Shown here: piece by piece, positions 1 through 64,000 of the stretch
How positions within the stretch are numbered: position 1 is the stretch's first letter
Layout: each line of letters starts with the position of its first letter
From: Leucobacter muris
Lineage (GTDB): Bacteria > Actinomycetota > Actinomycetes > Actinomycetales > Microbacteriaceae
NCBI RefSeq assembly: GCF_004028235.1
Contig: NZ_CP035037.1
Location: 1,736,001 to 1,800,000 of the forward strand
DNA length: 64,000 nt
Direction of reading: 5' to 3'
The notes under the pieces: model-generated
Told to the model about the DNA's origin: nothing
Databases searched by the model: none
Seen by the model: the letters and a program-made list of their open reading frames with translations, nothing else
Program-made: the position numbers and the translations under genes

Positions 1-197
1 AGATCGATTCGCCGACCACCGGCCTTCCCGCCGGTCGAGACCGCGAGAACCCCCCGCTGCTCCCCAAGAACGAGCCGTACAAGACGCACCTCGCGTACGT
101 GAAGGAGCGGCGCACGCCCGAAGAGGCCGAGGAGCTGCTCGAGGCCGCGCTGCAGAAGCTCCGCGCCCGGCGCGGCACCGCCGCGAAGTCGGCGTAG
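1..197 (+). CDS. rbpA: RNA polymerase-binding protein RbpA, 3' part (partial)
   Basis: The reading frame is open from the window edge (codons begin at base 3) to TAG at 195-197 and gives the last 64 residues. The tail, with GLPAGRDRENPP followed by EPYKTHLAYVKERRTPEEAE and ending KLRARRG, matches the C-terminal half of the Micrococcales RbpA form, which binds RNA polymerase and group I sigma factors and helps open-complex formation. The residues just before GLPAG read DSPTT; in relatives a CPxxG zinc-knuckle cysteine pair lies there, so the second Cys pair looks lost. In related genomes this form usually sits after secG, but the upstream part is outside the window. A second RbpA lies at 61389. 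Confidence 0.8.
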   Translation, partial: IDSPTTGLPAGRDRENPPLLPKNEPYKTHLAYVKERRTPEEAEELLEAALQKLRARRGTAAKSA

Positions 198-217
198 CGC
201 CCCAGCCCAGCAGAGAG

Positions 218-245
218 AAGCCCCGGTCCGATGAGACCGGGGCTT
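218..245. terminator. Rho-independent terminator between rbpA and pgi
   Basis: Perfect 11-bp stem AAGCCCCGGTC / GACCGGGGCTT around a 6-nt loop, followed on the plus strand by CTTCGTGTTT and on the minus strand by CTCTCTG. It sits between two convergent genes and probably stops both. Confidence 0.85.
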
Positions 246-319
246 CTTCGTGTTTCAGCGCGTCAACGCTTTCGTCGCGTTAGCGCGTTCGTCGGATCAG
301 CGCGTTCGTCGCGCTCGGA

Positions 320-1897
320 TCAGATCTCGGCGAGCAGCGGGTCGAGCGCGGATCGATCGCCGTAGGGCAGCGTCAGCGCGACCACCGGCCGACCTCGCTC
401 GGCGAGCACCTCGCGATCGCCTCGCGCCTGGGCGGCGATGAGCACGCCGAAGCTCTGGGAATCGGGGATCGGTACGTCGGGCGCACCAACGTCGCCGATC
501 TGCAGGAACGCGCCGAGCGCGCGGCCGCCCTTGTGCAGCTGGCCGACCGAGTGCAGGTAGCTCGGCCCGAAACCGAGGGCGACGGGCACGCCGAGCGTCG
601 TCGCCAGCCGATCCCGCAGTTCGCCGAGCGGCTCGGCGAGCGCGCCGTTCGGGTCGACGTACGCCTGGATCGCGAGGTACCCGTCGCTCGGAACCGCCTC
701 CCGCAGGCGACGCAGGACCTCGCCCGCCGACAGCGCCTGCGCAGTCGGCGACGACGAACCGTCGGCCTCGGCGAGCGCGGCGCGAGCCGCCACCTTCGCG
801 GCCTCCACGTCGGGCTGGTCGAACGGGTCGATCCCCATGAGCCGACCGAGCGCCGAGGTGGCGACCTCCCACAGCAGCATCTGGGCGCCCAGGGGAGCGG
901 AGACGAGCACACCCGCCTCGGGGGCCGGTTCGATCGCGCCGCGAGCGTCGCCGTCGGCGACGCTCACCACCACAGCCTGGGCCGGCGTCTCGCGCAACTC
1001 GGGGGCCGACTCGTGCAGCGCGATCGGCAGCACGCCGTGCCCGTCCTTGCCCGTGGATTCGGCGATGAGCTGCTCGATCCAGCTGCCGAGACCCCATCGA
1101 GCGCTGCGCGTCTCGCGCACCGCGAGCACGAACCGCCGGGGAAGCCCGCCCGCGAGCGCGGCCGCCAGACGCAGCGCCGGATTGTCGGCGGTGTCGCGCG
1201 CGAGCAGCCCGCGCACCTCCGCGGCCTCCGCCACGAGACGGCGGATATCAACGCCTGCCAGCCCCGAGGGCACCAGCCCGAAAGCTGTGAGAGCCGAGAA
1301 TCGACCGCCCACGTTCGGGTCGGCGTTGAACACCCGACGCCCCGCCGCACGCGACTCCTCGTCGAGCGGGGACCCCGGATCCGTGACGATCACCACGCGG
1401 CTCGCGGGATCGATGCCGGCCGCCCGGAACGCCTGCTCGAAGGTCGCGAGATGGCTGCGGGTCTCGATCGTGCTGCCCGACTTCGAACTCACCACCACTG
1501 CGGTGCGGGCCAGATCCCCGGAGAGGACGCGAGCCACGGCCGCGGGATGGGTGGAGTCGATCATGGTGAGCTCGACGCCCGCCCAGCGGGCGAGCACCGC
1601 CGGCGCGAGGCTCGATCCACCCATGCCGCACAGCACGAAGCGATCGACGCCGGCGCTCGCGAACTCGGCCCGCAGCGACTCGATCCGGGGGATCAACTCG
1701 GCCGCCGCCGGCTCGAAGTCGGTCCACCCCAGCCGGATCGCGGCCTCGGCCTCCGCCTCCGCACCCCACAGGGTCGCGTCGTGTGCGAAGATGCGGCTCG
1801 CCACACGACCCCGCACGAGCTCCTCGACGAGTTCAGCGGTGCGCCCGCCGTTCACGCGCTCGATGTCATCGCCGAAGGCGATCCCGATCCCAGCCAT
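320..1897 (-). CDS. pgi: Glucose-6-phosphate isomerase
   Basis: A 525-residue SIS-fold sugar isomerase that interconverts glucose-6-P and fructose-6-P. The N-terminal half has the SIS-type stretch VVVSSKSGSTIETRSHL and the C-terminal half has ESTGKDGHG and LHSVGQLHKGG. These motifs resemble the isomerase half of the fused transaldolase/glucose-6-P isomerase proteins of many actinobacteria more than classical 549-residue Pgi. Here it is a separate gene, 41 bp downstream of tal. The start ATG (1895-1897) is chosen because GGGGAGAG lies just upstream and the product opens MAGIGIAFGDD. It is the last gene of tkt-tal-pgi, a minus-strand operon for the non-oxidative pentose-phosphate branch. Confidence 0.93.
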   Translation of the reverse strand: MAGIGIAFGDDIERVNGGRTAELVEELVRGRVASRIFAHDATLWGAEAEAEAAIRLGWTDFEPAAAELIPRIESLRAEFASAGVDRFVLCGMGGSSLAPAVLARWAGVELTMIDSTHPAAVARVLSGDLARTAVVVSSKSGSTIETRSHLATFEQAFRAAGIDPASRVVIVTDPGSPLDEESRAAGRRVFNADPNVGGRFSALTAFGLVPSGLAGVDIRRLVAEAAEVRGLLARDTADNPALRLAAALAGGLPRRFVLAVRETRSARWGLGSWIEQLIAESTGKDGHGVLPIALHESAPELRETPAQAVVVSVADGDARGAIEPAPEAGVLVSAPLGAQMLLWEVATSALGRLMGIDPFDQPDVEAAKVAARAALAEADGSSSPTAQALSAGEVLRRLREAVPSDGYLAIQAYVDPNGALAEPLGELRDRLATTLGVPVALGFGPSYLHSVGQLHKGGRALGAFLQIGDVGAPDVPIPDSQSFGVLIAAQARGDREVLAERGRPVVALTLPYGDRSALDPLLAEI

Positions 1898-1938
1898 GAT
1901 TGCTCTCCCCTCGGTGGCCTGCTCCGTGCTCGTCCCGC

Positions 1939-3039
1939 TCAGTCGGCCAGCGCACGCTCCACGGTGCCGCAGAGCTCCGCCCACGAGGCGTCGAACTTCT
2001 GCAGCCCCTCGAGCTCGAGCTTCTCGGTGACCTCGCCGTAATCGATGCCCAACGCGTCGATCGCGTTGAGCAGCTGATTCGATTCCAGGTACTCGGAGGT
2101 GACGGTCTCGCCCCGCACCTCGCCGTGATCCGCGAACGCGTTCAGCGTCGCCTCGGGCATCGTGTTGACCGTCTGCGGCGCGACGAGCTCCTCGACGTAC
2201 AGGGTGTCGCGCAGCGACGGATCCTTCACCCCCGTGGAGGCCCAGAGCGGGCGCTGCGCATTGGCGCCGAGATCGAGCAGCAGGCGGGCCCGCTCGGTAT
2301 CGAACGCCTGCTCGAAGACCTCGTAGGCGAGGCGGGCGTTCGCGACGCCGGCCTGACCCTTGAGCGCGAGCGCCTCGGCGGTGCCGACCGCGGTCAGCCG
2401 CGCATCGATCTCGCTGTCGACGCGCGACACAAAGAACGACGCGACCGAGTGAATGCCCGACAGATCGTGCCCGGCCGCGCGAGCCCGCTCGAGGCCGGTG
2501 AGATACGCGTTGATCACCTGACGGTAGCGCTCGAGGCTGAAGATGAGCGTCACATTGACGCTGATGCCCGCAGCGATCGTCTCGGTGATGGCTTCGAGGC
2601 CCTCGACCGTGGCCGGGATCTTGATCATCGCGTTGGGGCGGTCCACCTTCGCCCACAGCTCGCGCGCCTGCGCCACCGTGCCCGCGGTGTCACGGGCGAG
2701 ACCCGGCTCCACCTCGATCGACACGCGGCCGTCGCGGCCGCCGGACTCGGCGTACACCTCGGCGAAGACGTCGCACGCATCGGCGACATCGGCCGTCGTC
2801 AACTCGACGATGGTCGAGGCCACGTCGAGGCCGGGCCCGGCGCACGCCGAGATCCGCTCGCCGTAGCCGACGCCGCTGCCGATCGCACCGGCGAAGATCG
2901 TCGGGTTCGTGGTCACTCCGACCACGTCGTGGCTCGCGATCAGCGCGCGCAGCTCACCGCTGTCGAGACGCGACCGCGACAGGTCGTCGAGCCAGATGCT
3001 GACACCCGCGCGGCTGAGAGCCCGAGTCGACTCGCTCAT
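1939..3039 (-). CDS. tal: Transaldolase
   Basis: A 366-residue class I aldolase-type transaldolase that moves a dihydroxyacetone unit between sedoheptulose-7-P and glyceraldehyde-3-P. Visible motifs are GVTTNPTIF near residues 41-49 and the Schiff-base lysine in NAMIKIPAT (K140). Length fits the actinobacterial family. The ATG overlaps the tkt stop (ATGA, 3036-3039), and GGAGGTGGCACG precedes it, so translation is probably coupled to tkt. pgi follows after 41 bp. Reaction and motifs are established for the family; operon expression is inferred from spacing. Confidence 0.96.
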
Positions 3040-5174
3040 CGTGCCACCTCCGCCAGGCTCCGCTCGCCGGCGCCCAGGCTGCGCGCCACGTGCGCGATGC
3101 TCTCGCGTGCCGCATCGACCACGGCCTCGGTCGTGATCCCGAACTCCCTGAACAGCGTCTCGTAGTCGGCCGAGGCTCCGAAGTGCTCGATCGACACCGA
3201 ACGGCCCCGATCGCCCACGTAGCGCTCCCAGCCGAGCGCCAGGCCCGCCTCGACGCTCACGCGCGCCGGAACGGTCGCCGGCAGCACGCTCTCGCGGTAC
3301 TCCTCGCTCTGCTCGGCGAACCACTCCAGGCACGGCGCGCTCACCACGCGTGCGCCGACGCCGTCGGCCGCGAGCCGCTCGCGCGCCTCGACCGCCAGCT
3401 GCACCTCGGAGCCGGTCGCGATGAGCAGCACGTCGACGGACCCGGTGGGGGAGTCGGCCAGCACGTAGGCGCCGCGACGCACACCCTCGGCGGCCTGCTC
3501 GGCCGTCGCGAACTCGCCGCCCCGGGGCAGCACGGGCACGTTCTGACGCGTGAGCGCGATACCGGTCGGCCCCGCGTGACGGCTCAGCACCTCGTGCCAC
3601 ACCACCGCGGTCTCGTTGGCGTCGGCGGGGCGCGCCATCGCGAGGTTCGGGATCGCGCGCAGCGAGGCCAGGTGCTCGATCGGCTGGTGGGTCGGGCCGT
3701 CCTCGCCGAGGGCGATGGAATCGTGCGTCCACACGAAGATGCTCGGCACGTTCATCAGCGCCGCCAGGCGCACCGCAGGGCGCATGTAGTCGGCGAACTG
3801 CAGGAAGGTGCCGCCGTAGCTGCGCGTCGGACCGTGCAGCTGGATGCCGTTGAGGATCGCGGCCATCGCGTGCTCGCGGATGCCGAAGTGCAGCACACGA
3901 CCGTAGGGGTCGCCCTGCCACGCCGACGTCGAGCGGCGGCTCGGCACGAACGAGGGCGCGCCCGGGATCGTGGTGTTGTTCGAGCCCGCGAGGTCGGCGG
4001 ATCCGCCCCACAGCTCGGGCATGATCGGCCCCAGAGCGGCGAGCACCTTGCCGCTCGCGGACCGCGTCGCCACGCTCTCGCCCGGCTCGAAGACAGGCAG
4101 CGCCTCGGCCGCGCCCTCGGGCAGCTCGCCGGCCTCGAGACGGTCGAGCAGCGCCTTGCGTTCGGGGTTGGCGGCGGCCCACTCGTCGAAGGAGCGCTGC
4201 CACTCGGCGTGCCGCTCGGCACCGCGCTCAACCGCCTTGCGCGTGTGCTCGATCACCTCGGAGGCGACCGCGAAGTGCTGCTCGGGGTCGAAGCCCAGCG
4301 CCCGCTTGAGGGCCGCGAGCTCGTCGCCGCCCAGCTTCGAGCCGTGGATGCCGCCGGTGTTCTGCTTGCCGGGGGAGGGCCAGCCGATGATCGTCTTCAG
4401 GATGATGAGGCTCGGCTTCGAGGTCTCGGCCTGCGCCGCCTCGATCGCACGATTCAGCTCGACCAGATCCTCGACGTACTCGCCCGTCTTCTTCCAGTCG
4501 ACCTCGATCACCTGCCAGCCGTAGGCCTCGTAGCGCTTCGCGACGTCTTCGGAGAACGAGATGTCGGTGTCGTCCTCGATCGAGATCTGATTGGAGTCGT
4601 AGATCGCGATGAGGTTGCCGAGCTCCTGGTGGCCGGCGAGCGACGAGGCCTCGGCCGTCACGCCCTCCTGCAGGTCGCCGTCACCCGCGACCACGTAGAC
4701 GAAGTGGTCGAACGGGCTGCTGCCGGGAGCAGCCTCCGGGTCGAAGAGGCCGCGCTCGTAGCGGGCCGCGTAGGCGAAGCCGACGGCCGACGCGAGCCCC
4801 TGCCCGAGCGGGCCCGTCGTGATCTCGACACCGTCGGTGTGGCCGTACTCGGGGTGCCCGGGCGTCTTCGAACCCCACGTGCGCAGCGCCTTCAGATCGT
4901 CGAGCTCGAGACCGTACCCGCCGAGGTACAGCTGCACGTACTGGGTGAGCGACGAGTGGCCCACCGACAGGATGAAGCGGTCGCGGCCGATCCAGCCCGC
5001 GTCGGCAGGATCGTGGCGCATCACCCGCTGATGCAGCAGATAGGCGAGAGGCGCGAGGCTGATCGCGGTGCCCGGGTGGCCGTTGCCCACCTTCTCCACC
5101 GCGTCAGCCGCCAGCACCCGCGCGGTGTTCACCGCGAGATCATCGAGCTCGTCCCACTGCAGTTCGTTTCCCAA
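3036..5174 (-). CDS. tkt: Transketolase
   Basis: A 712-residue thiamine-diphosphate enzyme transferring two-carbon units in the pentose-phosphate pathway. It shows the N-terminal KVGNGHPG motif, the ThDP/Mg signature GDGDLQEG with SNQIS downstream, and the pyrimidine-domain segments [11 protein letters not shown] and [20 protein letters not shown] start at TTG (5172-5174, LGNELQW) because GAAAGGTG lies just upstream and the protein then begins where homologues do; an in-frame ATG at 5216 has no ribosome-binding site. First gene of tkt-tal-pgi, divergent from ctaB. Confidence 0.95.
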
Positions 5175-5243
5175 GAGACACCTTTCGACGGGAAGAATCC
5201 GAGCGCGTTCGCGCACACACCGACAATCTTACGGCAGCCGGGG

Positions 5244-5249
5244 TAGCAT
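5244..5249 (+). promoter_or_regulatory. -10 hexamer for ctaB (leaderless)
   Basis: TAGCAT ends 5 bp before GTG 5255 and 8 bp before ATG 5258, leaving no room for an untranslated leader. No convincing -35 box is visible. Confidence 0.55.
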
Positions 5250-5257
5250 AGAGGGTG

Positions 5258-6202
5258 ATGTCCACCGAGATCTCAGCCCAGTCGCAGGCCGCATCGCACA
5301 CCGAGCAGGCTCGGCCCCGCCGCCCCTTCGGACGCGTCGTCAAGAACTACGTCGCGCTCACCAAACCGCGCGTCATGGAACTGCTGCTCGTGGTGACCGT
5401 TCCGGCCATGATCCTCGCCGAACGCGGCCTGCCCGACCTGTGGCTGGTGCTCGCCACGCTCATCGGCGGCGCGATGAGCGCAGGATCGGCCGGCGCCTTC
5501 AACTGCTACATCGACCGCGAGGCCGACCGCCTCATGAAGCGCACCAAGAACCGGCCGCTCGTCACGGACGAGATCTCGGATCGCAACGCGCTCGTGTTCG
5601 CCTGGGTGCTCGGCGTGATCTCGATCGTGTGGCTCTACGCCACCACCAACTGGCTGGCCGCCGTGCTCGGCGCGGCCGCCATCTTTACCTACGTGGTCGT
5701 CTACACGATGTGGCTCAAGGGCCGCAGCGAGCAGAACATCATCTGGGGCGGGATCGCGGGCTGCTTCCCCGTGCTCATCGGCTGGGCCGCGGTGACCGGC
5801 TCCCTCGGCTGGCCCGCCTGGGTGTTCTTCATCATCATCTTCCTCTGGACTCCGGCCCACTACTGGCCGCTGTCGATGCGCTACCGCGAGGACTACGCGG
5901 CGGCGGGCGTCCCCATGCTCGGTGTCGTGCGCGGCCGCGCGACCGTCGGCCTGCAGGTCATCCTCTATACCTGGGCCACTGTCGCGTCGAGCCTGCTGCT
6001 CATCCCCGCGCCCGGCATCGGCTGGCTGTACACCGCCGTCGCACTGCTCTCGGGTGGCTACTTCATCCTGCAGGCGCACCGTCTCTACGGCAGCGCGATC
6101 CGCGGGCAGGAGGGCAAGCCCATGCAGGTGTTCCACGGCTCCATCACCTACCTCTCCGTGCTGTCGCTCGCGATCGCGATCGATCCGCTGCTGCCGTTCT
6201 GA
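5258..6202 (+). CDS. ctaB: Protoheme IX farnesyltransferase (haem O synthase)
   Basis: A 314-residue UbiA-family membrane prenyltransferase that adds the farnesyl tail to haem B, giving haem O for the aa3-type oxidase. The Mg-diphosphate motif [20 protein letters not shown] (D-x3-D) is near residues 85-104, and about nine hydrophobic segments follow. A GTG lies immediately upstream in frame (5255), so the start could be three bases earlier. It is divergent from tkt, the usual actinobacterial neighbour, and works with CtaA at 9962-10918. The last residues are [10 protein letters not shown] and IDPLLPF, typical of the family. Confidence 0.95.
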
Positions 6203-6342
6203 GTCGTGGGCGCCTGAGGTTCGGGCTCCCTGATGCGGCGTTCCCTGACTCGCAGGCTCCGACTTGCGAGGTCGATTCGAGGGTTCGATTCGTGCACGGC
6301 TGATCCTGCCGGCCCCTGACTCAGCATCCTTAGGCATGCAGG

Positions 6343-6507
6343 CTCCGCGGCCTGTGGGTTGCGCGCCTTCGACTCGCGAATCCTCGCTTTGAAAGTTCGC
6401 AGCTTGCGAGACCGCGCCTTGCGAGATCTTGGCTCGCGAACCCTCGCCTTGGACGATCACGGCTTGGAAGATCGTGGCTTGCCGCACTCCGGTCTGCCGA
6501 TCCCGCG
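6343..6507. repeat. Degenerate tandem array, 15-nt period, about 11 units
   Basis: Eleven consecutive 15-mers without a slip, most starting CTTG or CTCG, for example CTTGCGAGACCGCGC (6403), CTTGCGAGATCTTGG (6418), CTTGGACGATCACGG (6448) and CTTGGAAGATCGTGG (6463). The period is a multiple of three, so pentads appear in every frame; see findings. Confidence 0.75.
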
Positions 6508-6546
6508 TCGGCCGTCTCCGCGCGGAGGGGTGCACACCCGAGCCGC

Positions 6547-6552
6547 TACGCT
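6547..6552 (+). promoter_or_regulatory. -10 hexamer for the MetB-like gene (leaderless)
   Basis: TACGCT followed by exactly 6 bp and then the ATG at 6559; no ribosome-binding site lies between, so the transcript likely starts at or within a base or two of the ATG. Confidence 0.6.
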
Positions 6553-6558
6553 GACTCC

Positions 6559-7704
6559 ATGAGTCAGCAGGCATCCGAACTCCGCTCGAGCACCGCAGTC
6601 GTCACTCTCGGCAGGCCCGATCCGACGCCGGACGGCCCGCTCAACCCGCCGATCTCGCTCAGCTCGACCTTCCGAAGCGCGGGCGCACCTCAGCAGGGTG
6701 AGCGCGTCTACGCCCGCTACGCCAACCCGACGTGGGAGCCGCTCGAGGAGGCGATCGCGAGCCTCGAGGGTGGCGACCTGCCCGGCCTCGCCTTCGCGTC
6801 GGGCATGGCGGCGGTCTCTGCGGCGCTGTCGCTCGTACCCGTCGGCGGGGTGGCGGTCGTACCGAGCGCCTCGTACAACGGCACGATCGGGCTCGCGCGG
6901 GATCTCGCCGAGGCGGGGTCGCTCGTGCTGCGCGAGGTCGACCCGCTCGACCTCGCGGCGACGATCGTGGCGCTCGAGGGAGCCGACCTGCTGTGGCTCG
7001 AGTCCCCGACGAACCCGAGGCTCGACGTCGTCGACCTGCCGCGGCTCGTCTCGGAGGCGCGGCGCCGCGCTGTCACCGCGGTCGTCGACAACACCTTCTC
7101 CACGCCGCTCAGGCAGCGCCCGCTCTCGGTGGGCGCCGACGTGGTGGTGCACTCGGCGACGAAGTTCATCGCCGGACACTCCGACGTGCTGCTCGGCCTC
7201 GTCGTCGCCCGCAACGGCGAACTGCGGGCACGGCTCGCGAAGCACCGCACGCTGCACGGCGGCATCGCGGGGCCTTTCGAGGCCTGGCTGGCGCTGCGGG
7301 GCCTGCGCACCATGGCGCTGCGCCTCGACCGCGCGGAGGCCACGGCGGGCGAGCTCGCGCGCCGGCTGCTCGAGCACCCGGCCGTCGAGCGCGTGCGATA
7401 CCCGGGACTGCCGAGCGATCCGAACCACGAGCGGGCCCGCGTCCAGCTCGACGGCTTCGGCGCCATCGTCTCGATCGAGCCGAGCGGGGGAGCAGACGCC
7501 GCCGACCGCCTCGTCGAGGCCCTCGGCCTCTTCACGCCTGCCACGAGCCTCGGCGGGGTCGAGTCCCTCGTGGAGCGCCGGCGGCGGCACGCCGCCGAGC
7601 CCCTCGAGGTGCCCGAGGCGCTCGTGCGCCTCAGCATCGGCATCGAGCACGTCGAGGATCTCTGGGCCGATCTCGACCGCGCCCTCACAGCTGCCGCGGG
7701 GTAG
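6559..7704 (+). CDS. Cystathionine gamma-synthase/lyase-type PLP enzyme
   Basis: A 381-residue fold-type I PLP enzyme of the Cys/Met metabolism family (MetB, MetC, MetZ, cystathionine gamma-lyase). It has the substrate/phosphate-binding segment YARYANPTWEPLEEAIASLE, ASGMAAVSAAL, ESPTNPRLDVVDL, the PLP aspartate in VVDNTFSTP, and the PLP lysine in HSATKFIAGHSDVLLG. C-terminal RLSIGIEHVEDLWADLDRAL is characteristic. Which reaction it catalyses cannot be told from sequence alone; gamma-synthase or gamma-lyase is most likely. It stands alone, flanked by two different tandem-repeat gaps. Confidence 0.85.
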   Translation: MSQQASELRSSTAVVTLGRPDPTPDGPLNPPISLSSTFRSAGAPQQGERVYARYANPTWEPLEEAIASLEGGDLPGLAFASGMAAVSAALSLVPVGGVAVVPSASYNGTIGLARDLAEAGSLVLREVDPLDLAATIVALEGADLLWLESPTNPRLDVVDLPRLVSEARRRAVTAVVDNTFSTPLRQRPLSVGADVVVHSATKFIAGHSDVLLGLVVARNGELRARLAKHRTLHGGIAGPFEAWLALRGLRTMALRLDRAEATAGELARRLLEHPAVERVRYPGLPSDPNHERARVQLDGFGAIVSIEPSGGADAADRLVEALGLFTPATSLGGVESLVERRRRHAAEPLEVPEALVRLSIGIEHVEDLWADLDRALTAAAG

Positions 7705-7722
7705 CGGGGGCCGCCCTCATCT

Positions 7723-7875
7723 CTCTCGTGGATTCTGGCTTCTCGTCGATTCTGGCTGCTCGGCGCTTCTGGCTTCTCGGCGCTTCTGGCTTCTCGGCAC
7801 TTCTGGTTGCTCGATGCTTCTGTCCTCTCGTGGTTCCTGGCTTCTCGTCGTTTCCGCCTGCTCGTCCTTCCTCCC
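7723..7875. repeat. Tandem array, 17-nt period, nine units
   Basis: Nine abutting 17-mers with consensus TTCTCGGCGCTTCTGGC; units at 7740, 7757, 7774 and 7791 differ at only a few positions and the outer ones have diverged. It fills most of the 317-bp gap 7705-8021, which otherwise holds pyrimidine-rich sequence and no supported gene. Confidence 0.85.
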
Positions 7876-8021
7876 TTTCGCTCCGCATCTCTCACCCGTT
7901 CCTCACACTCCTCCCTTCTTTCTAGCCCGCGCGTTCCCGGTTCTCCGAGTCTTTCGGCTTCTCCCTCCGATCCGCTTCCCGGCGAGCGGCCACCAAGTGT
8001 TCGATCATCGCGCTCGCAGAA

Positions 8022-9074
8022 CTATTCGTGACCGCTCATCAGGGTGCGGCTCATGGGCGAGGACGTGTGGGTGGCCGGCTCGGTGCGATCCCCGGAACGC
8101 TCGTCGAGCAGCCTCGCAAGCATCGGCCGCACCGGGCGTTCCGGGCGCCCGGTGAAGTGCAGCATCCTCCGCCCGGTCGCGAGCGAACTCTTGAGCACGT
8201 CGTCGGCGAAGAATACGCGCACACGCCAACCTGCATCGCGCGCCGCCTGCAGCTTCACCGCATCCCGTCGACGCTGCTGCAGCGAAACGAGGTGCTGCCC
8301 GCCGTCGTACTCGAAGATGGCGCGCGCCTCGTCGTCAGCCGCGTCGAAGCGCCCGATCCAACACCCCTGCCCGTCGTGCAGTTCGGCCTGCAGTCGCAAC
8401 TCCGGGCCGCCCACCCGAGCATTGCCGAGCCGCATCAGCGTCTCCATGCGCGACTCGGCCCCCACCCGAGCGAGTGCCGCCGCCTCGCGAAAACGCACGG
8501 TGCCGCGACCCGATGCCTGAGCCGCGAAGATCTTGAGATCGTCTCGAGTCACGTAGAGATGAGGATCGTAGCGCTCGGAGGGGTTGAGAAGCAGGAAATC
8601 GAGCGCCACGACGAGCTCGCAGAATGGAAGTTGCAAAGCCGACTGCAGCACGGCGTCGAGCGGGGCGGACACCGGAATCCAATCGTCGTGTTCGGGCACG
8701 ATACAGGGGTACTCGGGCGCGACCTCTCGATGTCGGTGTCCGGCGACGCCCCGGCACCTCACGCGGCCGGCGGCCACCGGTGAAGAGACGTCGACCAGCG
8801 CGTGCTGCGACACTCTCACGGGGCAGCCGAGCAGCGCCAGCGCCGTGGAGTGACTGAACCGTTCGCCGGGCCGCAACCTCGGAAGGTACTGCAGGGCCCA
8901 GCCGTGCAGGGTGGCCGCGATGGGCCCCCGCGATCGCACACCGGCGAAGGGGCGGTGCCACCGAGGATGTCTGAAGGTGGCTCGGCCGCACCCCGACCGC
9001 ACCGCGTCCCTCACTAGGAAGGCTCGCTCATCGGTGAGTGCGATGGGCTGCGGTTGAGAGGTCATGTCGACCAT
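8022..9074 (-). CDS. DUF559-like PD-(D/E)XK endonuclease-domain protein
   Basis: A 350-residue protein. The C-terminal third (about 210-310) has the layout of actinobacterial DUF559/Vsr-like nuclease domains: ESRMETLMRL, GRFDAADDEARAIFEYDGGQH with acidic residues at the usual metal sites, then RRDAVKLQAARDAGWRVRVFF. The N-terminal part resembles the front of proteins often labelled AbiEi-type antitoxin or hypothetical in Micrococcales. Activity and role are unproven. It is a single gene with no partner toxin, its upstream region is the hairpin-repeat gap, and the start could be ATG 9074 or 9065; neither has a good ribosome-binding site. Confidence 0.6.
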   Translation of the reverse strand: MVDMTSQPQPIALTDERAFLVRDAVRSGCGRATFRHPRWHRPFAGVRSRGPIAATLHGWALQYLPRLRPGERFSHSTALALLGCPVRVSQHALVDVSSPVAAGRVRCRGVAGHRHREVAPEYPCIVPEHDDWIPVSAPLDAVLQSALQLPFCELVVALDFLLLNPSERYDPHLYVTRDDLKIFAAQASGRGTVRFREAAALARVGAESRMETLMRLGNARVGGPELRLQAELHDGQGCWIGRFDAADDEARAIFEYDGGQHLVSLQQRRRDAVKLQAARDAGWRVRVFFADDVLKSSLATGRRMLHFTGRPERPVRPMLARLLDERSGDRTEPATHTSSPMSRTLMSGHE

Positions 9075-9187
9075 GGTCTCGCTTGAGTTCGCCTCGGACG
9101 CCCGTCTCCACAGCGCTCACGGGAACTCCCCGGATCGGCGGGCGAAACCCCAGCTGTGAGCGAAGTGCCTGCGACCTGTGGGGCCCT

Positions 9188-9245
9188 GCGAGTGGTCAAG
9201 AAGTGCTCCCATCTGGGGCGATCGGAGCACTTCTTGACCACTCGC
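9188..9245. repeat. Hairpin element copy 1
   Basis: Perfect 22-bp inverted repeat: left arm 9188-9209 beginning GCGAGTGGTCAAGAAGTG, right arm 9224-9245, 14-nt loop. The dyad extends a few bases further as CCCT...AGGG with one bulge. First of three related copies. Confidence 0.9.
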
Positions 9246-9246
9246 C

Positions 9247-9360
9247 AGGGGAGAGGGAAACAGGAAGAAGAGAAGAGAGAAGAGAGAAGAGAAAAGGAAA
9301 AGGAAAAGGGAAAGGAAAAGGGAAAGGGAAAGGGAAAGGGAAGGGAAGGGAAGGGAAGGG
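9247..9360. repeat. Polypurine tract (GA/GGAAA-rich)
   Basis: About 110 bases that are almost exclusively A and G on the plus strand, passing from AGAAGAG units to GGAAAAG and GGGAAGG units; a slippage-prone microsatellite that could form triplex DNA. Confidence 0.85.
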
Positions 9361-9484
9361 CGCGTGGCAGCCAGGGAGCCAGAAGACCCGGGGAGCCCAG
9401 GAGACCGGGGGAGCCCAAGAGACCGGGGGGAGCCCAGGAGGCCCGGGGAGCCCAGGATCAGGGCCCCGGTCCGCAAGTTCCTCG

Positions 9485-9540
9485 CGAGTGGTCAAGAAGT
9501 GCTCGGGCCTCGGACGCCTCAAGCACTTTCTGACCACTCG
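9485..9540. repeat. Hairpin element copy 2
   Basis: 19-bp arms 9485-9503 (CGAGTGGTCAAGAAGTGCT) and 9522-9540, two mismatches, 18-nt loop containing CTCGGACGCCTC. Same core as copy 1. Confidence 0.88.
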
Positions 9541-9658
9541 AGGGGACAGGGAAAGGGGAAAGTGTGGGAAGGGAAAGAAAAAGGGAAGGGCGCGCGGCGG
9601 CCCCGAGGCTAGGAGACCCGGGGAGGCAGGATCCTAGACCCGGGCCGCAAAGTCCCTT

Positions 9659-9716
9659 GCGAGGGGTCAAGGAGTGCTCGGATTTCGGACGCCACAAGCA
9701 CTTTCTGACCACTCGC
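9659..9716. repeat. Hairpin element copy 3
   Basis: 20-nt arms 9659-9678 (GCGAGGGGTCAAGGAGTGCT) and 9697-9716, four differences, two of which still allow G-U pairs. Its loop (TTCGGACGCCA) matches that of copy 2, so copies 2 and 3 are closest relatives. Confidence 0.88.
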
Positions 9717-9961
9717 GAGGGAGCGGGCAGGAGAAAGCAGGAGCGGGCGGGGAGAGCAGGAGCGGGCGGGGGAGAGCAGGGGATAGGGTCACCCCCAACG
9801 GCCCCGAGACCGAACCGGAACCGGACCGGACAGCCCCGAGATCGGACCGGGCCGGGCAGGACCGGGCAACTCCGACCCGGGCGACCCCGGGGCAGGACCG
9901 GGCAGCACCGGGCCCAGGCCGAACCGACCCCGGACCCGACTCGCGCTCGAGAACCCGGCCT

Positions 9962-10918
9962 CTACGTCGCCACCGGCCGCTTGAGGCGCAGCACGACGAC
10001 CGTCATGGCCGCAGCGGTGAGCGACGCGAGCACCATGTGCACGCCGACCGCGAGGGGCGGCAGCCCGCTGCGCGCCTGGTACACGCCCACGCCGATCTGC
10101 ACGAGCAGCACGACGAGCAGCGCGACGCTCCAGGCGCGGGGGCGCAGCCGCTGCGCGAGCGCCCAGATCACGAGCGCGACGGTGAGCGCGAGCGCGGCGT
10201 AGCCGGGCCAGGCGTGCACGTGCGCGAGCAGCGACGCGTCGAAGCCGTCGCGCACGACGCTGTCGTCGCCCGAGTGGGGGCCGGCGCCCGTGGTGAGCAC
10301 GCCGACGAAGACGGTGATCGCCATCGCGAAGGTGGTGATGTGGGCGAGGATCAGGAACGGGGTCGGCACCGCCCGCTCGCGCGCCCCGGGGCGCTCGTAC
10401 ATGCGCACCAGGTAGGCCGCCGTCACGCACACGATGATGAGCGAGATCACGTAGTGCACACCCACGAGGTTGGCGTTGAGGTGCAGCCACACCACGAAGC
10501 CGCCGATGACGGCCTGCGAGGCGACGAGCCCGAGCACCACGGCCGAGATGACGAACAGGTCGCGGCGCTGCCGGCGGATCGTCCAGGTCAGCACCAGCAC
10601 CGCGATCGCGAAGATCAGCAGCGGCCCGCTGAGGGTGCGGTTGCCGAACTCGATGACGCCGTGGATGCCGAGCTCGGGGGTGGGGGTGAGCGAGCCGGGC
10701 ACGCACACCGGCCAGTCGCTGCACCCGAGACCCGAGCCGGTGAGGCGCACCGCGCCGCCCGTCGCGATGATCGTGACGTTCAGCACGAACGAGATCCACG
10801 CGAGCACGCGCACCAGTCGGCTCGGCAGACCATCTGCGTCGATGAATCGCGGGCGCCCGCCGGGCGAGGTCGCGGAGTCGGTAGCGGAGTCGGTGGCGGT
10901 GCTGCTCGGGGTGGACAA
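9962..10918 (-). CDS. ctaA: Haem A synthase (CtaA/COX15)
   Basis: A 318-residue eight-helix membrane enzyme that oxidises haem O to haem A for cytochrome aa3. Visible are [17 protein letters not shown] near the first helix, [11 protein letters not shown], the haem-ligand histidine stretches [13 protein letters not shown] and [11 protein letters not shown], and [10 protein letters not shown] near the end. The chosen TTG start (10916-10918, LSTPSS) follows GAGGAGCTTCG; no in-frame ATG near the start of homology exists. It diverges from sufB across about 250 bp. A Ser/Thr-rich tail of about 25 residues precedes the first helix. Confidence 0.93.
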
Positions 10919-10993
10919 CGAAGCTCCTCTCGGGCGCCTCCCGCACGGGGTTTCGCCCTGGGCGAGCCCCTGCCCGTTTTCACCGGGAACCTG

Positions 10994-10999
10994 TAGAAT
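10994..10999 (+). promoter_or_regulatory. -10 hexamer for the suf operon
   Basis: TAGAAT with TG directly upstream, predicting a start near 11006 and a roughly 160-nt leader before sufB. No SufR-type regulator gene precedes the operon, and no clear dyad operator is seen. Confidence 0.5.
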
Positions 11000-11168
11000 G
11001 GGAAGCTGTGGTTGCGTACGGCGAGCCGTGTTCGGGTGCTCAGCACCGGATCGGCTCCGTCCGAAGCCCAGACTACTGCACCGCTGCAGAGCCAGACCTG
11101 TGCGCTCGATTCGTTTCGCACGCTCACGCGGTCTGAGCTCGGCGAGACGAAGAATTGAGGGAGTGATC

Positions 11169-12587
11169 ATGCCAGAGGTACTGATCGACCGACCCGAGCT
11201 CGAAGGCTTGGGCCAGTACGAGTTCGGCTGGCACGACAGCGACGAGGCGGGCGCGACGGCGAAACGCGGCCTCAACGAGCAGGTCGTGCGTGAGATCTCG
11301 GCGCTGAAGAACGAGCCCGAGTGGATGCTGCAGCGACGCCTCAAGGCCCTGCAGATCTTCGGCCGCAAGCCGATGCCCGCGTGGGGCGCCGACCTGTCGG
11401 ACATCGACTTCGACAACATCAAGTATTTCGTGCGCTCCACCGAGAAGCAGGCCACCACCTGGGAGGAGCTGCCAGAGGAGATCAAGGAGACGTACGAGAA
11501 GCTCGGGATCCCCGAGGCCGAGCGCCAGCGCCTCGTCGCGGGCGTCGCCGCGCAGTACGAGTCCGAGGTCGTCTACCACCAGATCCGCGAGGACCTGGAG
11601 GCGCAGGGCGTGCTCTTCCTCGACACCGACACGGCGCTGCGCGAGCACCCCGAGATCTTCGAGCAGTACTTCGGCACGGTGATCCCGTCGGGCGACAACA
11701 AGTTCGCGGCGCTCAACACGGCCGTCTGGTCGGGCGGCTCGTTCGTGTACGTCCCGAAGGGGGTGCACGTCGAGATCCCGCTGCAGGCCTACTTCCGCAT
11801 TAACACCGAGAACATGGGCCAGTTCGAGCGCACGCTCATCATCGCCGACGAGGGCAGCTACGTCCACTACATCGAGGGCTGCACCGCTCCGATCTACAAG
11901 AGCGACTCGCTGCACTCCGCCGTCGTCGAGATCATCGTGAAGAAGAACGCCCGCGTGCGCTACACGACGATCCAGAACTGGTCGACGAACGTGTACAACC
12001 TCGTCACCAAGCGCGCGATCGCCGAAGAGGGCGCCACCATGGAGTGGGTCGACGGCAACATCGGCTCCAAGGTCACCATGAAGTACCCGTCGATCTTCCT
12101 AACCGGCGAGCACGCCAAGGGCGAGACCCTCTCGGTCGCGTTCGCGGGCCCCGGCCAGCACCAGGACGCCGGCGCGAAGATGATCCACCTCGCGCCGCAC
12201 ACCAAGTCGTCGATCCTCTCGAAGTCGATCGCGCGCGGCGGCGGCCGCACCGGCTACCGCGGCGAGGTGCGCGTGGAGGCGAACGCCCACCACGCCGCCA
12301 ACTCGGTGGTCTGCGACGCGCTGCTCGTCGACACGATCTCGCGCAGCGACACCTACCCGGCCATCGACCTCCGCACCGACGACGCCACCCTCGCGCACGA
12401 GGCGACCGTGACCCGCGTGAGCGAGGATCAGCTCTTCTACCTCATGAGCCGCGGCCTCTCCGAAGAGGAGGCCATGGCCATGATCGTGCGCGGCTTCATC
12501 GAGCCCATCGCGCGCGAGCTGCCCATGGAGTACGCGCTCGAACTGAACAAGCTCATCGAGATGAGCATGGAAGGATCCGTCGGTTAA
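11169..12587 (+). CDS. sufB: Fe-S cluster assembly scaffold SufB
   Basis: A 472-residue SufB. It forms the SufBCD scaffold on which Fe-S clusters are built with sulfur from SufS. Conserved segments include [48 protein letters not shown] with the conserved Cys, [15 protein letters not shown], and the C-terminal [23 protein letters not shown] 11169 follows TGAGGGAG; upstream in-frame codons belong to the leader. It is the first gene of a tight plus-strand run, and the sufD start is 2 bp after the stop. Confidence 0.97.
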
Positions 12588-12589
12588 AG

Positions 12590-13768
12590 ATGTCCACTCT
12601 CCAGACAGAACAGCACGGATTCAAGGCCCACAGCGACGGCGACTGGGAGAACCGGGCACCGGTGCAGACCCGCTCGGAGCGCTTCAAGTCGACGAACCTG
12701 GCCGATTTCCCCGAGGTCACCGGCCGCGAGGTGAACTGGAAGTTCACCCCGATCGCGAAGATCCGGGCGCTCATCGACGGCCCGCTCGAGGCCGGCACCG
12801 CGGCTCCGGTCGTCTCCGACGCCCCCGGTGTCGAGGTCACGCACGTGCCGATGGACTCGGATCTCGTCGGCCGCGCGGGCATCCCCGAGGATCAGGCCGC
12901 GGCGAACGCCTGGGGCCAGGCCGGCACCGCGCTGCGCATCCTGCTCACCAGCGAGGAGCGCCAGACCGTGACGGTCGACCGCTCCGGGCTCGCGCAGAAC
13001 CCCGCGGCGGCTCACACGATCATCGAGGCGGCGCCCAACGCGAACGCGCTCGTGATCCTCGAGAACTCGGGCGACGCGAATCTCACCGAGACCGTCGAGA
13101 TCGTGGTCGGCGACGGCGCGAACCTCACCGTCGTCTCGATCCAGGAGTGGGCCGACGACGCGATCCACCTCGCCAGCCACAACGCGACCGTGGGCCGCGA
13201 CGGCAACCTCCAGCACATCGTCGTCTCGCTCGGCGGCGGCGTGGTGCGGCTCAACCCCTCGATCCACCTCGACGGGCAGGGCGCCAACGGCGAGAGCTAC
13301 GGCGCGTACTTCGCCGACGCCGGCCAGCACCTCGAGCACCAGGTCTACATCGACCACAACGCCCCCCGCACCCGCAGCCGCGTCGCCTACAAGGGCGCGC
13401 TGCAGGGCGAGGGCGCGCACGCGGTCTGGATCGGCGACGTGCTGATCCGTCGCATCGCGGAGGGCACCGACAGCTACGAGGAGAACCGCAACCTCACGCT
13501 CACCGAGGGCACGCGCGCCGACTCGATCCCGAACCTCGAGATCGAGACCGGCGACATCGAGGGAGCCGGTCACGCCTCCACAACGGGCCGCTTCGACGAG
13601 GAGCACATCTTCTACCTGCAGAGCCGCGGCATCTCCGAGGACGACGCCCGCAAGCTGGTGGTGCGGGGCTTCCTCTTCGAGGTCATCCAGCGCATCGGCA
13701 ACGAGCAGGTCGAGGCGCGGCTCCAGGAGGCGATCGAGGCAGAGCTGCAGCAGAGCGTGCTCGCATAA
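12590..13768 (+). CDS. sufD: Fe-S cluster assembly protein SufD
   Basis: A 392-residue SufD, paralogue of SufB and partner in the SufBCD complex. The C-terminal beta-helix region shows YIDHNAPRTRSRVAYKGAL and HIFYLQSRGISEDDARKLVVRGF, the family's hallmark end. It begins 2 bp after sufB and its stop overlaps the next start (TAATG), so translation is likely coupled. No frameshift or missing segment is visible. Confidence 0.96.
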   Translation: MSTLQTEQHGFKAHSDGDWENRAPVQTRSERFKSTNLADFPEVTGREVNWKFTPIAKIRALIDGPLEAGTAAPVVSDAPGVEVTHVPMDSDLVGRAGIPEDQAAANAWGQAGTALRILLTSEERQTVTVDRSGLAQNPAAAHTIIEAAPNANALVILENSGDANLTETVEIVVGDGANLTVVSIQEWADDAIHLASHNATVGRDGNLQHIVVSLGGGVVRLNPSIHLDGQGANGESYGAYFADAGQHLEHQVYIDHNAPRTRSRVAYKGALQGEGAHAVWIGDVLIRRIAEGTDSYEENRNLTLTEGTRADSIPNLEIETGDIEGAGHASTTGRFDEEHIFYLQSRGISEDDARKLVVRGFLFEVIQRIGNEQVEARLQEAIEAELQQSVLA

Positions 13769-14096
13769 TGGCCCGCCACAAGGTAGTCGCGCTGAGCGAC
13801 CTGGTGCAGGATCAGGCGACCCGCGTGGTCGTCGAGGATGCGCCGATCGCTCTCGTGCTCGACGGCCAGGGAGAGGTGCACGCGATCGGCGACACCTGCA
13901 CCCACGGACAGATCAGCCTCTCCGAGGGTTTCGTCGAGGACGACACCCTCGAGTGCTGGGCGCACGGCTCGGCGTTCTCGTTGCGCACCGGCTACCCGCA
14001 GAACCTTCCGGCTTACGAGCCGGTCCCCGTCTACGTTGTCGAGATCGAAGACGGCGACGTGTACATCGACCCCAACGTTACGAAAGAGATTGAACA

Positions 14097-14100
<4 letters not shown>
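13768..14100 (+). CDS. Rieske-type [2Fe-2S] ferredoxin of the Suf operon
   Basis: A 110-residue soluble Rieske protein. Cluster ligands are in CTHGQ (C-x-H) and CWAHG (C-x2-H), 16 residues apart. Proteins of this kind sit between sufD and sufC in most actinobacterial suf operons and are named non-haem iron oxygenase ferredoxin subunits, though no oxygenase is nearby; a role as electron donor or cluster carrier in Suf assembly is inferred from context. It overlaps sufD by 1 bp and sufC by 4 bp (ATGA). Confidence 0.92.
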
Positions 14101-14855
<755 letters not shown>

Positions 14856-14860
14856 GCGCG

Positions 14861-14866
14861 TAGGCT
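14861..14866 (+). promoter_or_regulatory. Possible internal -10 hexamer before sufT
   Basis: TAGGCT, then exactly 6 bp, then ATG 14873: the same leaderless layout seen elsewhere in the window. It could drive sufT-zwf-opcA-gnd-pgl independently of the suf promoter. Confidence 0.45.
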
Positions 14867-14872
14867 GGTCGT

Positions 14873-15223
14873 ATGAGCGACGAAACCACCACGGTCCCGC
14901 AGTCGATCGATCCCGAGTTCCGCGAGCAGGCGACGGAGGCGCTCAAGAACGTCTCCGACCCCGAGCTCGGGGTCAACATCGTCGACCTCGGCCTGATCTA
15001 CGATCTGGCCTACGACGAGGAGCACGACGCGCTGGTGATCAGCATGACGCTCACGAGCGCCGGCTGCCCGCTGACCGACGTGATCGAGAACGACATCGCC
15101 GAGGCGCTCGACGGGCTGGTGGCGGCCTTCCGCATCAACTGGGTGTGGATGCCGCCGTGGACCCCCGAGCGCATCACCGACGACGGTCGCGACATGATGC
15201 GCGCGCTGGGATTCGCGATCTAA
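14873..15223 (+). CDS. MIP18/DUF59-family Fe-S assembly factor (SufT-like)
   Basis: A 116-residue MIP18-family protein. It contains NVSDPELGVNIVDLGLIYD and the segment SMTLTSAGCPLTDVIEND with the single conserved Cys. Relatives act in maturation of Fe-S proteins and are often encoded in suf operons as SufT. It follows sufC by 17 bp and precedes zwf by 13 bp. SufT is the best name, but family members also work in other pathways such as PaaD. Confidence 0.88.
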   Translation: MSDETTTVPQSIDPEFREQATEALKNVSDPELGVNIVDLGLIYDLAYDEEHDALVISMTLTSAGCPLTDVIENDIAEALDGLVAAFRINWVWMPPWTPERITDDGRDMMRALGFAI

Positions 15224-15236
15224 GATCCCGACATCC

Positions 15237-16767
15237 GTGCCTCACAACCCGCTGCGCTCGCCCGGCGATCCTCGCCTCAACAGGATCGCCGGGCCGAGCG
15301 CGCTCGTCATTTTCGGGGTGACCGGGGATCTGTCGCGCAAGAAGCTCATGCCGGCGGTCTACGATCTCGCGAACCGCGGCCTGCTGCCCCCCCGGCTTCG
15401 CGCTCGTCGGCTTCAGCCGCCGCGACTGGGCCGACCGCGACTTCGCCGAGATCGTGCACGACGCCGTGCGCAAGTACGCTCGCACCCCCTTCCGCGAGTC
15501 GACCTGGAAGCAGCTCGTCCAGGGCATCCGCTTCGTACAGGGAAGATTCGACGACCCTGACGCGTACGCGCGCCTGCGCAGCACCGTGGACGCCCTCGAT
15601 CGGGAGCGCGGCACCATGGGCAACCACGCCTTCTACCTGTCGATCCCGCCGAGATCGTTCCCCGAGGTGGCCCACCACCTCAGCAGCTCGGGCCTCGTCG
15701 ACCGCACCGTCGACGACCAGCGCTGGCGGCGCGTGATCATCGAGAAGCCGTTCGGCGAGGATCTGCAGTCGGCGCGCGAGCTCAACGACACGCTCGAGTC
15801 GGCGTTCCCCGCCGACTCGATCTTCCGCATCGACCACTACCTCGGCAAGGAGACGGTGCAGAACATCCTCTCGCTGCGGTTCGCGAACTCGATGTACGAG
15901 CCGATCTGGAATCGCAACTACGTCGACCACGTGCAGATCACCATGGCCGAGGACATCGGCGTGGGCGGCCGCGCGGGCTACTACGACGGCGTCGGCGCCG
16001 CCCGCGACGTGATCCAGAACCACCTGCTGCAGCTGCTCGCCCTCACCGCGATGGAGGAGCCGATCTCGCTCAGCGCAGACCACCTGCGCGCCGAGAAGGA
16101 GAAGGTGCTCGAAGCGGTACGGCTGCCCGACGACCTGGCCACGGCGACGGCGCGCGGCCAGTACGCGGGCGGCTGGCAGGGCGGGGAGCTGGTGCGCGGC
16201 TTCCTCGAGGAGGAGGGCATGGATCCCGCCTCGCGCACCGAGACGTACGCGGCGATGAAGCTGTTCGTGAACACGCGCCGCTGGTCCGATGTGCCGTTCT
16301 ACCTGCGCACCGGCAAACGACTGGGGAGGCGAGTGACCGAGATCGCCGTGGTCTTCCGGCGCGAGGCCGGGGAGCTGTTCGCGAAGGCGCACGGCAGCGA
16401 TCAGGGATCGAACGCCCTCGTGATCCGAGTGCAGCCCGACGAGGGCATCACGATGCGCTTCGACGCGAAGGTGCCCGGCACGGGCACGCGCGTGCGCGAC
16501 GTCACGATGGACTTCGGCTACGGCCACGCGTTCACCGAGGCGAGCCCCGAGGCGTACGAGCGGCTGATCCTCGACGTGCTGCTCGGCGACGCGCCCCTCT
16601 TCCCGCGGCAGGCCGAGGTGGAGCTGTCGTGGCGCATCCTCGACCCCATCGAGGAATTCTGGGCGTCGCTCGACGAGGCCCCCGAGCAGTACACCCCCGG
16701 GTCGTGGGGGCCCGACTCGGCGAACGACCTGCTGGCCCGCGACGGCCGCGGATGGAGACGCCCGTGA
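15237..16767 (+). pseudogene. zwf: Glucose-6-phosphate 1-dehydrogenase, apparent +1 frameshift
   Basis: Residues up to GLLPP (GTG start 15237; the NADP-binding motif VIFGVTGDLSRKKL is present) are in one frame. The rest, from GFALVGFSRRDWA through the active-site IDHYLGKE and on to the C-terminus, is in another. The switch lies in a run of seven C at 15387-15393: with six C the two parts join as ...GLLPPGFALVGFSRRDW, exactly as in homologues. So the sequence has one extra C, from a sequencing error, a real mutation or a slippage site. Apart from this the gene is full-length (about 510 codons) with no other lesion, and its stop overlaps the opcA start (GTGA). It would make 6-phosphogluconolactone and NADPH. 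Confidence 0.87.
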
Positions 16768-17696
16768 TCGAGCACCTCCCCAACACGACCGTGAGCGCGG
16801 TGGCGCGCCGCCTCGTCGCGATGCGGCTCGAGGGCGGCGTCTCCGCGCTGGGCCGCGTGCTGACCCTCATCATCGCGACCTCCGAGCCGATCGACGAGAC
16901 GGTGGTCGAGGCCGCCAACCACGCCTCGAGCGAGCACCCGATGCGCGTGATCGTGCTGGTCGCGAACCCGCACGAGCCCGCCCCGCGCCTCGACGCCGAG
17001 ATCCGCGTCGGGGCCGACGCCGGCGCCAGCGACGTCGTCGTGCTGCGCGCATACGGCGAGGTGTGCAGCGGCATTGAGAGTCTCGTCACCGGCCTGCTGC
17101 TGCCCGACGCGCCGGTGGTGGTGTGGTGGCCGCAGGAGTCTCCCGAGCGCCCCGGATCGCACCCGCTCGGTCGCATCGCGCAGCGCCGCATCACCGACAG
17201 CGCCGACTCCTCGGCGGAGGCGTTCGCGGCGCGCGCCGCCGGGTACGCGCCCGGCGACACCGACCTGGCCTGGACGCGCCTCACGCGCTGGCGCGAGTAT
17301 CTCGCCGCGATCCTCGACCAGCCGCCCTTCGACCCCGTGACCGCGGTCGAGGTGGTCGGCGGGGCCGATTCGCCGTCGACGCGCCTGCTCGCCACCTGGC
17401 TCGAGCTCATGCTGCAGGTGCCGACCGAGTGCCGGCTGCAGAACGAGGCGCCGGTGGTCGAGGGCGTGCGCTCGGTGACGCTGCGGCGCGCGTCGGGCGA
17501 CGCCGTGCTCGAGCGGGTGTCGCCCGCCCGGGCGGTGCTGCGCCAGCCCGGCCAGCCGCAGCACGAGATCTCGCTGCCGCGACGCACGCTGCGCGAGTGC
17601 CTGGCCGAGGAGCTGAGGATCCTCGACGAGGACGCGATGTACGGCGGCGTGGTGAAGCAGCTCGAAGCCAACGATCGAACGGAGTCACAGTCTTGA
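16764..17696 (+). CDS. opcA: Glucose-6-phosphate dehydrogenase assembly protein OpcA
   Basis: A 310-residue OpcA, needed for full activity of Zwf in cyanobacteria and actinobacteria. The N-terminus MIEHLPNTTVSAVARRL matches the family start (M-I-x-x-L-x-x-T-T), and PDAPVVVWWP and DSADSS are conserved. I chose GTG 16764, which overlaps the zwf stop (GTGA) and has GGAG 6 bp upstream, over ATG 16752, which has no ribosome-binding site. It sits directly between zwf and gnd and ends in a TTGA overlap. Confidence 0.93.
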   Translation: MIEHLPNTTVSAVARRLVAMRLEGGVSALGRVLTLIIATSEPIDETVVEAANHASSEHPMRVIVLVANPHEPAPRLDAEIRVGADAGASDVVVLRAYGEVCSGIESLVTGLLLPDAPVVVWWPQESPERPGSHPLGRIAQRRITDSADSSAEAFAARAAGYAPGDTDLAWTRLTRWREYLAAILDQPPFDPVTAVEVVGGADSPSTRLLATWLELMLQVPTECRLQNEAPVVEGVRSVTLRRASGDAVLERVSPARAVLRQPGQPQHEISLPRRTLRECLAEELRILDEDAMYGGVVKQLEANDRTESQS

Positions 17697-19147
17697 CCGG
17701 AGCAGCAGACGCGACCGCAGCGGCCGCGAACATCGGGGTCGTCGGCCTCGCCGTCATGGGGGCGAACCTCGCCCGCAACCTCGCGAGCCGCGAGGGCAAC
17801 ACCGTGGCGGTGCTGAACCGCAGCCCCGAGCGCACCGACGCGCTCATCGCCGAGCATCCCGAGGCCGGCTTCGTCCCCGCCTACTCCTACGAAGAGTTCG
17901 CCGCCAGCCTCACCCGCCCGCGCACCGCCATCATCATGGTGCAGGCCGGCGCCGCGACCGACGCCACGATCGACGCGCTCGTCGAGGTGTTCGAGCCGGG
18001 CGACATCATCGTCGACGGCGGCAACGCATTCTTCCCCGACACGATCCGCCGGGAGCGGACGGTGCGCGAGACCGGCATCAACTTCGTCGGCGCCGGCATC
18101 TCGGGCGGCGAGGAGGGCGCGCTCAACGGACCCAGCATCATGCCGGGCGGGTCGGACGAGGCCTGGGCCACGCTCGGCCCGATCCTCACCTCCATCGCGG
18201 CCGTCGCCGACGGCGAGCCCTGCGTGGCCCACATCGGCCACGACGGCGCCGGTCACTTCGTGAAGATGGTGCACAACGGCATCGAGTACGCCGACATGCA
18301 GCTGATCGCCGAGGCCTACGATCTGATCCGCCGCGGCACGGGCAAGAGCCCCGCCGAGATCGCCGACGTCTTCGCCGAGTGGAACCGCGGCGAGCTCGAA
18401 TCGTACCTCATCGAGATCACCGCCGAGGTGCTTCGGCAAGTCGACGCCGAGACCGGTCGGCCGCTCGTCGACGTGATCCTCGACCAGGCCGGCGCGAAGG
18501 GCACCGGCGCCTGGACCGTGCAGACCGCGCTGTCGCTCGGCGTGCCCGTCTCCGGGATCGCCGAGGCGACGTTCGCCCGCTCGCTCTCGTCGCACCCCGA
18601 GCAGCGTGCCGCGGCGGCCGAGCTGCCGGGACCGGCGGAGACCTTCGCGCCCCTCGACGAGACCGCCTTCATCGAGGACGTGCGCCAGGCGCTCTACGCG
18701 TCGAAGATCGTCGCCTACTCGCAGGGCTTCGACGAGATCCGCGCCGGCGCCGCCGAGTACGACTGGAGCATCGACCTCGGCGCCGTCTCGCGCATCTGGC
18801 GCGCCGGCTGCATCATCCGCGCCCAGTTCCTCGGGCGCATCGCCGAGGCCTACACCGAGCAGCCCGAGCTGCCGCTGCTGATGTCGGCGCCCTACTTCGC
18901 CGACGCGCTGAGCCGCGGGCAGGCCGCCTGGCGGCGCGTGGTGATCGCTGCGACCGCCGCAGGCATTCCCGCACCCGCGTTCTCGTCGTCGCTGTCGTAC
19001 TACGACGGTCTGCGCGCCGAACGGCTGCCGGCCGCGCTCATCCAGGGGCAGCGCGACTTCTTCGGTGCGCACACGTACCGCCGCGTCGACCGCCCCGGCA
19101 CGTTCCACACGCTCTGGTCGGCCGATCGCAGCGAGGTGCGGCTCTGA
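17693..19147 (+). CDS. gnd: 6-phosphogluconate dehydrogenase, decarboxylating
   Basis: A 484-residue long-chain 6PGDH that converts 6-phosphogluconate to ribulose-5-P, CO2 and NADPH. Rossmann motif GVVGLAVMGANLARNLA, the substrate motif GAGISGGEEGALNGPSIMPGG, the catalytic lysine and asparagine in GAGHFVKMVHNGIEYADMQ, and GAKGTGAWT are all intact. The TTG start (17693) overlaps the opcA stop as TTGA; GGAG lies about 10 bp upstream. The pgl start overlaps its stop (TGATG). gnd lying inside the zwf-opcA-pgl string differs from the common zwf-opcA-pgl order. Confidence 0.96.
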   Translation: MTGAADATAAAANIGVVGLAVMGANLARNLASREGNTVAVLNRSPERTDALIAEHPEAGFVPAYSYEEFAASLTRPRTAIIMVQAGAATDATIDALVEVFEPGDIIVDGGNAFFPDTIRRERTVRETGINFVGAGISGGEEGALNGPSIMPGGSDEAWATLGPILTSIAAVADGEPCVAHIGHDGAGHFVKMVHNGIEYADMQLIAEAYDLIRRGTGKSPAEIADVFAEWNRGELESYLIEITAEVLRQVDAETGRPLVDVILDQAGAKGTGAWTVQTALSLGVPVSGIAEATFARSLSSHPEQRAAAAELPGPAETFAPLDETAFIEDVRQALYASKIVAYSQGFDEIRAGAAEYDWSIDLGAVSRIWRAGCIIRAQFLGRIAEAYTEQPELPLLMSAPYFADALSRGQAAWRRVVIAATAAGIPAPAFSSSLSYYDGLRAERLPAALIQGQRDFFGAHTYRRVDRPGTFHTLWSADRSEVRL

Positions 19148-19863
19148 TGCGCGTCGAGCGCGTCGTCGACCGGCGCTCGCTGGGCGAGTCGGTCGCGACC
19201 GCGCTCATCGGGGTGTGCCGGGAGCGGCAGCTGGCCGGAGCGGTGCCCTGCGTGGTGCTGACCGGCGGTCGCGCCGGCGCGCAGGCCCTGCTCGCCGTGC
19301 GCGACCACCGCGACCGCGACACGGTCGACTGGGGGCGGGTGCGCTTCCTCTGGGGCGACGAGCGCTGGGTGCCGGCCGGGCACGCGGATCGCAACGATCT
19401 GCTGGCCGACGAGTCGCTGTTCGCCGCCGTCGAGACGGATGCGACGCTCGTGCACCGCGTCACCGCCTCCGATTCGGGGCTCACGCTCGAGGAGGCCGCC
19501 GCGGAGTACGCGGACGTCGCCGCACGGGTCGACCGCATCGACGTGGTGCTCAGCGGCGTGGGGGAGGACGGCCACATCGCCTCGCTCTTCCCGGGGCGCT
19601 CTGAGCTGCTGCAGGGCGACGACGAGGCGGCCGCGCTGCCGGTGCGCGACTCGCCGAAGCCGCCGCCCGAGCGGGTCACGCTCACGCTGCCCGTGCTGAA
19701 CCGAGCCGTCCACTCCTGGCTGCTCGCGGTGGGGGAGGGCAAGGCCGAGGCACTGCGCGCGGTGCTCGGGCGCACCGAGCCGCTGGTGCCCGCAGCGCGC
19801 CTCGCAGGCCGCGTCGACACGGTGCTGTGGGCCGACGACGCCGCACTGCACCTGTCGGCGTAG
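19147..19863 (+). CDS. pgl: 6-phosphogluconolactonase
   Basis: A 238-residue SOL/DevB-type lactonase that hydrolyses 6-phosphogluconolactone. Family motifs: VVLTGGRAGAQALLA, FLWGDERWVPAGHADRND, LSGVGEDGHIASLFPG and VTLTLPVLNRA. The ATG overlaps the gnd stop by one base. It is the last gene of the string; no terminator hairpin is evident in the 221 bp before the next gene, which hold that gene's promoter. Confidence 0.95.
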   Translation: MRVERVVDRRSLGESVATALIGVCRERQLAGAVPCVVLTGGRAGAQALLAVRDHRDRDTVDWGRVRFLWGDERWVPAGHADRNDLLADESLFAAVETDATLVHRVTASDSGLTLEEAAAEYADVAARVDRIDVVLSGVGEDGHIASLFPGRSELLQGDDEAAALPVRDSPKPPPERVTLTLPVLNRAVHSWLLAVGEGKAEALRAVLGRTEPLVPAARLAGRVDTVLWADDAALHLSA

Positions 19864-20021
19864 CCGTCGGGACCGGGCCCGCCCGGCGCACCGCGGTTCG
19901 GGTTCCGGATCCGCGTACATCCCTCGCAGTTCCCGGCCCGCAGCCGCCGTACCGCGCAGCACTCCTCACCCGGTCGTTCGCCCTCCGCGCACCCGACAGC
20001 TCGCGCCCCGACGAGGACGAG

Positions 20022-20027
20022 TAGACT
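20022..20027 (+). promoter_or_regulatory. -10 hexamer for the ABC-F gene
   Basis: TAGACT about 57 bp before the ATG at 20085; predicted leader of roughly 50 nt carrying the AAGGAG ribosome-binding site. The rest of 19864-20084 shows nothing else clear. Confidence 0.5.
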
Positions 20028-20084
20028 AGCGAGGTTGTCCACTCGCAAGCCGGCCCCGCCGGCGTGTCCAAGGAGCCTTCCCAC

Positions 20085-21683
<1,599 letters not shown>

Positions 21684-21695
21684 TCGAACCCGCGC

Positions 21696-21750
21696 GCCTG
21701 CGCGCCCGCACGCACGCCGCGATCGTCGTCGCGCGTGCGGACGCGCAGGC
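21696..21750. terminator. Long hairpin between convergent genes
   Basis: 18-bp stem, arms 21696-21713 and 21733-21750, one G-T pair, 19-nt loop; left arm GCCTGCGCGCCCGCACGC. There is no T-tract on either side, so termination by hairpin alone is inferred from its place between the ABC-F and cupin genes. Confidence 0.6.
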
Positions 21751-21755
21751 CCGGG

Positions 21756-22259
21756 TCAGTCGGCCTCGCGGGCGCGGGCCCGCTCGGCCGCGCGCTCCTC
21801 GCGGTCCGACACGTAGTGCGGCGCGAGCGAGAGCGCGCTGAAGCGGAACGGACGGTCGACGCGGGTGAAGCCCAGCGGGCAGTGCTCGACGCCGGCGGGG
21901 ATGTACACGCAGCCCGACGTGGTGATCGTGTGCCGCTCACCGTCGATGTCCATGTAGATCTCGGCCCCGAGATCATGCGGGTTGTCGGGGTCTCCGCCCG
22001 TCCAGATCAGAATCTCGTCGTAGTCGTGCACGTGCGGCACGACCCAAAGCTCGGGCACCTCGGTCTCGTGGATCCAGATGTGGGTCATGTTGACCTTCGC
22101 ATCGGGCACGAGCCCGGCGTGCAGCAGCCAGTTGGGTTCGCCGAGGTTCTTCGGCGGTTCGAGATCGGCGGCCTCGCCCTCGTTGTTGAAGTCGTCCGGC
22201 CCGCAGACCGGCATGTGCTTCACGAACAGGTGATCGTACTGGTTGCCGCTGCCCGACAA
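21756..22259 (-). CDS. Cupin-domain protein
   Basis: A 167-residue single-cupin protein. Metal-site histidines are visible in VVPHVHDYDEILIWTGG (H-x-H-x4-E) and AGVEHCPLGF (second cupin motif His). Start TTG 22259 (LSGSGNQYDHLF) has GGAGG 5 bp upstream and removes a basic N-terminal stretch with no counterpart. Substrate and role are unknown, and no enzyme neighbour gives a clue. It converges with the ABC-F gene across a long hairpin. Confidence 0.75.
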   Translation of the reverse strand: MSGSGNQYDHLFVKHMPVCGPDDFNNEGEAADLEPPKNLGEPNWLLHAGLVPDAKVNMTHIWIHETEVPELWVVPHVHDYDEILIWTGGDPDNPHDLGAEIYMDIDGERHTITTSGCVYIPAGVEHCPLGFTRVDRPFRFSALSLAPHYVSDREERAAERARAREAD

Positions 22260-22398
22260 GGCCGCCTCCTCACGGCGCCCGCCGCGTTGCGGGCGCACGT
22301 CTCGAGGCTAGGTCGGCCGCCCCGCGAGCGGCAACGCGCCCCGCCCGACGGAGCGCCTCGGGTCAACACCCCTGCGCCCGGGCGCAACCGGGGGCATC

Positions 22399-23289
22399 TC
22401 AGCGGGCCGGGTCGGCATCGGGCGCGTCGGGTCCCCGCCGATCGCTCGAATCGCCGGTCTCATCGTCGTCGTGCGGGTCGAGCCTGTTGATGACGAAGGC
22501 GGCGCCGTCCTGCTGCATGCCGTTGTCGAAGTAGGCGACGTGGCCCGACTCGTCGAGGTCGAGGCTGCTGCTCTGACAGATGAAGTCGCGCGCCACGCAG
22601 TAGTCGCGCACCCGGTCGGCGAATGCGTCAAGGCTGCCCTGAGCGCGGGGGAGAAGCCCATTGACCGCGGGATCGTAACTACCCGCGTTGAAGGGCTCGC
22701 CCCCGACGAATCGGGGATCCCCGTAGAACACCACCGCGAGCACCCGCTCGACCGCGCTCTCGGAGACCACGCCGACGGTGCCGCCCACGATCCGTGCGTC
22801 CGGCGCCGCCAGCGCGTCGCCGATCACGAGCGCGCCCTGCGAATAGCCGAGCAGCACGAAGCGCTGCTCGTCGCACGCCTCGGCCTGCACGTTGAGCGTG
22901 TCGACGAGCATGCGCGCCCCGAGCGTGCCGCCCTCGCTCATCTCGCCATCGGCGGGGTAGTCGAGGTCGAGCACGTCGACCTGATCTGGCCTCGCCTGCG
23001 AGATCGAGCGCGCGACGGGGGAGAGCAGCTGCCCCTTCGACGGCTCGCCCGTGCCGCGCACGGTGATCACGAGATACGGCGAGCAGTCGCGCGGCTCCAC
23101 GATCGGGTCGGGGTGCAGCTCGGCGTCGTACAGCTCGGCGGCCTGCGGCGGATCGGGGTTCTCGGTGACCTCGGCGAGGGAGTCGCGCGTCGCCGACGGA
23201 TCGACCTGGGAGGCGCAGCCCGCGAGCACGACCGCGGCGCACAGCGCAGCGACGATCGAAAGGGGCCGGATGAACGTCAGGGAAACCAC
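22399..23289 (-). CDS. Cutinase-family lipoprotein
   Basis: A 296-residue secreted alpha/beta hydrolase. The N-terminus is a lipoprotein signal with lipobox VVLAGC near residue 22. The nucleophile elbow GYSQG and GDPRFVGGEPFNAG are typical of actinobacterial cutinase-like esterases, and the His lies in SGHVAYFDN. Start GTG 23289 is chosen because a -10 hexamer ends 5 bp before it and homology begins at the signal peptide. The last 30 residues are Asp-rich and probably disordered. Substrates (polyester, lipid esters) are unknown. Confidence 0.85.
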   Translation of the reverse strand: MVSLTFIRPLSIVAALCAAVVLAGCASQVDPSATRDSLAEVTENPDPPQAAELYDAELHPDPIVEPRDCSPYLVITVRGTGEPSKGQLLSPVARSISQARPDQVDVLDLDYPADGEMSEGGTLGARMLVDTLNVQAEACDEQRFVLLGYSQGALVIGDALAAPDARIVGGTVGVVSESAVERVLAVVFYGDPRFVGGEPFNAGSYDPAVNGLLPRAQGSLDAFADRVRDYCVARDFICQSSSLDLDESGHVAYFDNGMQQDGAAFVINRLDPHDDDETGDSSDRRGPDAPDADPAR

Positions 23290-23294
23290 ACTCC

Positions 23295-23300
23295 AGACTA
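23295..23300 (-). promoter_or_regulatory. -10 hexamer for the cutinase gene (leaderless)
   Basis: On the minus strand TAGTCT, 5 bp, then GTG 23289. Confidence 0.55.
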
Positions 23301-23398
23301 ACTCGGGCGAACTGCGAATCTCGGGCGCGCCCGATCCCGGCACCGGCCTTGCGCGCTCTTGACGGCTTCAACGGCCGATCAGACCGACCGGAGGGGCC

Positions 23399-24268
23399 TC
23401 AGCCGCCGATGAGCGCGTCCTCCTCCTCGGCGTCGCTGAGCCCGCGACGGCGCTTGCGCTCGGCGCTGCGGCGATCCTGCTCCCGCACGACGCTGCTGTC
23501 GGGGTTCAGCCCCCGGTACTCGCGCCGAGCCGCATAGCCGACGCCGATGCAGGCGATGCCGATGAACACGTACCACTGCAGCGCGTACGAGAGGTGGGGG
23601 CCCTCGTCCCGCTCGGGCTTCTCAGGCAGCACGCCGTGCTCGCCGGCCGGCGTCTCCGAGATGAGCATGCCGTACGCACCCGTGTACGCCTCGCCCTCGG
23701 TGCCCGTGAGACGCGCCAGCTCGGGCAGCTCGATGCTCGCGACCGTTCGCCCCACGGAGGTGCGACCCGGGATCGTGGGCTCGGAGGCACGCAGCCTCGC
23801 CTCGACGCGCACCTCGCCGCTCGGCGGCTCGGGCAGCTCGTCGGCGGCGATCCCGCCGGTCTCGGCCTCATGGCCGTCGATCGGCACCCAGCCACGATCC
23901 ACGAAGAAGACCCGTCCGTCATCGGTGCGCAGCGCCTGGATGAGGTTCGAGCCGACGCCGTCTCGCCCCGGCCTGTTGCGGGCGAGGTAGGGATCGCCGA
24001 CGTACTCGCCGATGACCTCGACCGTGCGCCACTTCTGCGCGTCCTCGTCGAAGGCCGACGGATCGGACAGCTCATCGGCGAGGGGCGCGGCGGGAGCGTC
24101 GTAGTTCGCGTCGATGCGGGCGATCTCGGCGCGCGCCTCCGCTCGGCGGTCGAACTGCCAGTTGCCCAGGAACACGCACGCGACCGAGAAGATCGCGAGC
24201 ATCGTGAAGTAGCCGATCCATCGACCCGAGTACAGGAAGCGCCAGCCCACCGGCGTCGCGTCAGCCAT
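23399..24268 (-). CDS. SURF1-like cytochrome oxidase assembly protein
   Basis: A 289-residue protein with the SURF1 layout: helix near residues 18-40 (GYFTMLAIFSVACVFLGNWQ, with the family's LGxWQ), a large outside loop with DRGWVPID, and a second helix near residue 245 (YALQWYVFIGIACIGVGY, the conserved QWY). SURF1 proteins help place haem A in oxidase subunit I. The start overlaps the 81-residue gene upstream by 8 bp. The C-terminal tail is charged and cytoplasmic. It belongs with ctaA, ctaB and ctaCDEF elsewhere in the window. Confidence 0.9.
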   Translation of the reverse strand: MADATPVGWRFLYSGRWIGYFTMLAIFSVACVFLGNWQFDRRAEARAEIARIDANYDAPAAPLADELSDPSAFDEDAQKWRTVEVIGEYVGDPYLARNRPGRDGVGSNLIQALRTDDGRVFFVDRGWVPIDGHEAETGGIAADELPEPPSGEVRVEARLRASEPTIPGRTSVGRTVASIELPELARLTGTEGEAYTGAYGMLISETPAGEHGVLPEKPERDEGPHLSYALQWYVFIGIACIGVGYAARREYRGLNPDSSVVREQDRRSAERKRRRGLSDAEEEDALIGG

Positions 24269-24506
24269 CGAGCTCACCCACCACCCGCGTCTCGAGGGGG
24301 AAGTCGCGCGCCGCGAGGAACTCGCGCAGCGTCTCGAGGTGCGCCTCGCACGCGAGCCACGTCTTCCGGCGGTGCTCGTCGTGGATCTTCGGATTGCGCC
24401 AGAGGATCGCCCAGCTCGCCTCGTCGCGGCACCCCGCCCGGGAGCACTCGAAGCGGTGCGACGGGGCACCGCCGAGGGTCACGCCGCCCAGCACTGCGGC
24501 GCTCAC
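24261..24506 (-). CDS. Small conserved Cys-containing protein
   Basis: An 81-residue protein with cysteines in ECSRAGCRDEA and WLACEAH, a spacing that could bind zinc, and an RRKTWLACEAHLETLREFL stretch. I recognise it as a short actinobacterial family often found beside SURF1 and DUF3099 genes; some databases label relatives acetone carboxylase, which looks like an error. Function unknown. GTG start overlaps the DUF3099 stop (GTGA), and its stop overlaps SURF1, so the three genes are likely one operon, suggesting a link to oxidase assembly. Confidence 0.75.
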   Translation of the reverse strand: MSAAVLGGVTLGGAPSHRFECSRAGCRDEASWAILWRNPKIHDEHRRKTWLACEAHLETLREFLAARDFPLETRVVGELDG

Positions 24507-25003
24507 GCGGCGCCGCCGCGCGCGTCGTGCGTCTCGGGGCCGGGGGAGGGGGCGCCCTCGGCGCGGGGCCCGTCGGCGGAGGTGCTCTCAGCCGAGGCGC
24601 CGTCGGAGGAGGAGCTGCCGCCAGCGGGGCCCTGCGCAGCTCCGGCGGGGCCGGCGCCCTCTGCCGCGGACGAACGGCGCTCAGGCTCGACATCGATCAC
24701 GATGAGGGTGTCGGCCGACACCTCCTCGGGCCCGACGGGCGCGCCGCCCTCGAGCTTCAGCGGCTCGGGAGCGTCAGGGGCCTGACCGCCGTCGTGCGCG
24801 ACCGCGTTGCCCACCATCACCGCGAACCACGGCAGGAAGACCGCCCCGGCCGCCGCGAGCAGCACCCACCAGCCGCGCACCCAGAACAGCGAGGTCACGC
24901 AGGCCACGCGCAGGCTCATCGCGATGAAGTACATGCGCATCCGGTGCGCGCGATCCTCGGCCGGATTCACCCCCGCCGATGTCACACTGTAGCTCTTCGC
25001 CAT
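24503..25003 (-). CDS. DUF3099 membrane protein
   Basis: A 166-residue protein with the DUF3099 core YSVTSAGVNPAEDRAHRMRMYFIA, followed by two membrane helices (about 30-75, RVACVTSLF and WVLLAAAGAVFLPWFAVMV). The last 90 residues are Gly/Ser/Ala/Glu-rich and low-complexity, longer than in most relatives. The ATG has GGAAAGG upstream. First gene of DUF3099-small protein-SURF1. Function unknown. Confidence 0.85.
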   Translation of the reverse strand: MAKSYSVTSAGVNPAEDRAHRMRMYFIAMSLRVACVTSLFWVRGWWVLLAAAGAVFLPWFAVMVGNAVAHDGGQAPDAPEPLKLEGGAPVGPEEVSADTLIVIDVEPERRSSAAEGAGPAGAAQGPAGGSSSSDGASAESTSADGPRAEGAPSPGPETHDARGGAA

Positions 25004-25065
25004 GCGCCCTTTCCTCAGTACCAGACCAGCCTACGCCGTCCCGCTGGGACCGCGCACACATGCAA

Positions 25066-25071
25066 TAGGCT
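25066..25071 (+). promoter_or_regulatory. -10 hexamer for fabG
   Basis: TAGGCT; predicted start near 25078 gives a 20-nt leader with GGAAGGA before ATG 25099. Confidence 0.5.
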
Positions 25072-25098
25072 GGGGACAGTTTTGACGGAAGGACCTCC

Positions 25099-25809
25099 AT
25101 GAGCACCTCGCGCACCGTACTCGTCACCGGCGGCAACCGCGGCATCGGCTACGCGATCGCCGAACGCATGATCGCCGACGGCCACCGCGTCGCCGTCACC
25201 GCCCGCTCCGGCGAGGGGCCCGAGGGATCGCTCACGGTGCGCGCCGAGATGACCGATGCGGCCTCCATCGACGCGGCCTTCACCGAGATCGAAGCCCGGC
25301 TCGGCCCCGTCGCGGTGGTCGTCGCCAACGCGGGCATCACGCGCGACACCCTGCTGCTGCGCATGACCGAGGAGGAGTTCACGAGCGTCATCGACACCAA
25401 CCTCACGGGCACCTTCCGCGTCGTGAAGCGCGCCGCGAAGGGTCTGCTCAAGGGGCGGTTCGGCCGCGTGATCCTCATCTCCTCGGTCGTCGGCCTCTAC
25501 GGCTCGCCCGGTCAGATCAACTACTCGTCGTCGAAGGCCGCGCTCGTGGGCTTCGCCCGCTCGCTCACCCGCGAACTCGGATCCCGCAACATCACCGCCA
25601 ACGTCATCGCCCCCGGCTTCATCGAGACCGACATGACGGCCGCGCTTCCCGACGAGCAGCAGCAGCAGTACCTCTCGTCGATCCCCGCGGGCCGCTTCGG
25701 CCAGGTCGCCGAGATCGCGGGCGCCGCCTCGTTCCTCGCGGGCGACGACGCCGCCTACATCTCGGGCGCCGTGATCCCCGTCGACGGCGGCCTCGGCATG
25801 GGCCACTGA
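25099..25809 (+). CDS. fabG: 3-oxoacyl-ACP reductase (FabG-type SDR)
   Basis: A 236-residue classical SDR that reduces 3-oxoacyl-ACP with NADPH in fatty-acid synthesis. Cofactor motif TGGNRGIG (TGxxxGxG), NAG in VANAGI, the catalytic Ser in ISSVVG, Tyr and Lys in YSSSKAAL, and the C-terminal SGAVIPVDGGLGMGH are all intact. The end GGLGMGH is typical of FabG/MabA. Divergent from DUF3099 in the same place as in many actinobacteria. Confidence 0.9.
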   Translation: MSTSRTVLVTGGNRGIGYAIAERMIADGHRVAVTARSGEGPEGSLTVRAEMTDAASIDAAFTEIEARLGPVAVVVANAGITRDTLLLRMTEEEFTSVIDTNLTGTFRVVKRAAKGLLKGRFGRVILISSVVGLYGSPGQINYSSSKAALVGFARSLTRELGSRNITANVIAPGFIETDMTAALPDEQQQQYLSSIPAGRFGQVAEIAGAASFLAGDDAAYISGAVIPVDGGLGMGH

Positions 25810-25834
25810 GCGCTGGCGCGCTGACGGCCCGGTA

Positions 25835-25870
25835 GACGCCCTCGGGAGCGATCGTGCTCGCGAGGGCGTC
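25835..25870. terminator. Hairpin between fabG and serB
   Basis: GACGCCCTCG / CGAGGGCGTC, continued inside by GAGC / GCTC after one unpaired base on each side. It lies between convergent genes and has no T-run. Confidence 0.6.
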
Positions 25871-25917
25871 GGACGTGTGACGCCGGCCTCGCCGCGCAAC
25901 GGACGAGGCGCGAGGCC

Positions 25918-26556
25918 TCAGGCCAGGCGGTCGAGCAACGGGATCGCGCGCGCCAGGTCGTCGGTGATCGAGACGTCGGCGCGCTGCTGCACGATCGGCT
26001 TCGCGTTGTACCCCACTCCCACCGCTGCGACCCCCATCATCTCGAGATCGTTCGCGCCGTCTCCGATCGCCACCGTGGCGGAGAGCGGGATCCCGCTCGC
26101 CTCAGCCCACTCGCGCAGCGACCGCGCCTTCACCGAGCCGTCGACGACGGGGCCGACGGTGCGACCCGTCAGGCGGCCGTCGGCGACCTCGAGCCGGTTC
26201 GCCCGCCAGAAGTCGAGCCCCAGATCCTCGGCGATCGGATCGAGCACCTCGTGGAACCCGCCGGAGACGACGCCCACCTTGCCGCCGCGCTCGTGCACCG
26301 CGGCGACGAGCTCGCGGATGCCGGGGGAGAGACGCACCCGACCGTAGGCCTCCGCGAACACCGTGTCGGGCGTGCCCGCCAGCGTCGCGACGCGCTCGGC
26401 GAGGCTCTCGGCGAAATCGAGTTCCCCGCGCATGGCCCGCTCGGTCACCTCGGCCACCCGCTCCCGGCTGCCCGCGGCATCGGCGAGCAGCTCGATCACC
26501 TCGTCCTGAATCGTGGTGGAGTCGCAGTCGAGCACAACAAGCGGTGAAACGGTCAT
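25918..26556 (-). CDS. serB: Phosphoserine phosphatase
   Basis: A 212-residue HAD-superfamily phosphatase making serine from phosphoserine. HAD motif I is LDCDSTTIQDE with D10 and D12, motif II SGGF, and motif III/IV K...GDGANDLEMM. It lacks the ACT domains found in mycobacterial SerB, so this is the short form. The promoter overlaps that of the divergent ABC gene. Confidence 0.9.
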   Translation of the reverse strand: MTVSPLVVLDCDSTTIQDEVIELLADAAGSRERVAEVTERAMRGELDFAESLAERVATLAGTPDTVFAEAYGRVRLSPGIRELVAAVHERGGKVGVVSGGFHEVLDPIAEDLGLDFWRANRLEVADGRLTGRTVGPVVDGSVKARSLREWAEASGIPLSATVAIGDGANDLEMMGVAAVGVGYNAKPIVQQRADVSITDDLARAIPLLDRLA

Positions 26557-26563
26557 GCGATCC

Positions 26564-26573
26564 AGTCTAGGCT
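26564..26573. promoter_or_regulatory. Overlapping divergent -10 hexamers for serB and the ABC gene
   Basis: The 10-mer AGTCTAGGCT reads TAGACT on the minus strand (26564-26569, 7 bp before the serB ATG) and TAGGCT on the plus strand (26568-26573, 7 bp before ATG 26581). Both genes appear leaderless and share two base pairs of -10 element. Confidence 0.6.
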
Positions 26574-26580
26574 TGAGCCC

Positions 26581-27366
26581 ATGGTCAACGTGCTGCGCTT
26601 CACCGATGTCACCTACGTACGCGACCGCCGTCCGATCCTCGACGGGATCGACTGGGCGGTCGAGGACTCGGAGCGATGGGTCATCCTCGGGCCGAACGGC
26701 GCGGGCAAGACCACGCTCATGAAGCTCGCCACGGCGAACGACTACCCGACCACGGGCTCGGTCGAGGTGCTCGACAAGCGCCTCGGGCGCGTCGACATCT
26801 TCGAGCTGCGCAACCGCATCGGCTTCGTCTCGTCGGCCACGGGCCGCCGCATCCCGGCGTCCGAGAAGGTGCGCGACCTGGTGCTCACCGCCGCATACGG
26901 CGTCGAGGGCCGCTGGAACGAGCACTACGACGACGTCGACGTTCGGCAGGCCGAGCGCATCCTCGCCGAGTGGGACCTCGGCGACTACGTCGACCGCGCC
27001 TACGGCACTCTCAGCGACGGGGAGCGCAAGCGGGCCCTCATCGCCCGCGCGGTGATGACCGATCCCGAGATGCTGCTGCTCGACGAGCCGAGCGCGAGCC
27101 TCGACCTCGGCGCGCGCGAGCGGCTGCTGCAGATGCTGTCGGGCTTCGCGCGGTCGCCGCACTCGCCCGCGATGATCATGGTGACGCACCACGTCGAAGA
27201 GGTACCGCCGGGCTTCACCCACGCCCTGCTGCTGCGCGACGGGCAGGTGCAGGCCTCGGGCCCCATCACCGAGGCGCTCACCGCCGAGAACCTCGAAGCC
27301 ACCTTCGGCATGCCGTTCGAGCTCACCGTGTCGAACGGCCGATACGCCGCGGTCGCCAAACCGTAG
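26581..27366 (+). CDS. Stand-alone ABC transporter-type ATPase
   Basis: A 261-residue single ABC domain. Walker A GPNGAGKTT, a signature written LSDGERKR rather than LSGGQ (Gly to Asp), Walker B MLLLDEPSASLD and switch VTHHVEE. No permease gene is adjacent. It resembles ModF-like or ABC ATPases of unknown partner common in actinobacteria. Divergent from serB with a 24-bp gap between start codons. Confidence 0.82.
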   Translation: MVNVLRFTDVTYVRDRRPILDGIDWAVEDSERWVILGPNGAGKTTLMKLATANDYPTTGSVEVLDKRLGRVDIFELRNRIGFVSSATGRRIPASEKVRDLVLTAAYGVEGRWNEHYDDVDVRQAERILAEWDLGDYVDRAYGTLSDGERKRALIARAVMTDPEMLLLDEPSASLDLGARERLLQMLSGFARSPHSPAMIMVTHHVEEVPPGFTHALLLRDGQVQASGPITEALTAENLEATFGMPFELTVSNGRYAAVAKP

Positions 27367-27409
27367 CCGCCTCGCCCGGGATTCGAACCCCAGAACGCGG
27401 CTGTTCTGG

Positions 27410-27415
27410 TAAACT
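27410..27415 (+). promoter_or_regulatory. -10 hexamer for rpmE2
   Basis: TAAACT in CTGGTAAACTCG; predicted start near 27422 gives a leader of about 80 nt. No Zur-type AT-rich dyad is visible nearby. Confidence 0.55.
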
Positions 27416-27454
27416 CGATCTTTGGTGCGGCCACGCCGCAGATCCCAAGACCTC

Positions 27455-27476
27455 AGGGTGTGCTGTTACACACCCT
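27455..27476 (+). promoter_or_regulatory. Hairpin in the rpmE2 leader, candidate L31 autoregulatory element
   Basis: Perfect 8-bp stem AGGGTGTG / CACACCCT with 6-nt loop CTGTTA, about 25 nt before the ATG and upstream of the TTAAGGAAC ribosome-binding site. Ribosomal-protein leaders for L31 are known in actinobacteria; that this is one is inferred. Confidence 0.5.
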
Positions 27477-27501
27477 CATCCAGGCACATTAAGGAACACT
27501 C

Positions 27502-27750
27502 ATGAAGACCGATATCCACCCCGAGTACAACGCAATCGTTTTCCGCGACCTCGCCTCGGGGGAGACGTTCCTCACCCGCTCCACGCTCAGCAGCGACAAG
27601 ACCATCGAGCTCGACGGCGCGACCTACCCCGTCATCGACGTCGAGATCTCCAGCGCCTCGCACCCGTTCTACACCGGCAAGCAGCGCATCATGGACTCGG
27701 CCGGCCGCGTCGAGAAGTTCAACCAGCGCTTCAAGGGCTTCGGCGCCTGA
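27502..27750 (+). CDS. rpmE2: Ribosomal protein bL31, type B
   Basis: An 82-residue bL31 of the zinc-free type: no CxxC pair, with the type-B segments [20 protein letters not shown] and [11 protein letters not shown]. It binds the large subunit at the central protuberance and bridges to the small one. Type-B L31 is under Zur control in Streptomyces, but no Zur box is seen here. A strong terminator follows. Single-gene unit with its own promoter and leader. Confidence 0.97.
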
Positions 27751-27769
27751 GCCGATAGCCTCCCAGGCG

Positions 27770-27806
27770 AAAGGGCGGTCGCTCCGAACCGGATCGACCG
27801 CCCTTT
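27770..27806 (+). terminator. Terminator of rpmE2
   Basis: Perfect 12-bp stem AAAGGGCGGTCG / CGACCGCCCTTT followed by GTCGTGTG; the A/T-flanked stem also suits the opposite direction. Confidence 0.85.
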
Positions 27807-27861
27807 GTCGTGTGCCGGCGCGCCGCCGGGCCGTCTCGCTGGGCCGGGAAGGACGCTTGCA

Positions 27862-27924
27862 GCACCGATCGACGCTCGCGCACCCCGTTCGCACCGATTC
27901 CGGTGCGCGAAGCTCGATCGGTGC
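27862..27924. repeat. 22-nt inverted repeat with 19-nt loop
   Basis: Arms 27862-27883 and 27903-27924 match at 11 outer and 8 inner bases, with 3 mismatches between (GCACCGATCGA ... TCGCGCAC). The architecture resembles the 9.2-9.7 kb hairpins but the sequence is unrelated. Confidence 0.8.
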
Positions 27925-27949
27925 CGCGGGGAGGCCTGCAGACGCACGG

Positions 27950-28011
27950 GGAGAAGTCGTAGGGAGGCGGGCAAAGCGGGAGGAGAAGTCGTAGGAAGGC
28001 GGGCAAAGCGG
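27950..28011. repeat. Two direct repeats, 32-bp spacing
   Basis: GGAGAAGTCGTAGGGAGGC plus GGGCAAAGCGG occurs at 27950-27979 and again at 27982-28011 with one change. With the preceding inverted repeat it fills the 243-bp gap between the rpmE2 terminator and the exonuclease gene; no gene is seen. Confidence 0.8.
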
Positions 28012-28049
28012 GGGAGAATCCGCACGCGGCCGGGAGGGCCGCGCGGGCG

Positions 28050-28748
28050 TCAGCGCATCGGCCAGCGCCCATCGGCGATGAACGAGGGATCGCGCACCCG
28101 CCGCATGTAGTCCTGGAAACTCGCGGCCTGCGCGGCCGCCCACGCGACCTGGGCGCGATGCAGCTCATCGAGCTCGACCGGGATCACGTCGGCGTACTTG
28201 CGGGCGATGCGCTGCAGCACGCGGCCGGCCGCGATCGCGTCGTCGCCCGCGTCGTGCGCGTTGCCGATCTCGACGCCGTGGTGCGCCGCGACCGCCTCGA
28301 GCGTGCGCTTGCCCTTGCGGTACCGGTCGAGCTGCTTGTCGAGGATCAGCGGATCGACGACGGGGGAGAGCTCGCTCGGCCACGCGACCCCGTGGCGGGC
28401 GGCCTCGGCGGCGAGCAGGTTCAGATCGAACGGCGCGTTGTAGGCGACCAGCGGGAAGCCCCGCTCGATCATCTCGAACAGCCGGGTGACGATCTGCTGC
28501 ACTCCGACCGCCGCGTCGATGCCGCTCGCGCGGGCGATCTCGGTCGTGATGCCGTGCACCCGCACCGCGGGCTCGGGGATCTCCACGCCGGGATCGAGCA
28601 GCCAGTCGTAGCGCTCCTGCACCTCGCCGGACGGGCCGAGCAGGGCGATCGTCGCGCTCACGATGCGCGCGTAGGAGGTGTCGACGCCGGTGGTCTCGGT
28701 GTCGAACACGGCGAGATTCGCCGCCCAGAGCGGGAGTTCTTGGGTCAC
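28050..28748 (-). CDS. DEDDh 3'-5' exonuclease (DnaQ-like)
   Basis: A 232-residue RNase T/DnaQ-fold exonuclease. Exo I AVFDTETTGVD (D, E), Exo II YNAPFDLNLL (D) and Exo III HDAGDDAIAAG (H, D) give the DEDDh set. It stands alone, so it is either a proofreading-type subunit or a repair/RNA exonuclease; oligoribonuclease (Orn) is usually shorter and has different motifs. GTG start 28748 is chosen for AAAGGATC upstream. Confidence 0.88.
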   Translation of the reverse strand: MTQELPLWAANLAVFDTETTGVDTSYARIVSATIALLGPSGEVQERYDWLLDPGVEIPEPAVRVHGITTEIARASGIDAAVGVQQIVTRLFEMIERGFPLVAYNAPFDLNLLAAEAARHGVAWPSELSPVVDPLILDKQLDRYRKGKRTLEAVAAHHGVEIGNAHDAGDDAIAAGRVLQRIARKYADVIPVELDELHRAQVAWAAAQAASFQDYMRRVRDPSFIADGRWPMR

Positions 28749-28770
28749 GGGGATCCTTTCGTTCTCAACG

Positions 28771-28776
28771 ATGCTA
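28771..28776 (-). promoter_or_regulatory. -10 hexamer for the exonuclease gene
   Basis: Minus-strand TAGCAT, giving a short leader of about 16 nt that includes the ribosome-binding site. Confidence 0.5.
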
Positions 28777-28825
28777 CCGACCGTCGCCGGAGCCCGCCCG
28801 CAGGGCGCTGCCAGGGGTTCGCGGG

Positions 28826-28831
28826 TACCAT
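28826..28831 (+). promoter_or_regulatory. -10 hexamer for the hydrolase-trmH-PAP2 operon (leaderless)
   Basis: TACCAT, exactly 6 bp, then GTG 28838. Confidence 0.55.
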
Positions 28832-28837
28832 CGGGGA

Positions 28838-29728
28838 GTGACCGTTTCACCCACCCTCCTGCGTGTGCCGACGCTCGGCATCGACACCCGAGCCTGGCAG
28901 TACGGCGACCCCGAGGCCGCCCCGCTGCTGCTCGTGCACGGCTTCCGCGGCGACCACCACGGTCTCGAGGGCGTCGCGCAGGGGATCGTCTCCGCGCTCC
29001 CCGGTGTGCGCGCCATCGTGCCCGATCTGCCCGGCTTCGGCGAGAGCCCCGCCATCCCGGGGCGGGAGCACGACATCGAGCTCTACGGCGAGTGGCTGCG
29101 CGCGTTCGCCGACGCCGTCGCGCCCGCCGGCCTCGCCGTGCTCGGGCACTCGTTCGGCTCACTCGTGGTCGCCGCGGCGATCGCCGGGGGCCTCGAGCCG
29201 AGCCGGCTGATCCTCGTCAACCCGATCTCGGCGCCGGCCCTCGAGGGGCCGCAGGCCGCACTCACCCAGCTCGCGATCGGCTACTACCGCGCCGCCGAGC
29301 TGCTGCCGCGCCCGGCCGCGCGCCGCCTGCTCGGCAACCCCGTCATCGTGCGCGTGATGAGCGAGGTCATGGCGAAGACCGGCGAACCCGAGCTGCGCTC
29401 CTGGATCCACGGCCAGCACGACGCCTACTTCAGCACCTTCTCGGATCCGACCACCCTGCTGCAGGCGTTCCGCGCATCGGTGTCGCACACCGTGCCCGAG
29501 TTCGCGCGCGCGTTCACGATGCCGACGCTGCTGATCGCCGGAGAGCGCGACGACATCACCCCACTGCCGAAGCAGCTCGACCTGCGCCACCGCGTGCCTG
29601 GCTCGCGCCTGCGCATCATCCCGGGCACGGGGCACCTCGTGCACTACGAAGCCGTCGACGACGCGGTCGCCTTCGTCTCGGAGTTCCTCGCCGGGGCGCG
29701 GGCCGACGAGCGCGAGGCCGCCGCGTGA
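28838..29728 (+). CDS. Alpha/beta hydrolase
   Basis: A 296-residue alpha/beta-fold hydrolase. LLVHGFRGDHHG forms the oxyanion region, GHSFGS carries the nucleophile Ser (near residue 107), GERDDITP the Asp and GTGHLVHYE the His. A cap domain lies between (about 130-220). Substrate unknown. GTG start in leaderless context. Its stop overlaps the trmH start (GTGA), so the three genes to 31388 form one operon. Confidence 0.87.
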   Translation: MTVSPTLLRVPTLGIDTRAWQYGDPEAAPLLLVHGFRGDHHGLEGVAQGIVSALPGVRAIVPDLPGFGESPAIPGREHDIELYGEWLRAFADAVAPAGLAVLGHSFGSLVVAAAIAGGLEPSRLILVNPISAPALEGPQAALTQLAIGYYRAAELLPRPAARRLLGNPVIVRVMSEVMAKTGEPELRSWIHGQHDAYFSTFSDPTTLLQAFRASVSHTVPEFARAFTMPTLLIAGERDDITPLPKQLDLRHRVPGSRLRIIPGTGHLVHYEAVDDAVAFVSEFLAGARADEREAAA

Positions 29729-30603
29729 GGCTCGCTCGCATCGGCGACCTCTCCGCACCGGAGCTCGCCGATTACACCCAGCTGACCGATGTCGCGCTGC
29801 GGCGCGTGCGCGAACCGGAGGAGGGGCTCTACCTCGCCGAGTCGCCGAAGGTGATCGAGCGCGCCCTCAACGCCGGCCATCGCCCGCGCTCCGTGCTGCT
29901 GCTCGAGGAGTGGCTGCCGCGCGTCGAACCGCTGCTCGCCGACCACCCCGACGTGCCCGTGTACGTGGGGGAGTCGCAGCAGCTCGAGGCGCTCACCGGC
30001 TTCCACATGCACCGCGGCGCGCTCGCGTCGATGCACCGCCCCTCGCCGCGCGACCCCGTCGAACTGCTGCGCGCCTCGAAGCGCGTCGTCGTGCTCGAGG
30101 ACCTCACCGACCATACGAACGTGGGAGCCATCTTCCGCTCGGTCGCGGCCCTCGGGGCCGACGCCGTGCTGCTCTCGCCGGCGTGCGCCGACCCGCTCTA
30201 CCGCCGCGCCGTGCGCGTCAGCATGGGCGCCGTGCTGCAGGTGCCGTGGGCCCGATTGCCGGAGTGGCCGGTCGCCGGCCCCATGTTCCGCGACGAGGGT
30301 TACGAGCTCACGGCGTTCGCTCTGCGCGACGACGCCGAAGATCTCGCCGACTACGCGGGGGAGTTGCCCGAACGTCTGGCGCTGCTGTTCGGCACCGAGG
30401 GCGCCGGGCTGTCGCGGAGGGCGCTCGCCTCGGCGGCGCGTTCCGTGGTGATCCCGATGGAGCACGGCGTCGACTCGCTCAACGTCGCGACCGCGGCCGC
30501 GCTCGCGCTCTGGGCAGTGCGCACCGCGGATCGCGCCGGGGACCTCAGCGCAGGCCGGGGCGGTGCTCCGGATCGCGCCGAGGGCCGGGGGAGCCGCCCG
30601 TGA
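29725..30603 (+). CDS. TrmH-family (SpoU) RNA 2'-O-methyltransferase
   Basis: A 292-residue SPOUT methyltransferase. SpoU motifs: NVGAIFRSVAALGADAVLL (motif 1, catalytic Arg), LFGTEGAGLS (motif 2) and IPMEHGVDSLNVATAAALAL (motif 3, knot with SAM site). An N-terminal L30e-like RNA-binding part precedes. Whether it modifies tRNA or rRNA cannot be told. GTG start overlaps the hydrolase stop; the last residues are Gly/Arg-rich. Confidence 0.9.
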   Translation: MRLARIGDLSAPELADYTQLTDVALRRVREPEEGLYLAESPKVIERALNAGHRPRSVLLLEEWLPRVEPLLADHPDVPVYVGESQQLEALTGFHMHRGALASMHRPSPRDPVELLRASKRVVVLEDLTDHTNVGAIFRSVAALGADAVLLSPACADPLYRRAVRVSMGAVLQVPWARLPEWPVAGPMFRDEGYELTAFALRDDAEDLADYAGELPERLALLFGTEGAGLSRRALASAARSVVIPMEHGVDSLNVATAAALALWAVRTADRAGDLSAGRGGAPDRAEGRGSRP

Positions 30604-31388
30604 TCGGCGGGGGCGGCCGCAGGCGGGCGCTCTGGTTCGCGATCTTCTGGATCGCCGTGGGTGTCGGATCGTACGTGCTCGGCGTGCAGCTCGAGGTGGG
30701 GCAGCGCGCCGAGGACAGCGTGCTGGACGCCGCGGAGTTCACCACCAGCCCGCCGCCGCCGTTGAACCTGGTCTCGATCCCGTCGGTGGCGATCGCGCTC
30801 GGCGTCGTCGCGGTCGTCGCCCTGCTCGCGCACGGCGTCAAGCGGGCGCTGGTCGTCACCGTGGTACCGGCGCTCGCCATCGTCGCCTCGCAGCTGCTCA
30901 AGCAGGTCTGGCTGACACGACCCCAGCTGTTCGACCTCGATGTGCCGAACACGTTCCCGAGCGGCCACATGACGGTGTTCGCGGTGGTGACGGCCGCGCT
31001 CGTCTGGGCGGTGCCGACACGGGCGCGGGGCTTCCTCGCGGTAGCGGGTGCCGTGCTGCTCTCGGCGGTGGGGTGGCAACTGCTCGCGTACGGCTGGCAT
31101 CGCCCGAGCGACGTGCTGGGCGGGCTCGCGCTCGGCACCACGGCGTTCGCACTGGCGTGCCTGATCCGGCCGGCGACGTCGCGGGGGAGCATCGTGCTCG
31201 GCCGCACGCTCGCGGTGGGCCTCGCGCTGGTCGGGTGGATCATGGTCGCCGCCGCGCTCGTGCTGGCGGCCGTCGCCGCGTGGAACGGCAACGCGGCGAC
31301 GCTCCTGAGCGCGGGCCAGTTCGGCTGCATCGGCGCGGCGACGCTCGCGTCGCGCACACTGCTGCTGCTCAGCGTGGGCCGAACCTGA
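30600..31388 (+). CDS. PAP2-family membrane phosphatase
   Basis: A 262-residue polytopic protein with the acid-phosphatase triad region: KQVWLTRP, FPSGHMTVF and GWHRPSDVLGG. About six helices. Such enzymes dephosphorylate lipid or prenyl phosphates (phosphatidate, undecaprenyl diphosphate). The GTG overlaps the trmH stop. The C-terminal third adds two helices not needed for catalysis. No terminator hairpin with a T-run follows. Confidence 0.87.
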   Translation: MIGGGGRRRALWFAIFWIAVGVGSYVLGVQLEVGQRAEDSVLDAAEFTTSPPPPLNLVSIPSVAIALGVVAVVALLAHGVKRALVVTVVPALAIVASQLLKQVWLTRPQLFDLDVPNTFPSGHMTVFAVVTAALVWAVPTRARGFLAVAGAVLLSAVGWQLLAYGWHRPSDVLGGLALGTTAFALACLIRPATSRGSIVLGRTLAVGLALVGWIMVAAALVLAAVAAWNGNAATLLSAGQFGCIGAATLASRTLLLLSVGRT

Positions 31389-31665
31389 CATAATCCGCAC
31401 CCGGGGAGGGAGACGCCGGAGCTGGCGAACGCGCTTCGAGCCCGAACCGCGCTCCGTGAGTCGGGCGCGGCCAGGAGCGTATTGCGCCGCGCACCGGCGA
31501 GCTTCGGCCCAGCCGGCATCGTCGACTTCGTCGACCGGCTTCGACCGACGATGTCCGACGATGTCCGACGAAGCATTCCAGCCGATACCGCACCGGAGCT
31601 CCGGGAATTCCAGCGGAGACTCCCGCAGGCGCGTTCACGGTCGCGCGTTCGTTACGGGGCCACAC

Positions 31666-31749
31666 GCTCCACTGCGAAAAGACCCACGGTGAGACGCTCC
31701 CACAGCTCGCTCATTCCCGGCCAGCCTGCTCCACAGCGAAAAGACCCAC
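31666..31749. repeat. 22-bp direct repeat pair, 62-bp spacing
   Basis: CTCCACTGCGAAAAGACCCA (within 31666-31687) recurs with one change as CTCCACAGCGAAAAGACCCA (31728-31749), just before the dif-like palindrome. Confidence 0.85.
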
Positions 31750-31766
31750 AGGCGCTTTCACCGCTT

Positions 31767-31812
31767 CGATTATCATGCACGAGGGCGCTCCGCGCCCAGT
31801 GCATGATAATCG
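31767..31812. repeat. Palindrome containing an inverted copy of the XerC-side arm
   Basis: Perfect outer arms of 14 bp (CGATTATCATGCAC at 31767-31780 and its complement at 31799-31812), plus an inner 6-bp stem GGGCGC / GCGCCC. The right outer arm is also the left part of the dif-like site. Confidence 0.9.
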
Positions 31813-31826
31813 ATATTATGTCAGCT
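31799..31826 (+). other. dif: Candidate dif site (XerCD chromosome-dimer resolution)
   Basis: 28 bp with the dif layout: XerC arm GTGCATGATAA (31799-31809), 6-bp centre TCGATA (31810-31815), XerD arm TTATGTCAGCT (31816-31826). E. coli dif has arms ending CATAA and beginning TTATGT; the actinobacterial form as I remember it contains GATAAT, four variable bases, then ATTATGTCA. All of that is present here. It lies in a gene-free gap. Confidence 0.75.
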
Positions 31827-32002
31827 TTCTGAGATGACCCGCCTCTCCCCCTCGCCGCCCCGCACCGCTCCGTCCGGCACCCCCCGACGCCCTCCGGCCC
31901 CTCGAGCGCCGAGGTTGCGTGACATCGTCGGGCTCCGGTCGAATCCGAGCCGTTGCGGCTCGCGCTTCGGTCCCGAGCCCGCCACGCCGAATTCGATCTG
32001 CA

Positions 32003-32008
32003 TAAAAT
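32003..32008 (+). promoter_or_regulatory. -10 hexamer for the DUF418 gene
   Basis: TAAAAT in an A+T-rich patch, giving a leader of about 45 nt before GTG 32060. Confidence 0.5.
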
Positions 32009-32059
32009 AGATGACACCCGTGTCGCATACGCGGCGTCGAGGCTTGTCCAGGGGGTACC

Positions 32060-33385
32060 GTGCCGCACACCGATTCCGCGTCGACGAACACGTCGACGAA
32101 CGCCGCACCGCCGACTCCGGCGCGGCGCGCACTCGCACCGGATCTCGCGCGCGGCTGGATGCTGCTGCTCATCGCGATCGCGAACGTCTCGGTGTATCTG
32201 TGGGGGCACGACACTCCCCTGTACACGACCCATCCCTCCGACGGCTCCGCGCTCGATCGAGCGCTCTCGGCCCTGACGATCCTGTTCGTCGATGCGCGCG
32301 TCTACCCGATGTTCGCGTTCCTCTTCGGCTACGGCATGGTGCAGTTCGCTCGCTCTCGGGAGACGAGGGGCGTGCCGCTGGTGGCGGTGCGCGGTATGTT
32401 CTGGCGCAGGCACTGGTGGCTGCTGTCGTTCGGGTTCGTGCACGCGGCGCTGCTGTTCGCGGGCGACATCCTCGGCGCCTACGGGCTCGCGGGTCTCGCG
32501 CTCACGGCGGCGCTGTTCTGGCGCTCGGATCGCGTGCTGAAGTTCGCGGCGTGGACGATGTTCGCGCTCGTCGCGTTCGGTGCGGTCTCGTCGCTGGGGC
32601 TCGGGCTGCTGCTGAACGCGCTCGTGCCCGCCGACTCGCCGGCGTTGATGACCGCCGCCGACTTCGGCAGCACCGCCGACATGCTGAACGGCGTGCAGGG
32701 GTACGGCTGGGCGATGCTCGCCCGCATCGGCATGTGGCTCGTGTCGACGCCCGCGACGGTGCTGTCGCTGGTGGTGCCCCTGTGCATCCTGCTGGGCTGG
32801 CTCGCGGGCCGCCACCGCTGGCTCGAGGCCGCGGGCTCCCGCATCGGTCTCGGGGCCGTCGCCGGTTGGGGTATCCTCGTCAGCACGGTCGCGGCCGCAC
32901 CGACGGCCATGCTCTACCTCGGCCTGCTGCCGGCGCTGGAACCCGTCGCCTGGGCGATGATACTGCTCAACCAGTTGGCGGGCGCCGCGGGGGGCGTCGG
33001 CTACGCCGCGCTCTTCGGCGTGATCGGTCCTCGACTGCAGCATCGCGCCGGCGCGGTGTCGCGCGCCGTGGCCGCGGTGGGCAAGCGCTCGCTGAGCAGC
33101 TACCTGCTGCAGTCGGTGGTGTTCGCTCCCCTGCTCGCGGCGTGGGGCTTCGGCATGGGCTCGCGCATCAACACCGCGGCCGCGTTCGGGATCGCGCTCG
33201 GCGCCTGGCTGCTGTCGCTGATCCTCGCCGTGATCCTGGAGCGCCGCGGAGCGCGCGGTCCCGCCGAGGTGCTGCTGCGCCGGCTCACCTACGCGAGACT
33301 CGACCTGCCCGCCGCTCCCCTCCCCGCCGCTCCCCCGGCCCCGTCCACGGCACGGGCCGCGGACGATACGCCCAGCACCCGCTGA
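32060..33385 (+). CDS. DUF418 membrane protein
   Basis: A 441-residue polytopic protein with about ten helices. The pattern RALAPDLARGWMLLLIAIANVSVYLWG at the first helix, DARVYPMFAFLFGYGMVQ and the C-terminal VGKRSLSSYLLQSVVFAPLL match the DUF418 family, related to acyltransferase-3-like proteins. Function unknown. The N-terminal 20 residues are Ser/Thr/Ala-rich. The GTG start has a weak ribosome-binding site (CAGGGGG). Confidence 0.82.
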   Translation: MPHTDSASTNTSTNAAPPTPARRALAPDLARGWMLLLIAIANVSVYLWGHDTPLYTTHPSDGSALDRALSALTILFVDARVYPMFAFLFGYGMVQFARSRETRGVPLVAVRGMFWRRHWWLLSFGFVHAALLFAGDILGAYGLAGLALTAALFWRSDRVLKFAAWTMFALVAFGAVSSLGLGLLLNALVPADSPALMTAADFGSTADMLNGVQGYGWAMLARIGMWLVSTPATVLSLVVPLCILLGWLAGRHRWLEAAGSRIGLGAVAGWGILVSTVAAAPTAMLYLGLLPALEPVAWAMILLNQLAGAAGGVGYAALFGVIGPRLQHRAGAVSRAVAAVGKRSLSSYLLQSVVFAPLLAAWGFGMGSRINTAAAFGIALGAWLLSLILAVILERRGARGPAEVLLRRLTYARLDLPAAPLPAAPPAPSTARAADDTPSTR

Positions 33386-33397
33386 GCCCGCCTCCGG

Positions 33398-33403
33398 TAC
33401 GCT
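33398..33403 (+). promoter_or_regulatory. -10 hexamer for trpF
   Basis: TACGCT, giving a leader of about 28 nt with GGGAAAG before ATG 33438. Confidence 0.5.
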
Positions 33404-33437
33404 GGCGGGAGTTGCACACCTCGGGAAAGACGAAGCG

Positions 33438-34046
33438 ATGTACGTGAAGATCTGCGGTCTGCGCGATACCACGATGGCCGCCCACTCGGTCGCCGCCGGC
33501 GCCGACGCCCTGGGGGTCGTCATGAGCCCGCGCAGCCCGCGCCACGCCACGCCTGCGCAGGCCGCCGAGGTCATCGCGGCGGCGCGGGCCTCGGATCGCG
33601 AGATCGACGTGGCGCTCGTGGTGAACCGCATGCCCGCGCTCGAGGCGGCCGAAACCGCCCGCGATCTGGGGTTCGACGTGCTGCAGCTGCACGGCTCCTA
33701 CGCGGCCGCCGATTTCGCGGCGGCGCGCGAGATCCTGCCGCGCGTCTGGCGGGCGACGTCGCTCGCGCAGCACCCCGGGCTGCGCTCCGGCGAGTTCGGC
33801 GAGGAACGCCTGCTCGTCGACGGCGCCTTCCCCGGCTCCGGTGAAGCCTGGGATCTCTCGCTCATCGACGGCGAGAGACTCGGCCGCGGCTGGCTGCTCG
33901 CGGGCGGCCTCGACCCCGACAACGTCGCCGACGCGATCGCCGCGTCCCGGCCGGCGGGCGTCGACGTGTCGAGCGGTGTCGAGCGCGCGCCCGGCGAGAA
34001 GGATCCCGAGCTGATCACCCGGTTCATCCGGGCGGCACGCGCATGA
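33438..34046 (+). CDS. trpF: Phosphoribosylanthranilate isomerase
   Basis: A 202-residue TIM-barrel isomerase of tryptophan synthesis. It has MYVKICGLRD (catalytic Cys), VVNRMPALEA, VLQLHGSYAA, LLVDGAFPGSGEAWDLSLI (catalytic Asp), LAGGLDPDNVADAI and VDVSSGVERAPGEKDPELI. Although short, all motifs are intact. It is apart from trpD at 36143 and other trp genes; actinobacteria with PriA may not need TrpF, so its presence may mean HisA is monofunctional here. An alpha/beta hydrolase overlaps its end (ATGA). Confidence 0.9.
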   Translation: MYVKICGLRDTTMAAHSVAAGADALGVVMSPRSPRHATPAQAAEVIAAARASDREIDVALVVNRMPALEAAETARDLGFDVLQLHGSYAAADFAAAREILPRVWRATSLAQHPGLRSGEFGEERLLVDGAFPGSGEAWDLSLIDGERLGRGWLLAGGLDPDNVADAIAASRPAGVDVSSGVERAPGEKDPELITRFIRAARA

Positions 34047-34918
34047 GCCGCCCGGAGACGGGCCTTCGCGCCGCGAGCGCGGATCCCGCACCCCCGGCGT
34101 CAGCGGATGCGGCGAGTCGCGCCGACCCCAATGACGAGGCGGCTGACGAGCGCACTCCGCTCCCCGAGCCCGAACGCGCGAGCTTCCAGCTCGACTCCCG
34201 AGAGCTGCACATCTTCCGATGGCGTCGCCCCGGTGCGCCGCGAGTGCTCCTGATCCACGGCATCGGCATGGGCCACAGCGTCTACGATCGCTTCCTCGCC
34301 GAGATCCACACCGAGTGCGAGGCGATCGCCGTCGATCTGCCCGGCTTCGCCGACTGCCCCGAACCGGCCGACCCGCTCAGCATGCCCGACACCGCCGACC
34401 TGGTCGCCGCCGCGCTGCACGAGCAGCACGCGGGCCCGCTGGTCGCCGTGGGCCACTCGATGGGCGCCCAGATCGTCGCCGAGCTCGCAGCCCGGCACCC
34501 CGACCTCATGGAACGGGTCGTGCTGATCGCCCCCTCGGTGAACCCCGCCGAGCGTTCCCTGCTCATGCAGGGCGCGCGCATGATCCAGGATCTCGCCGAG
34601 GGTGAGCCCCTTTCGGTGCTCACCCGAGCGACGAAGACCTACCTGCAGGCCGGCCCGATCTGGTTCATGCGCAAGCTGAGGCAGATGCTCGATCACCGCC
34701 TCGAGAGCTGCCTGCCCCGCGTCGCGCAGCCCAGCCTCGTGATCAGGGGAACCCGGGACCGCGTCTGCCCGCGAGGCTGGGCCGTGCGGATCACCGGGCT
34801 GCTCCCCCGCGGCGAGATGCTGCAGATCCGGGATCGCGGGCACGAGGCGCTCATCAGCTCCGGACAGCCCGTCGCCCACCACGTGCTCGACTGGATGGGG
34901 ATCGCTCGAGAGCGGTAG
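34043..34918 (+). CDS. Alpha/beta hydrolase
   Basis: A 291-residue alpha/beta hydrolase with an extra N-terminal 45 residues rich in Ala, Pro and Glu. LIHGIGMGHSVYDR (oxyanion), GHSMGA (nucleophile Ser), GTRDRVCP and DRGHEAL (His) are present. Not closely similar to the one at 28838. Start overlaps the trpF stop (ATGA). Substrate unknown; a link to tryptophan synthesis is only positional. Confidence 0.85.
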   Translation: MSRPETGLRAASADPAPPASADAASRADPNDEAADERTPLPEPERASFQLDSRELHIFRWRRPGAPRVLLIHGIGMGHSVYDRFLAEIHTECEAIAVDLPGFADCPEPADPLSMPDTADLVAAALHEQHAGPLVAVGHSMGAQIVAELAARHPDLMERVVLIAPSVNPAERSLLMQGARMIQDLAEGEPLSVLTRATKTYLQAGPIWFMRKLRQMLDHRLESCLPRVAQPSLVIRGTRDRVCPRGWAVRITGLLPRGEMLQIRDRGHEALISSGQPVAHHVLDWMGIARER

Positions 34919-35028
34919 CGCTGTCCCCCGAGCTGCACATTCTGGCATTCCGGCGTCGGACGTTGTAACCTGAGCGTTATCTTTTGCCGCGGCCCCCGGC
35001 GCCGCGCCCCCGACTCTCGAAAGCCCGA

Positions 35029-36063
35029 ATGACAGACGCCCCGATTCTCAGCGAGCCCAGCGGCTCGGCCGGCTCCGGCTACCCGTCGCGCAGGTCGCTG
35101 AGGGAACAGCAGCGGGCCGCCTCGCAGGCCGCGCCGCAGTCGGCAGCTCGGGAGACCTCGCCCGAGACCCCGCAGACGGCGCCTGAGTCGACGCGCGCGG
35201 CCGCATCACCGCAGGCGGCGCCCGATACTGTCGCGCCGGACGCGTCCCGACCCGGAGCCGAGCGTCGGCCGACGCCGAAGACGGCGCTGCCGTCGACCGC
35301 CACCGGATCGCTCCGGCTGCCCTTCGTCGAGCACGTACCGACAGCCGAACCGGCGGTCGTGAGGTCACCAGCGGCTCCGGTGCCGCTTCGCCGCCGCATC
35401 GCCGCCGTGGCCGCGGCCGCGAGCGTCTGCGGTCTCGTGCTCACGGCATCGCTCCCCCTCATCACACCTGCCGACGCCGACGCCTCGGCGGGCGGCGTGG
35501 TCGCGGCGCAGGAACTCTTCTCCGAGGTCTCGCTCGACGAGCTCCCGACGTCGTTCAGCGAGATCAGCGCGTCGGTCTCGGACTCCGAAACCCCCGTCAG
35601 CTACACGTTCCGACCGCAGGCGCTCGTCAACTACCCTTTCGTCTCGAACGTCATGCTCACCGACGGGTTCGGTTACCGCACGGCTCCCGTCGAGCAGTTC
35701 CACGACGCGCAGGACTTCGGGGCACCCGCCGGCACCCCGATCCAGGTCATCGCCGACGGCGAGGTGCTCGAGGCGGGCTTCGCGAGCGACGGCTGCGGCT
35801 TCGGTCTCAAGGTCGAGCACGAGCTCGACGGCAAGAACGTCACCAGCCGCTATTGCCACATGGAGATGGGTTCCCACACTTACCAGGTCGGCGACACGGT
35901 CGCGATGGGCGACCAGGCCGGCACCGTCGGCAACACCGGCATGTCGTTCGGCCCGCACCTGCACCTCGCGATCCGCGTCGACGACGAGCCCGTGGATCCG
36001 ATGCCGTTCTTCGCGAAGTACACGCGCATGGATCGCGCGGAGACGGCGTCGGCGAGACCCTGA
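35029..36063 (+). CDS. M23-family peptidase with membrane anchor
   Basis: A 344-residue LytM-type metallopeptidase. Residues 1-120 are a low-complexity Ala/Pro/Ser/Thr/Glu tail, likely cytoplasmic; a helix follows at about 123-147 (AAAASVCGLVLTASLPLI), and the C-terminal domain outside has zinc ligands HDAQD (H-x3-D) and HLHLAIR (H-x-H). Such proteins cut or help cut peptidoglycan cross-links. Start ATG 35029 gives a family-like N-terminus, but the ribosome-binding site (GAAAG) is weak. No downstream partner. Confidence 0.87.
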   Translation: MTDAPILSEPSGSAGSGYPSRRSLREQQRAASQAAPQSAARETSPETPQTAPESTRAAASPQAAPDTVAPDASRPGAERRPTPKTALPSTATGSLRLPFVEHVPTAEPAVVRSPAAPVPLRRRIAAVAAAASVCGLVLTASLPLITPADADASAGGVVAAQELFSEVSLDELPTSFSEISASVSDSETPVSYTFRPQALVNYPFVSNVMLTDGFGYRTAPVEQFHDAQDFGAPAGTPIQVIADGEVLEAGFASDGCGFGLKVEHELDGKNVTSRYCHMEMGSHTYQVGDTVAMGDQAGTVGNTGMSFGPHLHLAIRVDDEPVDPMPFFAKYTRMDRAETASARP

Positions 36064-36142
36064 CCCCGCTCCGGCCGGAAGCGCAGTGAGCCCTCAGCAG
36101 CGCTCTCGCGGCATGCCGGGAGCGCCGGAGCTGACGCGCCGC

Positions 36143-37210
36143 TCAGGCCGCGTCGCCCGCCTCGGAGGTCGCACGCACCCACTCGTCGAGCTTCTCGACC
36201 GCCCGACCCGAGTCGATGGTCTCTGCGGCGACCCGCAGCTTCTCGTCGAGGCGCTCGAGCAGGGGGCGCTCGGACGACTCGGGCAGCTTCGCCAGGTCGA
36301 AGGCGACGAGGCCCGCCGCTGCGTTGAGCAGCACGATGTCGCGCACCGGCCCCGACTCCCCCGCCAGCACGCGATGCACGATCCGTGCATTCTCGTCGGG
36401 GGTGCCGCCGAGCAGATCCTCGATCGACGCACGTGCGATCCCGAGATCGCGCGGATCGATGTCGTGCTCCGTGAGGCCGCCGCGGGTGACCTCCCAGAGC
36501 CGGGAATGCCCCGTAGTGGTGAGCTCGTCGAGCCCGTCGTCGCCTCGGAAGACGAGGGCCGAGGCCCCCCGGATGCGGAACACGCCGGCGATGAGCGGAG
36601 CGGCGACCGGATCGGCAACGCCGACGGCGGAGGCCTCGGGGCGCACGGGATTGCAGAGCGGGCCGAGGAAGTTGAAGACCGTGGGGATGCCGAGGTCGGA
36701 GCGCACGGGGGCGACGTGCCGGAACCCGGGCAGGAAGCGGGCGGCGTGCACGAAGGCGATGCCCGCACGGTCGAAGACCGCGGCGAGCTGATCCGCGTCG
36801 AGCGAGAGCCCGATGCCGAGCGCCGTCAGCACGTCGGAGGAGCCGGACTTGCTGCTCGCCGCCTTGTTGCCGTGCTTCACGATGGGAGCGCCCGCCGCCG
36901 CCGCCGTGATCGATGCCATGGTCGAGACGTTCACGGTGCCGAAGCGGTCTCCCCCGGTGCCCACGACGTCGAGCGACATCGCCGGAAGCGCGATGGGGGC
37001 GGCCTCGGCGAGGATCGCGTCGCGGAAGCCCACAATCTCATCGACGGTCACGCCCTTCGATCGCAGCGCCACCAGGAAGGCGCCCATCTGGGCGCCGCTG
37101 GCGTCTCCCGTCATGAAGCGGGACATCGCCCACTCCGCCTGGGAGACGCTGAGATCGTCGCCCTCGAGGAGCGTCGTGAGCACGGTCGGCCAGCTGCGTT
37201 CGTCGATCAT
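36143..37210 (-). CDS. trpD: Anthranilate phosphoribosyltransferase
   Basis: A 355-residue TrpD that joins anthranilate and PRPP. Motifs: VVGTGGDRFGTVNVSTMAS (PRPP/Mg), VKHGNKAASSKSGSSDVL (anthranilate channel) and FNFLGPLCNPVRP. Divergent from ctaE, the order also known in Mycobacterium and Streptomyces, where trpD is separate from the trp operon and adjoins the respiratory cluster. Leaderless ATG. Confidence 0.96.
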   Translation of the reverse strand: MIDERSWPTVLTTLLEGDDLSVSQAEWAMSRFMTGDASGAQMGAFLVALRSKGVTVDEIVGFRDAILAEAAPIALPAMSLDVVGTGGDRFGTVNVSTMASITAAAAGAPIVKHGNKAASSKSGSSDVLTALGIGLSLDADQLAAVFDRAGIAFVHAARFLPGFRHVAPVRSDLGIPTVFNFLGPLCNPVRPEASAVGVADPVAAPLIAGVFRIRGASALVFRGDDGLDELTTTGHSRLWEVTRGGLTEHDIDPRDLGIARASIEDLLGGTPDENARIVHRVLAGESGPVRDIVLLNAAAGLVAFDLAKLPESSERPLLERLDEKLRVAAETIDSGRAVEKLDEWVRATSEAGDAA

Positions 37211-37216
37211 GGGCCA

Positions 37217-37222
37217 ATCCTA
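37217..37222 (-). promoter_or_regulatory. -10 hexamer for trpD (leaderless)
   Basis: Minus-strand TAGGAT, exactly 6 bp, then ATG 37210. Confidence 0.6.
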
Positions 37223-37280
37223 TCGAGCCGCCGCAGGGTCCCCTTTTCGTCAAGGGCGGCGAACGATAATACCAGAGATT

Positions 37281-37409
37281 TCAAAGTTCATCTGATGAAT
37301 GAGGTGGCCCGGAATGGACTTTCTCGCCCCTCCAGCACGGTAGGCTGAGCAGGAAACTCGCAGAAAGTTCGGCGCGCCGGGACCGAGTGAAAACGCACAC
37401 CAAACTTTC
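37281..37409 (+). promoter_or_regulatory. Repeated GAAAGTT motifs upstream of ctaE
   Basis: TCAAAGTTC (37281-37289), GAAAGTTC (37363-37370) and inverted AAACTTTC (37402-37409), with a TTCAT/ATGAA dyad at about 37287-37299. They could be regulator half-sites for the cytochrome operon; no regulator is identified. Confidence 0.3.
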
Positions 37410-37412
37410 AGC

Positions 37413-37418
37413 CATAAT
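37413..37418 (+). promoter_or_regulatory. -10 hexamer for ctaE-qcrCAB (leaderless)
   Basis: CATAAT, exactly 6 bp, then GTG 37425. Confidence 0.55.
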
Positions 37419-37424
37419 GGAGGG

Positions 37425-38054
37425 GTGACAACGACCACTATGAATACCAAGTCAGCCGTGCCCTCGGTGAAGCGACCCAATATCGTCGCCGTGGGCACGA
37501 TCGTGTGGCTCGGCAGCGAGGTCATGTTCTTCGCGGGCCTCTTCGCCATCTACTTCACGCTGCGCGCGATGAACCCTGAGCTGTGGGCCGAGCAGACCGC
37601 GCTGCACAACTTCCCGTTCGCGCTGGTCAACACCTTGATCCTGGTCGCCTCCTCCTTCACCGCCCAGGCGGGCGTGTTCGCCGCCGAGCGCATGCAGCCG
37701 CGCGCCACCGGCGCGAGCCCGAAGAAGTGGGGCACGGTCGAGTGGTTCTACCTCACCTTCTTCATGGGCGCCATCTTCGTGTCCGGCCAGGTCTGGGAGT
37801 ACGCCACGTTCGTCTCCGAGGGCATCACGCTCAGCTCGGACCCGTACGGCTCGGCCTTCTACATGACCACGGGCTTCCACGGCATCCACGTCGCCCTCGG
37901 CCTCGTCGCGTTCCTGCTCGTCATCGGACGCATCTACGCCGTCAAGAACTTCACGCACAAGGAGGAGACCACCGCGGTCGTCGTGTCCTACTACTGGCAC
38001 TTCGTCGACATCGTGTGGATCATCCTCTTCATCGTCATCTACGTCCTCAAGTAG
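37425..38054 (+). CDS. ctaE: Cytochrome c oxidase subunit III
   Basis: A 209-residue five-helix COX III of the aa3 oxidase. [20 protein letters not shown] and [20 protein letters not shown] (H-G-x-H) plus [19 protein letters not shown] are hallmark segments. GTG 37425 is preferred because of the -10 hexamer 6 bp before it; ATG 37440 is an alternative with GGAGGGG farther upstream. First gene of ctaE-qcrC-qcrA-qcrB. Confidence 0.96.
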
Positions 38055-38075
38055 GGGTCAGGAGTAATCGAGAAC

Positions 38076-38885
38076 ATGGCTCGCGCCAAGAATAACGTTC
38101 GCAAGTCCGGCCGACGGCACCCGCTTGCCACCGCCGCTCTCGTTGCGGTCGGCCTGCTCGTGACCGGCGCCGCGTACACCGGCTTCAGCCAGACCTCCGC
38201 CACCGCCGAGATCGACCTCGAGTCCCCCGCCACCATCGAGGCCGGCGAGAAGCTGTTCGGCGCCAACTGCGCCACCTGCCACGGCGCCAACGCGCAGGGC
38301 ACCGATGACGGCCCGTCGCTCATCGGCGCCGGTGCGGCCTCCGTCAACTTCCAGGTCGGCACCGGCCGCATGCCGCTCGCCTTCCAGGGCCCGCAGGGCA
38401 TGGTCAAGCCGCAGCAGTTCACCGAGGAGCAGACCCTGCAGATGGCGGCCTACGTGGCCTCCCTCGCCCCCGGGCCCGCGCTCCCCGAGAGCCGCTACAT
38501 CCAGGCCGACAGCGACGACGAGGGCATCGCCCGCGGCGGTCAGCTGTTCCGCATCAACTGCGCGATGTGCCACAACGTCGCCGCGGCCGGCGGTGCGCTC
38601 ACCCAGGGCAAGTTCGCCCCGAAGCTGACTGGCGTCCCGGCCACCCACATCTACGAGGCCATGGTCACCGGCCCCCAGAACATGCCCGTCTTCAGCGACG
38701 CGAACATCACGCCGCAGGAGAAGGCCGACATCATCTCGTACCTCAAGTACATCGAGAACGAGCCCGCCGTCGGCGGTCTGACCCTCGGGTCGATCGGCCC
38801 CGTGGCCGAGGGCCTCTTCATCTGGGTGATCGGTCTCGGCGCCATCGTCGGCCTCACCGTCTGGGTCACCGCGAAGTCGAACTGA
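38076..38885 (+). CDS. qcrC: Dihaem cytochrome c subunit of the bc1 complex
   Basis: A 269-residue actinobacterial QcrC with two CxxCH haem sites, CATCH (C65) and CAMCH (C162), an N-terminal anchor helix (about 17-40) and a C-terminal helix (about 240-262). The second haem replaces soluble cytochrome c and passes electrons to CtaC in a bc1-aa3 supercomplex. The ribosome-binding site CAGGAG is about 12 bp from the ATG, slightly long. 21 bp after ctaE. Confidence 0.97.
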   Translation: MARAKNNVRKSGRRHPLATAALVAVGLLVTGAAYTGFSQTSATAEIDLESPATIEAGEKLFGANCATCHGANAQGTDDGPSLIGAGAASVNFQVGTGRMPLAFQGPQGMVKPQQFTEEQTLQMAAYVASLAPGPALPESRYIQADSDDEGIARGGQLFRINCAMCHNVAAAGGALTQGKFAPKLTGVPATHIYEAMVTGPQNMPVFSDANITPQEKADIISYLKYIENEPAVGGLTLGSIGPVAEGLFIWVIGLGAIVGLTVWVTAKSN

Positions 38886-38931
38886 TCCGACGGCGCACAC
38901 AGAGTTCATGAGTCAGGAGTCAAGGAGCAAC

Positions 38932-40047
38932 ATGGCAGAGGAAGCGAAGAACAACGGCGGCAGTGACGCCGTTGTCGCAGCCCAGGGCCACAGCTCGGTC
39001 GAAGCTGCGGCAGGCACCGCGGTCGTCGTGGCCGACGCTGTGCAGAATCCGGGCCTTCCCCCGCACCGGAAGCGCGTCACGGATCTCGATCCGAAGCGGG
39101 AGAAGCGCGCCGAGCGCATCGTCTACACGCTCTTCTACATCTCGATCGCGGGCAGCCTCGGCGCCGTCCTCGCCTACATGTTCTTCCCGATCGAAACGGG
39201 CGACATGATGGCGATCCGACTGCACACCATGTTCGTCGGTCTCGGCATGGCGCTCGCGCTGCTCGCCATCGGCGTCGGAGCCGTGCACTGGGGCAAGGCC
39301 CTCATGGCCGACCACGAGTCGATCGATGAGCGCCACCCCGTGCCGAGCGACACGCCCACGCGCGAGGCCTCGGCCGAGGTCTTCAAGCTCGCCGACGAGG
39401 AGTCGGGCTTCTCGCGCCGCTCGCTGGTGCGCAACAGCCTCATCGGCGCGCTCATCGCGTTCCCCCTCCCCGGCATCACGCTCCTCCGCAGCCTCGCTCC
39501 GCAGGACCGCGACCCCGTGCAGCTGCTCAAGCACACCATGTGGGACAAGGGCGTGCGCCTGGCTCGCGACCCCTCCGGCGTTCCGATCAAGGCCAGCGAG
39601 GTCACCATCGGCTCCGCGTTCCACGTGATCCCCGAGACGCTGAACCACGACGACTTCCACAACCTCAGCCTCGACGAGCGCGGCGGCAGCGAGACGCTGC
39701 TCGACGCCAAGGCGAAGGCCATCGTGCTGCTGATGCGTCTCGACCAGGCCGAGCTCAAGGAGCTTCCCGAGCGCGAGAACTGGTCGTACGACGGAATCGT
39801 CGCCTACTCGAAGGTCTGCACGCACGTGGGCTGCCCCGTGGCGCTCTACGAGCAGCACACCCACCACCTGCTCTGCCCCTGCCACCAGTCGCAGTTCGAC
39901 GTCTCGGAGCACGCGAAGGTCGTCTTCGGTCCGGCCAAGCGCCCGCTGCCCCAGCTGCCCATCACCGTCGACGACGAGGGCTACCTCATCGCGCAGAGCG
40001 ATTTCCATGAACCTGTCGGCCCGAGCTTCTGGGAGCGCCTCAAGTGA
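38932..40047 (+). CDS. qcrA: Rieske Fe-S subunit of the bc1 complex
   Basis: A 371-residue QcrA with three helices in the N-terminal half and a C-terminal Rieske domain. Ligands CTHVGCP (C296) and CPCHQSQFD (C315) are complete with the disulfide cysteines. An upstream ATG at 38908 would add 8 residues, but only ATG 38932 has AAGGAG just upstream. The first 35 residues are low-complexity. The stop overlaps the qcrB GTG (GTGA). Confidence 0.96.
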   Translation: MAEEAKNNGGSDAVVAAQGHSSVEAAAGTAVVVADAVQNPGLPPHRKRVTDLDPKREKRAERIVYTLFYISIAGSLGAVLAYMFFPIETGDMMAIRLHTMFVGLGMALALLAIGVGAVHWGKALMADHESIDERHPVPSDTPTREASAEVFKLADEESGFSRRSLVRNSLIGALIAFPLPGITLLRSLAPQDRDPVQLLKHTMWDKGVRLARDPSGVPIKASEVTIGSAFHVIPETLNHDDFHNLSLDERGGSETLLDAKAKAIVLLMRLDQAELKELPERENWSYDGIVAYSKVCTHVGCPVALYEQHTHHLLCPCHQSQFDVSEHAKVVFGPAKRPLPQLPITVDDEGYLIAQSDFHEPVGPSFWERLK

Positions 40048-41657
40048 GCAGCACCGTAACTGAATCCCCCGCGCAGAGCGGTTCGAGCCGCTTCACCGCC
40101 GCCGCAGCGAACTACATCGACGAGCGCACCAAGATCGGCGTCGCCGTCAAGGAGTTCGGCCGCAAGGTCTTCCCCGACCACTGGTCGTTCCTGCTCGGCG
40201 AGGTCGCCCTCTACAGCTTCATCGTGATCCTGCTGTCGGGCACCTTCCTCACGCTGTTCTTCCAGGCCTCCATGGCCGAGGTGCACTACACCGGCCCCTA
40301 CGTGCCTATGAAGGGCCTCGAGATGTCGGTCGCCATGGCATCGACGCTCGACATCTCCTTCTCCGTGCGCGGCGGCCTGCTCATGCGTCACGTGCACCAC
40401 TGGGCCGCGCTGCTGTTCGTCGCCTCGATCGGCCTGCACATGCTCCGCATCTTCTTCACGGGTGCGTTCCGCAAGCCGCGCGAGCTCAACTGGCTCATCG
40501 GCTTCGTGCTCTTCGTGCTCGCGATGGCCGAGGGCTTCACCGGCTACTCGCTCCCCGATGACGTGCTCTCCGGCAACGGTCTCCGCATCATCGACGGCAT
40601 CATCAAGGCGATCCCCGTGATCGGCACCTACCTCTCGTACTTCTTCTTCGGAGGCGAATTCCCCGGTACCGACATCATCGGCCGCCTGTACATGCTGCAC
40701 ATCATGGTGCTGCCGGCGCTCGTGATCCTCTTCGTGGCCCTGCACCTCGCCTTCGTGGTCATCCACAAGCACACCCAGTACCCCGGCCCGGGCAAGACCC
40801 AGCAGAACGTGGTCGGCTACCCCGTGCTTCCCGTGTACGCGGCGAAGGCCGGCGGCTTCTTCTTCATCGTGTTCGGCATGATCGTGCTGATCGCCTCGTT
40901 CGTGGGCATCAACCCGATCTGGAACTACGGCGCCTACGACCCGTCGCCGGTGTCGGCCGGTACCCAGCCCGACTGGTACATCGGCTTCGCCGACGGCATG
41001 CTGCGCCTCGTGCCGCCCGGGCTCGAAACCGAGTGGTTCGGCTTCACCTGGTCCTGGAACATGCTGCTGCCTCTCATCGTCATCGGCATCTTCCTGGTGC
41101 TCGTGGCCATCTACCCCTTCGTCGAGGCGTGGGTGACCGGCGACAAGCGCGAGCACCACATCCTCGATCGCCCCCGCAACGCCCCCACCCGCACCGCGAT
41201 CGGCGCCGCCGGCGTCGTGTTCTACGCGGTCATGTGGGCCGGCGCGAGCTCGGACCTCATGGCGACGCACTTCCAGCTCTCGATGGAGGGTGTGATCCAC
41301 GCGCTCCAGGCCCTGCTGATCTTCGGCCCGATCTTCACCTACTTCGTGACCAAGCGCATCTGCCTCGGTCTGCAGAAGAAGGACCGCGCGATCGCCCTGC
41401 ACGGCTACGAGTCGGGCCGCATCGTGCGCCTGCCCGGTGGCGAGTACATCGAGGTGCACAAGCCGCTCGACGAGTACGAGCGCTGGGAGCTGGTCAGCTA
41501 CCACGACTACGCACCGCTCATGCTGCGTCCCAACGACGACGGCCGAATCCCGTTCTCGAAGCGCCTGCGCGCAGGATTCAGCCGCTGGTTCTTCGAAGAC
41601 CGCATCGTCCCGCCTTCCCAGGGCGAGATCGAGAAGGGCCACCACGAGGGTCACTGA
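40044..41657 (+). CDS. qcrB: Cytochrome b subunit of the bc1 complex
   Basis: A 537-residue QcrB: cytochrome b with eight core helices and the actinobacterial C-terminal extension. Haem-ligand histidines lie in MRHVHHWAALLFVASIGLHM and in LFVALHLAFVVIHKH; the quinol site motif appears as PDWYIGFADGMLR. This is the family targeted by Q203-type inhibitors in mycobacteria. GTG start overlaps qcrA. A strong terminator follows. Confidence 0.97.
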   Translation: MSSTVTESPAQSGSSRFTAAAANYIDERTKIGVAVKEFGRKVFPDHWSFLLGEVALYSFIVILLSGTFLTLFFQASMAEVHYTGPYVPMKGLEMSVAMASTLDISFSVRGGLLMRHVHHWAALLFVASIGLHMLRIFFTGAFRKPRELNWLIGFVLFVLAMAEGFTGYSLPDDVLSGNGLRIIDGIIKAIPVIGTYLSYFFFGGEFPGTDIIGRLYMLHIMVLPALVILFVALHLAFVVIHKHTQYPGPGKTQQNVVGYPVLPVYAAKAGGFFFIVFGMIVLIASFVGINPIWNYGAYDPSPVSAGTQPDWYIGFADGMLRLVPPGLETEWFGFTWSWNMLLPLIVIGIFLVLVAIYPFVEAWVTGDKREHHILDRPRNAPTRTAIGAAGVVFYAVMWAGASSDLMATHFQLSMEGVIHALQALLIFGPIFTYFVTKRICLGLQKKDRAIALHGYESGRIVRLPGGEYIEVHKPLDEYERWELVSYHDYAPLMLRPNDDGRIPFSKRLRAGFSRWFFEDRIVPPSQGEIEKGHHEGH

Positions 41658-41668
41658 TCCTCTCCCGG

Positions 41669-41715
41669 CGCGTGAGGCCCCGCAGGTTTATTCCTGCGGG
41701 GCCTCACGCGTTTCC
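41669..41715 (+). terminator. Terminator of ctaE-qcrCAB
   Basis: Perfect 18-bp stem (arms 41669-41686 and 41693-41710, CGCGTGAGGCCCCGCAGG) with loop TTTATT and tail TTTCC. Confidence 0.9.
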
Positions 41716-41759
41716 GCACCGCGGCGCGCTCATTCCCCTGCGCCGCTACGACGCGCTGC

Positions 41760-41765
41760 TAGCCT
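41760..41765 (+). promoter_or_regulatory. -10 hexamer for the methyltransferase (leaderless)
   Basis: TAGCCT, exactly 6 bp, then GTG 41772. Confidence 0.55.
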
Positions 41766-41771
41766 CGGGGC

Positions 41772-42386
41772 GTGAGCAACCCGCACGCCTTCGAGAACCC
41801 CGTCAGCGCCGCCTACGGCGCGCGAGCGGCCGAGTACACGCGGCTGCTCGGATCGGTCGACGACATGCATCCCCTCGATCGCTCGCGCATCACCGAATGG
41901 GCGATGAGCGTGGAGGGGCGGCTGCTGGATCTCGGGTGCGGCCCAGGGCACTGGACCGCACACCTCGCGCACCACGGCGTCGACGCGCACGGCATTGATC
42001 TGACCCCCGAGTTCGTGCGCGTCGCACAGCAGCGCTTCCCGGAACTCGCGTTCGCAGTGGGCGACGCTCGCTCGCTCGAGGCCGGTGACGGATCACTCGG
42101 CGGCGTGCTGTCCTGGTACTCGCTGATCCACGCCGAGCCTCGGGATCTCGACGCACAGCTTCGCGAGATCGCTCGGGTGCTCTCCCCCGGCGGCCGGCTG
42201 CTCGTCGGTTTCTTCGACGGCCCCGCGGATGAGCCGTTCGAGCACGCAGTGACGACGGCGTTCACCCACTCTCCGCAGCAGTTCCGCGAGATGCTCGGGG
42301 CTGTGGGATTCGACGTGATCGACGTCGAACGCCGGCAGAACCCTCCGGCCCGCCCTCACGCGTCGATCTCCGCGATCAGGGTCTAG
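41772..42386 (+). CDS. Class I SAM-dependent methyltransferase
   Basis: A 204-residue methyltransferase. Motif I LLDLGCGPGHWTAHLA, acidic end of strand 2 HGIDLTPEFV, LAFAVGDARSLEA and post-motif LSPGGRLLVGFFDG are intact (Methyltransf_11/25 type). Substrate unknown. It lies alone between the qcrB terminator and the convergent TetR-GNAT genes, a slot filled by unrelated genes in other actinobacteria. Confidence 0.87.
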   Translation: MSNPHAFENPVSAAYGARAAEYTRLLGSVDDMHPLDRSRITEWAMSVEGRLLDLGCGPGHWTAHLAHHGVDAHGIDLTPEFVRVAQQRFPELAFAVGDARSLEAGDGSLGGVLSWYSLIHAEPRDLDAQLREIARVLSPGGRLLVGFFDGPADEPFEHAVTTAFTHSPQQFREMLGAVGFDVIDVERRQNPPARPHASISAIRV

Positions 42387-42511
42387 GCGGCAAAAGGTCG
42401 CACCTCTGCAGAACTCGGAGCGGAGCGACGCGCGTAGGCGACGCAAGCAAGTGACGCGGGCCTGACCGGCGCCGGTCTGCGGAGCTCAGGGGTGTGGCTC
42501 AGGGCCGGAGC

Positions 42512-42937
42512 TCAGGGCCGGGGATCGGGCTGCGCGTCGAGAAGAGCCCGGGCCCCCGCGGCGAGCAGGGCGTCGAAAAGCGGCTCCCCCAGCAACGCGC
42601 GGAGCTCGAGCAGCGGCCTTCGCATCGGCTTCTGCAGCCCGGGCGCCGCCGAGGAGGCCACCGACTGGTAGAGGAAGCGCAGGAGGCTCTCTGACGGCGC
42701 TTCGGAGGGGCGCACGCTCAGCTGCTCGCCGAGCCGCTCGAAACACGCCAGGAAGAGCTGCTGCTTCGTCTCGAAGTTGGCGTAGACGTGTGGCTGCGGC
42801 ACGTCCGCGCGGGCGGCGATGGAACTTGTGGAGGCGCCGTGATAGCCGAAGAGGCCGAACTCCACGAGTCCGGCCTCCAGCAGGCGCTCCCGGTTCTCAC
42901 CGGGACGTCGCCGAGTGCGACGATGCGTGGTGCTCAC
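42512..42937 (-). CDS. TetR-family regulator (short)
   Basis: A 141-residue TetR-like protein. The DNA-binding domain is clear (RLLEAGLVEFGLFGYHGAST, SIAARADVPQPHVYANFETK), but the ligand-binding part is only about 75 residues, well below the usual 130. GTG start overlaps the GNAT stop (GTGA), so it is co-transcribed with GNAT and perhaps with the ctaCDF genes. No frameshift is evident after it; the 125 bp downstream (42387-42511) hold no clear feature. Confidence 0.8.
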   Translation of the reverse strand: MSTTHRRTRRRPGENRERLLEAGLVEFGLFGYHGASTSSIAARADVPQPHVYANFETKQQLFLACFERLGEQLSVRPSEAPSESLLRFLYQSVASSAAPGLQKPMRRPLLELRALLGEPLFDALLAAGARALLDAQPDPRP

Positions 42938-43377
42938 CCCAGGTCGAGAACCTTGCGGTAGTGCTCACCGACGGGCTCGAAGCCCCGGTGGTTGTAGAAC
43001 GAGCCGATGCGAGCGGTGGACGCCGAGAGCTGGCGCACCCCGCGGCCCATGCAGTAGTGCTCGTTGGCCTGCATCAGCCGATCCCCCACGCCGTGGCCCC
43101 GCGAGGCCTCGTCGACGACGATCTCCTGCAGGTGGGCGGTGAGGCCGGGCGCATGCAGCAGGCGCGAGACCGTCATCAGCGAGTAGCCGACCAGTCGATC
43201 GTCGAGCTCCGCGACGAAGAGCACGTTAGTCTCCTGGTCGCGGTGCCGCAGCACGTTGTCGAACGCGATGAGGAACTCGTCGCGGCCGATGGGCTCGCGC
43301 CCCGTGGTGAACTGACGGGCGAGAGCGAGGACGTCCGCGCCGTCCTCGCTGCGCCCGCGGCGGATGATGATGCTCAA
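42934..43377 (-). CDS. GNAT-family N-acetyltransferase
   Basis: A 147-residue GNAT. The acetyl-CoA motif is in EIVVDEASRGHGVGDRLM (R-x2-G-x-G/A), and STARIGSFYNHRGFEPVG is the C-terminal hallmark. TTG start (43375-43377) with AGAGG upstream, 10 bp after ctaF. Substrate unknown. Position suggests transcription from the cytochrome oxidase operon. Confidence 0.85.
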   Translation of the reverse strand: MSIIIRRGRSEDGADVLALARQFTTGREPIGRDEFLIAFDNVLRHRDQETNVLFVAELDDRLVGYSLMTVSRLLHAPGLTAHLQEIVVDEASRGHGVGDRLMQANEHYCMGRGVRQLSASTARIGSFYNHRGFEPVGEHYRKVLDLG

Positions 43378-43387
43378 GCGAAGGCCT

Positions 43388-43810
43388 CTATCGTGCGAAG
43401 TTGCCGCGGTAGTACTCGTACACCCAGCCGACGATGCCGACGATGACGAGCGGCAGGGTCAGGAACGAGAGCCAGAAGTTGAAGCCCACGCACAGGCCCA
43501 GCACCACCATCGAGGCGCCGAAGGCGAGGAACAGCGGCCACCAGCTCCAGGGGCTGAACTCGCCGAGCTCGGGATCCCCGTCGTCGATGTCGGCGTCGAG
43601 GCGGTCCTCATGCAGCACGCCGCCCTGCTTCTTCTTCACGAGCCCCAGGTAGAAGGCGATGAAGCCGGTGAGACCGCCCGAGAGCAGGATCGCCGTGGAG
43701 CCGGCCCACTCGGGGTAGCCGTGCACGGACATGTTCCAGATCGTGTAGACGGAGGCCAGCAGCACGAAGTATGCCGTGAGGATCCAGAAGATGACGATGT
43801 TGGATTTCAT
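43388..43810 (-). CDS. ctaF: Cytochrome c oxidase subunit IV (CtaF)
   Basis: A 140-residue four-helix subunit specific to actinobacterial aa3 oxidase: two N-terminal helices (IFWILTAYFVLLASVYTIW, STAILLSGGLTGFIAFYLGL), a charged loop EDRLDADIDDGDPELGEFSP, then two more. It packs against subunits I and III. 21 bp after ctaD. Confidence 0.93.
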   Translation of the reverse strand: MKSNIVIFWILTAYFVLLASVYTIWNMSVHGYPEWAGSTAILLSGGLTGFIAFYLGLVKKKQGGVLHEDRLDADIDDGDPELGEFSPWSWWPLFLAFGASMVVLGLCVGFNFWLSFLTLPLVIVGIVGWVYEYYRGNFAR

Positions 43811-43831
43811 TGCTTCAGTATCTCCTCGAGA

Positions 43832-45469
43832 TCACTTCTTCTCGGCGAGCGCGGGCTCGCGAACCGGCTGCTCCACGCCGCTGATCTCGGGGTGATTGAG
43901 ATCGAACGCCGGCGACTCCGTGCGGATGCGCGGGATCGAGGTGAAGTTGTGGCGGGGCGGCGGGCAGGAGGTCGCCCACTCGAGCGAGCGGCCGTAGCCC
44001 CACGGATCGTTGACGGTGACCTTCGGGGCGCGACGCGCCGTGATGTACACGTTCAGCAGGAACGGGATCATCGAGACGCCGAGCACCATCGCACCCACGG
44101 TCGACAGCTGGTTGCCCCAGGTGATGCCGTCGGCGGGAAGGTAGGTCGCGTAGCGACGAGGCATGGCCATGACGCCGAGCCAGTGCTGCACGAGGAAGGT
44201 CATGTGGAAGCCGATGAACAGCACCCAGAAGTGGATCTTGCCGAGGCGCTCGTCGAGCATGCGCCCGGTCCACTTCGGCCACCAGAAGTAGAAGCCGGCG
44301 AACATCGCGAACACGACCGTGCCGAAGATCACGTAGTGGAAGTGCGCGACCACGAAGTAGGTGTCCGAGAGGTGGAAATCGAGCGCCGGCGACGCCAGGA
44401 TGACGCCGGTCAGGCCGCCGAAGACGAACGACACCAGGAAGCCGAGCGACCAGAGCATGGGCGTCTCGAAGGTGATCGACCCCCGCCACAGCGTGCCGAG
44501 CCAGTTGAAGATCTTCACACCGGTGGGCACCGCGATCATCATCGTCATGAGCGCGAAGAACGGCAGCAGCACCGAGCCGGTGACGTACATGTGGTGCGCC
44601 CACACCGTCATCGACAGCGCGGCGATGGAGATCGTCGCGTAGATCAGCGTCTTGTAGCCGAAGATCGGCTTGCGGCTGAACACCGGGAAGACCTCGGAGA
44701 CGATGCCGAAGAATGGCAGCGCGATGACGTACACCTCGGGATGGCCGAAGAACCAGAAGAGGTGCTGCCACAGAATGGCTCCGCCCTCGCCGTTGTAGAT
44801 GTGCGCTCCGAAGATGCGGTCGGCGGCGAGGCCGAACATCGCCGCGGCGAGCACCGGGAAGACGAGCAGCACGAGGATCGAGGTGATGAGCGTGTTCCAG
44901 GTGAACACCGACATGCGCCACATGGTCATGCCCGGTGCGCGCATCGTGATGATCGTGGTGATGAAGTTCACGCCGCCCATGATCGTGCCGAAACCGCTCA
45001 CGCCGAGGCCGAGCACCCAGAGGTTGCCGCCGACGCCGGGCGAGTAGGTCATCTCGGAGAGCGGCGCGTATGCGAACCAGCCGAACGAGGCCGCGCCCTG
45101 CGGGGTGAGGAAGCCACCGACGGCGATCAGCGAGCCGAAGGTGTAGAGCCAGAAGGCGAAGGCGTTGAGTCGCGGGAAGGCGACATCGGGAGCGCCGATC
45201 TGCAGCGGCATCATGACGTTCGCGAAGCCCGCGAAGAGCGGGGTGGCGAACATCAGCAGCATGATGGTGCCGTGCATGGTGAACAGCTGGTTGTACTGCT
45301 CTTTCGTGGCGATGATTTCGAGACCCGGCGCGAACAGCTGCGCGCGGATCAGGAGCGCCATCAGGCCGCCGATCAGGAACCACACGAAGGAGCTGATCAG
45401 ATACATGTATCCGATCACCTTGTGGTCCGTGGACGTCAGCCACGAGACAATGACGTTGCCCTTCTTCAT
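43832..45469 (-). CDS. ctaD: Cytochrome c oxidase subunit I
   Basis: A 545-residue 12-helix subunit carrying haem a and the haem a3-CuB site. Ligands visible: [12 protein letters not shown] (haem a His), [13 protein letters not shown] (CuB His, the K-D pathway Glu region and Tyr), [10 protein letters not shown] (two CuB His) and [10 protein letters not shown] (a3 and a His). ATG 45469 has GAGGGAAAC upstream. It is between ctaC (16 bp) and ctaF. Haem A comes from CtaA/CtaB. Confidence 0.98.
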
Positions 45470-45485
45470 GTTTCTGTTTCCCTCG

Positions 45486-46358
45486 TTAGTCGTTCTGCGA
45501 CTTCGCGCTGTCGTTGTCGATCGCGAGGCGCTCCTGGTTCGGGTTGAACTCGACGGTCACCTGGCCCGTGTTGCCGGCGTCGCGCAGCGAGTCGATGTAC
45601 GCGTCGTACTCGTCTTGCTCGACGACCCGCACCTCGAAGAGCATCATCGAGTGGTACTCGCCGCAGAGCTCGGCGCACTTGCCCATGAAGGTGCCGGTCT
45701 TGGTCGGCGTGAAGCTCATGTAGTTGGTCTGACCGGGGATCATGTCCTTCTTGTAGAGGAACTCGACCACCCAGAAGGAGTGGATGACGTCGCGGGTCTC
45801 GAGGCGGATCTCGGTGGTCTTGTCGACCGGGAGGTAGAGCACCGGCATGGTGTCTTCCTCGGCGTTGCCCTCGGCGTCGGTCTGCACCTGCACGCCCTGG
45901 AAGTAGACGTCGTCATCAACGTAGTTGAAGTCCCAGGCCCAGCGCTTGCCGATGACCTCGACGGTGTTGTCGGGGTTGTCGATGCGGGCCTCGATCTTGC
46001 TCTGCTCCTGAGCGGTGAAGGCGAAGAAGCCGAGCACCAGGATGACCGGGACGACCGTGAAGAAGGTCTCGATCGGCATGTTGTAGCGGAGCTGCACCGG
46101 CAGGCCGGTCTGACCCTTGCGGCGGCGGTAGGCGATGGTGGCCCAGATGATGAGGCCCCACGTGATGACGCCGACCGCGAGCAGCACGATCCAGGAGGTG
46201 ACCCACAGGCCCGTGATGCCGTCCGTGTGGCTGGTGGCTCCCTCGGAACCCTCGGGCAGGAAGCCCCGCTGCTGCTCGGGGGTGCAGCCGGCGAGGAGCA
46301 GCGCTGCCGAGAGCGCCACCGGGGCCGCGACCCATTTCATTCGACGATTGGAACGCAC
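45486..46358 (-). CDS. ctaC: Cytochrome c oxidase subunit II
   Basis: A 290-residue lipoprotein. A signal with lipobox LLLAGC (near residue 24) is followed by two helices (about 50-115) and the cupredoxin domain with the CuA motif [12 protein letters not shown] and an upstream His in DVIHSFWV. Start GTG 46358 has AAGG 7 bp upstream; ATG 46340, six codons later, is an alternative. First gene of ctaC-ctaD-ctaF; in this order the cluster faces ctaE-qcrCAB. Confidence 0.96.
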
Positions 46359-46422
46359 CGCATACCTTTCGAACTGTTTTCTCGCCGGCTCGGATGGCAG
46401 GCGAAGCTGATGACTCCCTGTT

Positions 46423-46428
46423 AGCTTA
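46423..46428 (-). promoter_or_regulatory. -10 hexamer for ctaC-ctaD-ctaF
   Basis: Minus-strand TAAGCT giving a leader of about 58 nt. A 15-bp dyad CGACACCGGGTGTCG (46454-46468) lies 26 bp upstream, in the -35/-60 zone, and may be an operator or the erpA terminator. Confidence 0.45.
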
Positions 46429-46492
46429 GCGCGAACCTGAGCATTCCCCGAACCGACACCGGGTGTCGCGAACTCTCGATGCCCGGCCCGGT

Positions 46493-46864
46493 TCAGCTGA
46501 AACTGTCGCCGCAGGCGCAGCTGCCCTGGGCGTTGGGATTGTCGATGGTGAAGCCCTGCTTCTGAATGGTGTCCTCGAAGTCGATCGTGGCGCCGCTGAG
46601 GTACGGAATGCTCATGGCGTCGACCACGACCTCGACCCCGTCGAAGTCGACGACGGCGTCGTTCTCGAGCTCTCGCTCGTCGAAGAACAGCTGGTAGATG
46701 AGGCCCGAGCACCCGCCGGGCTGCACGGCGATGCGCAGTCGCAGATCGTCGCGCCCCTCTTGCGCCAGCAGACTGCGCACCTTCTCCTGCGCGGCCCCGC
46801 TGAGCGCGACTCCGTGGGCGTGCTCGGCAGCCGCGGTCTCTGCAGCGATCGTCTCAGTGCTCAT
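46493..46864 (-). CDS. erpA: A-type Fe-S carrier (ErpA/HesB family)
   Basis: A 123-residue A-type carrier with the three conserved cysteines: PGGCSGLIYQL and GSCACGDSFS. It passes Fe-S clusters to target enzymes. GAGGAG is 7 bp before the ATG. It lies upstream of ctaC in the same direction, as known in mycobacteria, but has its own promoter. Confidence 0.94.
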   Translation of the reverse strand: MSTETIAAETAAAEHAHGVALSGAAQEKVRSLLAQEGRDDLRLRIAVQPGGCSGLIYQLFFDERELENDAVVDFDGVEVVVDAMSIPYLSGATIDFEDTIQKQGFTIDNPNAQGSCACGDSFS

Positions 46865-46904
46865 GCGTAAACTCCTCGCTCGCGTGTTGAACCCGTCTTC
46901 CCCG

Positions 46905-46910
46905 ATTCTA
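46905..46910 (-). promoter_or_regulatory. -10 hexamer for erpA
   Basis: Minus-strand TAGAAT; leader of about 34 nt. Confidence 0.55.
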
Positions 46911-46946
46911 CGCCGCTCCGCCGGGGAAGTCGCCAGCAGCGCACGG

Positions 46947-46952
46947 TAGTCT
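46947..46952 (+). promoter_or_regulatory. -10 hexamer for the DUF3043 gene
   Basis: TAGTCT; leader of about 70 nt, back to back with the erpA promoter. Confidence 0.5.
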
Positions 46953-47029
46953 TGGGGCAGCAGTCGACGCGGTTCGTCGACATCCGCTGTACGCAACGCG
47001 CGCAGAGCGCATCGATCGAGAGGACAGGC

Positions 47030-47608
47030 GTGGCAAAGAAGGGCGCTGACGGCGCGACCGCCGCCGACGAGCACGACGCTCAGAACGAGGCCAGGGTCGG
47101 CAAAGGTCGGCCGACGCCCTCGCGCAAGCAGGCGCAGGCGGCGAACGCGCGGCCCATCGTCGGCTCGAGGGACAAGACCCTCATGAAGGAGCAGCGGCGT
47201 CAGCAGACGGAGGCGCGCGAGCGCGCCCGCCTCGGCATGATGCAGGGCGACGAGCGCTTCCTCACCCCTCGCGACAAGGGGCCGCAGCGCCGCTACGTGC
47301 GCGATTACGTCGACGCCCGCTGGAGCGTCGGCGAACTGCTCATCCCCATGATGCTCGTGGTGCTGGTGATGACGTTCATCCCGGGCATCATGCAGGTGAT
47401 CAGCCTCATCGTGATCTGGGCGTTCGTGGGCCTCGCGATCATCGACGCGGTCTTCCTCGGCATGCGTCTGAAGAAGCGCCTCGGCGAGAAGTTCGGAGAG
47501 GATCGCGTGCAGCCGGGCTTCCGCTGGTACGCCGCGATGCGCGCCTTCCAGTTCCGCCCGCTGCGCGTGCCCAAGCCCCAGGTGAAGCGGGGCAGCTTCC
47601 CGAGCTGA
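47030..47608 (+). CDS. DUF3043 protein
   Basis: A 192-residue protein: charged N-terminal half (GKGRPTPSRKQAQAANARPI, DKGPQRRYVRDYVDARWSVG), two helices (about 105-150) and a basic C-terminal tail. DUF3043 is nearly universal in actinobacteria and lies beside erpA in many. Function unknown. The GTG start has GAGAGGA upstream. Converges with pyrD over a strong hairpin. Confidence 0.9.
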   Translation: MAKKGADGATAADEHDAQNEARVGKGRPTPSRKQAQAANARPIVGSRDKTLMKEQRRQQTEARERARLGMMQGDERFLTPRDKGPQRRYVRDYVDARWSVGELLIPMMLVVLVMTFIPGIMQVISLIVIWAFVGLAIIDAVFLGMRLKKRLGEKFGEDRVQPGFRWYAAMRAFQFRPLRVPKPQVKRGSFPS

Positions 47609-47627
47609 TCCCGCATCCGGGATCCTC

Positions 47628-47682
47628 ACGCAGAGCCCCCGGTCGATGCGAGACGACGTCGCATCGACCGGGGGTTCTGCGT
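47628..47682. terminator. 24-bp hairpin between DUF3043 and pyrD
   Basis: Arms 47628-47651 and 47659-47682 pair throughout with one G-T, 7-nt loop; outer part ACGCAGAGCCCCCGGTCGAT. No T-run, but among the longest perfect stems in the window; likely bidirectional. Confidence 0.75.
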
Positions 47683-47729
47683 TACCGGGGCGATGTCCTC
47701 GGCCGGGGCGCACCGATCCGCCCGCGCCC

Positions 47730-47789
47730 GCGTCCGAGGCCGAGCCGGAAACCGAGGCCGAGCCGCCTGCGTCCGAGGCCGAGCCGGAA
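47730..47789. repeat. 21-bp direct repeat, 39-bp spacing
   Basis: GCGTCCGAGGCCGAGCCGGA at 47730 and 47769 (39 nt = 13 codons) with similar GAGGCCGAGCCG between. It lies downstream of the pyrD stop; no gene of its own is supported. Confidence 0.7.
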
Positions 47790-47796
47790 GCCGCGG

Positions 47797-48840
47797 CTAC
47801 CGCTGCTGCGTCCAGCCGGCTCGGCGCAGGCCCCGGTTGACGGCGCGCGCCCAGAGGGGCCCCTCGTAGATGTAGGCGGTGAACCCCTGCACGAGCGTCG
47901 CGCCCGCCCGCAGCCGCTCGAGCACGTCGTCGGCGGTGGCGACGCCGCCGACCGAGATCACGCAGAAGCCTGGGTCCGGCTCGGCGGCCCGGATGCGGCG
48001 CAGCACTTCGAGCGAGCGCTCTCGCAGCGGTTCGCCCGAGAGCCCGCCGGCGCCCATGCGCTCGATCTCGGCGGCGGGAGCGGTGAGGCCTTCCCTCGAG
48101 ACCGTGGTGTTGGTGGCGATGACGCCGTCGAGCCCGAGGCGCCTGGCGAGGGCGACGATGCCGTCGATCTGCTCGTCTGCCATGTCCGGGGCGATCTTGA
48201 CGAGCAGCGGGGTGGTGCCGGCTGCGTCGCGCACGGCCGCGAGCAGCGGCTCGAGCATCTCGAGCTCCTGCAGGCCTCGCAGGCCGGGCGTGTTGGGCGA
48301 GCTGACGTTCACCGCGAGGTAGTCGGCGATCGGCGCGAGGCGCTGGGCGCTCCAGACGTAGTCCTGCACGGCGTCGTCGACCTCGGTGACGCGGCTCTTG
48401 CCGATGTTCACTCCGATCACGGGGCGCCGGCGCGACAGCCGGGCGCGCTCGATGCGGGGAACCGCGGCGGCCGATCCGCCGTTGTTGAAGCCCATGCGGT
48501 TGATGAGACCGCGGTCGCCGACCAGCCGGAACATGCGCGGCTTCGGGTTGCCGGGCTGGGCGTGGCGGGTGAGCGTGCCGATCTCGACGTGCCCGAAGCC
48601 GAACTCGCCGAGACCGAGGATCCCCTGCGCGTTCTTGTCGAAGCCGGCGGCCAGCCCGAAGGGGCTCGGGAAGTCGATGCCGAGCGCTCGGGTGCGCAGC
48701 GACGGGTGCGGGGCGCAGAGTCGGCGCACCACGCCCGCGGTGAAGGGCGCGGCCTGGATCACCTTGAATGCGAGGTGGTGGGTGGTCTCGGGGTCCATGC
48801 GTCGCAGCACGGTGCCGAAGAGCAGCGGGTAGAGACGCAT
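47797..48840 (-). CDS. pyrD: Dihydroorotate dehydrogenase (quinone), class 2
   Basis: A 347-residue membrane-associated flavoenzyme oxidising dihydroorotate to orotate with quinone. Class 2 marks: the N-terminal amphipathic helix (MRLYPLLFGTVLRRMDPETT), GFDKNAQGI, NRMGFNNGG, NVSSPNTPGLR with the catalytic Ser and VKIAPDM. Adjacent to nrdR, 2 bp after its stop. The reaction delivers electrons to the same quinone pool as QcrCAB. Confidence 0.96.
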   Translation of the reverse strand: MRLYPLLFGTVLRRMDPETTHHLAFKVIQAAPFTAGVVRRLCAPHPSLRTRALGIDFPSPFGLAAGFDKNAQGILGLGEFGFGHVEIGTLTRHAQPGNPKPRMFRLVGDRGLINRMGFNNGGSAAAVPRIERARLSRRRPVIGVNIGKSRVTEVDDAVQDYVWSAQRLAPIADYLAVNVSSPNTPGLRGLQELEMLEPLLAAVRDAAGTTPLLVKIAPDMADEQIDGIVALARRLGLDGVIATNTTVSREGLTAPAAEIERMGAGGLSGEPLRERSLEVLRRIRAAEPDPGFCVISVGGVATADDVLERLRAGATLVQGFTAYIYEGPLWARAVNRGLRRAGWTQQR

Positions 48841-48842
48841 GG

Positions 48843-49325
48843 TCAGTCCTCCGTGGGGGTCGATGCGGATGCCTCGCCCGCGGGGTGCGCGCGCAGCTCG
48901 GCGATCGCGGCGTCGAAGTCGGCGAGCGACTCGAACGCCTGGTAGACGCTGGCGAAGCGCAGATAGGCCACCTCGTCGAGTTCGCGCAGGTGGGGCAGGA
49001 TCGCGAGGCCGATCTCATTGGCGTCGAACTGGGCGATGCCGCTGGAGCGCACGGACTCCTCGACCTGCTGCGCGAGCACGGCGAGGTCGGCCTCGGTGAC
49101 GGGCCGGCCCTGGCAGGCCTTGCGCACGCCGCTCATGACCTTCTCGCGGCTGAACGGCTCGACCACGCCGGATCGTTTGATCACGGTGAGGCTCGCGGTC
49201 TCGGTGGTGGTGAAGCGGCGGCCGCACTCGGGGCACTGCCGGCGACGGCGGATCGAGAGGCCGTCGTCGGCGGTGCGGGAGTCGATGACGCGGCTGTCGG
49301 GGTGGCGGCAGAACGGGCAGTGCAT
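48843..49325 (-). CDS. nrdR: Transcriptional repressor NrdR
   Basis: A 160-residue NrdR with the N-terminal zinc ribbon [11 protein letters not shown]...CPECGRRF and an ATP-cone domain. It represses ribonucleotide reductase genes when dATP is high. The start ATG overlaps the hisD stop (TGATG), and pyrD follows after 2 bp, so hisD-nrdR-pyrD is one transcript. No nrd genes lie in the window. Confidence 0.96.
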
Positions 49326-50653
49326 CAGGCGCCCTCCCCCGCGCGCTCGGCCTCGAATCGGGCGCTGACGGCCTCGCCGTGCGCGGGCAGGCCCTCGGCG
49401 TCGGCGAGGGCGAGGAGGGGCTGCTCGACCTCAGCGAGCGCGGCGCGGTCGTAGCCGATCACCTGCTGCGGTCGCAGGAAGGTGTGGGCGCCGAGGCCCG
49501 AGGCGAAGCGCGTGGTGCCGCCGGTGGGCAGCACGTGGTTGGAGCCCGCCAGGTAGTCGCCGAGGCTCACGGGCGTGTAGCCGCCCACGAAGATCGCGCC
49601 GGCGTCGCTGATGCGGGCGAGCACCGCCTCGTCGTCGCGGGTCTGGATTTCGAGGTGCTCGGGGCCGTAGGCGTCGCTGACGCGGGCGGCCGTGGCGAGG
49701 TCGTCGACGAGGATCACCGCGGACTGCGGGCCGGCGAGCGCCGTGGCGACGCGCTCGGCGTGGCGCGTGCGGGCCGCGCGGCGTTCGATCTCCGAGCGCA
49801 CCCGCTCGGCGAGCTCGGCGGAGTCGGTGACGAGCACCGACGCCGCGGCCTCGTCGTGCTCGGCCTGGCTGATGAGGTCGGCGGCGACGAATCGCGGATC
49901 GGCGCTCTCATCGGCGATCACGAGGATCTCGGTGGTGCCGGCCTCGGAGTCGATGCCGACGACGCCGTTCACCACGCGCTTCGCGGCGGCGACGAAGACG
50001 TTGCCCGGCCCCGAGATCTTGTCGACGGGCGCGAGCCCGATGCTCTCGACGCCGTGCGCGAAGGCGGCGATGGCGCCGGCGCCGCCGATCGCGTAGACCT
50101 CGTCGACGCCGGCGAGCGCGGCGGCCCAGAGCACGACCTCGTGCGGCAGGCCGTCGTTGTCGACCTGCGCGGGCGAGGCGAGCGCGAGTTCGGGCACGCC
50201 GGCGGCCTGCGCGGCGACGGCGTTCATGATGACCGACGAGGGGTAGGCGGCCTTGCCGCCGGGCGCGTAGAGTCCGACGCGGCCGATCGGCTGCCAGCGC
50301 TGCCGGATGACGGCCCCGTCGCCGAAGCGGGTGAGCTGCTCGGCGGGCACCTGGGCGGCGGATGCGCGCCGCAGCTTCTCGATCAGCAGTTCGAGTGCGG
50401 CGCGGATTTCGGGCGGGCAGGTTTCGAGCGACGCGGCGATGCGCTCGGCGGGCACGCGCAGCGCGTGCCCCTCGACGCCGTCGAAGTCGCGCGCCTGCTC
50501 GCGCAGCGCGTCCTCTCCTCGATCTCGCACCGCCTCGACGAGGGGGCGCACGCGGTCCACCGCGGTGCCCATGTCGAGTGCGGCGCGCGGCACGAGCCGC
50601 AGCAGGTCGGTGCGAGAGAGCTGCTGCCCCCGCAGGTCAATCGTTCGCATCAC
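49325..50653 (-). CDS. hisD: Histidinol dehydrogenase
   Basis: A 442-residue zinc enzyme for the last two steps of histidine synthesis. [45 protein letters not shown] (zinc ligands) and [20 protein letters not shown] are conserved. GTG 50653 is chosen because TAAACT lies exactly 6 bp upstream; ATG 50650 follows at once. No other his genes are in the window. Confidence 0.96.
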
Positions 50654-50659
50654 CCGCCC

Positions 50660-50665
50660 AGTTTA
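50660..50665 (-). promoter_or_regulatory. -10 hexamer for hisD-nrdR-pyrD (leaderless)
   Basis: Minus-strand TAAACT, exactly 6 bp, then GTG 50653. Confidence 0.6.
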
Positions 50666-50787
50666 CCGGCAGCGCGGCGGGCTCGCCTCGGCGCCGGGTG
50701 CGAACCGGTCTGACAGGATGGAGTGCAGATGACCATGGCACGGATGCAGCACTCGATCGTTCGACGCGACCCCCGGGGAGCCGGAGC

Positions 50788-51540
50788 ATGAGCCTGGCGA
50801 CCGGTGCGCTGATCCTCGGTCTCATCCTGCTGGGGTCCGTGGCGCAGCGGGTGGCGGGGCTCGGCTTCGCGATGCTCGTCTCGCCCTTCATGGCGCTCGT
50901 GATCGGCGCTCACTCGGGCGTGGTGCTCGTCAACGTGCTCTCGATCCTGTCGAGCGGCCTGATCCTTCCGCGGGTGTGGCGGTCGATCGACTGGTCGATG
51001 TTCCGGTGGCTCGGCGCCTTCGCCGTGGTCGGTTCCCTCGCCGGGGCCTGGGTGGCGCAGCTGTTCTCGCCGGCGGTGATGGCCGTGACGGTGGGCGGCA
51101 TCGTGATCGTCGGGCTCGGCGGTTCGCTCGCCATGCGAGGAAACCGCTTCTCGACGGAGCAGCGCGGGCCGAGAGCGGTCGCGGGGCTGCTCTCGGGGCT
51201 CACGAACTCCCTTGCCGGTGTCGGCGGTCCGGCGGTGAGCGCCTACGCCGTGCTCACCCGCTGGCCGCAGACGGCGTTCGCCGCGACGCTGCAGCCCTAC
51301 TTCCTCATGATCGGGGTGACGTCGGCGGCGATGAAGCTGATGCTCGATCCGGGCTCGCTGCCCGCGACCGGCTGGTGGTTCTGGGGCCTCGTGGTGGTCG
51401 TGCTGCTGACCGGCATCGCCCTCGGCGAGCGACTGCTGAGGGTCGTCACCGTGGGACAGGTGCGGCGGCTGGTCATCGTGCTGGCGTTCGTGGGGGCGGC
51501 GGCCTCGCTGTCGCAGGGGCTCTTCGAGCTGTTCGGGTGA
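50788..51540 (+). CDS. TauE/SafE-family permease
   Basis: A 250-residue protein with about eight helices and the TauE/SafE repeats AQRVAGLGFAMLVSPFMALV and LTNSLAGVGGPAVSAYAVLT (G-x-G-G). It probably exports or imports small organic anions such as sulfonates or sulfite; substrate unknown. GGGGAGCCGGAG precedes the ATG. Divergent from hisD, convergent with the methyltransferase. Confidence 0.88.
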   Translation: MSLATGALILGLILLGSVAQRVAGLGFAMLVSPFMALVIGAHSGVVLVNVLSILSSGLILPRVWRSIDWSMFRWLGAFAVVGSLAGAWVAQLFSPAVMAVTVGGIVIVGLGGSLAMRGNRFSTEQRGPRAVAGLLSGLTNSLAGVGGPAVSAYAVLTRWPQTAFAATLQPYFLMIGVTSAAMKLMLDPGSLPATGWWFWGLVVVVLLTGIALGERLLRVVTVGQVRRLVIVLAFVGAAASLSQGLFELFG

Positions 51541-51557
51541 CGGGGCGGATCGTCGCG

Positions 51558-53102
51558 TCACTCGAGCGGTGCGAGCATGCCGAGCCACGCGAGTTCGCGG
51601 AACCCGGCGACCAGCGCCTCTGCCGCCGCGTCGGCGTCGACCTCGAGCAGCGTGGCGAGGGCGTCGGCAATGCGGCCGAGCGAGAGCTCGCCGTCGCACA
51701 CTCCCACGGCTGCGGCGATGAGCGGGTCGGCCGCGACCCTGCGGGCGATGGGTCGATCGGTGGTGAGTCGGATCGCGCGCGGCGCCTCCTCGCCGGGCGT
51801 GTGCTCGCGCTCCTCGACCACCGCTTCGGCGCGCAGCCAACGGGTCGCGAGCACCTCGGCGTCGCTCATGCGAGCCGCGCGCACGCCCGCGTCGAACGCG
51901 GCGGCGAGCCCGCCTCCGAGATCCTGGGCCGCGTACGCGCCGGCCGCTCGATCGACCTCCACGAGCGCGCGTTCGGCAGCACCCGCCGATGCACACCTTC
52001 GGGCGCGGATCGCCCCGAGCCCGATCGCCGTGATCCGGCGCGCCGCGAAGTCGTCGAGCCAGGAGCCCATGAGCCGCTCGAACTCGTCGGTGCCCGGCCG
52101 GGCTCCCCCGTCGCGGGCCCAGGTCTCGGCGTACTGCGCGGGGTCCACCCGGTCGCGCTCGATCACCCAGGCGTCGAGCGCGCCGGCCGAGCCGGCGGCC
52201 GCCTCGATCCACTCGCGCACCCGTTCGAGGCCGTTCGACCCCCACGGCGACTCCCAGTTCGCGAGACAGAGCAGCGTGCCGTTCTCGGCGAGGTGACCGG
52301 GCGCCTCGCTCACGACCCGCTCGGCGAGGCCGTCGCCCGCCATACCGCCGTCGCGGTACTCGTAGACGGGCGCGTCGCCGTCGCCTCGCGGGGTGATCAC
52401 GAACGGCGGGTTCGAGAGCACGAGGTCAAATCGCTCGCCCGCGACCGGCGCGAAGAGGTCGCCGAGACGGAAGTCGATCCGGTGTTCGACCCCGCCCAGC
52501 CGGGCGTTCGCCCTGGCCATCGTCAGCGCCCGCTCGGAGATGTCGGTCGCGACGACCTCGCCGCGCAGCGCCAGGTGCATCGCCACGATCCCGCAGCCCG
52601 TGCCGAGATCGAGGCACCTCGCCGCATCCGCGGGCGGCGCCTGCGAGATGAGGGATCGCGTCGCTCCTCCGACGCCCATGACGTGGTCGGGGCGCGCTGG
52701 CCGGCGCCGCAGCTGATCGTCGAGGTCTGAGATGATCCACCAGTGCAGCGGCCGGTCCGACCGCGCGTCTGTCACCGCGACGGGGTTCAGCGAGAGCGCG
52801 GCGCGCAGGCGGCCGTCCCTGTCGGCCTCCACGAGGCCGAGCCCGATCGCCCCCGCTGCGCCGAGCTCGGGCAGGGCGGCGTCGAGCTCGGCGCCGTCGA
52901 CCCGCTGGGCGAGCAGGAAGAGCCGCACGAGCGCGGGGAGCGGGCCCTCGTCGCGCTCGCCGAGCGCTCGCAGCGCCGGAGCGAACACCCCGCGCTGGCG
53001 GGCGCCGTCTGCCGCGGCCCCGAGCAGGCTCGCGACCGCGTCGACGCGGTAGTCGGCGGCGGCGAGGCCGGCGTGCAGGCGGTCGATGAGTTCGGGATCC
53101 AC
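51558..53102 (-). CDS. Large class I methyltransferase with NPPF motif
   Basis: A 514-residue protein. The centre has motif I CLDLGTGCGIVAMHLA and the N-methyltransferase catalytic motif VLSNPPFVI, as in HemK/PrmC and RsmC-type enzymes. About 130 residues before and 200 after it are extra domains; the tail resembles winged-helix-like repeats. Probably modifies a nucleobase or glutamine in a translation component; not assigned further. GTG start with a -10 6 bp upstream. Confidence 0.82.
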   Translation of the reverse strand: MDPELIDRLHAGLAAADYRVDAVASLLGAAADGARQRGVFAPALRALGERDEGPLPALVRLFLLAQRVDGAELDAALPELGAAGAIGLGLVEADRDGRLRAALSLNPVAVTDARSDRPLHWWIISDLDDQLRRRPARPDHVMGVGGATRSLISQAPPADAARCLDLGTGCGIVAMHLALRGEVVATDISERALTMARANARLGGVEHRIDFRLGDLFAPVAGERFDLVLSNPPFVITPRGDGDAPVYEYRDGGMAGDGLAERVVSEAPGHLAENGTLLCLANWESPWGSNGLERVREWIEAAAGSAGALDAWVIERDRVDPAQYAETWARDGGARPGTDEFERLMGSWLDDFAARRITAIGLGAIRARRCASAGAAERALVEVDRAAGAYAAQDLGGGLAAAFDAGVRAARMSDAEVLATRWLRAEAVVEEREHTPGEEAPRAIRLTTDRPIARRVAADPLIAAAVGVCDGELSLGRIADALATLLEVDADAAAEALVAGFRELAWLGMLAPLE

Positions 53103-53108
53103 CCCACC

Positions 53109-53114
53109 AGGGTA
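53109..53114 (-). promoter_or_regulatory. -10 hexamer for the large methyltransferase (leaderless)
   Basis: Minus-strand TACCCT, exactly 6 bp, then GTG 53102. Confidence 0.55.
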
Positions 53115-53125
53115 TTCGCTCCCCG

Positions 53126-53159
53126 ACCGGCGGTCGTGCGGACTCGCACGACCGCCGGT
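53126..53159. terminator. Hairpin after the NAD(P)-binding gene
   Basis: 15-bp perfect stem ACCGGCGGTCGTGCG with loop GACT, just downstream of the stop at 53166 on the minus strand. Confidence 0.7.
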
Positions 53160-53165
53160 GCGCGC

Positions 53166-53810
53166 CTAGTAGGCGACGGTGAAGCGGGCGCGGCGGTGCT
53201 TCGGATCCTCGATCTCGTCGACCACCGCGACGCCGAAGTCGGCGCCAGAGATCTCGGAGCGGCCCTCGGCGTCGGTGAGCAGCACGTCGCCGCCGGTCCG
53301 GTACTCGCCGCGGTACTCCCCCGCCGCCCACGCTCCGAAGGTGGCGGCCGGGCTCACGAGGAACCAGTCGAGCGCCTCGGGCGCGGAGCGCAGGTCGTCG
53401 AGCACGCCGCCCATCTCGGCGGCCTCGGGCTTCACCTCGTCGGCGAAGTCGGGGCCGTTCATGACGAGGTCTCCGCCTTCGCTCTGCAGCAGGGAGCCGG
53501 CGCCGCCGATCACACCGAGGCGCACCCCCGCGGCGGCGGCCTCTGCAGCGAGTTCCGAGATGGCGGGGCGGACGCGGCCTGCCATGTCACCGCGCGGTGA
53601 GACCGCGGCAACCACGACGTCGGCCCCGTCGAGCGCCCGGGCGCGGTCGGCCGCCTCGGTGATGGAACCCCGCACGTACCGCGCCCCCGCGATCTGCTGC
53701 GCGCTCTCGCCGCGGCTCACGCTCGTCACCTCGAGCCCGCGCACCGCCGCAGCCTCGACGATGTGCGATCCCGCGTACCCGCTGCCGCCGATTACCGTCA
53801 CCTTGGTCAT
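53166..53810 (-). CDS. NAD(P)H-binding protein (NmrA/epimerase-like)
   Basis: A 214-residue atypical SDR: Rossmann motif VTVIGGSGYAGSHIVEAA at the N-terminus and the segment RLGVIGGAGSLLQ. No catalytic Tyr-Lys pair is clear, as in NmrA-like or flavin-reductase-like proteins. Start MTKVTV is chosen for GAGGAGG upstream. Function unknown; likely single-gene unit. Confidence 0.8.
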   Translation of the reverse strand: MTKVTVIGGSGYAGSHIVEAAAVRGLEVTSVSRGESAQQIAGARYVRGSITEAADRARALDGADVVVAAVSPRGDMAGRVRPAISELAAEAAAAGVRLGVIGGAGSLLQSEGGDLVMNGPDFADEVKPEAAEMGGVLDDLRSAPEALDWFLVSPAATFGAWAAGEYRGEYRTGGDVLLTDAEGRSEISGADFGVAVVDEIEDPKHRRARFTVAY

Positions 53811-53914
53811 CTCTGCCTCCTCGAAGTCCCGGCCCGCCGACACGACGGGCCCCTCGGTGCAACCGACCGCGACCCGCCGCTATTCCGCGCGGCGCCGCAC
53901 GGTCCCGTCGGCGA

Positions 53915-53940
53915 AGCGGTGCGGCGTTCGCCGCACCGCT
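53915..53940 (-). terminator. Hairpin at the end of gltD
   Basis: AGCGGTGCGG / CCGCACCGCT around CGTTCG, touching the gltD stop codon; no T-run. Confidence 0.5.
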
Positions 53941-55421
53941 CAGGCGAACGCGCGGTCGAAGGCCCGGACCGGGCTCGGCAGCACCGTCTCGCCCGTGAGG
54001 TACGCGTCGACCGAGGCCGCGGCGGCCCGCCCCTCGGCGATCGCCCACACGATGAGCGACTGGCCCCGGCCCGCGTCGCCCGCAACGAAGACGCCGGGCA
54101 CATCGGTCGCGTAGTCGTCGGCGCGCTCGAACGCGCCGCGCGATCCGCGGCCCAGCCGCAGACCCTGATCCTCGATCGCCTCGGGGCCGGTGAAGCCCAT
54201 CGCGATGAGCACGAGGTCGGCGTCGATGAGCCGCTCGGTGCCCGGGATCGGCTCGCGGCCGCGCTCGGTGAAGCCCGTCTCGGCGACGCGCAGGGCGCGC
54301 ACCCTGCCCTCGGCGTCGCCCACGAACTCCACGGTCGAGGCGAGGTAGCGGCGCTCCCCGCCCTCCTCGTGCGAGCTCGACACCTCGAACAGCGTCGGGT
54401 GCACGGGCCAGGGCTGGGTGTCGGTGCGCGTCGGCGAGGGTTTGCGACCGATGGCGAGGTTGGTGACCGATCTCGCGCCCTGGCGGTGGGCGGTGCCCAC
54501 GCAGTCGGCGCCGGTGTCGCCACCGCCGATGACGATCACGTGCTTGCCCGCCGCGTCGAACTCGGCGGGCAAGCCGGCGGCAGGCTCGTCGCCCCGCTGC
54601 TCCCCCGCTTCCGCGAGCGCGCGGTTCTGCGCGGTGAGGTAGTCCATCGCGTAGTGCACGCCCGCGAACTCGCGGCCGGGCAGCGGCAGTTCGCGCGGCA
54701 CGGTGGCGCCCGTCGCGACGACCACCGCGTCGAAGCGGCGGCGCAGCTCGCTCCACGACATGTCGCGGCCGATCTCGATGCCGCAGCGGAAGCGCGTGCC
54801 CTCGGCCTTGAGCTGTTCGACGCGGCGGGTCACGAGCTGCTTCTCGAGTTTGAACTCGGGAATGCCGAATCGCAGCAGACCTCCGGGCTGCTCGTCGCGC
54901 TCGTACACGGCGACGGTGTGACCGGCGCGCGTGAGCTGCTGCGCGGCGGCGAGGCCCGCGGGCCCGGATCCGACGACGGCGACCGTCTTGCCCGTGAGGC
55001 GCGCGGGCGGCTGCGGCGTCACCCAGCCGTTCGCGAAGGCCTGGTCGATGATGCCGTTCTCGGTCTGCTTGATCGTGACGGCCGGCTGGTTGATGCCGAG
55101 CACGCACGCCGACTCGCAGGGAGCCGGGCAGGCGCGGCCGGTGAACTCGGGGAAGTTGTTCGTCTCGTGCAGCCGCTCGATGGCGTCCTGCCAGCGGTCG
55201 CGGGTGACGAGGTCGTTCCATTCGGGGATGAGGTTGCCGAGCGGGCACCCCTGGTGGCAGAAGGCGACGCCGCAGTCCATGCAGCGCGACGCCTGCCGTG
55301 CGACGACGGTGGGGTCGGCGGGGTCGACGACCTCGCGCCAGTCTTTCAGCCGCAGTGCGACGGGTCGCTTGGGGGTGAGTTCGCGCTCGCGCACCTTCAG
55401 GAATCCGCGGGGATCAGCCAT
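53940..55421 (-). CDS. gltD: Glutamate synthase small subunit
   Basis: A 493-residue FAD/[4Fe-4S] subunit that takes electrons from NADPH for GltB. N-terminal cluster cysteines CMDCGVAFCHQGCPLGN and CPAPCESACVLG, FAD site VVGSGPAGLAAAQQLTRAG and NADPH site VIVIGGGDTGADCVG are intact. ATG 55421 overlaps the gltB 3' end by 8 bp. The second gene of gltBD. Confidence 0.97.
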   Translation of the reverse strand: MADPRGFLKVRERELTPKRPVALRLKDWREVVDPADPTVVARQASRCMDCGVAFCHQGCPLGNLIPEWNDLVTRDRWQDAIERLHETNNFPEFTGRACPAPCESACVLGINQPAVTIKQTENGIIDQAFANGWVTPQPPARLTGKTVAVVGSGPAGLAAAQQLTRAGHTVAVYERDEQPGGLLRFGIPEFKLEKQLVTRRVEQLKAEGTRFRCGIEIGRDMSWSELRRRFDAVVVATGATVPRELPLPGREFAGVHYAMDYLTAQNRALAEAGEQRGDEPAAGLPAEFDAAGKHVIVIGGGDTGADCVGTAHRQGARSVTNLAIGRKPSPTRTDTQPWPVHPTLFEVSSSHEEGGERRYLASTVEFVGDAEGRVRALRVAETGFTERGREPIPGTERLIDADLVLIAMGFTGPEAIEDQGLRLGRGSRGAFERADDYATDVPGVFVAGDAGRGQSLIVWAIAEGRAAAASVDAYLTGETVLPSPVRAFDRAFA

Positions 55422-58400
55422 GGGTCGCCTCCAGGATCTCGGACCAGACCCGCTCTCCGTCGGGGTCGACGCCCTGTTCGTTGGCGCGCTCGCGAATCTC
55501 GAGCACGCGCGAGTAGCCGCGCGGGATCAGTCGGGTGAAGCGCGCGAAAACGCGCTCGGGGTCGCTGTCGATCTCGTCGAGCAGCGCGGTGCCGAGCTCG
55601 GAACCGGTCTGCTCGACGTGCCGCTTCAGCAGCGCTGCGATCCGCTCGCGCAGTGCATCGTCGAGCGGGGTCAGGGTAAGCGCCCCTGACCCGAGCTCGG
55701 CCGAGTTCACGTTCGCGGGGTCGAGATCGAGGATCGCCGCCTCGCCGCCCGACATGCCGGCGCCGATGTTGCGCCCGGTGGGGCCGAGGATCAGGGCGAA
55801 TCCGCCCGTGAAGTACTCGAGCGCGTGGTCGCCCGCGCCCTCGACGACCGCGGTAGCGCCGGATCCGCGCACGAGGAAGCGCTCCCCCACCGTGCCCGCG
55901 ATCCACAGGCTGCCGCTCGTCGCGCCGTACCCGATGGTGTTGCCCGCGATCACGTTGCCCGACGCCGCGTGCCCGGCATCGGGGTGCGGGCGGATCGCGA
56001 TCTCGCCGCCCGAAAGCCCCTTGCCGACGTAGTCGTTGGCGTCTCCGATGAGGCGCAGCGTGATGCCGGCCGGGATGAAGGCGCCGAGCGACTGCCCAGC
56101 CGAGCCGGTGAGGGTGACGTCGATGGTCTCGGGGGCGAGGCCCGTCGCGCCGTATCGCTTCGTGACCTCGTGGCCGAGCATCGTGCCGACGGCGCGGTCG
56201 ATGTTGCGGATCGGCAGGTCGACCACCACCGGCTCGCGACGGTCGAGCGCGTCGGCCGCCATCTCGATGAGGCCCCGGTCGAAGTGCTCGTCGAGCTCGT
56301 GATCCTGCTCGCGGCCGTGCCGCCGCGGCTCGCTCTCGGGGAACGACGGGCCGCGCAGGATCGGCGTGAGGTCGAGACCCTCGGCCTTCCAGTGGCGGAT
56401 CGCGTCGTCGACGTCGAGCGCCGAGCTGTCGCCGACGGCCTCGCCGAGGGTGCGGTAGCCGAGGGAGGCGAGCAGCTCGCGCACCTCCTCGGCGATGAAG
56501 CGGAAGAAGTTGACCACGTGCTCGGCGCGGCCGGTGAAGCGCTCGCGCAGTTCGGGGTTCTGCGTGGCGACGCCCACCGGGCAGGTGTCGAGGTGGCAGA
56601 CGCGCATCATGATGCAGCCCGAGACGACGAGCGGGGCGGTCGCGAAGCCGAACTCCTCGGCGCCGAGCAGGGCGGCGACGACCACGTCGCGGCCGGTCTT
56701 CAGCTGGCCGTCCGCCTGCAGCACGACGCGTTCGCGCAGGCCGTTGAGCATGAGGGTCTGCTGGGCCTCGGCGAGGCCCAGCTCCCACGGGGAGCCGGCG
56801 TGCTTGAGCGAGTTCATGGGGCTCGCGCCCGTGCCGCCGTCATGGCCGGAGACGAGGATCACGTCGGAGAGGGCCTTTGCCACGCCCGCGGCGACCGGGC
56901 CGATGCCGCTCTGGGCGACGAGCTTGGTCGAGATGCGCGCGGCGGGGTTGGCCCGTTTGAGGTCGAAGATGAGCTGCTTGAGGTCTTCGATCGAGTAGAT
57001 GTCGTGGTGCGGGGGCGGCGAGATGAGCCCGACGCCCGGGGTGGCGTGGCGGGTGCGGGCGATCCACGGGTACATCTTCTGCGGCGGCAGCTGACCACCC
57101 TCGCCCGGCTTCGCCCCCTGGGCGAGCTTGATCTGGATCTCGTCGGCGTGCGTCAGGTACATCGAGGTGACGCCGAAGCGGCCCGACGCGACCTGCTTGA
57201 TCGCGCTGCGCCGCTCGGGGTCGAGCAGCCGATCCTCGGCCTCTCCGCCCTCGCCCGTGTTCGATTTGCCGCCGAGCATGTTCATGGCGATCGCGAGGGT
57301 CTGGTGCGCCTCGGGCGAGATCGATCCGTAGCTCATGGCGCCGGTCGCGAAGCGCTTGACGATCTCGCTCACCGGCTCGACCTCGCCGAGCGGCACGGGC
57401 GGCCGCTGGGGTGAGAGCCTGAAGAGGCCGCGCAGGGTCATGAGCCGCTGCTGCTGGTCGTTGACGCGGCGGGTGTACTCGGCGAATATCTCGCGGCGGC
57501 CCGTGCGGGTGGCGTGCTGCAGCTTGTAGATGGTCTCGGGGTCGAAGAGATGGGGCTCCTCGCCGCGCCGCCATCGGTACTCGCCGCCGGTCTCGAGCTT
57601 CTTGTGCGCGAGCGGGGCGGGGTCGTCGGGGTAGGCGGCGCGGTGGCGGGCGGCGACCTCGGCGGCGATCACGTCGAGGCCGACGCCGCCGAGCCGCGAG
57701 GCGGTACCGGTGAAGTAGCGGTCGACGAGCTGCTGCGAGAGGCCGATCGCCTCGAAGGTCTGCGCGCCGCAGTACGAGGCGACGGTCGAGATGCCCATCT
57801 TGCTCATCACTTTGAGCATGCCCTTGCCGAGCGACTTGATGAGCTTCGCGATCGCCTGCTCCTCGGTGACGCCCGCGATCGACCCGTCGCGCACGAGCAG
57901 CCCGACGGTCTCCATGGCGAGGTAGGGGTTGACGGCGGCGGCGCCGTAGCCGATGAGGGCCGCGACGTGGTGCACCTCGCGCACGTCGCCCGCCTCGGCG
58001 ATGAGCGCGACGCTCATGCGCTGCCCCTCGCGGATGAGGTGGTGGTGCACCGCCGAGACGGCGAGTAACGACGGCACGGGGGCGAGGTCCTTGTTGGAGT
58101 CGCGATCGGACAGGATGATGAACTCGGCCCCCGCCTCGATCGCGGCGCTCGCCTCCCAGCACATCGTCTCGAGCCGGTCGGCGAGGCCCTTTGCGTCGTA
58201 GTCGACGGGGTACAGACCGCGGATCGTGACCGCGCGCTCGCGCTCGGGGTCGTCGCCGAAGTGCTGGATGCGCGCGAGCGCGTCGTTGTCGATGACCGGG
58301 AAGTCGAGGATCACCTGACGGGCATGGTCGACCGACTGCGTGAGCAGGTTCTGCTGCGGCCCGATGCTCGTGACGAGGCTCGTGACCAGCTCTTCCCGCA

Positions 58401-60009
58401 GCGCGTCGAGCGGCGGGTTGGTGACCTGCGCGAACTGCTGCACGAAGTAGTCGTAGATGTGGCGCGGCCGCTCCGAGAGCGCCGCGATCGGCGTATCGGT
58501 GCCCATCGCCGCGATCGGCTCGATGCCGTCGCGAGCCATGGGGGTGAGCAGCAGCCGCAGCTCCTCCTCGGTGTAGCCGAAGGTGCGCTGGCGCCGGCTG
58601 ATCGAGGCCGGGGGGTGCACGAGGTGCTCGCGCTCGGGCTGTTCGGAGAGCCGGATGCGTCCCTCCTCGAGCCACTCGCCCCAGGGGGCGAGGTTCGCGA
58701 GCTCCCGCTTCACGGCCTCGTCCTCGCGGATGGTGCCGCTCGCGAGATCGACCGCGAGCATGCGGCCGGGCTGAAGACGCCCGCGTCGGATCACCCGGTC
58801 GGGGGCGATGTCGAGCACACCGGTCTCGCTGGCGATCACCATGACGCCGTCGCTGGTCACGAGGAAGCGGCCGGGGCGCAGGCCGTTGCGGTCGAGGGTT
58901 GCGACCAGCTCGGTGCCGTCGGTGGCGATCATCGCGGCGGGCCCGTCCCACGGCTCCATCACGAGCGAGTGGTATTCGAGGAAGCTGACGAGGTCGGGGT
59001 GCAGGCCGGTCTCGGATTCCCAGGCCTCGGGCACCATCATGGCGAGCGCGTGCGGCAGCGAGCGGCCCGCGCGCACCAGCAGCTCGAGCACCTCGTCGAA
59101 GCTGGCCGAGTCGCTGCCGCCCTCCGAGCAGACCGGGGAGAGCTGCCGCACGTCGCCGAGCAGCGGGCTCTCGAGCTGCGCCTCGCGCGCCCGCATCCAG
59201 TTGCGATTGCCGCGCACGGTGTTGATCTCGCCGTTGTGAGCGACGAGGCGCAGCGGTTGGGCGAGATGCCATGAGGGGAAGGTGTTGGTCGAGTAGCGCG
59301 AGTGCACGATGGCGAAGCGGCTCTCGAAGCGCTCGTCGGACAGCTCGGGGTAGAAGCCGGGCAGCTGCAGCGTGGTGACCATTCCCTTGTACACGATCGT
59401 GCGGGCGCCGAGCGACGGCAGGTAGCAGCCCGTCTCGTGCTGGATGCGCTTGCGGGTGCGGAACGCGCGCCGCTCGAGCTGATCCGTGTCGACCGCCTCG
59501 CCGCTCGCGGGCACGAGCACGAGCTGCTCGATGACCGGGCTGACGGCGCGGGCGCTCTCGCCGAGCACCTCGGGGCGCACGGCGACGGGCCTCCAGGCGA
59601 GCACCGAGAGGCCTTCCTCGGCCGCGATGGCGCCGATGCGATACCGCACCGCCTGGCGTTCGGTCGACGCCTGGGGCAGGAACGCGAGCCCCGCAGCGTA
59701 GCCGCCGGCCGCGGGCAGGCGCAGACGGGCGTCGTGCTCGGCGAGGACCTCTCGGATGAAGCGGTCGGGCAGATCGCTCAGGATGCCCGCGCCGTCGCCC
59801 GTTCCCGCGTCGGAGCCGACCGCGCCGCGATGCTCGAGGTGCTCGAGCGCCTCGAGCGCGAGGGAGACGATCTCGTGGCTCGGCTCGCCCGTGAGCGACA
59901 CGACCGACGCGAGGCCGCAGGCGTCGCGCTCATCGGCGGGGTCGTAGAGCCCGACGCGCTCGGGGAAGCCGGCGGGGCTGGCGGTGGGGGTCGCTGCTCG
60001 GTCGCTCAT
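55414..60009 (-). CDS. gltB: Glutamate synthase large subunit
   Basis: A 1531-residue GOGAT making two glutamates from glutamine and 2-oxoglutarate. The N-terminal nucleophile Cys is C31 (DERDACGLAS), after a 30-residue propeptide. The central and FMN domains are complete, the 3Fe-4S cysteines C1132, C1138 and C1143 are in CIMMRVCHLDTCPVG, and a C-terminal glycine-rich GXGXG beta-helix domain follows. GAGAGGACG precedes the ATG. Length equals the family norm. Confidence 0.98.
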   Translation of the reverse strand: MSDRAATPTASPAGFPERVGLYDPADERDACGLASVVSLTGEPSHEIVSLALEALEHLEHRGAVGSDAGTGDGAGILSDLPDRFIREVLAEHDARLRLPAAGGYAAGLAFLPQASTERQAVRYRIGAIAAEEGLSVLAWRPVAVRPEVLGESARAVSPVIEQLVLVPASGEAVDTDQLERRAFRTRKRIQHETGCYLPSLGARTIVYKGMVTTLQLPGFYPELSDERFESRFAIVHSRYSTNTFPSWHLAQPLRLVAHNGEINTVRGNRNWMRAREAQLESPLLGDVRQLSPVCSEGGSDSASFDEVLELLVRAGRSLPHALAMMVPEAWESETGLHPDLVSFLEYHSLVMEPWDGPAAMIATDGTELVATLDRNGLRPGRFLVTSDGVMVIASETGVLDIAPDRVIRRGRLQPGRMLAVDLASGTIREDEAVKRELANLAPWGEWLEEGRIRLSEQPEREHLVHPPASISRRQRTFGYTEEELRLLLTPMARDGIEPIAAMGTDTPIAALSERPRHIYDYFVQQFAQVTNPPLDALREELVTSLVTSIGPQQNLLTQSVDHARQVILDFPVIDNDALARIQHFGDDPERERAVTIRGLYPVDYDAKGLADRLETMCWEASAAIEAGAEFIILSDRDSNKDLAPVPSLLAVSAVHHHLIREGQRMSVALIAEAGDVREVHHVAALIGYGAAAVNPYLAMETVGLLVRDGSIAGVTEEQAIAKLIKSLGKGMLKVMSKMGISTVASYCGAQTFEAIGLSQQLVDRYFTGTASRLGGVGLDVIAAEVAARHRAAYPDDPAPLAHKKLETGGEYRWRRGEEPHLFDPETIYKLQHATRTGRREIFAEYTRRVNDQQQRLMTLRGLFRLSPQRPPVPLGEVEPVSEIVKRFATGAMSYGSISPEAHQTLAIAMNMLGGKSNTGEGGEAEDRLLDPERRSAIKQVASGRFGVTSMYLTHADEIQIKLAQGAKPGEGGQLPPQKMYPWIARTRHATPGVGLISPPPHHDIYSIEDLKQLIFDLKRANPAARISTKLVAQSGIGPVAAGVAKALSDVILVSGHDGGTGASPMNSLKHAGSPWELGLAEAQQTLMLNGLRERVVLQADGQLKTGRDVVVAALLGAEEFGFATAPLVVSGCIMMRVCHLDTCPVGVATQNPELRERFTGRAEHVVNFFRFIAEEVRELLASLGYRTLGEAVGDSSALDVDDAIRHWKAEGLDLTPILRGPSFPESEPRRHGREQDHELDEHFDRGLIEMAADALDRREPVVVDLPIRNIDRAVGTMLGHEVTKRYGATGLAPETIDVTLTGSAGQSLGAFIPAGITLRLIGDANDYVGKGLSGGEIAIRPHPDAGHAASGNVIAGNTIGYGATSGSLWIAGTVGERFLVRGSGATAVVEGAGDHALEYFTGGFALILGPTGRNIGAGMSGGEAAILDLDPANVNSAELGSGALTLTPLDDALRERIAALLKRHVEQTGSELGTALLDEIDSDPERVFARFTRLIPRGYSRVLEIRERANEQGVDPDGERVWSEILEATHG

Positions 60010-60116
60010 CGACGTCCTCTCTCTCGGCGGGACGTCGGCGGCCCGGGCGGAGCCACCGATGGGGAATCATCTGCGACAGCGCCGTCGCAGCGCGCCATGG
60101 TGGCTGTGGAGGGGCC

Positions 60117-60122
60117 AGTTTA
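60117..60122 (-). promoter_or_regulatory. -10 hexamer for gltBD
   Basis: Minus-strand TAAACT, giving a leader of about 100 nt; the 6+6-bp dyad CGTTTC/GAAACG ends 6 bp upstream of it, a possible operator. Confidence 0.5.
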
Positions 60123-60295
60123 CCAGTCGTTTCTTCGGCGAAACGAATCGGCTAACGCACTTTATGCACAGCATTCACGATCCGATACTTCTCCTCGAAA
60201 TATTCTGCGGAACATCTTGACAATCTCCGAACGGTCGCATTTCACGAAACATAACCGAAACACTGCCGTCGTCCTTCCGAAACCGGGCGCGAAAA

Positions 60296-60355
60296 AGCCG
60301 GTGTGCGATAGTCGCCACCCCGTTCATCGGAGCGTTCGACTATCGCCCACCGGCT
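60296..60355 (-). terminator. Terminator of the SDR gene
   Basis: 19-bp stem (arms 60296-60314 and 60337-60355, one mismatch) with a T-run (TTTTTC) on the minus strand directly after it. Confidence 0.8.
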
Positions 60356-60441
60356 GAATCGGCGCGGAACCGCTCGTGCTCCGCCACACCCGAGGAGCAC
60401 GGAGCGACCGCGGTCGCACCGGAGCGCGACCGCGGATCCGG

Positions 60442-61209
60442 TCACGCGTCGCCGTCGAAGCTGCTCGTGTCGCCGACCAGTCGCGTGTGGTCGGCGGGCA
60501 CCGGATCGACCGCGGCGCGCGCCACCTCGGCCGCGAACTCCGAGACGTTGTAGAGTTTGCCGGCCTGCTCGCGGCGCTGCTCGATCGCGCCCGGGTTGAG
60601 GCGGTTCAGCAGGGTCGCCGTGACGGTGCCCTCGATCATGTCGCCCGAGACCACGGTGAAGCCGATCCCGCGCTCCTCGAGCTCCGGGATGCGCTCGCGC
60701 AGCGCGTCCTCGCCGGCTCGCTTCGAGAGCGCCACACCCTCGTACTCGGGCATCGTGGGGGTGGTGCGGATGAAGTGGGCCTGGTGGCTCGTGACGAACA
60801 CCACGCGCGAGCCCTCGCCGAGGAGCGGCAGCGCGGCGTCGAGCACCGACAGCTGCGCGTCTCGGTTGAGCTTCAGCGCGTAATCCTCCTCCATGCCGCT
60901 CTCCATGCCGCCCGAAGCGTTGAGCACGAGGATGTCGAGGCCGCCGAACTCCTCGCGCACGGCCTCCATCATCGCCTCGACCGAGTCGGGATCGGTGAGG
61001 TCGGCGCCCTGCACGAGCGCGCGCACGCCCAGCTCGCGCAGCTGCGCGGCGAGCTTCTCGGCGCGCGGAGCCTTGTTGCGGAAGTTGACGACCACGTCGG
61101 CGCCCGCCTCGGCGAAGTACCGGACGGTGTCGGCTCCGATCCCGCGGGAGGATCCCGTCACGAGCGCGCGGCGACCGGAGAGAGTGCCCGGTTCAAGAAT
61201 CTGAGTCAC
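60442..61209 (-). CDS. Atypical SDR oxidoreductase
   Basis: A 255-residue Rossmann protein with TGSSRGIGADTVRYF and NASGG. Where classical SDRs have YxxxK, this one reads EYEGVALSK: the Lys and Ser are kept, but the Tyr four residues before Lys is Val, with a Tyr three residues earlier. It may be a non-enzymatic or altered-site member. GTG 61209 has GAGGAG 6 bp upstream. Single gene, divergent from rbpA. Confidence 0.82.
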   Translation of the reverse strand: MTQILEPGTLSGRRALVTGSSRGIGADTVRYFAEAGADVVVNFRNKAPRAEKLAAQLRELGVRALVQGADLTDPDSVEAMMEAVREEFGGLDILVLNASGGMESGMEEDYALKLNRDAQLSVLDAALPLLGEGSRVVFVTSHQAHFIRTTPTMPEYEGVALSKRAGEDALRERIPELEERGIGFTVVSGDMIEGTVTATLLNRLNPGAIEQRREQAGKLYNVSEFAAEVARAAVDPVPADHTRLVGDTSSFDGDA

Positions 61210-61310
61210 AAGTGCTCCTCGTCGTTTCGAAATACGTGCCTCCCAGAGTAGTGGACCTTGCATCCTGAGCAGCCCATGTACAGGGGTATCGCGAACCCGT
61301 CGCGAACGAG

Positions 61311-61316
61311 TACGCT
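61311..61316 (+). promoter_or_regulatory. -10 hexamer for rbpA (second copy)
   Basis: TACGCT, giving a leader of about 67 nt before ATG 61389. Confidence 0.5.
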
Positions 61317-61388
61317 GCAATGAACGGCAGGGGCGCCCGCGGGTCCGTGGGCGCTCCCACCCGCACATCACCGGCGAGGAGGTCCAGC

Positions 61389-61745
61389 ATGGCTGATCGA
61401 ACGCTCCGAGGAACGCGTATCGGCTCGACGAGTCTGCAGGGTGAAGAGGGCGTCGAGCTCTCGCCCAGACGCACCGTCGAGTACCTGACCGATCGCGGGG
61501 TGCGCTTCAGCGTGCTCTTCGACGCCGACGCCGAGCCCCCGGCCGAGTGGGTGGATCAGAAGAGCGGCGAGATCGGGTTCCTCGACGACGAGGCCGGGCG
61601 CGCAGCGCGCGCCGAGTTCGAGGAGAAGGAGTCCTCGCAGCGCACCCCGTGGGACATGCTCATCGAGCGCCGGACCCGCGAAGAGCTCGAGGAACTGCTC
61701 GAGGAGCGTCTGCAGCTGCTGCGCGCCCGCCGCGGCGCCAAGTAG
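61389..61745 (+). CDS. rbpA: RNA polymerase-binding protein RbpA (second copy)
   Basis: A 118-residue RbpA of the mycobacterial/Streptomyces type: N-terminal MADRTLRGTRIGSTSLQGEE, core region RRTVEYLTDRGVRFSVLFDA, and the sigma-binding C-terminal helix region TPWDMLIERRTREELEELLE. The core domain has no cysteine at all, so it cannot bind zinc, as reported for mycobacterial RbpA. GAGGAGG precedes the ATG. Its last 86 bp are antisense to lnt. Confidence 0.93.
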   Translation: MADRTLRGTRIGSTSLQGEEGVELSPRRTVEYLTDRGVRFSVLFDADAEPPAEWVDQKSGEIGFLDDEAGRAARAEFEEKESSQRTPWDMLIERRTREELEELLEERLQLLRARRGAK

Positions 61746-63345
61746 CGGCCGCGGCCACCGCGCACCCGAGCGCTCCCATCGCCATCCAGAAGGCGGCGAT
61801 CGCGGATCCGGCGTTCAAGGCCGGGGTCTTGCCCTCCACCAAGGGCACCTCGGCGACCATCGCATCGGCGGTGAAGGGCGTCAGCGTCGCGAGATCCCCG
61901 CCGTCGGGCGCGACCACCGCGCTCGTGCCCACCGTGGAGATGTTGACGAGCGCGCGACCGGTCTCGACGGCACGCAGCCGCGCGATCGCGAGTTGCTGAG
62001 CGCTCTCATCGGTGCGCCCGAAGTCGGCGTTGTTCGTCTGCGCGAAGATCACCTCGGCGCCGTCGCCCCCCATCGCAACCGCCTGCGCATCGAAGATGAT
62101 GTCGAAGCAGATCGCGAGCCCCGCCCGCACGGGCCCCGCTGCCGAGGGCACCTCGAAGGCGGCCGGCAGCACACCCGCCGTGTACTCGAGCTGCACGAGA
62201 TCGACGAGGTCGGGGGCGAGAGCGCGGAAGAACTCTCGATTGGGCATGTACTCCGCGAACGGCACCGGATACCGCTTGTCGTATCGCCCGGGCTCGGCAC
62301 CCTCCGGCCCCCAGATCAGCGAGCTGTTGGTGTAACTGCCGTCGGGGTTCGCGAGGATCGTGCCGACCACGATCGGCGCTCCGGCCCGTTTCGCGAGGCG
62401 TGCCACCCGCTGCGCCGCGAGCGGGTTGTCGGGCAGCGCGAACTCGGCGCTGTTCTCCGGCCAGACGATCACGTCGACGGTCTCGTCATCGGCTTCGAGA
62501 CGGTCGAGCAGTTCCTCGGTCGCGGCCACGTGATCACGGAGCACGTCGCCCGACTCGCGGTCGTCGAAGATGCCCGACTTCGAATCGCCCTGCACCGCGG
62601 CGACGCGAAGGGCGCCCGTCTGCGGCAACGGCGGCGCCGGCACGAGTGCCATCACGAGCAGGAGCACCAGCGCGGCGGCGGCGGCCGGCAGCACGGGACC
62701 GCGGAGCCGGGCACCGCCGATCCCGGAGGCGCCGATCCCTGAGGCGCCGACCGCCGCCGAGCGGCGCGAGAGGAGCGCGGCGACCGGCAGCGCGCAGGCG
62801 AGCGCGAGCAGCCCCGAGAGGCCCGCGAAGCCGACCCACGACACCGCCTGCGCGAGCGGCCCGTCGGCCTGCGTGTGCGCGAGGCGCCCCCACGCGAAGC
62901 CGCCGTACGGCCACGACCCCTGCACCTGCTCGCGCAGCACCCACAGCCCGGCGGCCGCGAGCGACTGCGCGACCACGAGTGCTCCGACGCGCTCCGAGAA
63001 CCAGGGCAGGCGCGCGATGCCCCGCGTCGCCGCCGCGGCCGCAATGCCGAACAGCGCGAACCAGAGCACCATCACCGCGCAGAGGCCGAGCCACGGCACC
63101 GGCCCGAGGTAGAGCGTGAGCCACGAGATGTGGGGCGCCCAGAACGCCGCACCAGCGACGAGACCCGCCTGCAGCCCGATCTGCCAGGGCTGCTGCCAGA
63201 CCGAGGCGAAGACGAGAGCGGCCCCCGCGATCGCTGCGGGCCACCAGGCGAGCGCCGGACTCGCCACGTCGAGCAGGTACCCGCCGGCGGCCGCCGCGAT
63301 CAGCGACACCCACCACGGCAGACGCGCGATGAGCGTCGGGGTCAT
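61660..63345 (-). CDS. lnt: Apolipoprotein N-acyltransferase
   Basis: A 561-residue Lnt with N-terminal helices (about 1-240) and a nitrilase-type domain. Catalytic residues: Glu in VWPENSAEF, Lys in YDKRYPVPFAEYMP and Cys in AICFDIIFD. It adds the third acyl chain to lipoproteins such as CtaC. The C-terminal 28 residues are basic and run antisense into rbpA. Start ATG overlaps the helicase stop (ATGA). Confidence 0.94.
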   Translation of the reverse strand: MTPTLIARLPWWVSLIAAAAGGYLLDVASPALAWWPAAIAGAALVFASVWQQPWQIGLQAGLVAGAAFWAPHISWLTLYLGPVPWLGLCAVMVLWFALFGIAAAAATRGIARLPWFSERVGALVVAQSLAAAGLWVLREQVQGSWPYGGFAWGRLAHTQADGPLAQAVSWVGFAGLSGLLALACALPVAALLSRRSAAVGASGIGASGIGGARLRGPVLPAAAAALVLLLVMALVPAPPLPQTGALRVAAVQGDSKSGIFDDRESGDVLRDHVAATEELLDRLEADDETVDVIVWPENSAEFALPDNPLAAQRVARLAKRAGAPIVVGTILANPDGSYTNSSLIWGPEGAEPGRYDKRYPVPFAEYMPNREFFRALAPDLVDLVQLEYTAGVLPAAFEVPSAAGPVRAGLAICFDIIFDAQAVAMGGDGAEVIFAQTNNADFGRTDESAQQLAIARLRAVETGRALVNISTVGTSAVVAPDGGDLATLTPFTADAMVAEVPLVEGKTPALNAGSAIAAFWMAMGALGCAVAAAATWRRGGRAAAADAPRAVPRALRGSGAR

Positions 63346-64000
63346 GAGGTGCTCGATGCCTCGACGATGCCGCGGCGCACGCCGCGCTTCGCCTCGCGAG
63401 CGAGCCGGGCCAGCTCGCCGAGGCGATCCTCATCGAGACCGCTCAGCACGGCCGTCTCGCACGCCTGGGCGATCTGGTCGAGCAGGTCGATCGTCTGCTT
63501 CGCCCAGCGCACGAAGTCGCCGGCGCCGATGCCGGAGCGCTCGAGCACGAGTTCGATGGGGGTGCCCGCAGCCCAGGCGTGCATCGCGGCGGCGAGGCCG
63601 GCGTGCGGCATTTCACTGCGCGGCAGCCGGTGTCGCTCGGCCAGGTCGTCGAGCTCGACCCACAGGTCGAGTACCCGGTCGTGCGCGGCCGCGAAGAGGC
63701 GCCCGCCTGGCAGGCTCGGCTCACCCTCGTCGTCGCGCCGCGGTTCGTAGCTCAGCACGCAGCACATCGCCGCGAGACCGGCCGCGTCGAGTCCGCGCAG
63801 CGCGTCTCGGCGTAGGCACTCGGCTACCAGCAGGTCGCGCTCGCCGTAGATGCGGCGCAGCAATTCGCCCCACGGGGCGACCTCGGGCTCGTTCGACGGC
63901 CCGTTCAGGTAGTCGAGGTCGAACAGCAGCTCGACCACTCGGTCGAAGACGCGGGCGATCGTGCCCGTGCGCGACGCGATCTGGCGGCGCCCGCGCTCGA
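63342..64000 (-). CDS. helY: DEAD/DEAH RNA helicase HelY-type, C-terminal part (partial)
   Basis: Open to the window edge; the visible 219 residues are the DSHCT domain of Ski2/Mtr4-like helicases: DRVVELLFDLDYLNG, LAAMCCVLSYEPRRDDEGEP, MHAWAAGTPIELVLERSGIGAGDFVRW and KQTIDLLDQIAQA. Helicase core motifs lie beyond the window. Directly upstream of lnt with a 4-bp overlap, as in other actinobacteria. Confidence 0.9.
   Translation of the reverse strand, partial: ERGRRQIASRTGTIARVFDRVVELLFDLDYLNGPSNEPEVAPWGELLRRIYGERDLLVAECLRRDALRGLDAAGLAAMCCVLSYEPRRDDEGEPSLPGGRLFAAAHDRVLDLWVELDDLAERHRLPRSEMPHAGLAAAMHAWAAGTPIELVLERSGIGAGDFVRWAKQTIDLLDQIAQACETAVLSGLDEDRLGELARLAREAKRGVRRGIVEASSTS

Follow-up and report, generated by a model that had tools for sequence, protein, structure and literature searches.

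The dif site of Leucobacter muris appears to lie in a composite locus with accessory Xer half-sites on its XerC side

The chromosomal dif site of Leucobacter muris is best explained as one part of a composite locus, in which the 28-bp recombination site is accompanied on its XerC side by an isolated XerD half-site and by an inverted copy of the XerC arm. We place the probability of this reading at about 80%. dif is usually treated as a stand-alone 28-bp site, and a first-pass annotation of the window (the whole stretch of 64,000 nucleotides analysed here, bases 1,736,001–1,800,000 of a genome that forms one contig of 3,211,982 bp) had reported it as such. That report proves correct as far as it goes, but the site belongs to a wider array of additional Xer half-sites, of which the annotation recorded one of two copies of the 10-mer ATTATGTNAR and overlooked a 15-bp inverted repeat of the XerC arm.

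The dif site and its genomic context

The site and its neighbours are as follows (positions are those of the window).

31799–31826, plus strand: dif, the putative 28-bp XerC/XerD recombination site (unique 28-mer, one counterpart per congener, flip of KOPS-like polarity)
31799–31809, 31810–31815 and 31816–31826: XerC arm, centre and XerD arm of dif
30603–31388, plus strand: PAP2 phosphatase gene (PF01569), stop codon 31386–31388; the 5' end is that of the chosen frame, with no start codon assigned
32060–33385, plus strand: DUF418 gene (PF04235)
33438–34046: trpF-like gene, next after the DUF418 gene

Read directly from the sequence, the 28-mer GTGCATGATAATCGATATTATGTCAGCT has exactly the 11+6+11 layout, with TTATGT on the XerD side, that the first-pass annotation had described, and its supposed uniqueness is borne out by a single copy in the genome at up to three mismatches. 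It lies at 1,767,799 of 3,211,982 bp (55% of the contig), with dnaA at 451–936, which fits a location opposite the origin, and is contained in a 671-bp gap between the PAP2 and DUF418 genes. The description of this location as a gene-free, A+T-rich patch is accurate for the intergenic position and for the site itself (10 of 28 bases are G/C), but the surrounding gap reads G+C-rich, so that the patch is little more than dif. An Rfam search of the window and a BLAST comparison of the PAP2–DUF418 gap with plasmids returned no matches.

A core pattern of dif has exactly one match in 51 of 53 congeners and none in the remaining two (G039 and G050), which were left out. Genus counts thus refer to 52 loci (51 congeners and the window), less one that ends at a contig end (L060) in counts over the upstream 500 bp. 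The family set outside the genus comprises 72 loci from 222 genomes with a dif match (231 less 9) and is not a random draw: 30 loci were returned by the search, 40 were picked from its list and 2 came from the genus search, with several loci from some genera. All loci counted are those whose dif matches the patterns used. A phylum-wide dif pattern matched just 20 of 298 genomes and is too strict for distant groups; half-site counts were therefore not extended past the family, except for 15 order-level loci. The gap between the PAP2 and DUF418 genes had been offered as a unit for alignment among relatives. When flanks were compared by script, a PAP2 gene preceded dif across most of the genus (a homologue in 48 of 52 distinct loci), but beyond the window a DUF418 homologue was found downstream in just two loci, those of its nearest relatives.

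The genome encodes a XerC-like protein (TIGR02224, 326.5 bits against a cut-off of 335.15; TIGR02225, 282.8 bits) and a XerD-like protein (TIGR02225, 301.5 bits against a cut-off of 329.6; TIGR02224, 274.5 bits), both slightly below the equivalog cut-offs and above that of the broader NF001399 model (279 bits), as well as an FtsK_gamma domain (81 bits, above its cut-off). GC skew, which had been expected to reach an extremum at the site, differs weakly between the arms, being positive in 8 of 11 sampled left-arm stretches and negative in 8 of 9 from the right arm. Within the window it is below zero to the left and right of dif alike and becomes positive near 42–43 kb, so no sharp extremum was located at dif.

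Polarity of a KOPS-like motif around dif

A candidate polarity motif was picked from words that switch strand preference at dif in this genome (sampled stretches and the window) and was then tested on relatives, whose loci, the window aside, took no part in the choice. The word CGGGGGAG (GGGGGAG) stood out, with 49 copies on the plus and 1 on the minus strand left of dif and 1 and 31, respectively, on the right; the window alone has 19 plus and 0 minus on the left, and 0 plus and 13 minus on the right. Two copies bracket the site.

31183–31189, plus strand: last GGGGGAG on the XerC side, directed at dif
31845–31851, minus strand: first GGGGGAG of opposite polarity on the XerD side, 18 bp past dif

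Counted over 3 kb to each side of dif, or the part of it that a locus covers, the 52 genus loci (window included) have 139 plus and 0 minus copies upstream and 0 plus and 132 minus copies downstream, and the 72 other family loci have 107 and 0 upstream and 1 and 138 downstream; full 500-bp bins around dif give the same picture. GGGGGAG is almost perfectly polarised and is a candidate KOPS-like motif in Leucobacter and other family members, where copies pointing at dif from both sides would steer FtsK. Its polarity switch gives Microbacteriaceae a sharp marker for locating dif. The motif GGGNAGGG, the KOPS of E. coli, is also polarised at the genus loci, less cleanly than GGGGGAG (23 plus and 3 minus upstream, 4 plus and 21 minus downstream), and a further motif, GAGAAGGG, is too rare in the sampled stretches for its polarity to be judged. 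GGGNAGGG is named as the E. coli KOPS in the relevant passage of one study (PMC13342612), and GGGGGAG is absent from the main text of one architecture paper searched for it (PMC5993296).

The polarity switch, the uniqueness of the 28-mer and the single match in nearly all congeners uphold the earlier reading of a chromosome-dimer resolution site. Positions 31799–31826 are almost certainly the chromosomal dif, recombination being ascribed to it from the known family: the left arm would be bound by XerC and the right arm by XerD, and activation of XerD by FtsK would lead to the resolution of dimers.

An accessory XerD half-site on the XerC side

The second copy of ATTATGTNAR in the window belongs to an isolated half-site beyond the XerC arm.

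31383–31393, minus strand: accessory XerD half-site TTATGTCAGGT, standing on its own; it overlaps the stop codon of the PAP2 gene and is separated from the XerC arm of dif by 405 bp

Its 9-mer, TTATGTCAG, has two exact copies in the genome, one in dif and one at 31385–31393 on the minus strand. Fifteen other congeners have one to four copies each, dif included; five of them (G003, G004, G006, G020 and G034) have an additional copy no more than 500 bp from dif, G017 has one 1.4 kb away, and seven copies are found elsewhere across the 15 genomes.

The half-site recurs on one side of dif. Within 500 bp, an isolated XerD half-site is present on the XerC side in 24 of 51 genus loci and on the XerD side in 0 of 52, and the other family loci give 23 of 72 (representing 12 genera) against 0 of 72 (Fisher p = 1.3e-9 for the genus and 2.9e-8 for the family, uncorrected for kinship). 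The upstream 500 bp lack an exact half-site in 27 of the 51 genus loci and in 49 of the 72 from the rest of the family; one genus locus has its half-site 1,369 bp from dif (L065), and one family locus has an upstream half-site plus another at +577 (L100). An unbiased word count of the upstream 500 bp places parts of the half-site at the top of the list at k = 6, 7 and 9, while at k = 8 an unrelated word with scattered positions, AGAAGCCG (10 loci), ties for first place by ratio. The upstream 500 bp contain the 8-mer TTATGTCA/TGACATAA in 47 of 123 loci, the 500 bp downstream contain it in 0 of 124, and two stretches farther upstream in 2 and 3 of 124. The 48 half-sites within 600 bp upstream of dif comprise 37 direct and 11 inverted copies, at −44 to −534, and their distances cluster within ~530 bp of dif in scans to both 600 bp and 1,500 bp. 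The order-level sample, too small for a judgement, has a half-site upstream in 1 of 15 loci and downstream in 1 of 14, with no side preference. Around the dif site of E. coli K-12, TTATGTTA, TTATGTCA and TTATGTAA are absent within 2 kb on either side, and one TTATGTTA lies 3.2 kb away on the XerD side.

These counts bear on whether the half-site arose by chance or is one neutral sequence shared through ancestry, with the hairpin described below being a palindrome generated by template switching where forks meet. Such an account would fit the sister species of the window (L065 and L070), which have the same hairpin and half-site, and the XerC flank may be mutation-prone, as it is richer in short tandem repeats (420 bp examined; 18 of 51 genus loci, against 6 of 52 downstream). 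It is nevertheless highly improbable as a whole, and for the half-site it is already disfavoured by the upstream and downstream counts: 47 loci against none over equal lengths, in unrelated genes and gaps. Chance would supply the 10-mer 0.02 times per 64 kb, and it occurs twice in the window. A mutational origin is possible for the hairpin alone.

The XerC flank also varies in length and content. Within the 3 kb examined, the stretch from PAP2 to dif in congeners ranges from tens of bases to ~2.8 kb, with inserts that include a GNAT-like acetyltransferase gene and, in L067 and L071, a peptidase-like coding sequence (read from sequence). The window itself has two 45-nt direct repeats, 76% alike, at 31643–31749.

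The half-site occupies unrelated contexts. In nine congeners it forms the codons ATT ATG TCA of the GNAT-like acetyltransferase gene (named by reading its sequence), followed by GCT in eight and GAA in one, and a tenth homologue near dif reads TTG ATG TCA GAA. Elsewhere in the nine genes, TCA accounts for 2 of 95 serine codons, ATT for 20 of 64 isoleucine codons and GCT for 51 of 270 alanine codons; TCA being rare and the other two not, the serine codon is the telling one. The half-site codons are kept across proteins down to ~52% identity. The half-site lies inside the span of the PAP2 match in L043 and L057 and overlaps the PAP2 stop codon in the window and L070, and the remaining congeners have it in gaps or other reading frames. 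Context classes, assigned by inspection, require 13 changes on a tree of PAP2 proteins covering 46 of the 52 genus loci (of the 48 with a PAP2 match, those with at least 140 residues matched). Given these unrelated contexts, the GNAT codons among them, the half-site looks repeatedly gained and kept.

Another protein sharing the XerD-arm sequence, such as a terminus-marking factor, might be the ligand of TTATGTCAG near dif, as the word is rare elsewhere (the seven copies away from the dif region in 15 congeners) and the motif is found in either orientation. However, in the family set the three variable outer bases of the half-site follow the dif arm of their own genome (2.1 of 3 matched, against 1.1 of 3 for the arms of other genomes), which is what binding by XerD would predict; the genus loci give no information on this point, with no own-genome match beyond background (2.21 against 2.19). 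We consider a different ligand very doubtful. With its observed position, one-sidedness, recurrence, unrelated contexts and codon retention, the accessory half-site is probably a selected docking site to which XerD would bind.

An inverted copy of the XerC arm

Closer to dif, the XerC arm is repeated in inverted orientation.

31766–31780, minus strand: perfect inverted duplicate of the XerC arm together with four bases of the centre (plus-strand sequence TCGATTATCATGCAC), 100% complementary with an 18-nt spacer
31783–31797, no strand assigned: inner G+C stem of the hairpin, GGGCGC-TCC-GCGCCC

Together with 31799–31813, the copy makes a perfect 15-bp inverted repeat able to form a 15-bp stem, with a DNA fold of −26.3 kcal/mol (z = −7.65). 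The 15-mer has exactly two copies in the genome, in dif and in the inverted repeat, and the next five matches carry two mismatches. The hairpin is genuine and duplicates the arm of its own genome: an inverted own-arm copy (12 to 15 of 15 bases) lies within 300 bp upstream of dif in 9 of 52 genus loci, and none is present downstream in the 52 (best 10 of 15). A strict hairpin pattern is matched by 7 of 54 genomes. In the two nearest relatives of the window, the inner spacer is of the same type and the loop differs; the arms are identical to those of the window in L065, and in L070 but for one compensating pair (C-G to T-A). L071 (L. coleopterorum) has two inverted copies but lacks an exact XerD half-site over 3 kb, in contrast to L070 (L. 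chironomi), which has both hairpin and half-site. Public genome contigs scanned for the hairpin plus dif yielded three Leucobacter records (L. coleopterorum, L. chironomi and a Leucobacter MAG), and the family and order sets contain no inverted arm copy at 13 or more of 15 bases, except for palindromic arms (L108 and L133). Extra XerC binding and cruciform formation are possible roles.

Two arrangements in relatives are more elaborate. L043 has three tandem units of ~92 nt between −249 and −64 from dif, each with one inverted XerC-arm copy, and L089–L091, from another genus, carry, ~45 bp upstream of dif, a dif-like site in inverted orientation (CTGACATAA-GAGNCN-TTAT) whose centre is unlike that of dif. 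A reading in which the two inverted elements of the window, XerC copy and XerD half-site, are one inverted dif split by an insertion was considered and dropped, because the two parts occur independently in most relatives and the XerD half-site is mostly direct; L089–L091, in which inverted XerC and XerD parts occur together, are the exception.

CTXphi has a folded attachment site, a hairpin with a XerC arm, and the hairpins described here could be the remains of such a structure, the extra half-sites being relics of mobile elements, either users of XerC/XerD or elements with dif as their target, that inserted on the XerC side and then decayed. Several observations would accord with this origin, namely the location of all the extras counted within 500 bp of dif in genus and family on the XerC side, the tandem units of L043, the inserts of up to ~2.8 kb between PAP2 and dif, and the altered-centre site 45 bp upstream in L089–L091; in Acinetobacter, an insertion sequence family is described that sits 5 bp away from pdif sites, on their XerC side, and also occurs near chromosomal dif sites (PMC10132070). 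However, had a dif-using element been integrated, a XerC-arm-like GATAA should lie beside the half-site at the proper spacing. None of the 37 direct half-sites has one, so no element with dif-like sites of like orientation at its two ends was found; of the inverted half-sites only three, all in one genus, have it. The clustering of half-sites within ~530 bp and their persistence within host-gene codons, down to ~52% protein identity, also count against relics, as does the absence of matches in viral contigs to the TGCA-type hairpin pattern (that arm type only). Descent from mobile elements is thus unlikely.

Proposed role of the accessory half-site

A role for the half-site can be proposed from the asymmetry of dif. 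Complexes arriving along the right arm would meet XerD first, and those arriving from the left would meet XerC first. With a half-site between the last KOPS-like motif on the left and dif, SMC or FtsK from the left would meet XerD too, and would there be unloaded or stopped. GGGGGAG does not occur between half-site and dif in any of 24 genus loci (three without any GGGGGAG in the available flank) or 24 family loci; as the motif is sparse in that interval with or without a half-site (7 copies in 47 loci, against 9 in 76), its absence is weak support. The occurrence of half-sites in both orientations argues against a strictly oriented contact.

More broadly, we tentatively suggest that the Microbacteriaceae dif may be a composite terminus site, in which the half-site balances the asymmetry of dif so that XerD meets SMC or FtsK from either replichore, having been repeatedly gained in different genes and gaps, with hairpins of the inverted XerC arm as a further, less frequent accessory. 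If this holds, selection would maintain a second XerD address at the terminus. Close relatives that have or lack the half-site, in either orientation, would offer a clean natural experiment on the encounters of XerD, SMC and FtsK in the terminus region of Actinobacteria. Among the matches listed in a literature search, titles and abstract openings describe no accessory XerD half-site beside dif, which is not proof of absence.

Comparison with known Xer systems

The locus resembles CTXphi and other Xer-using elements in its hairpin with a XerC arm and in the paired inverted dif-like sites of L089–L091, but unlike in those elements, its direct half-sites have no adjacent XerC arm. In B. subtilis, several XerD sites are spread across the terminus, whereas this genome has one extra exact half-site, counted as exact copies of TTATGTCAG, 405 bp from dif, and its relatives place theirs on the XerC side. 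The likeness to the B. subtilis sites, judged by sequence, lies in a XerD-type half-site near the terminus and apart from dif; those sites serve there in the unloading of SMC complexes by XerD near the terminus, as summarized in passages of later studies (Karaboja et al. 2021, via PMC12322038, PMC8357415 and PMC8242196), and a passage of another study suggests a more general unloading of SMC at dif (PMC13342612).

The Leucobacter site shares its 11+6+11 layout, the TTATGT of its XerD side, its occurrence as a single copy, the switch in motif polarity and the presence of FtsK-gamma with the two-recombinase XerC/XerD dif of E. coli, B. subtilis and Actinobacteria, as portrayed in passages of a study that gives CACGCCGATAATGCACATTATGTCAAGT as the suggested dif of Frankia (PMC3025954). 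It differs in the extra half-sites on its XerC flank, which those passages do not mention. Extra DNA beside a Xer core site is also a feature of the plasmid sites cer and psi, where, in the account consulted in part, ~180 bp of accessory DNA controls the reaction at the core and cer uses PepA and ArgR (PMC5357621); in contrast to cer, the extra element in Leucobacter is a Xer half-site, and it resides in the chromosome.
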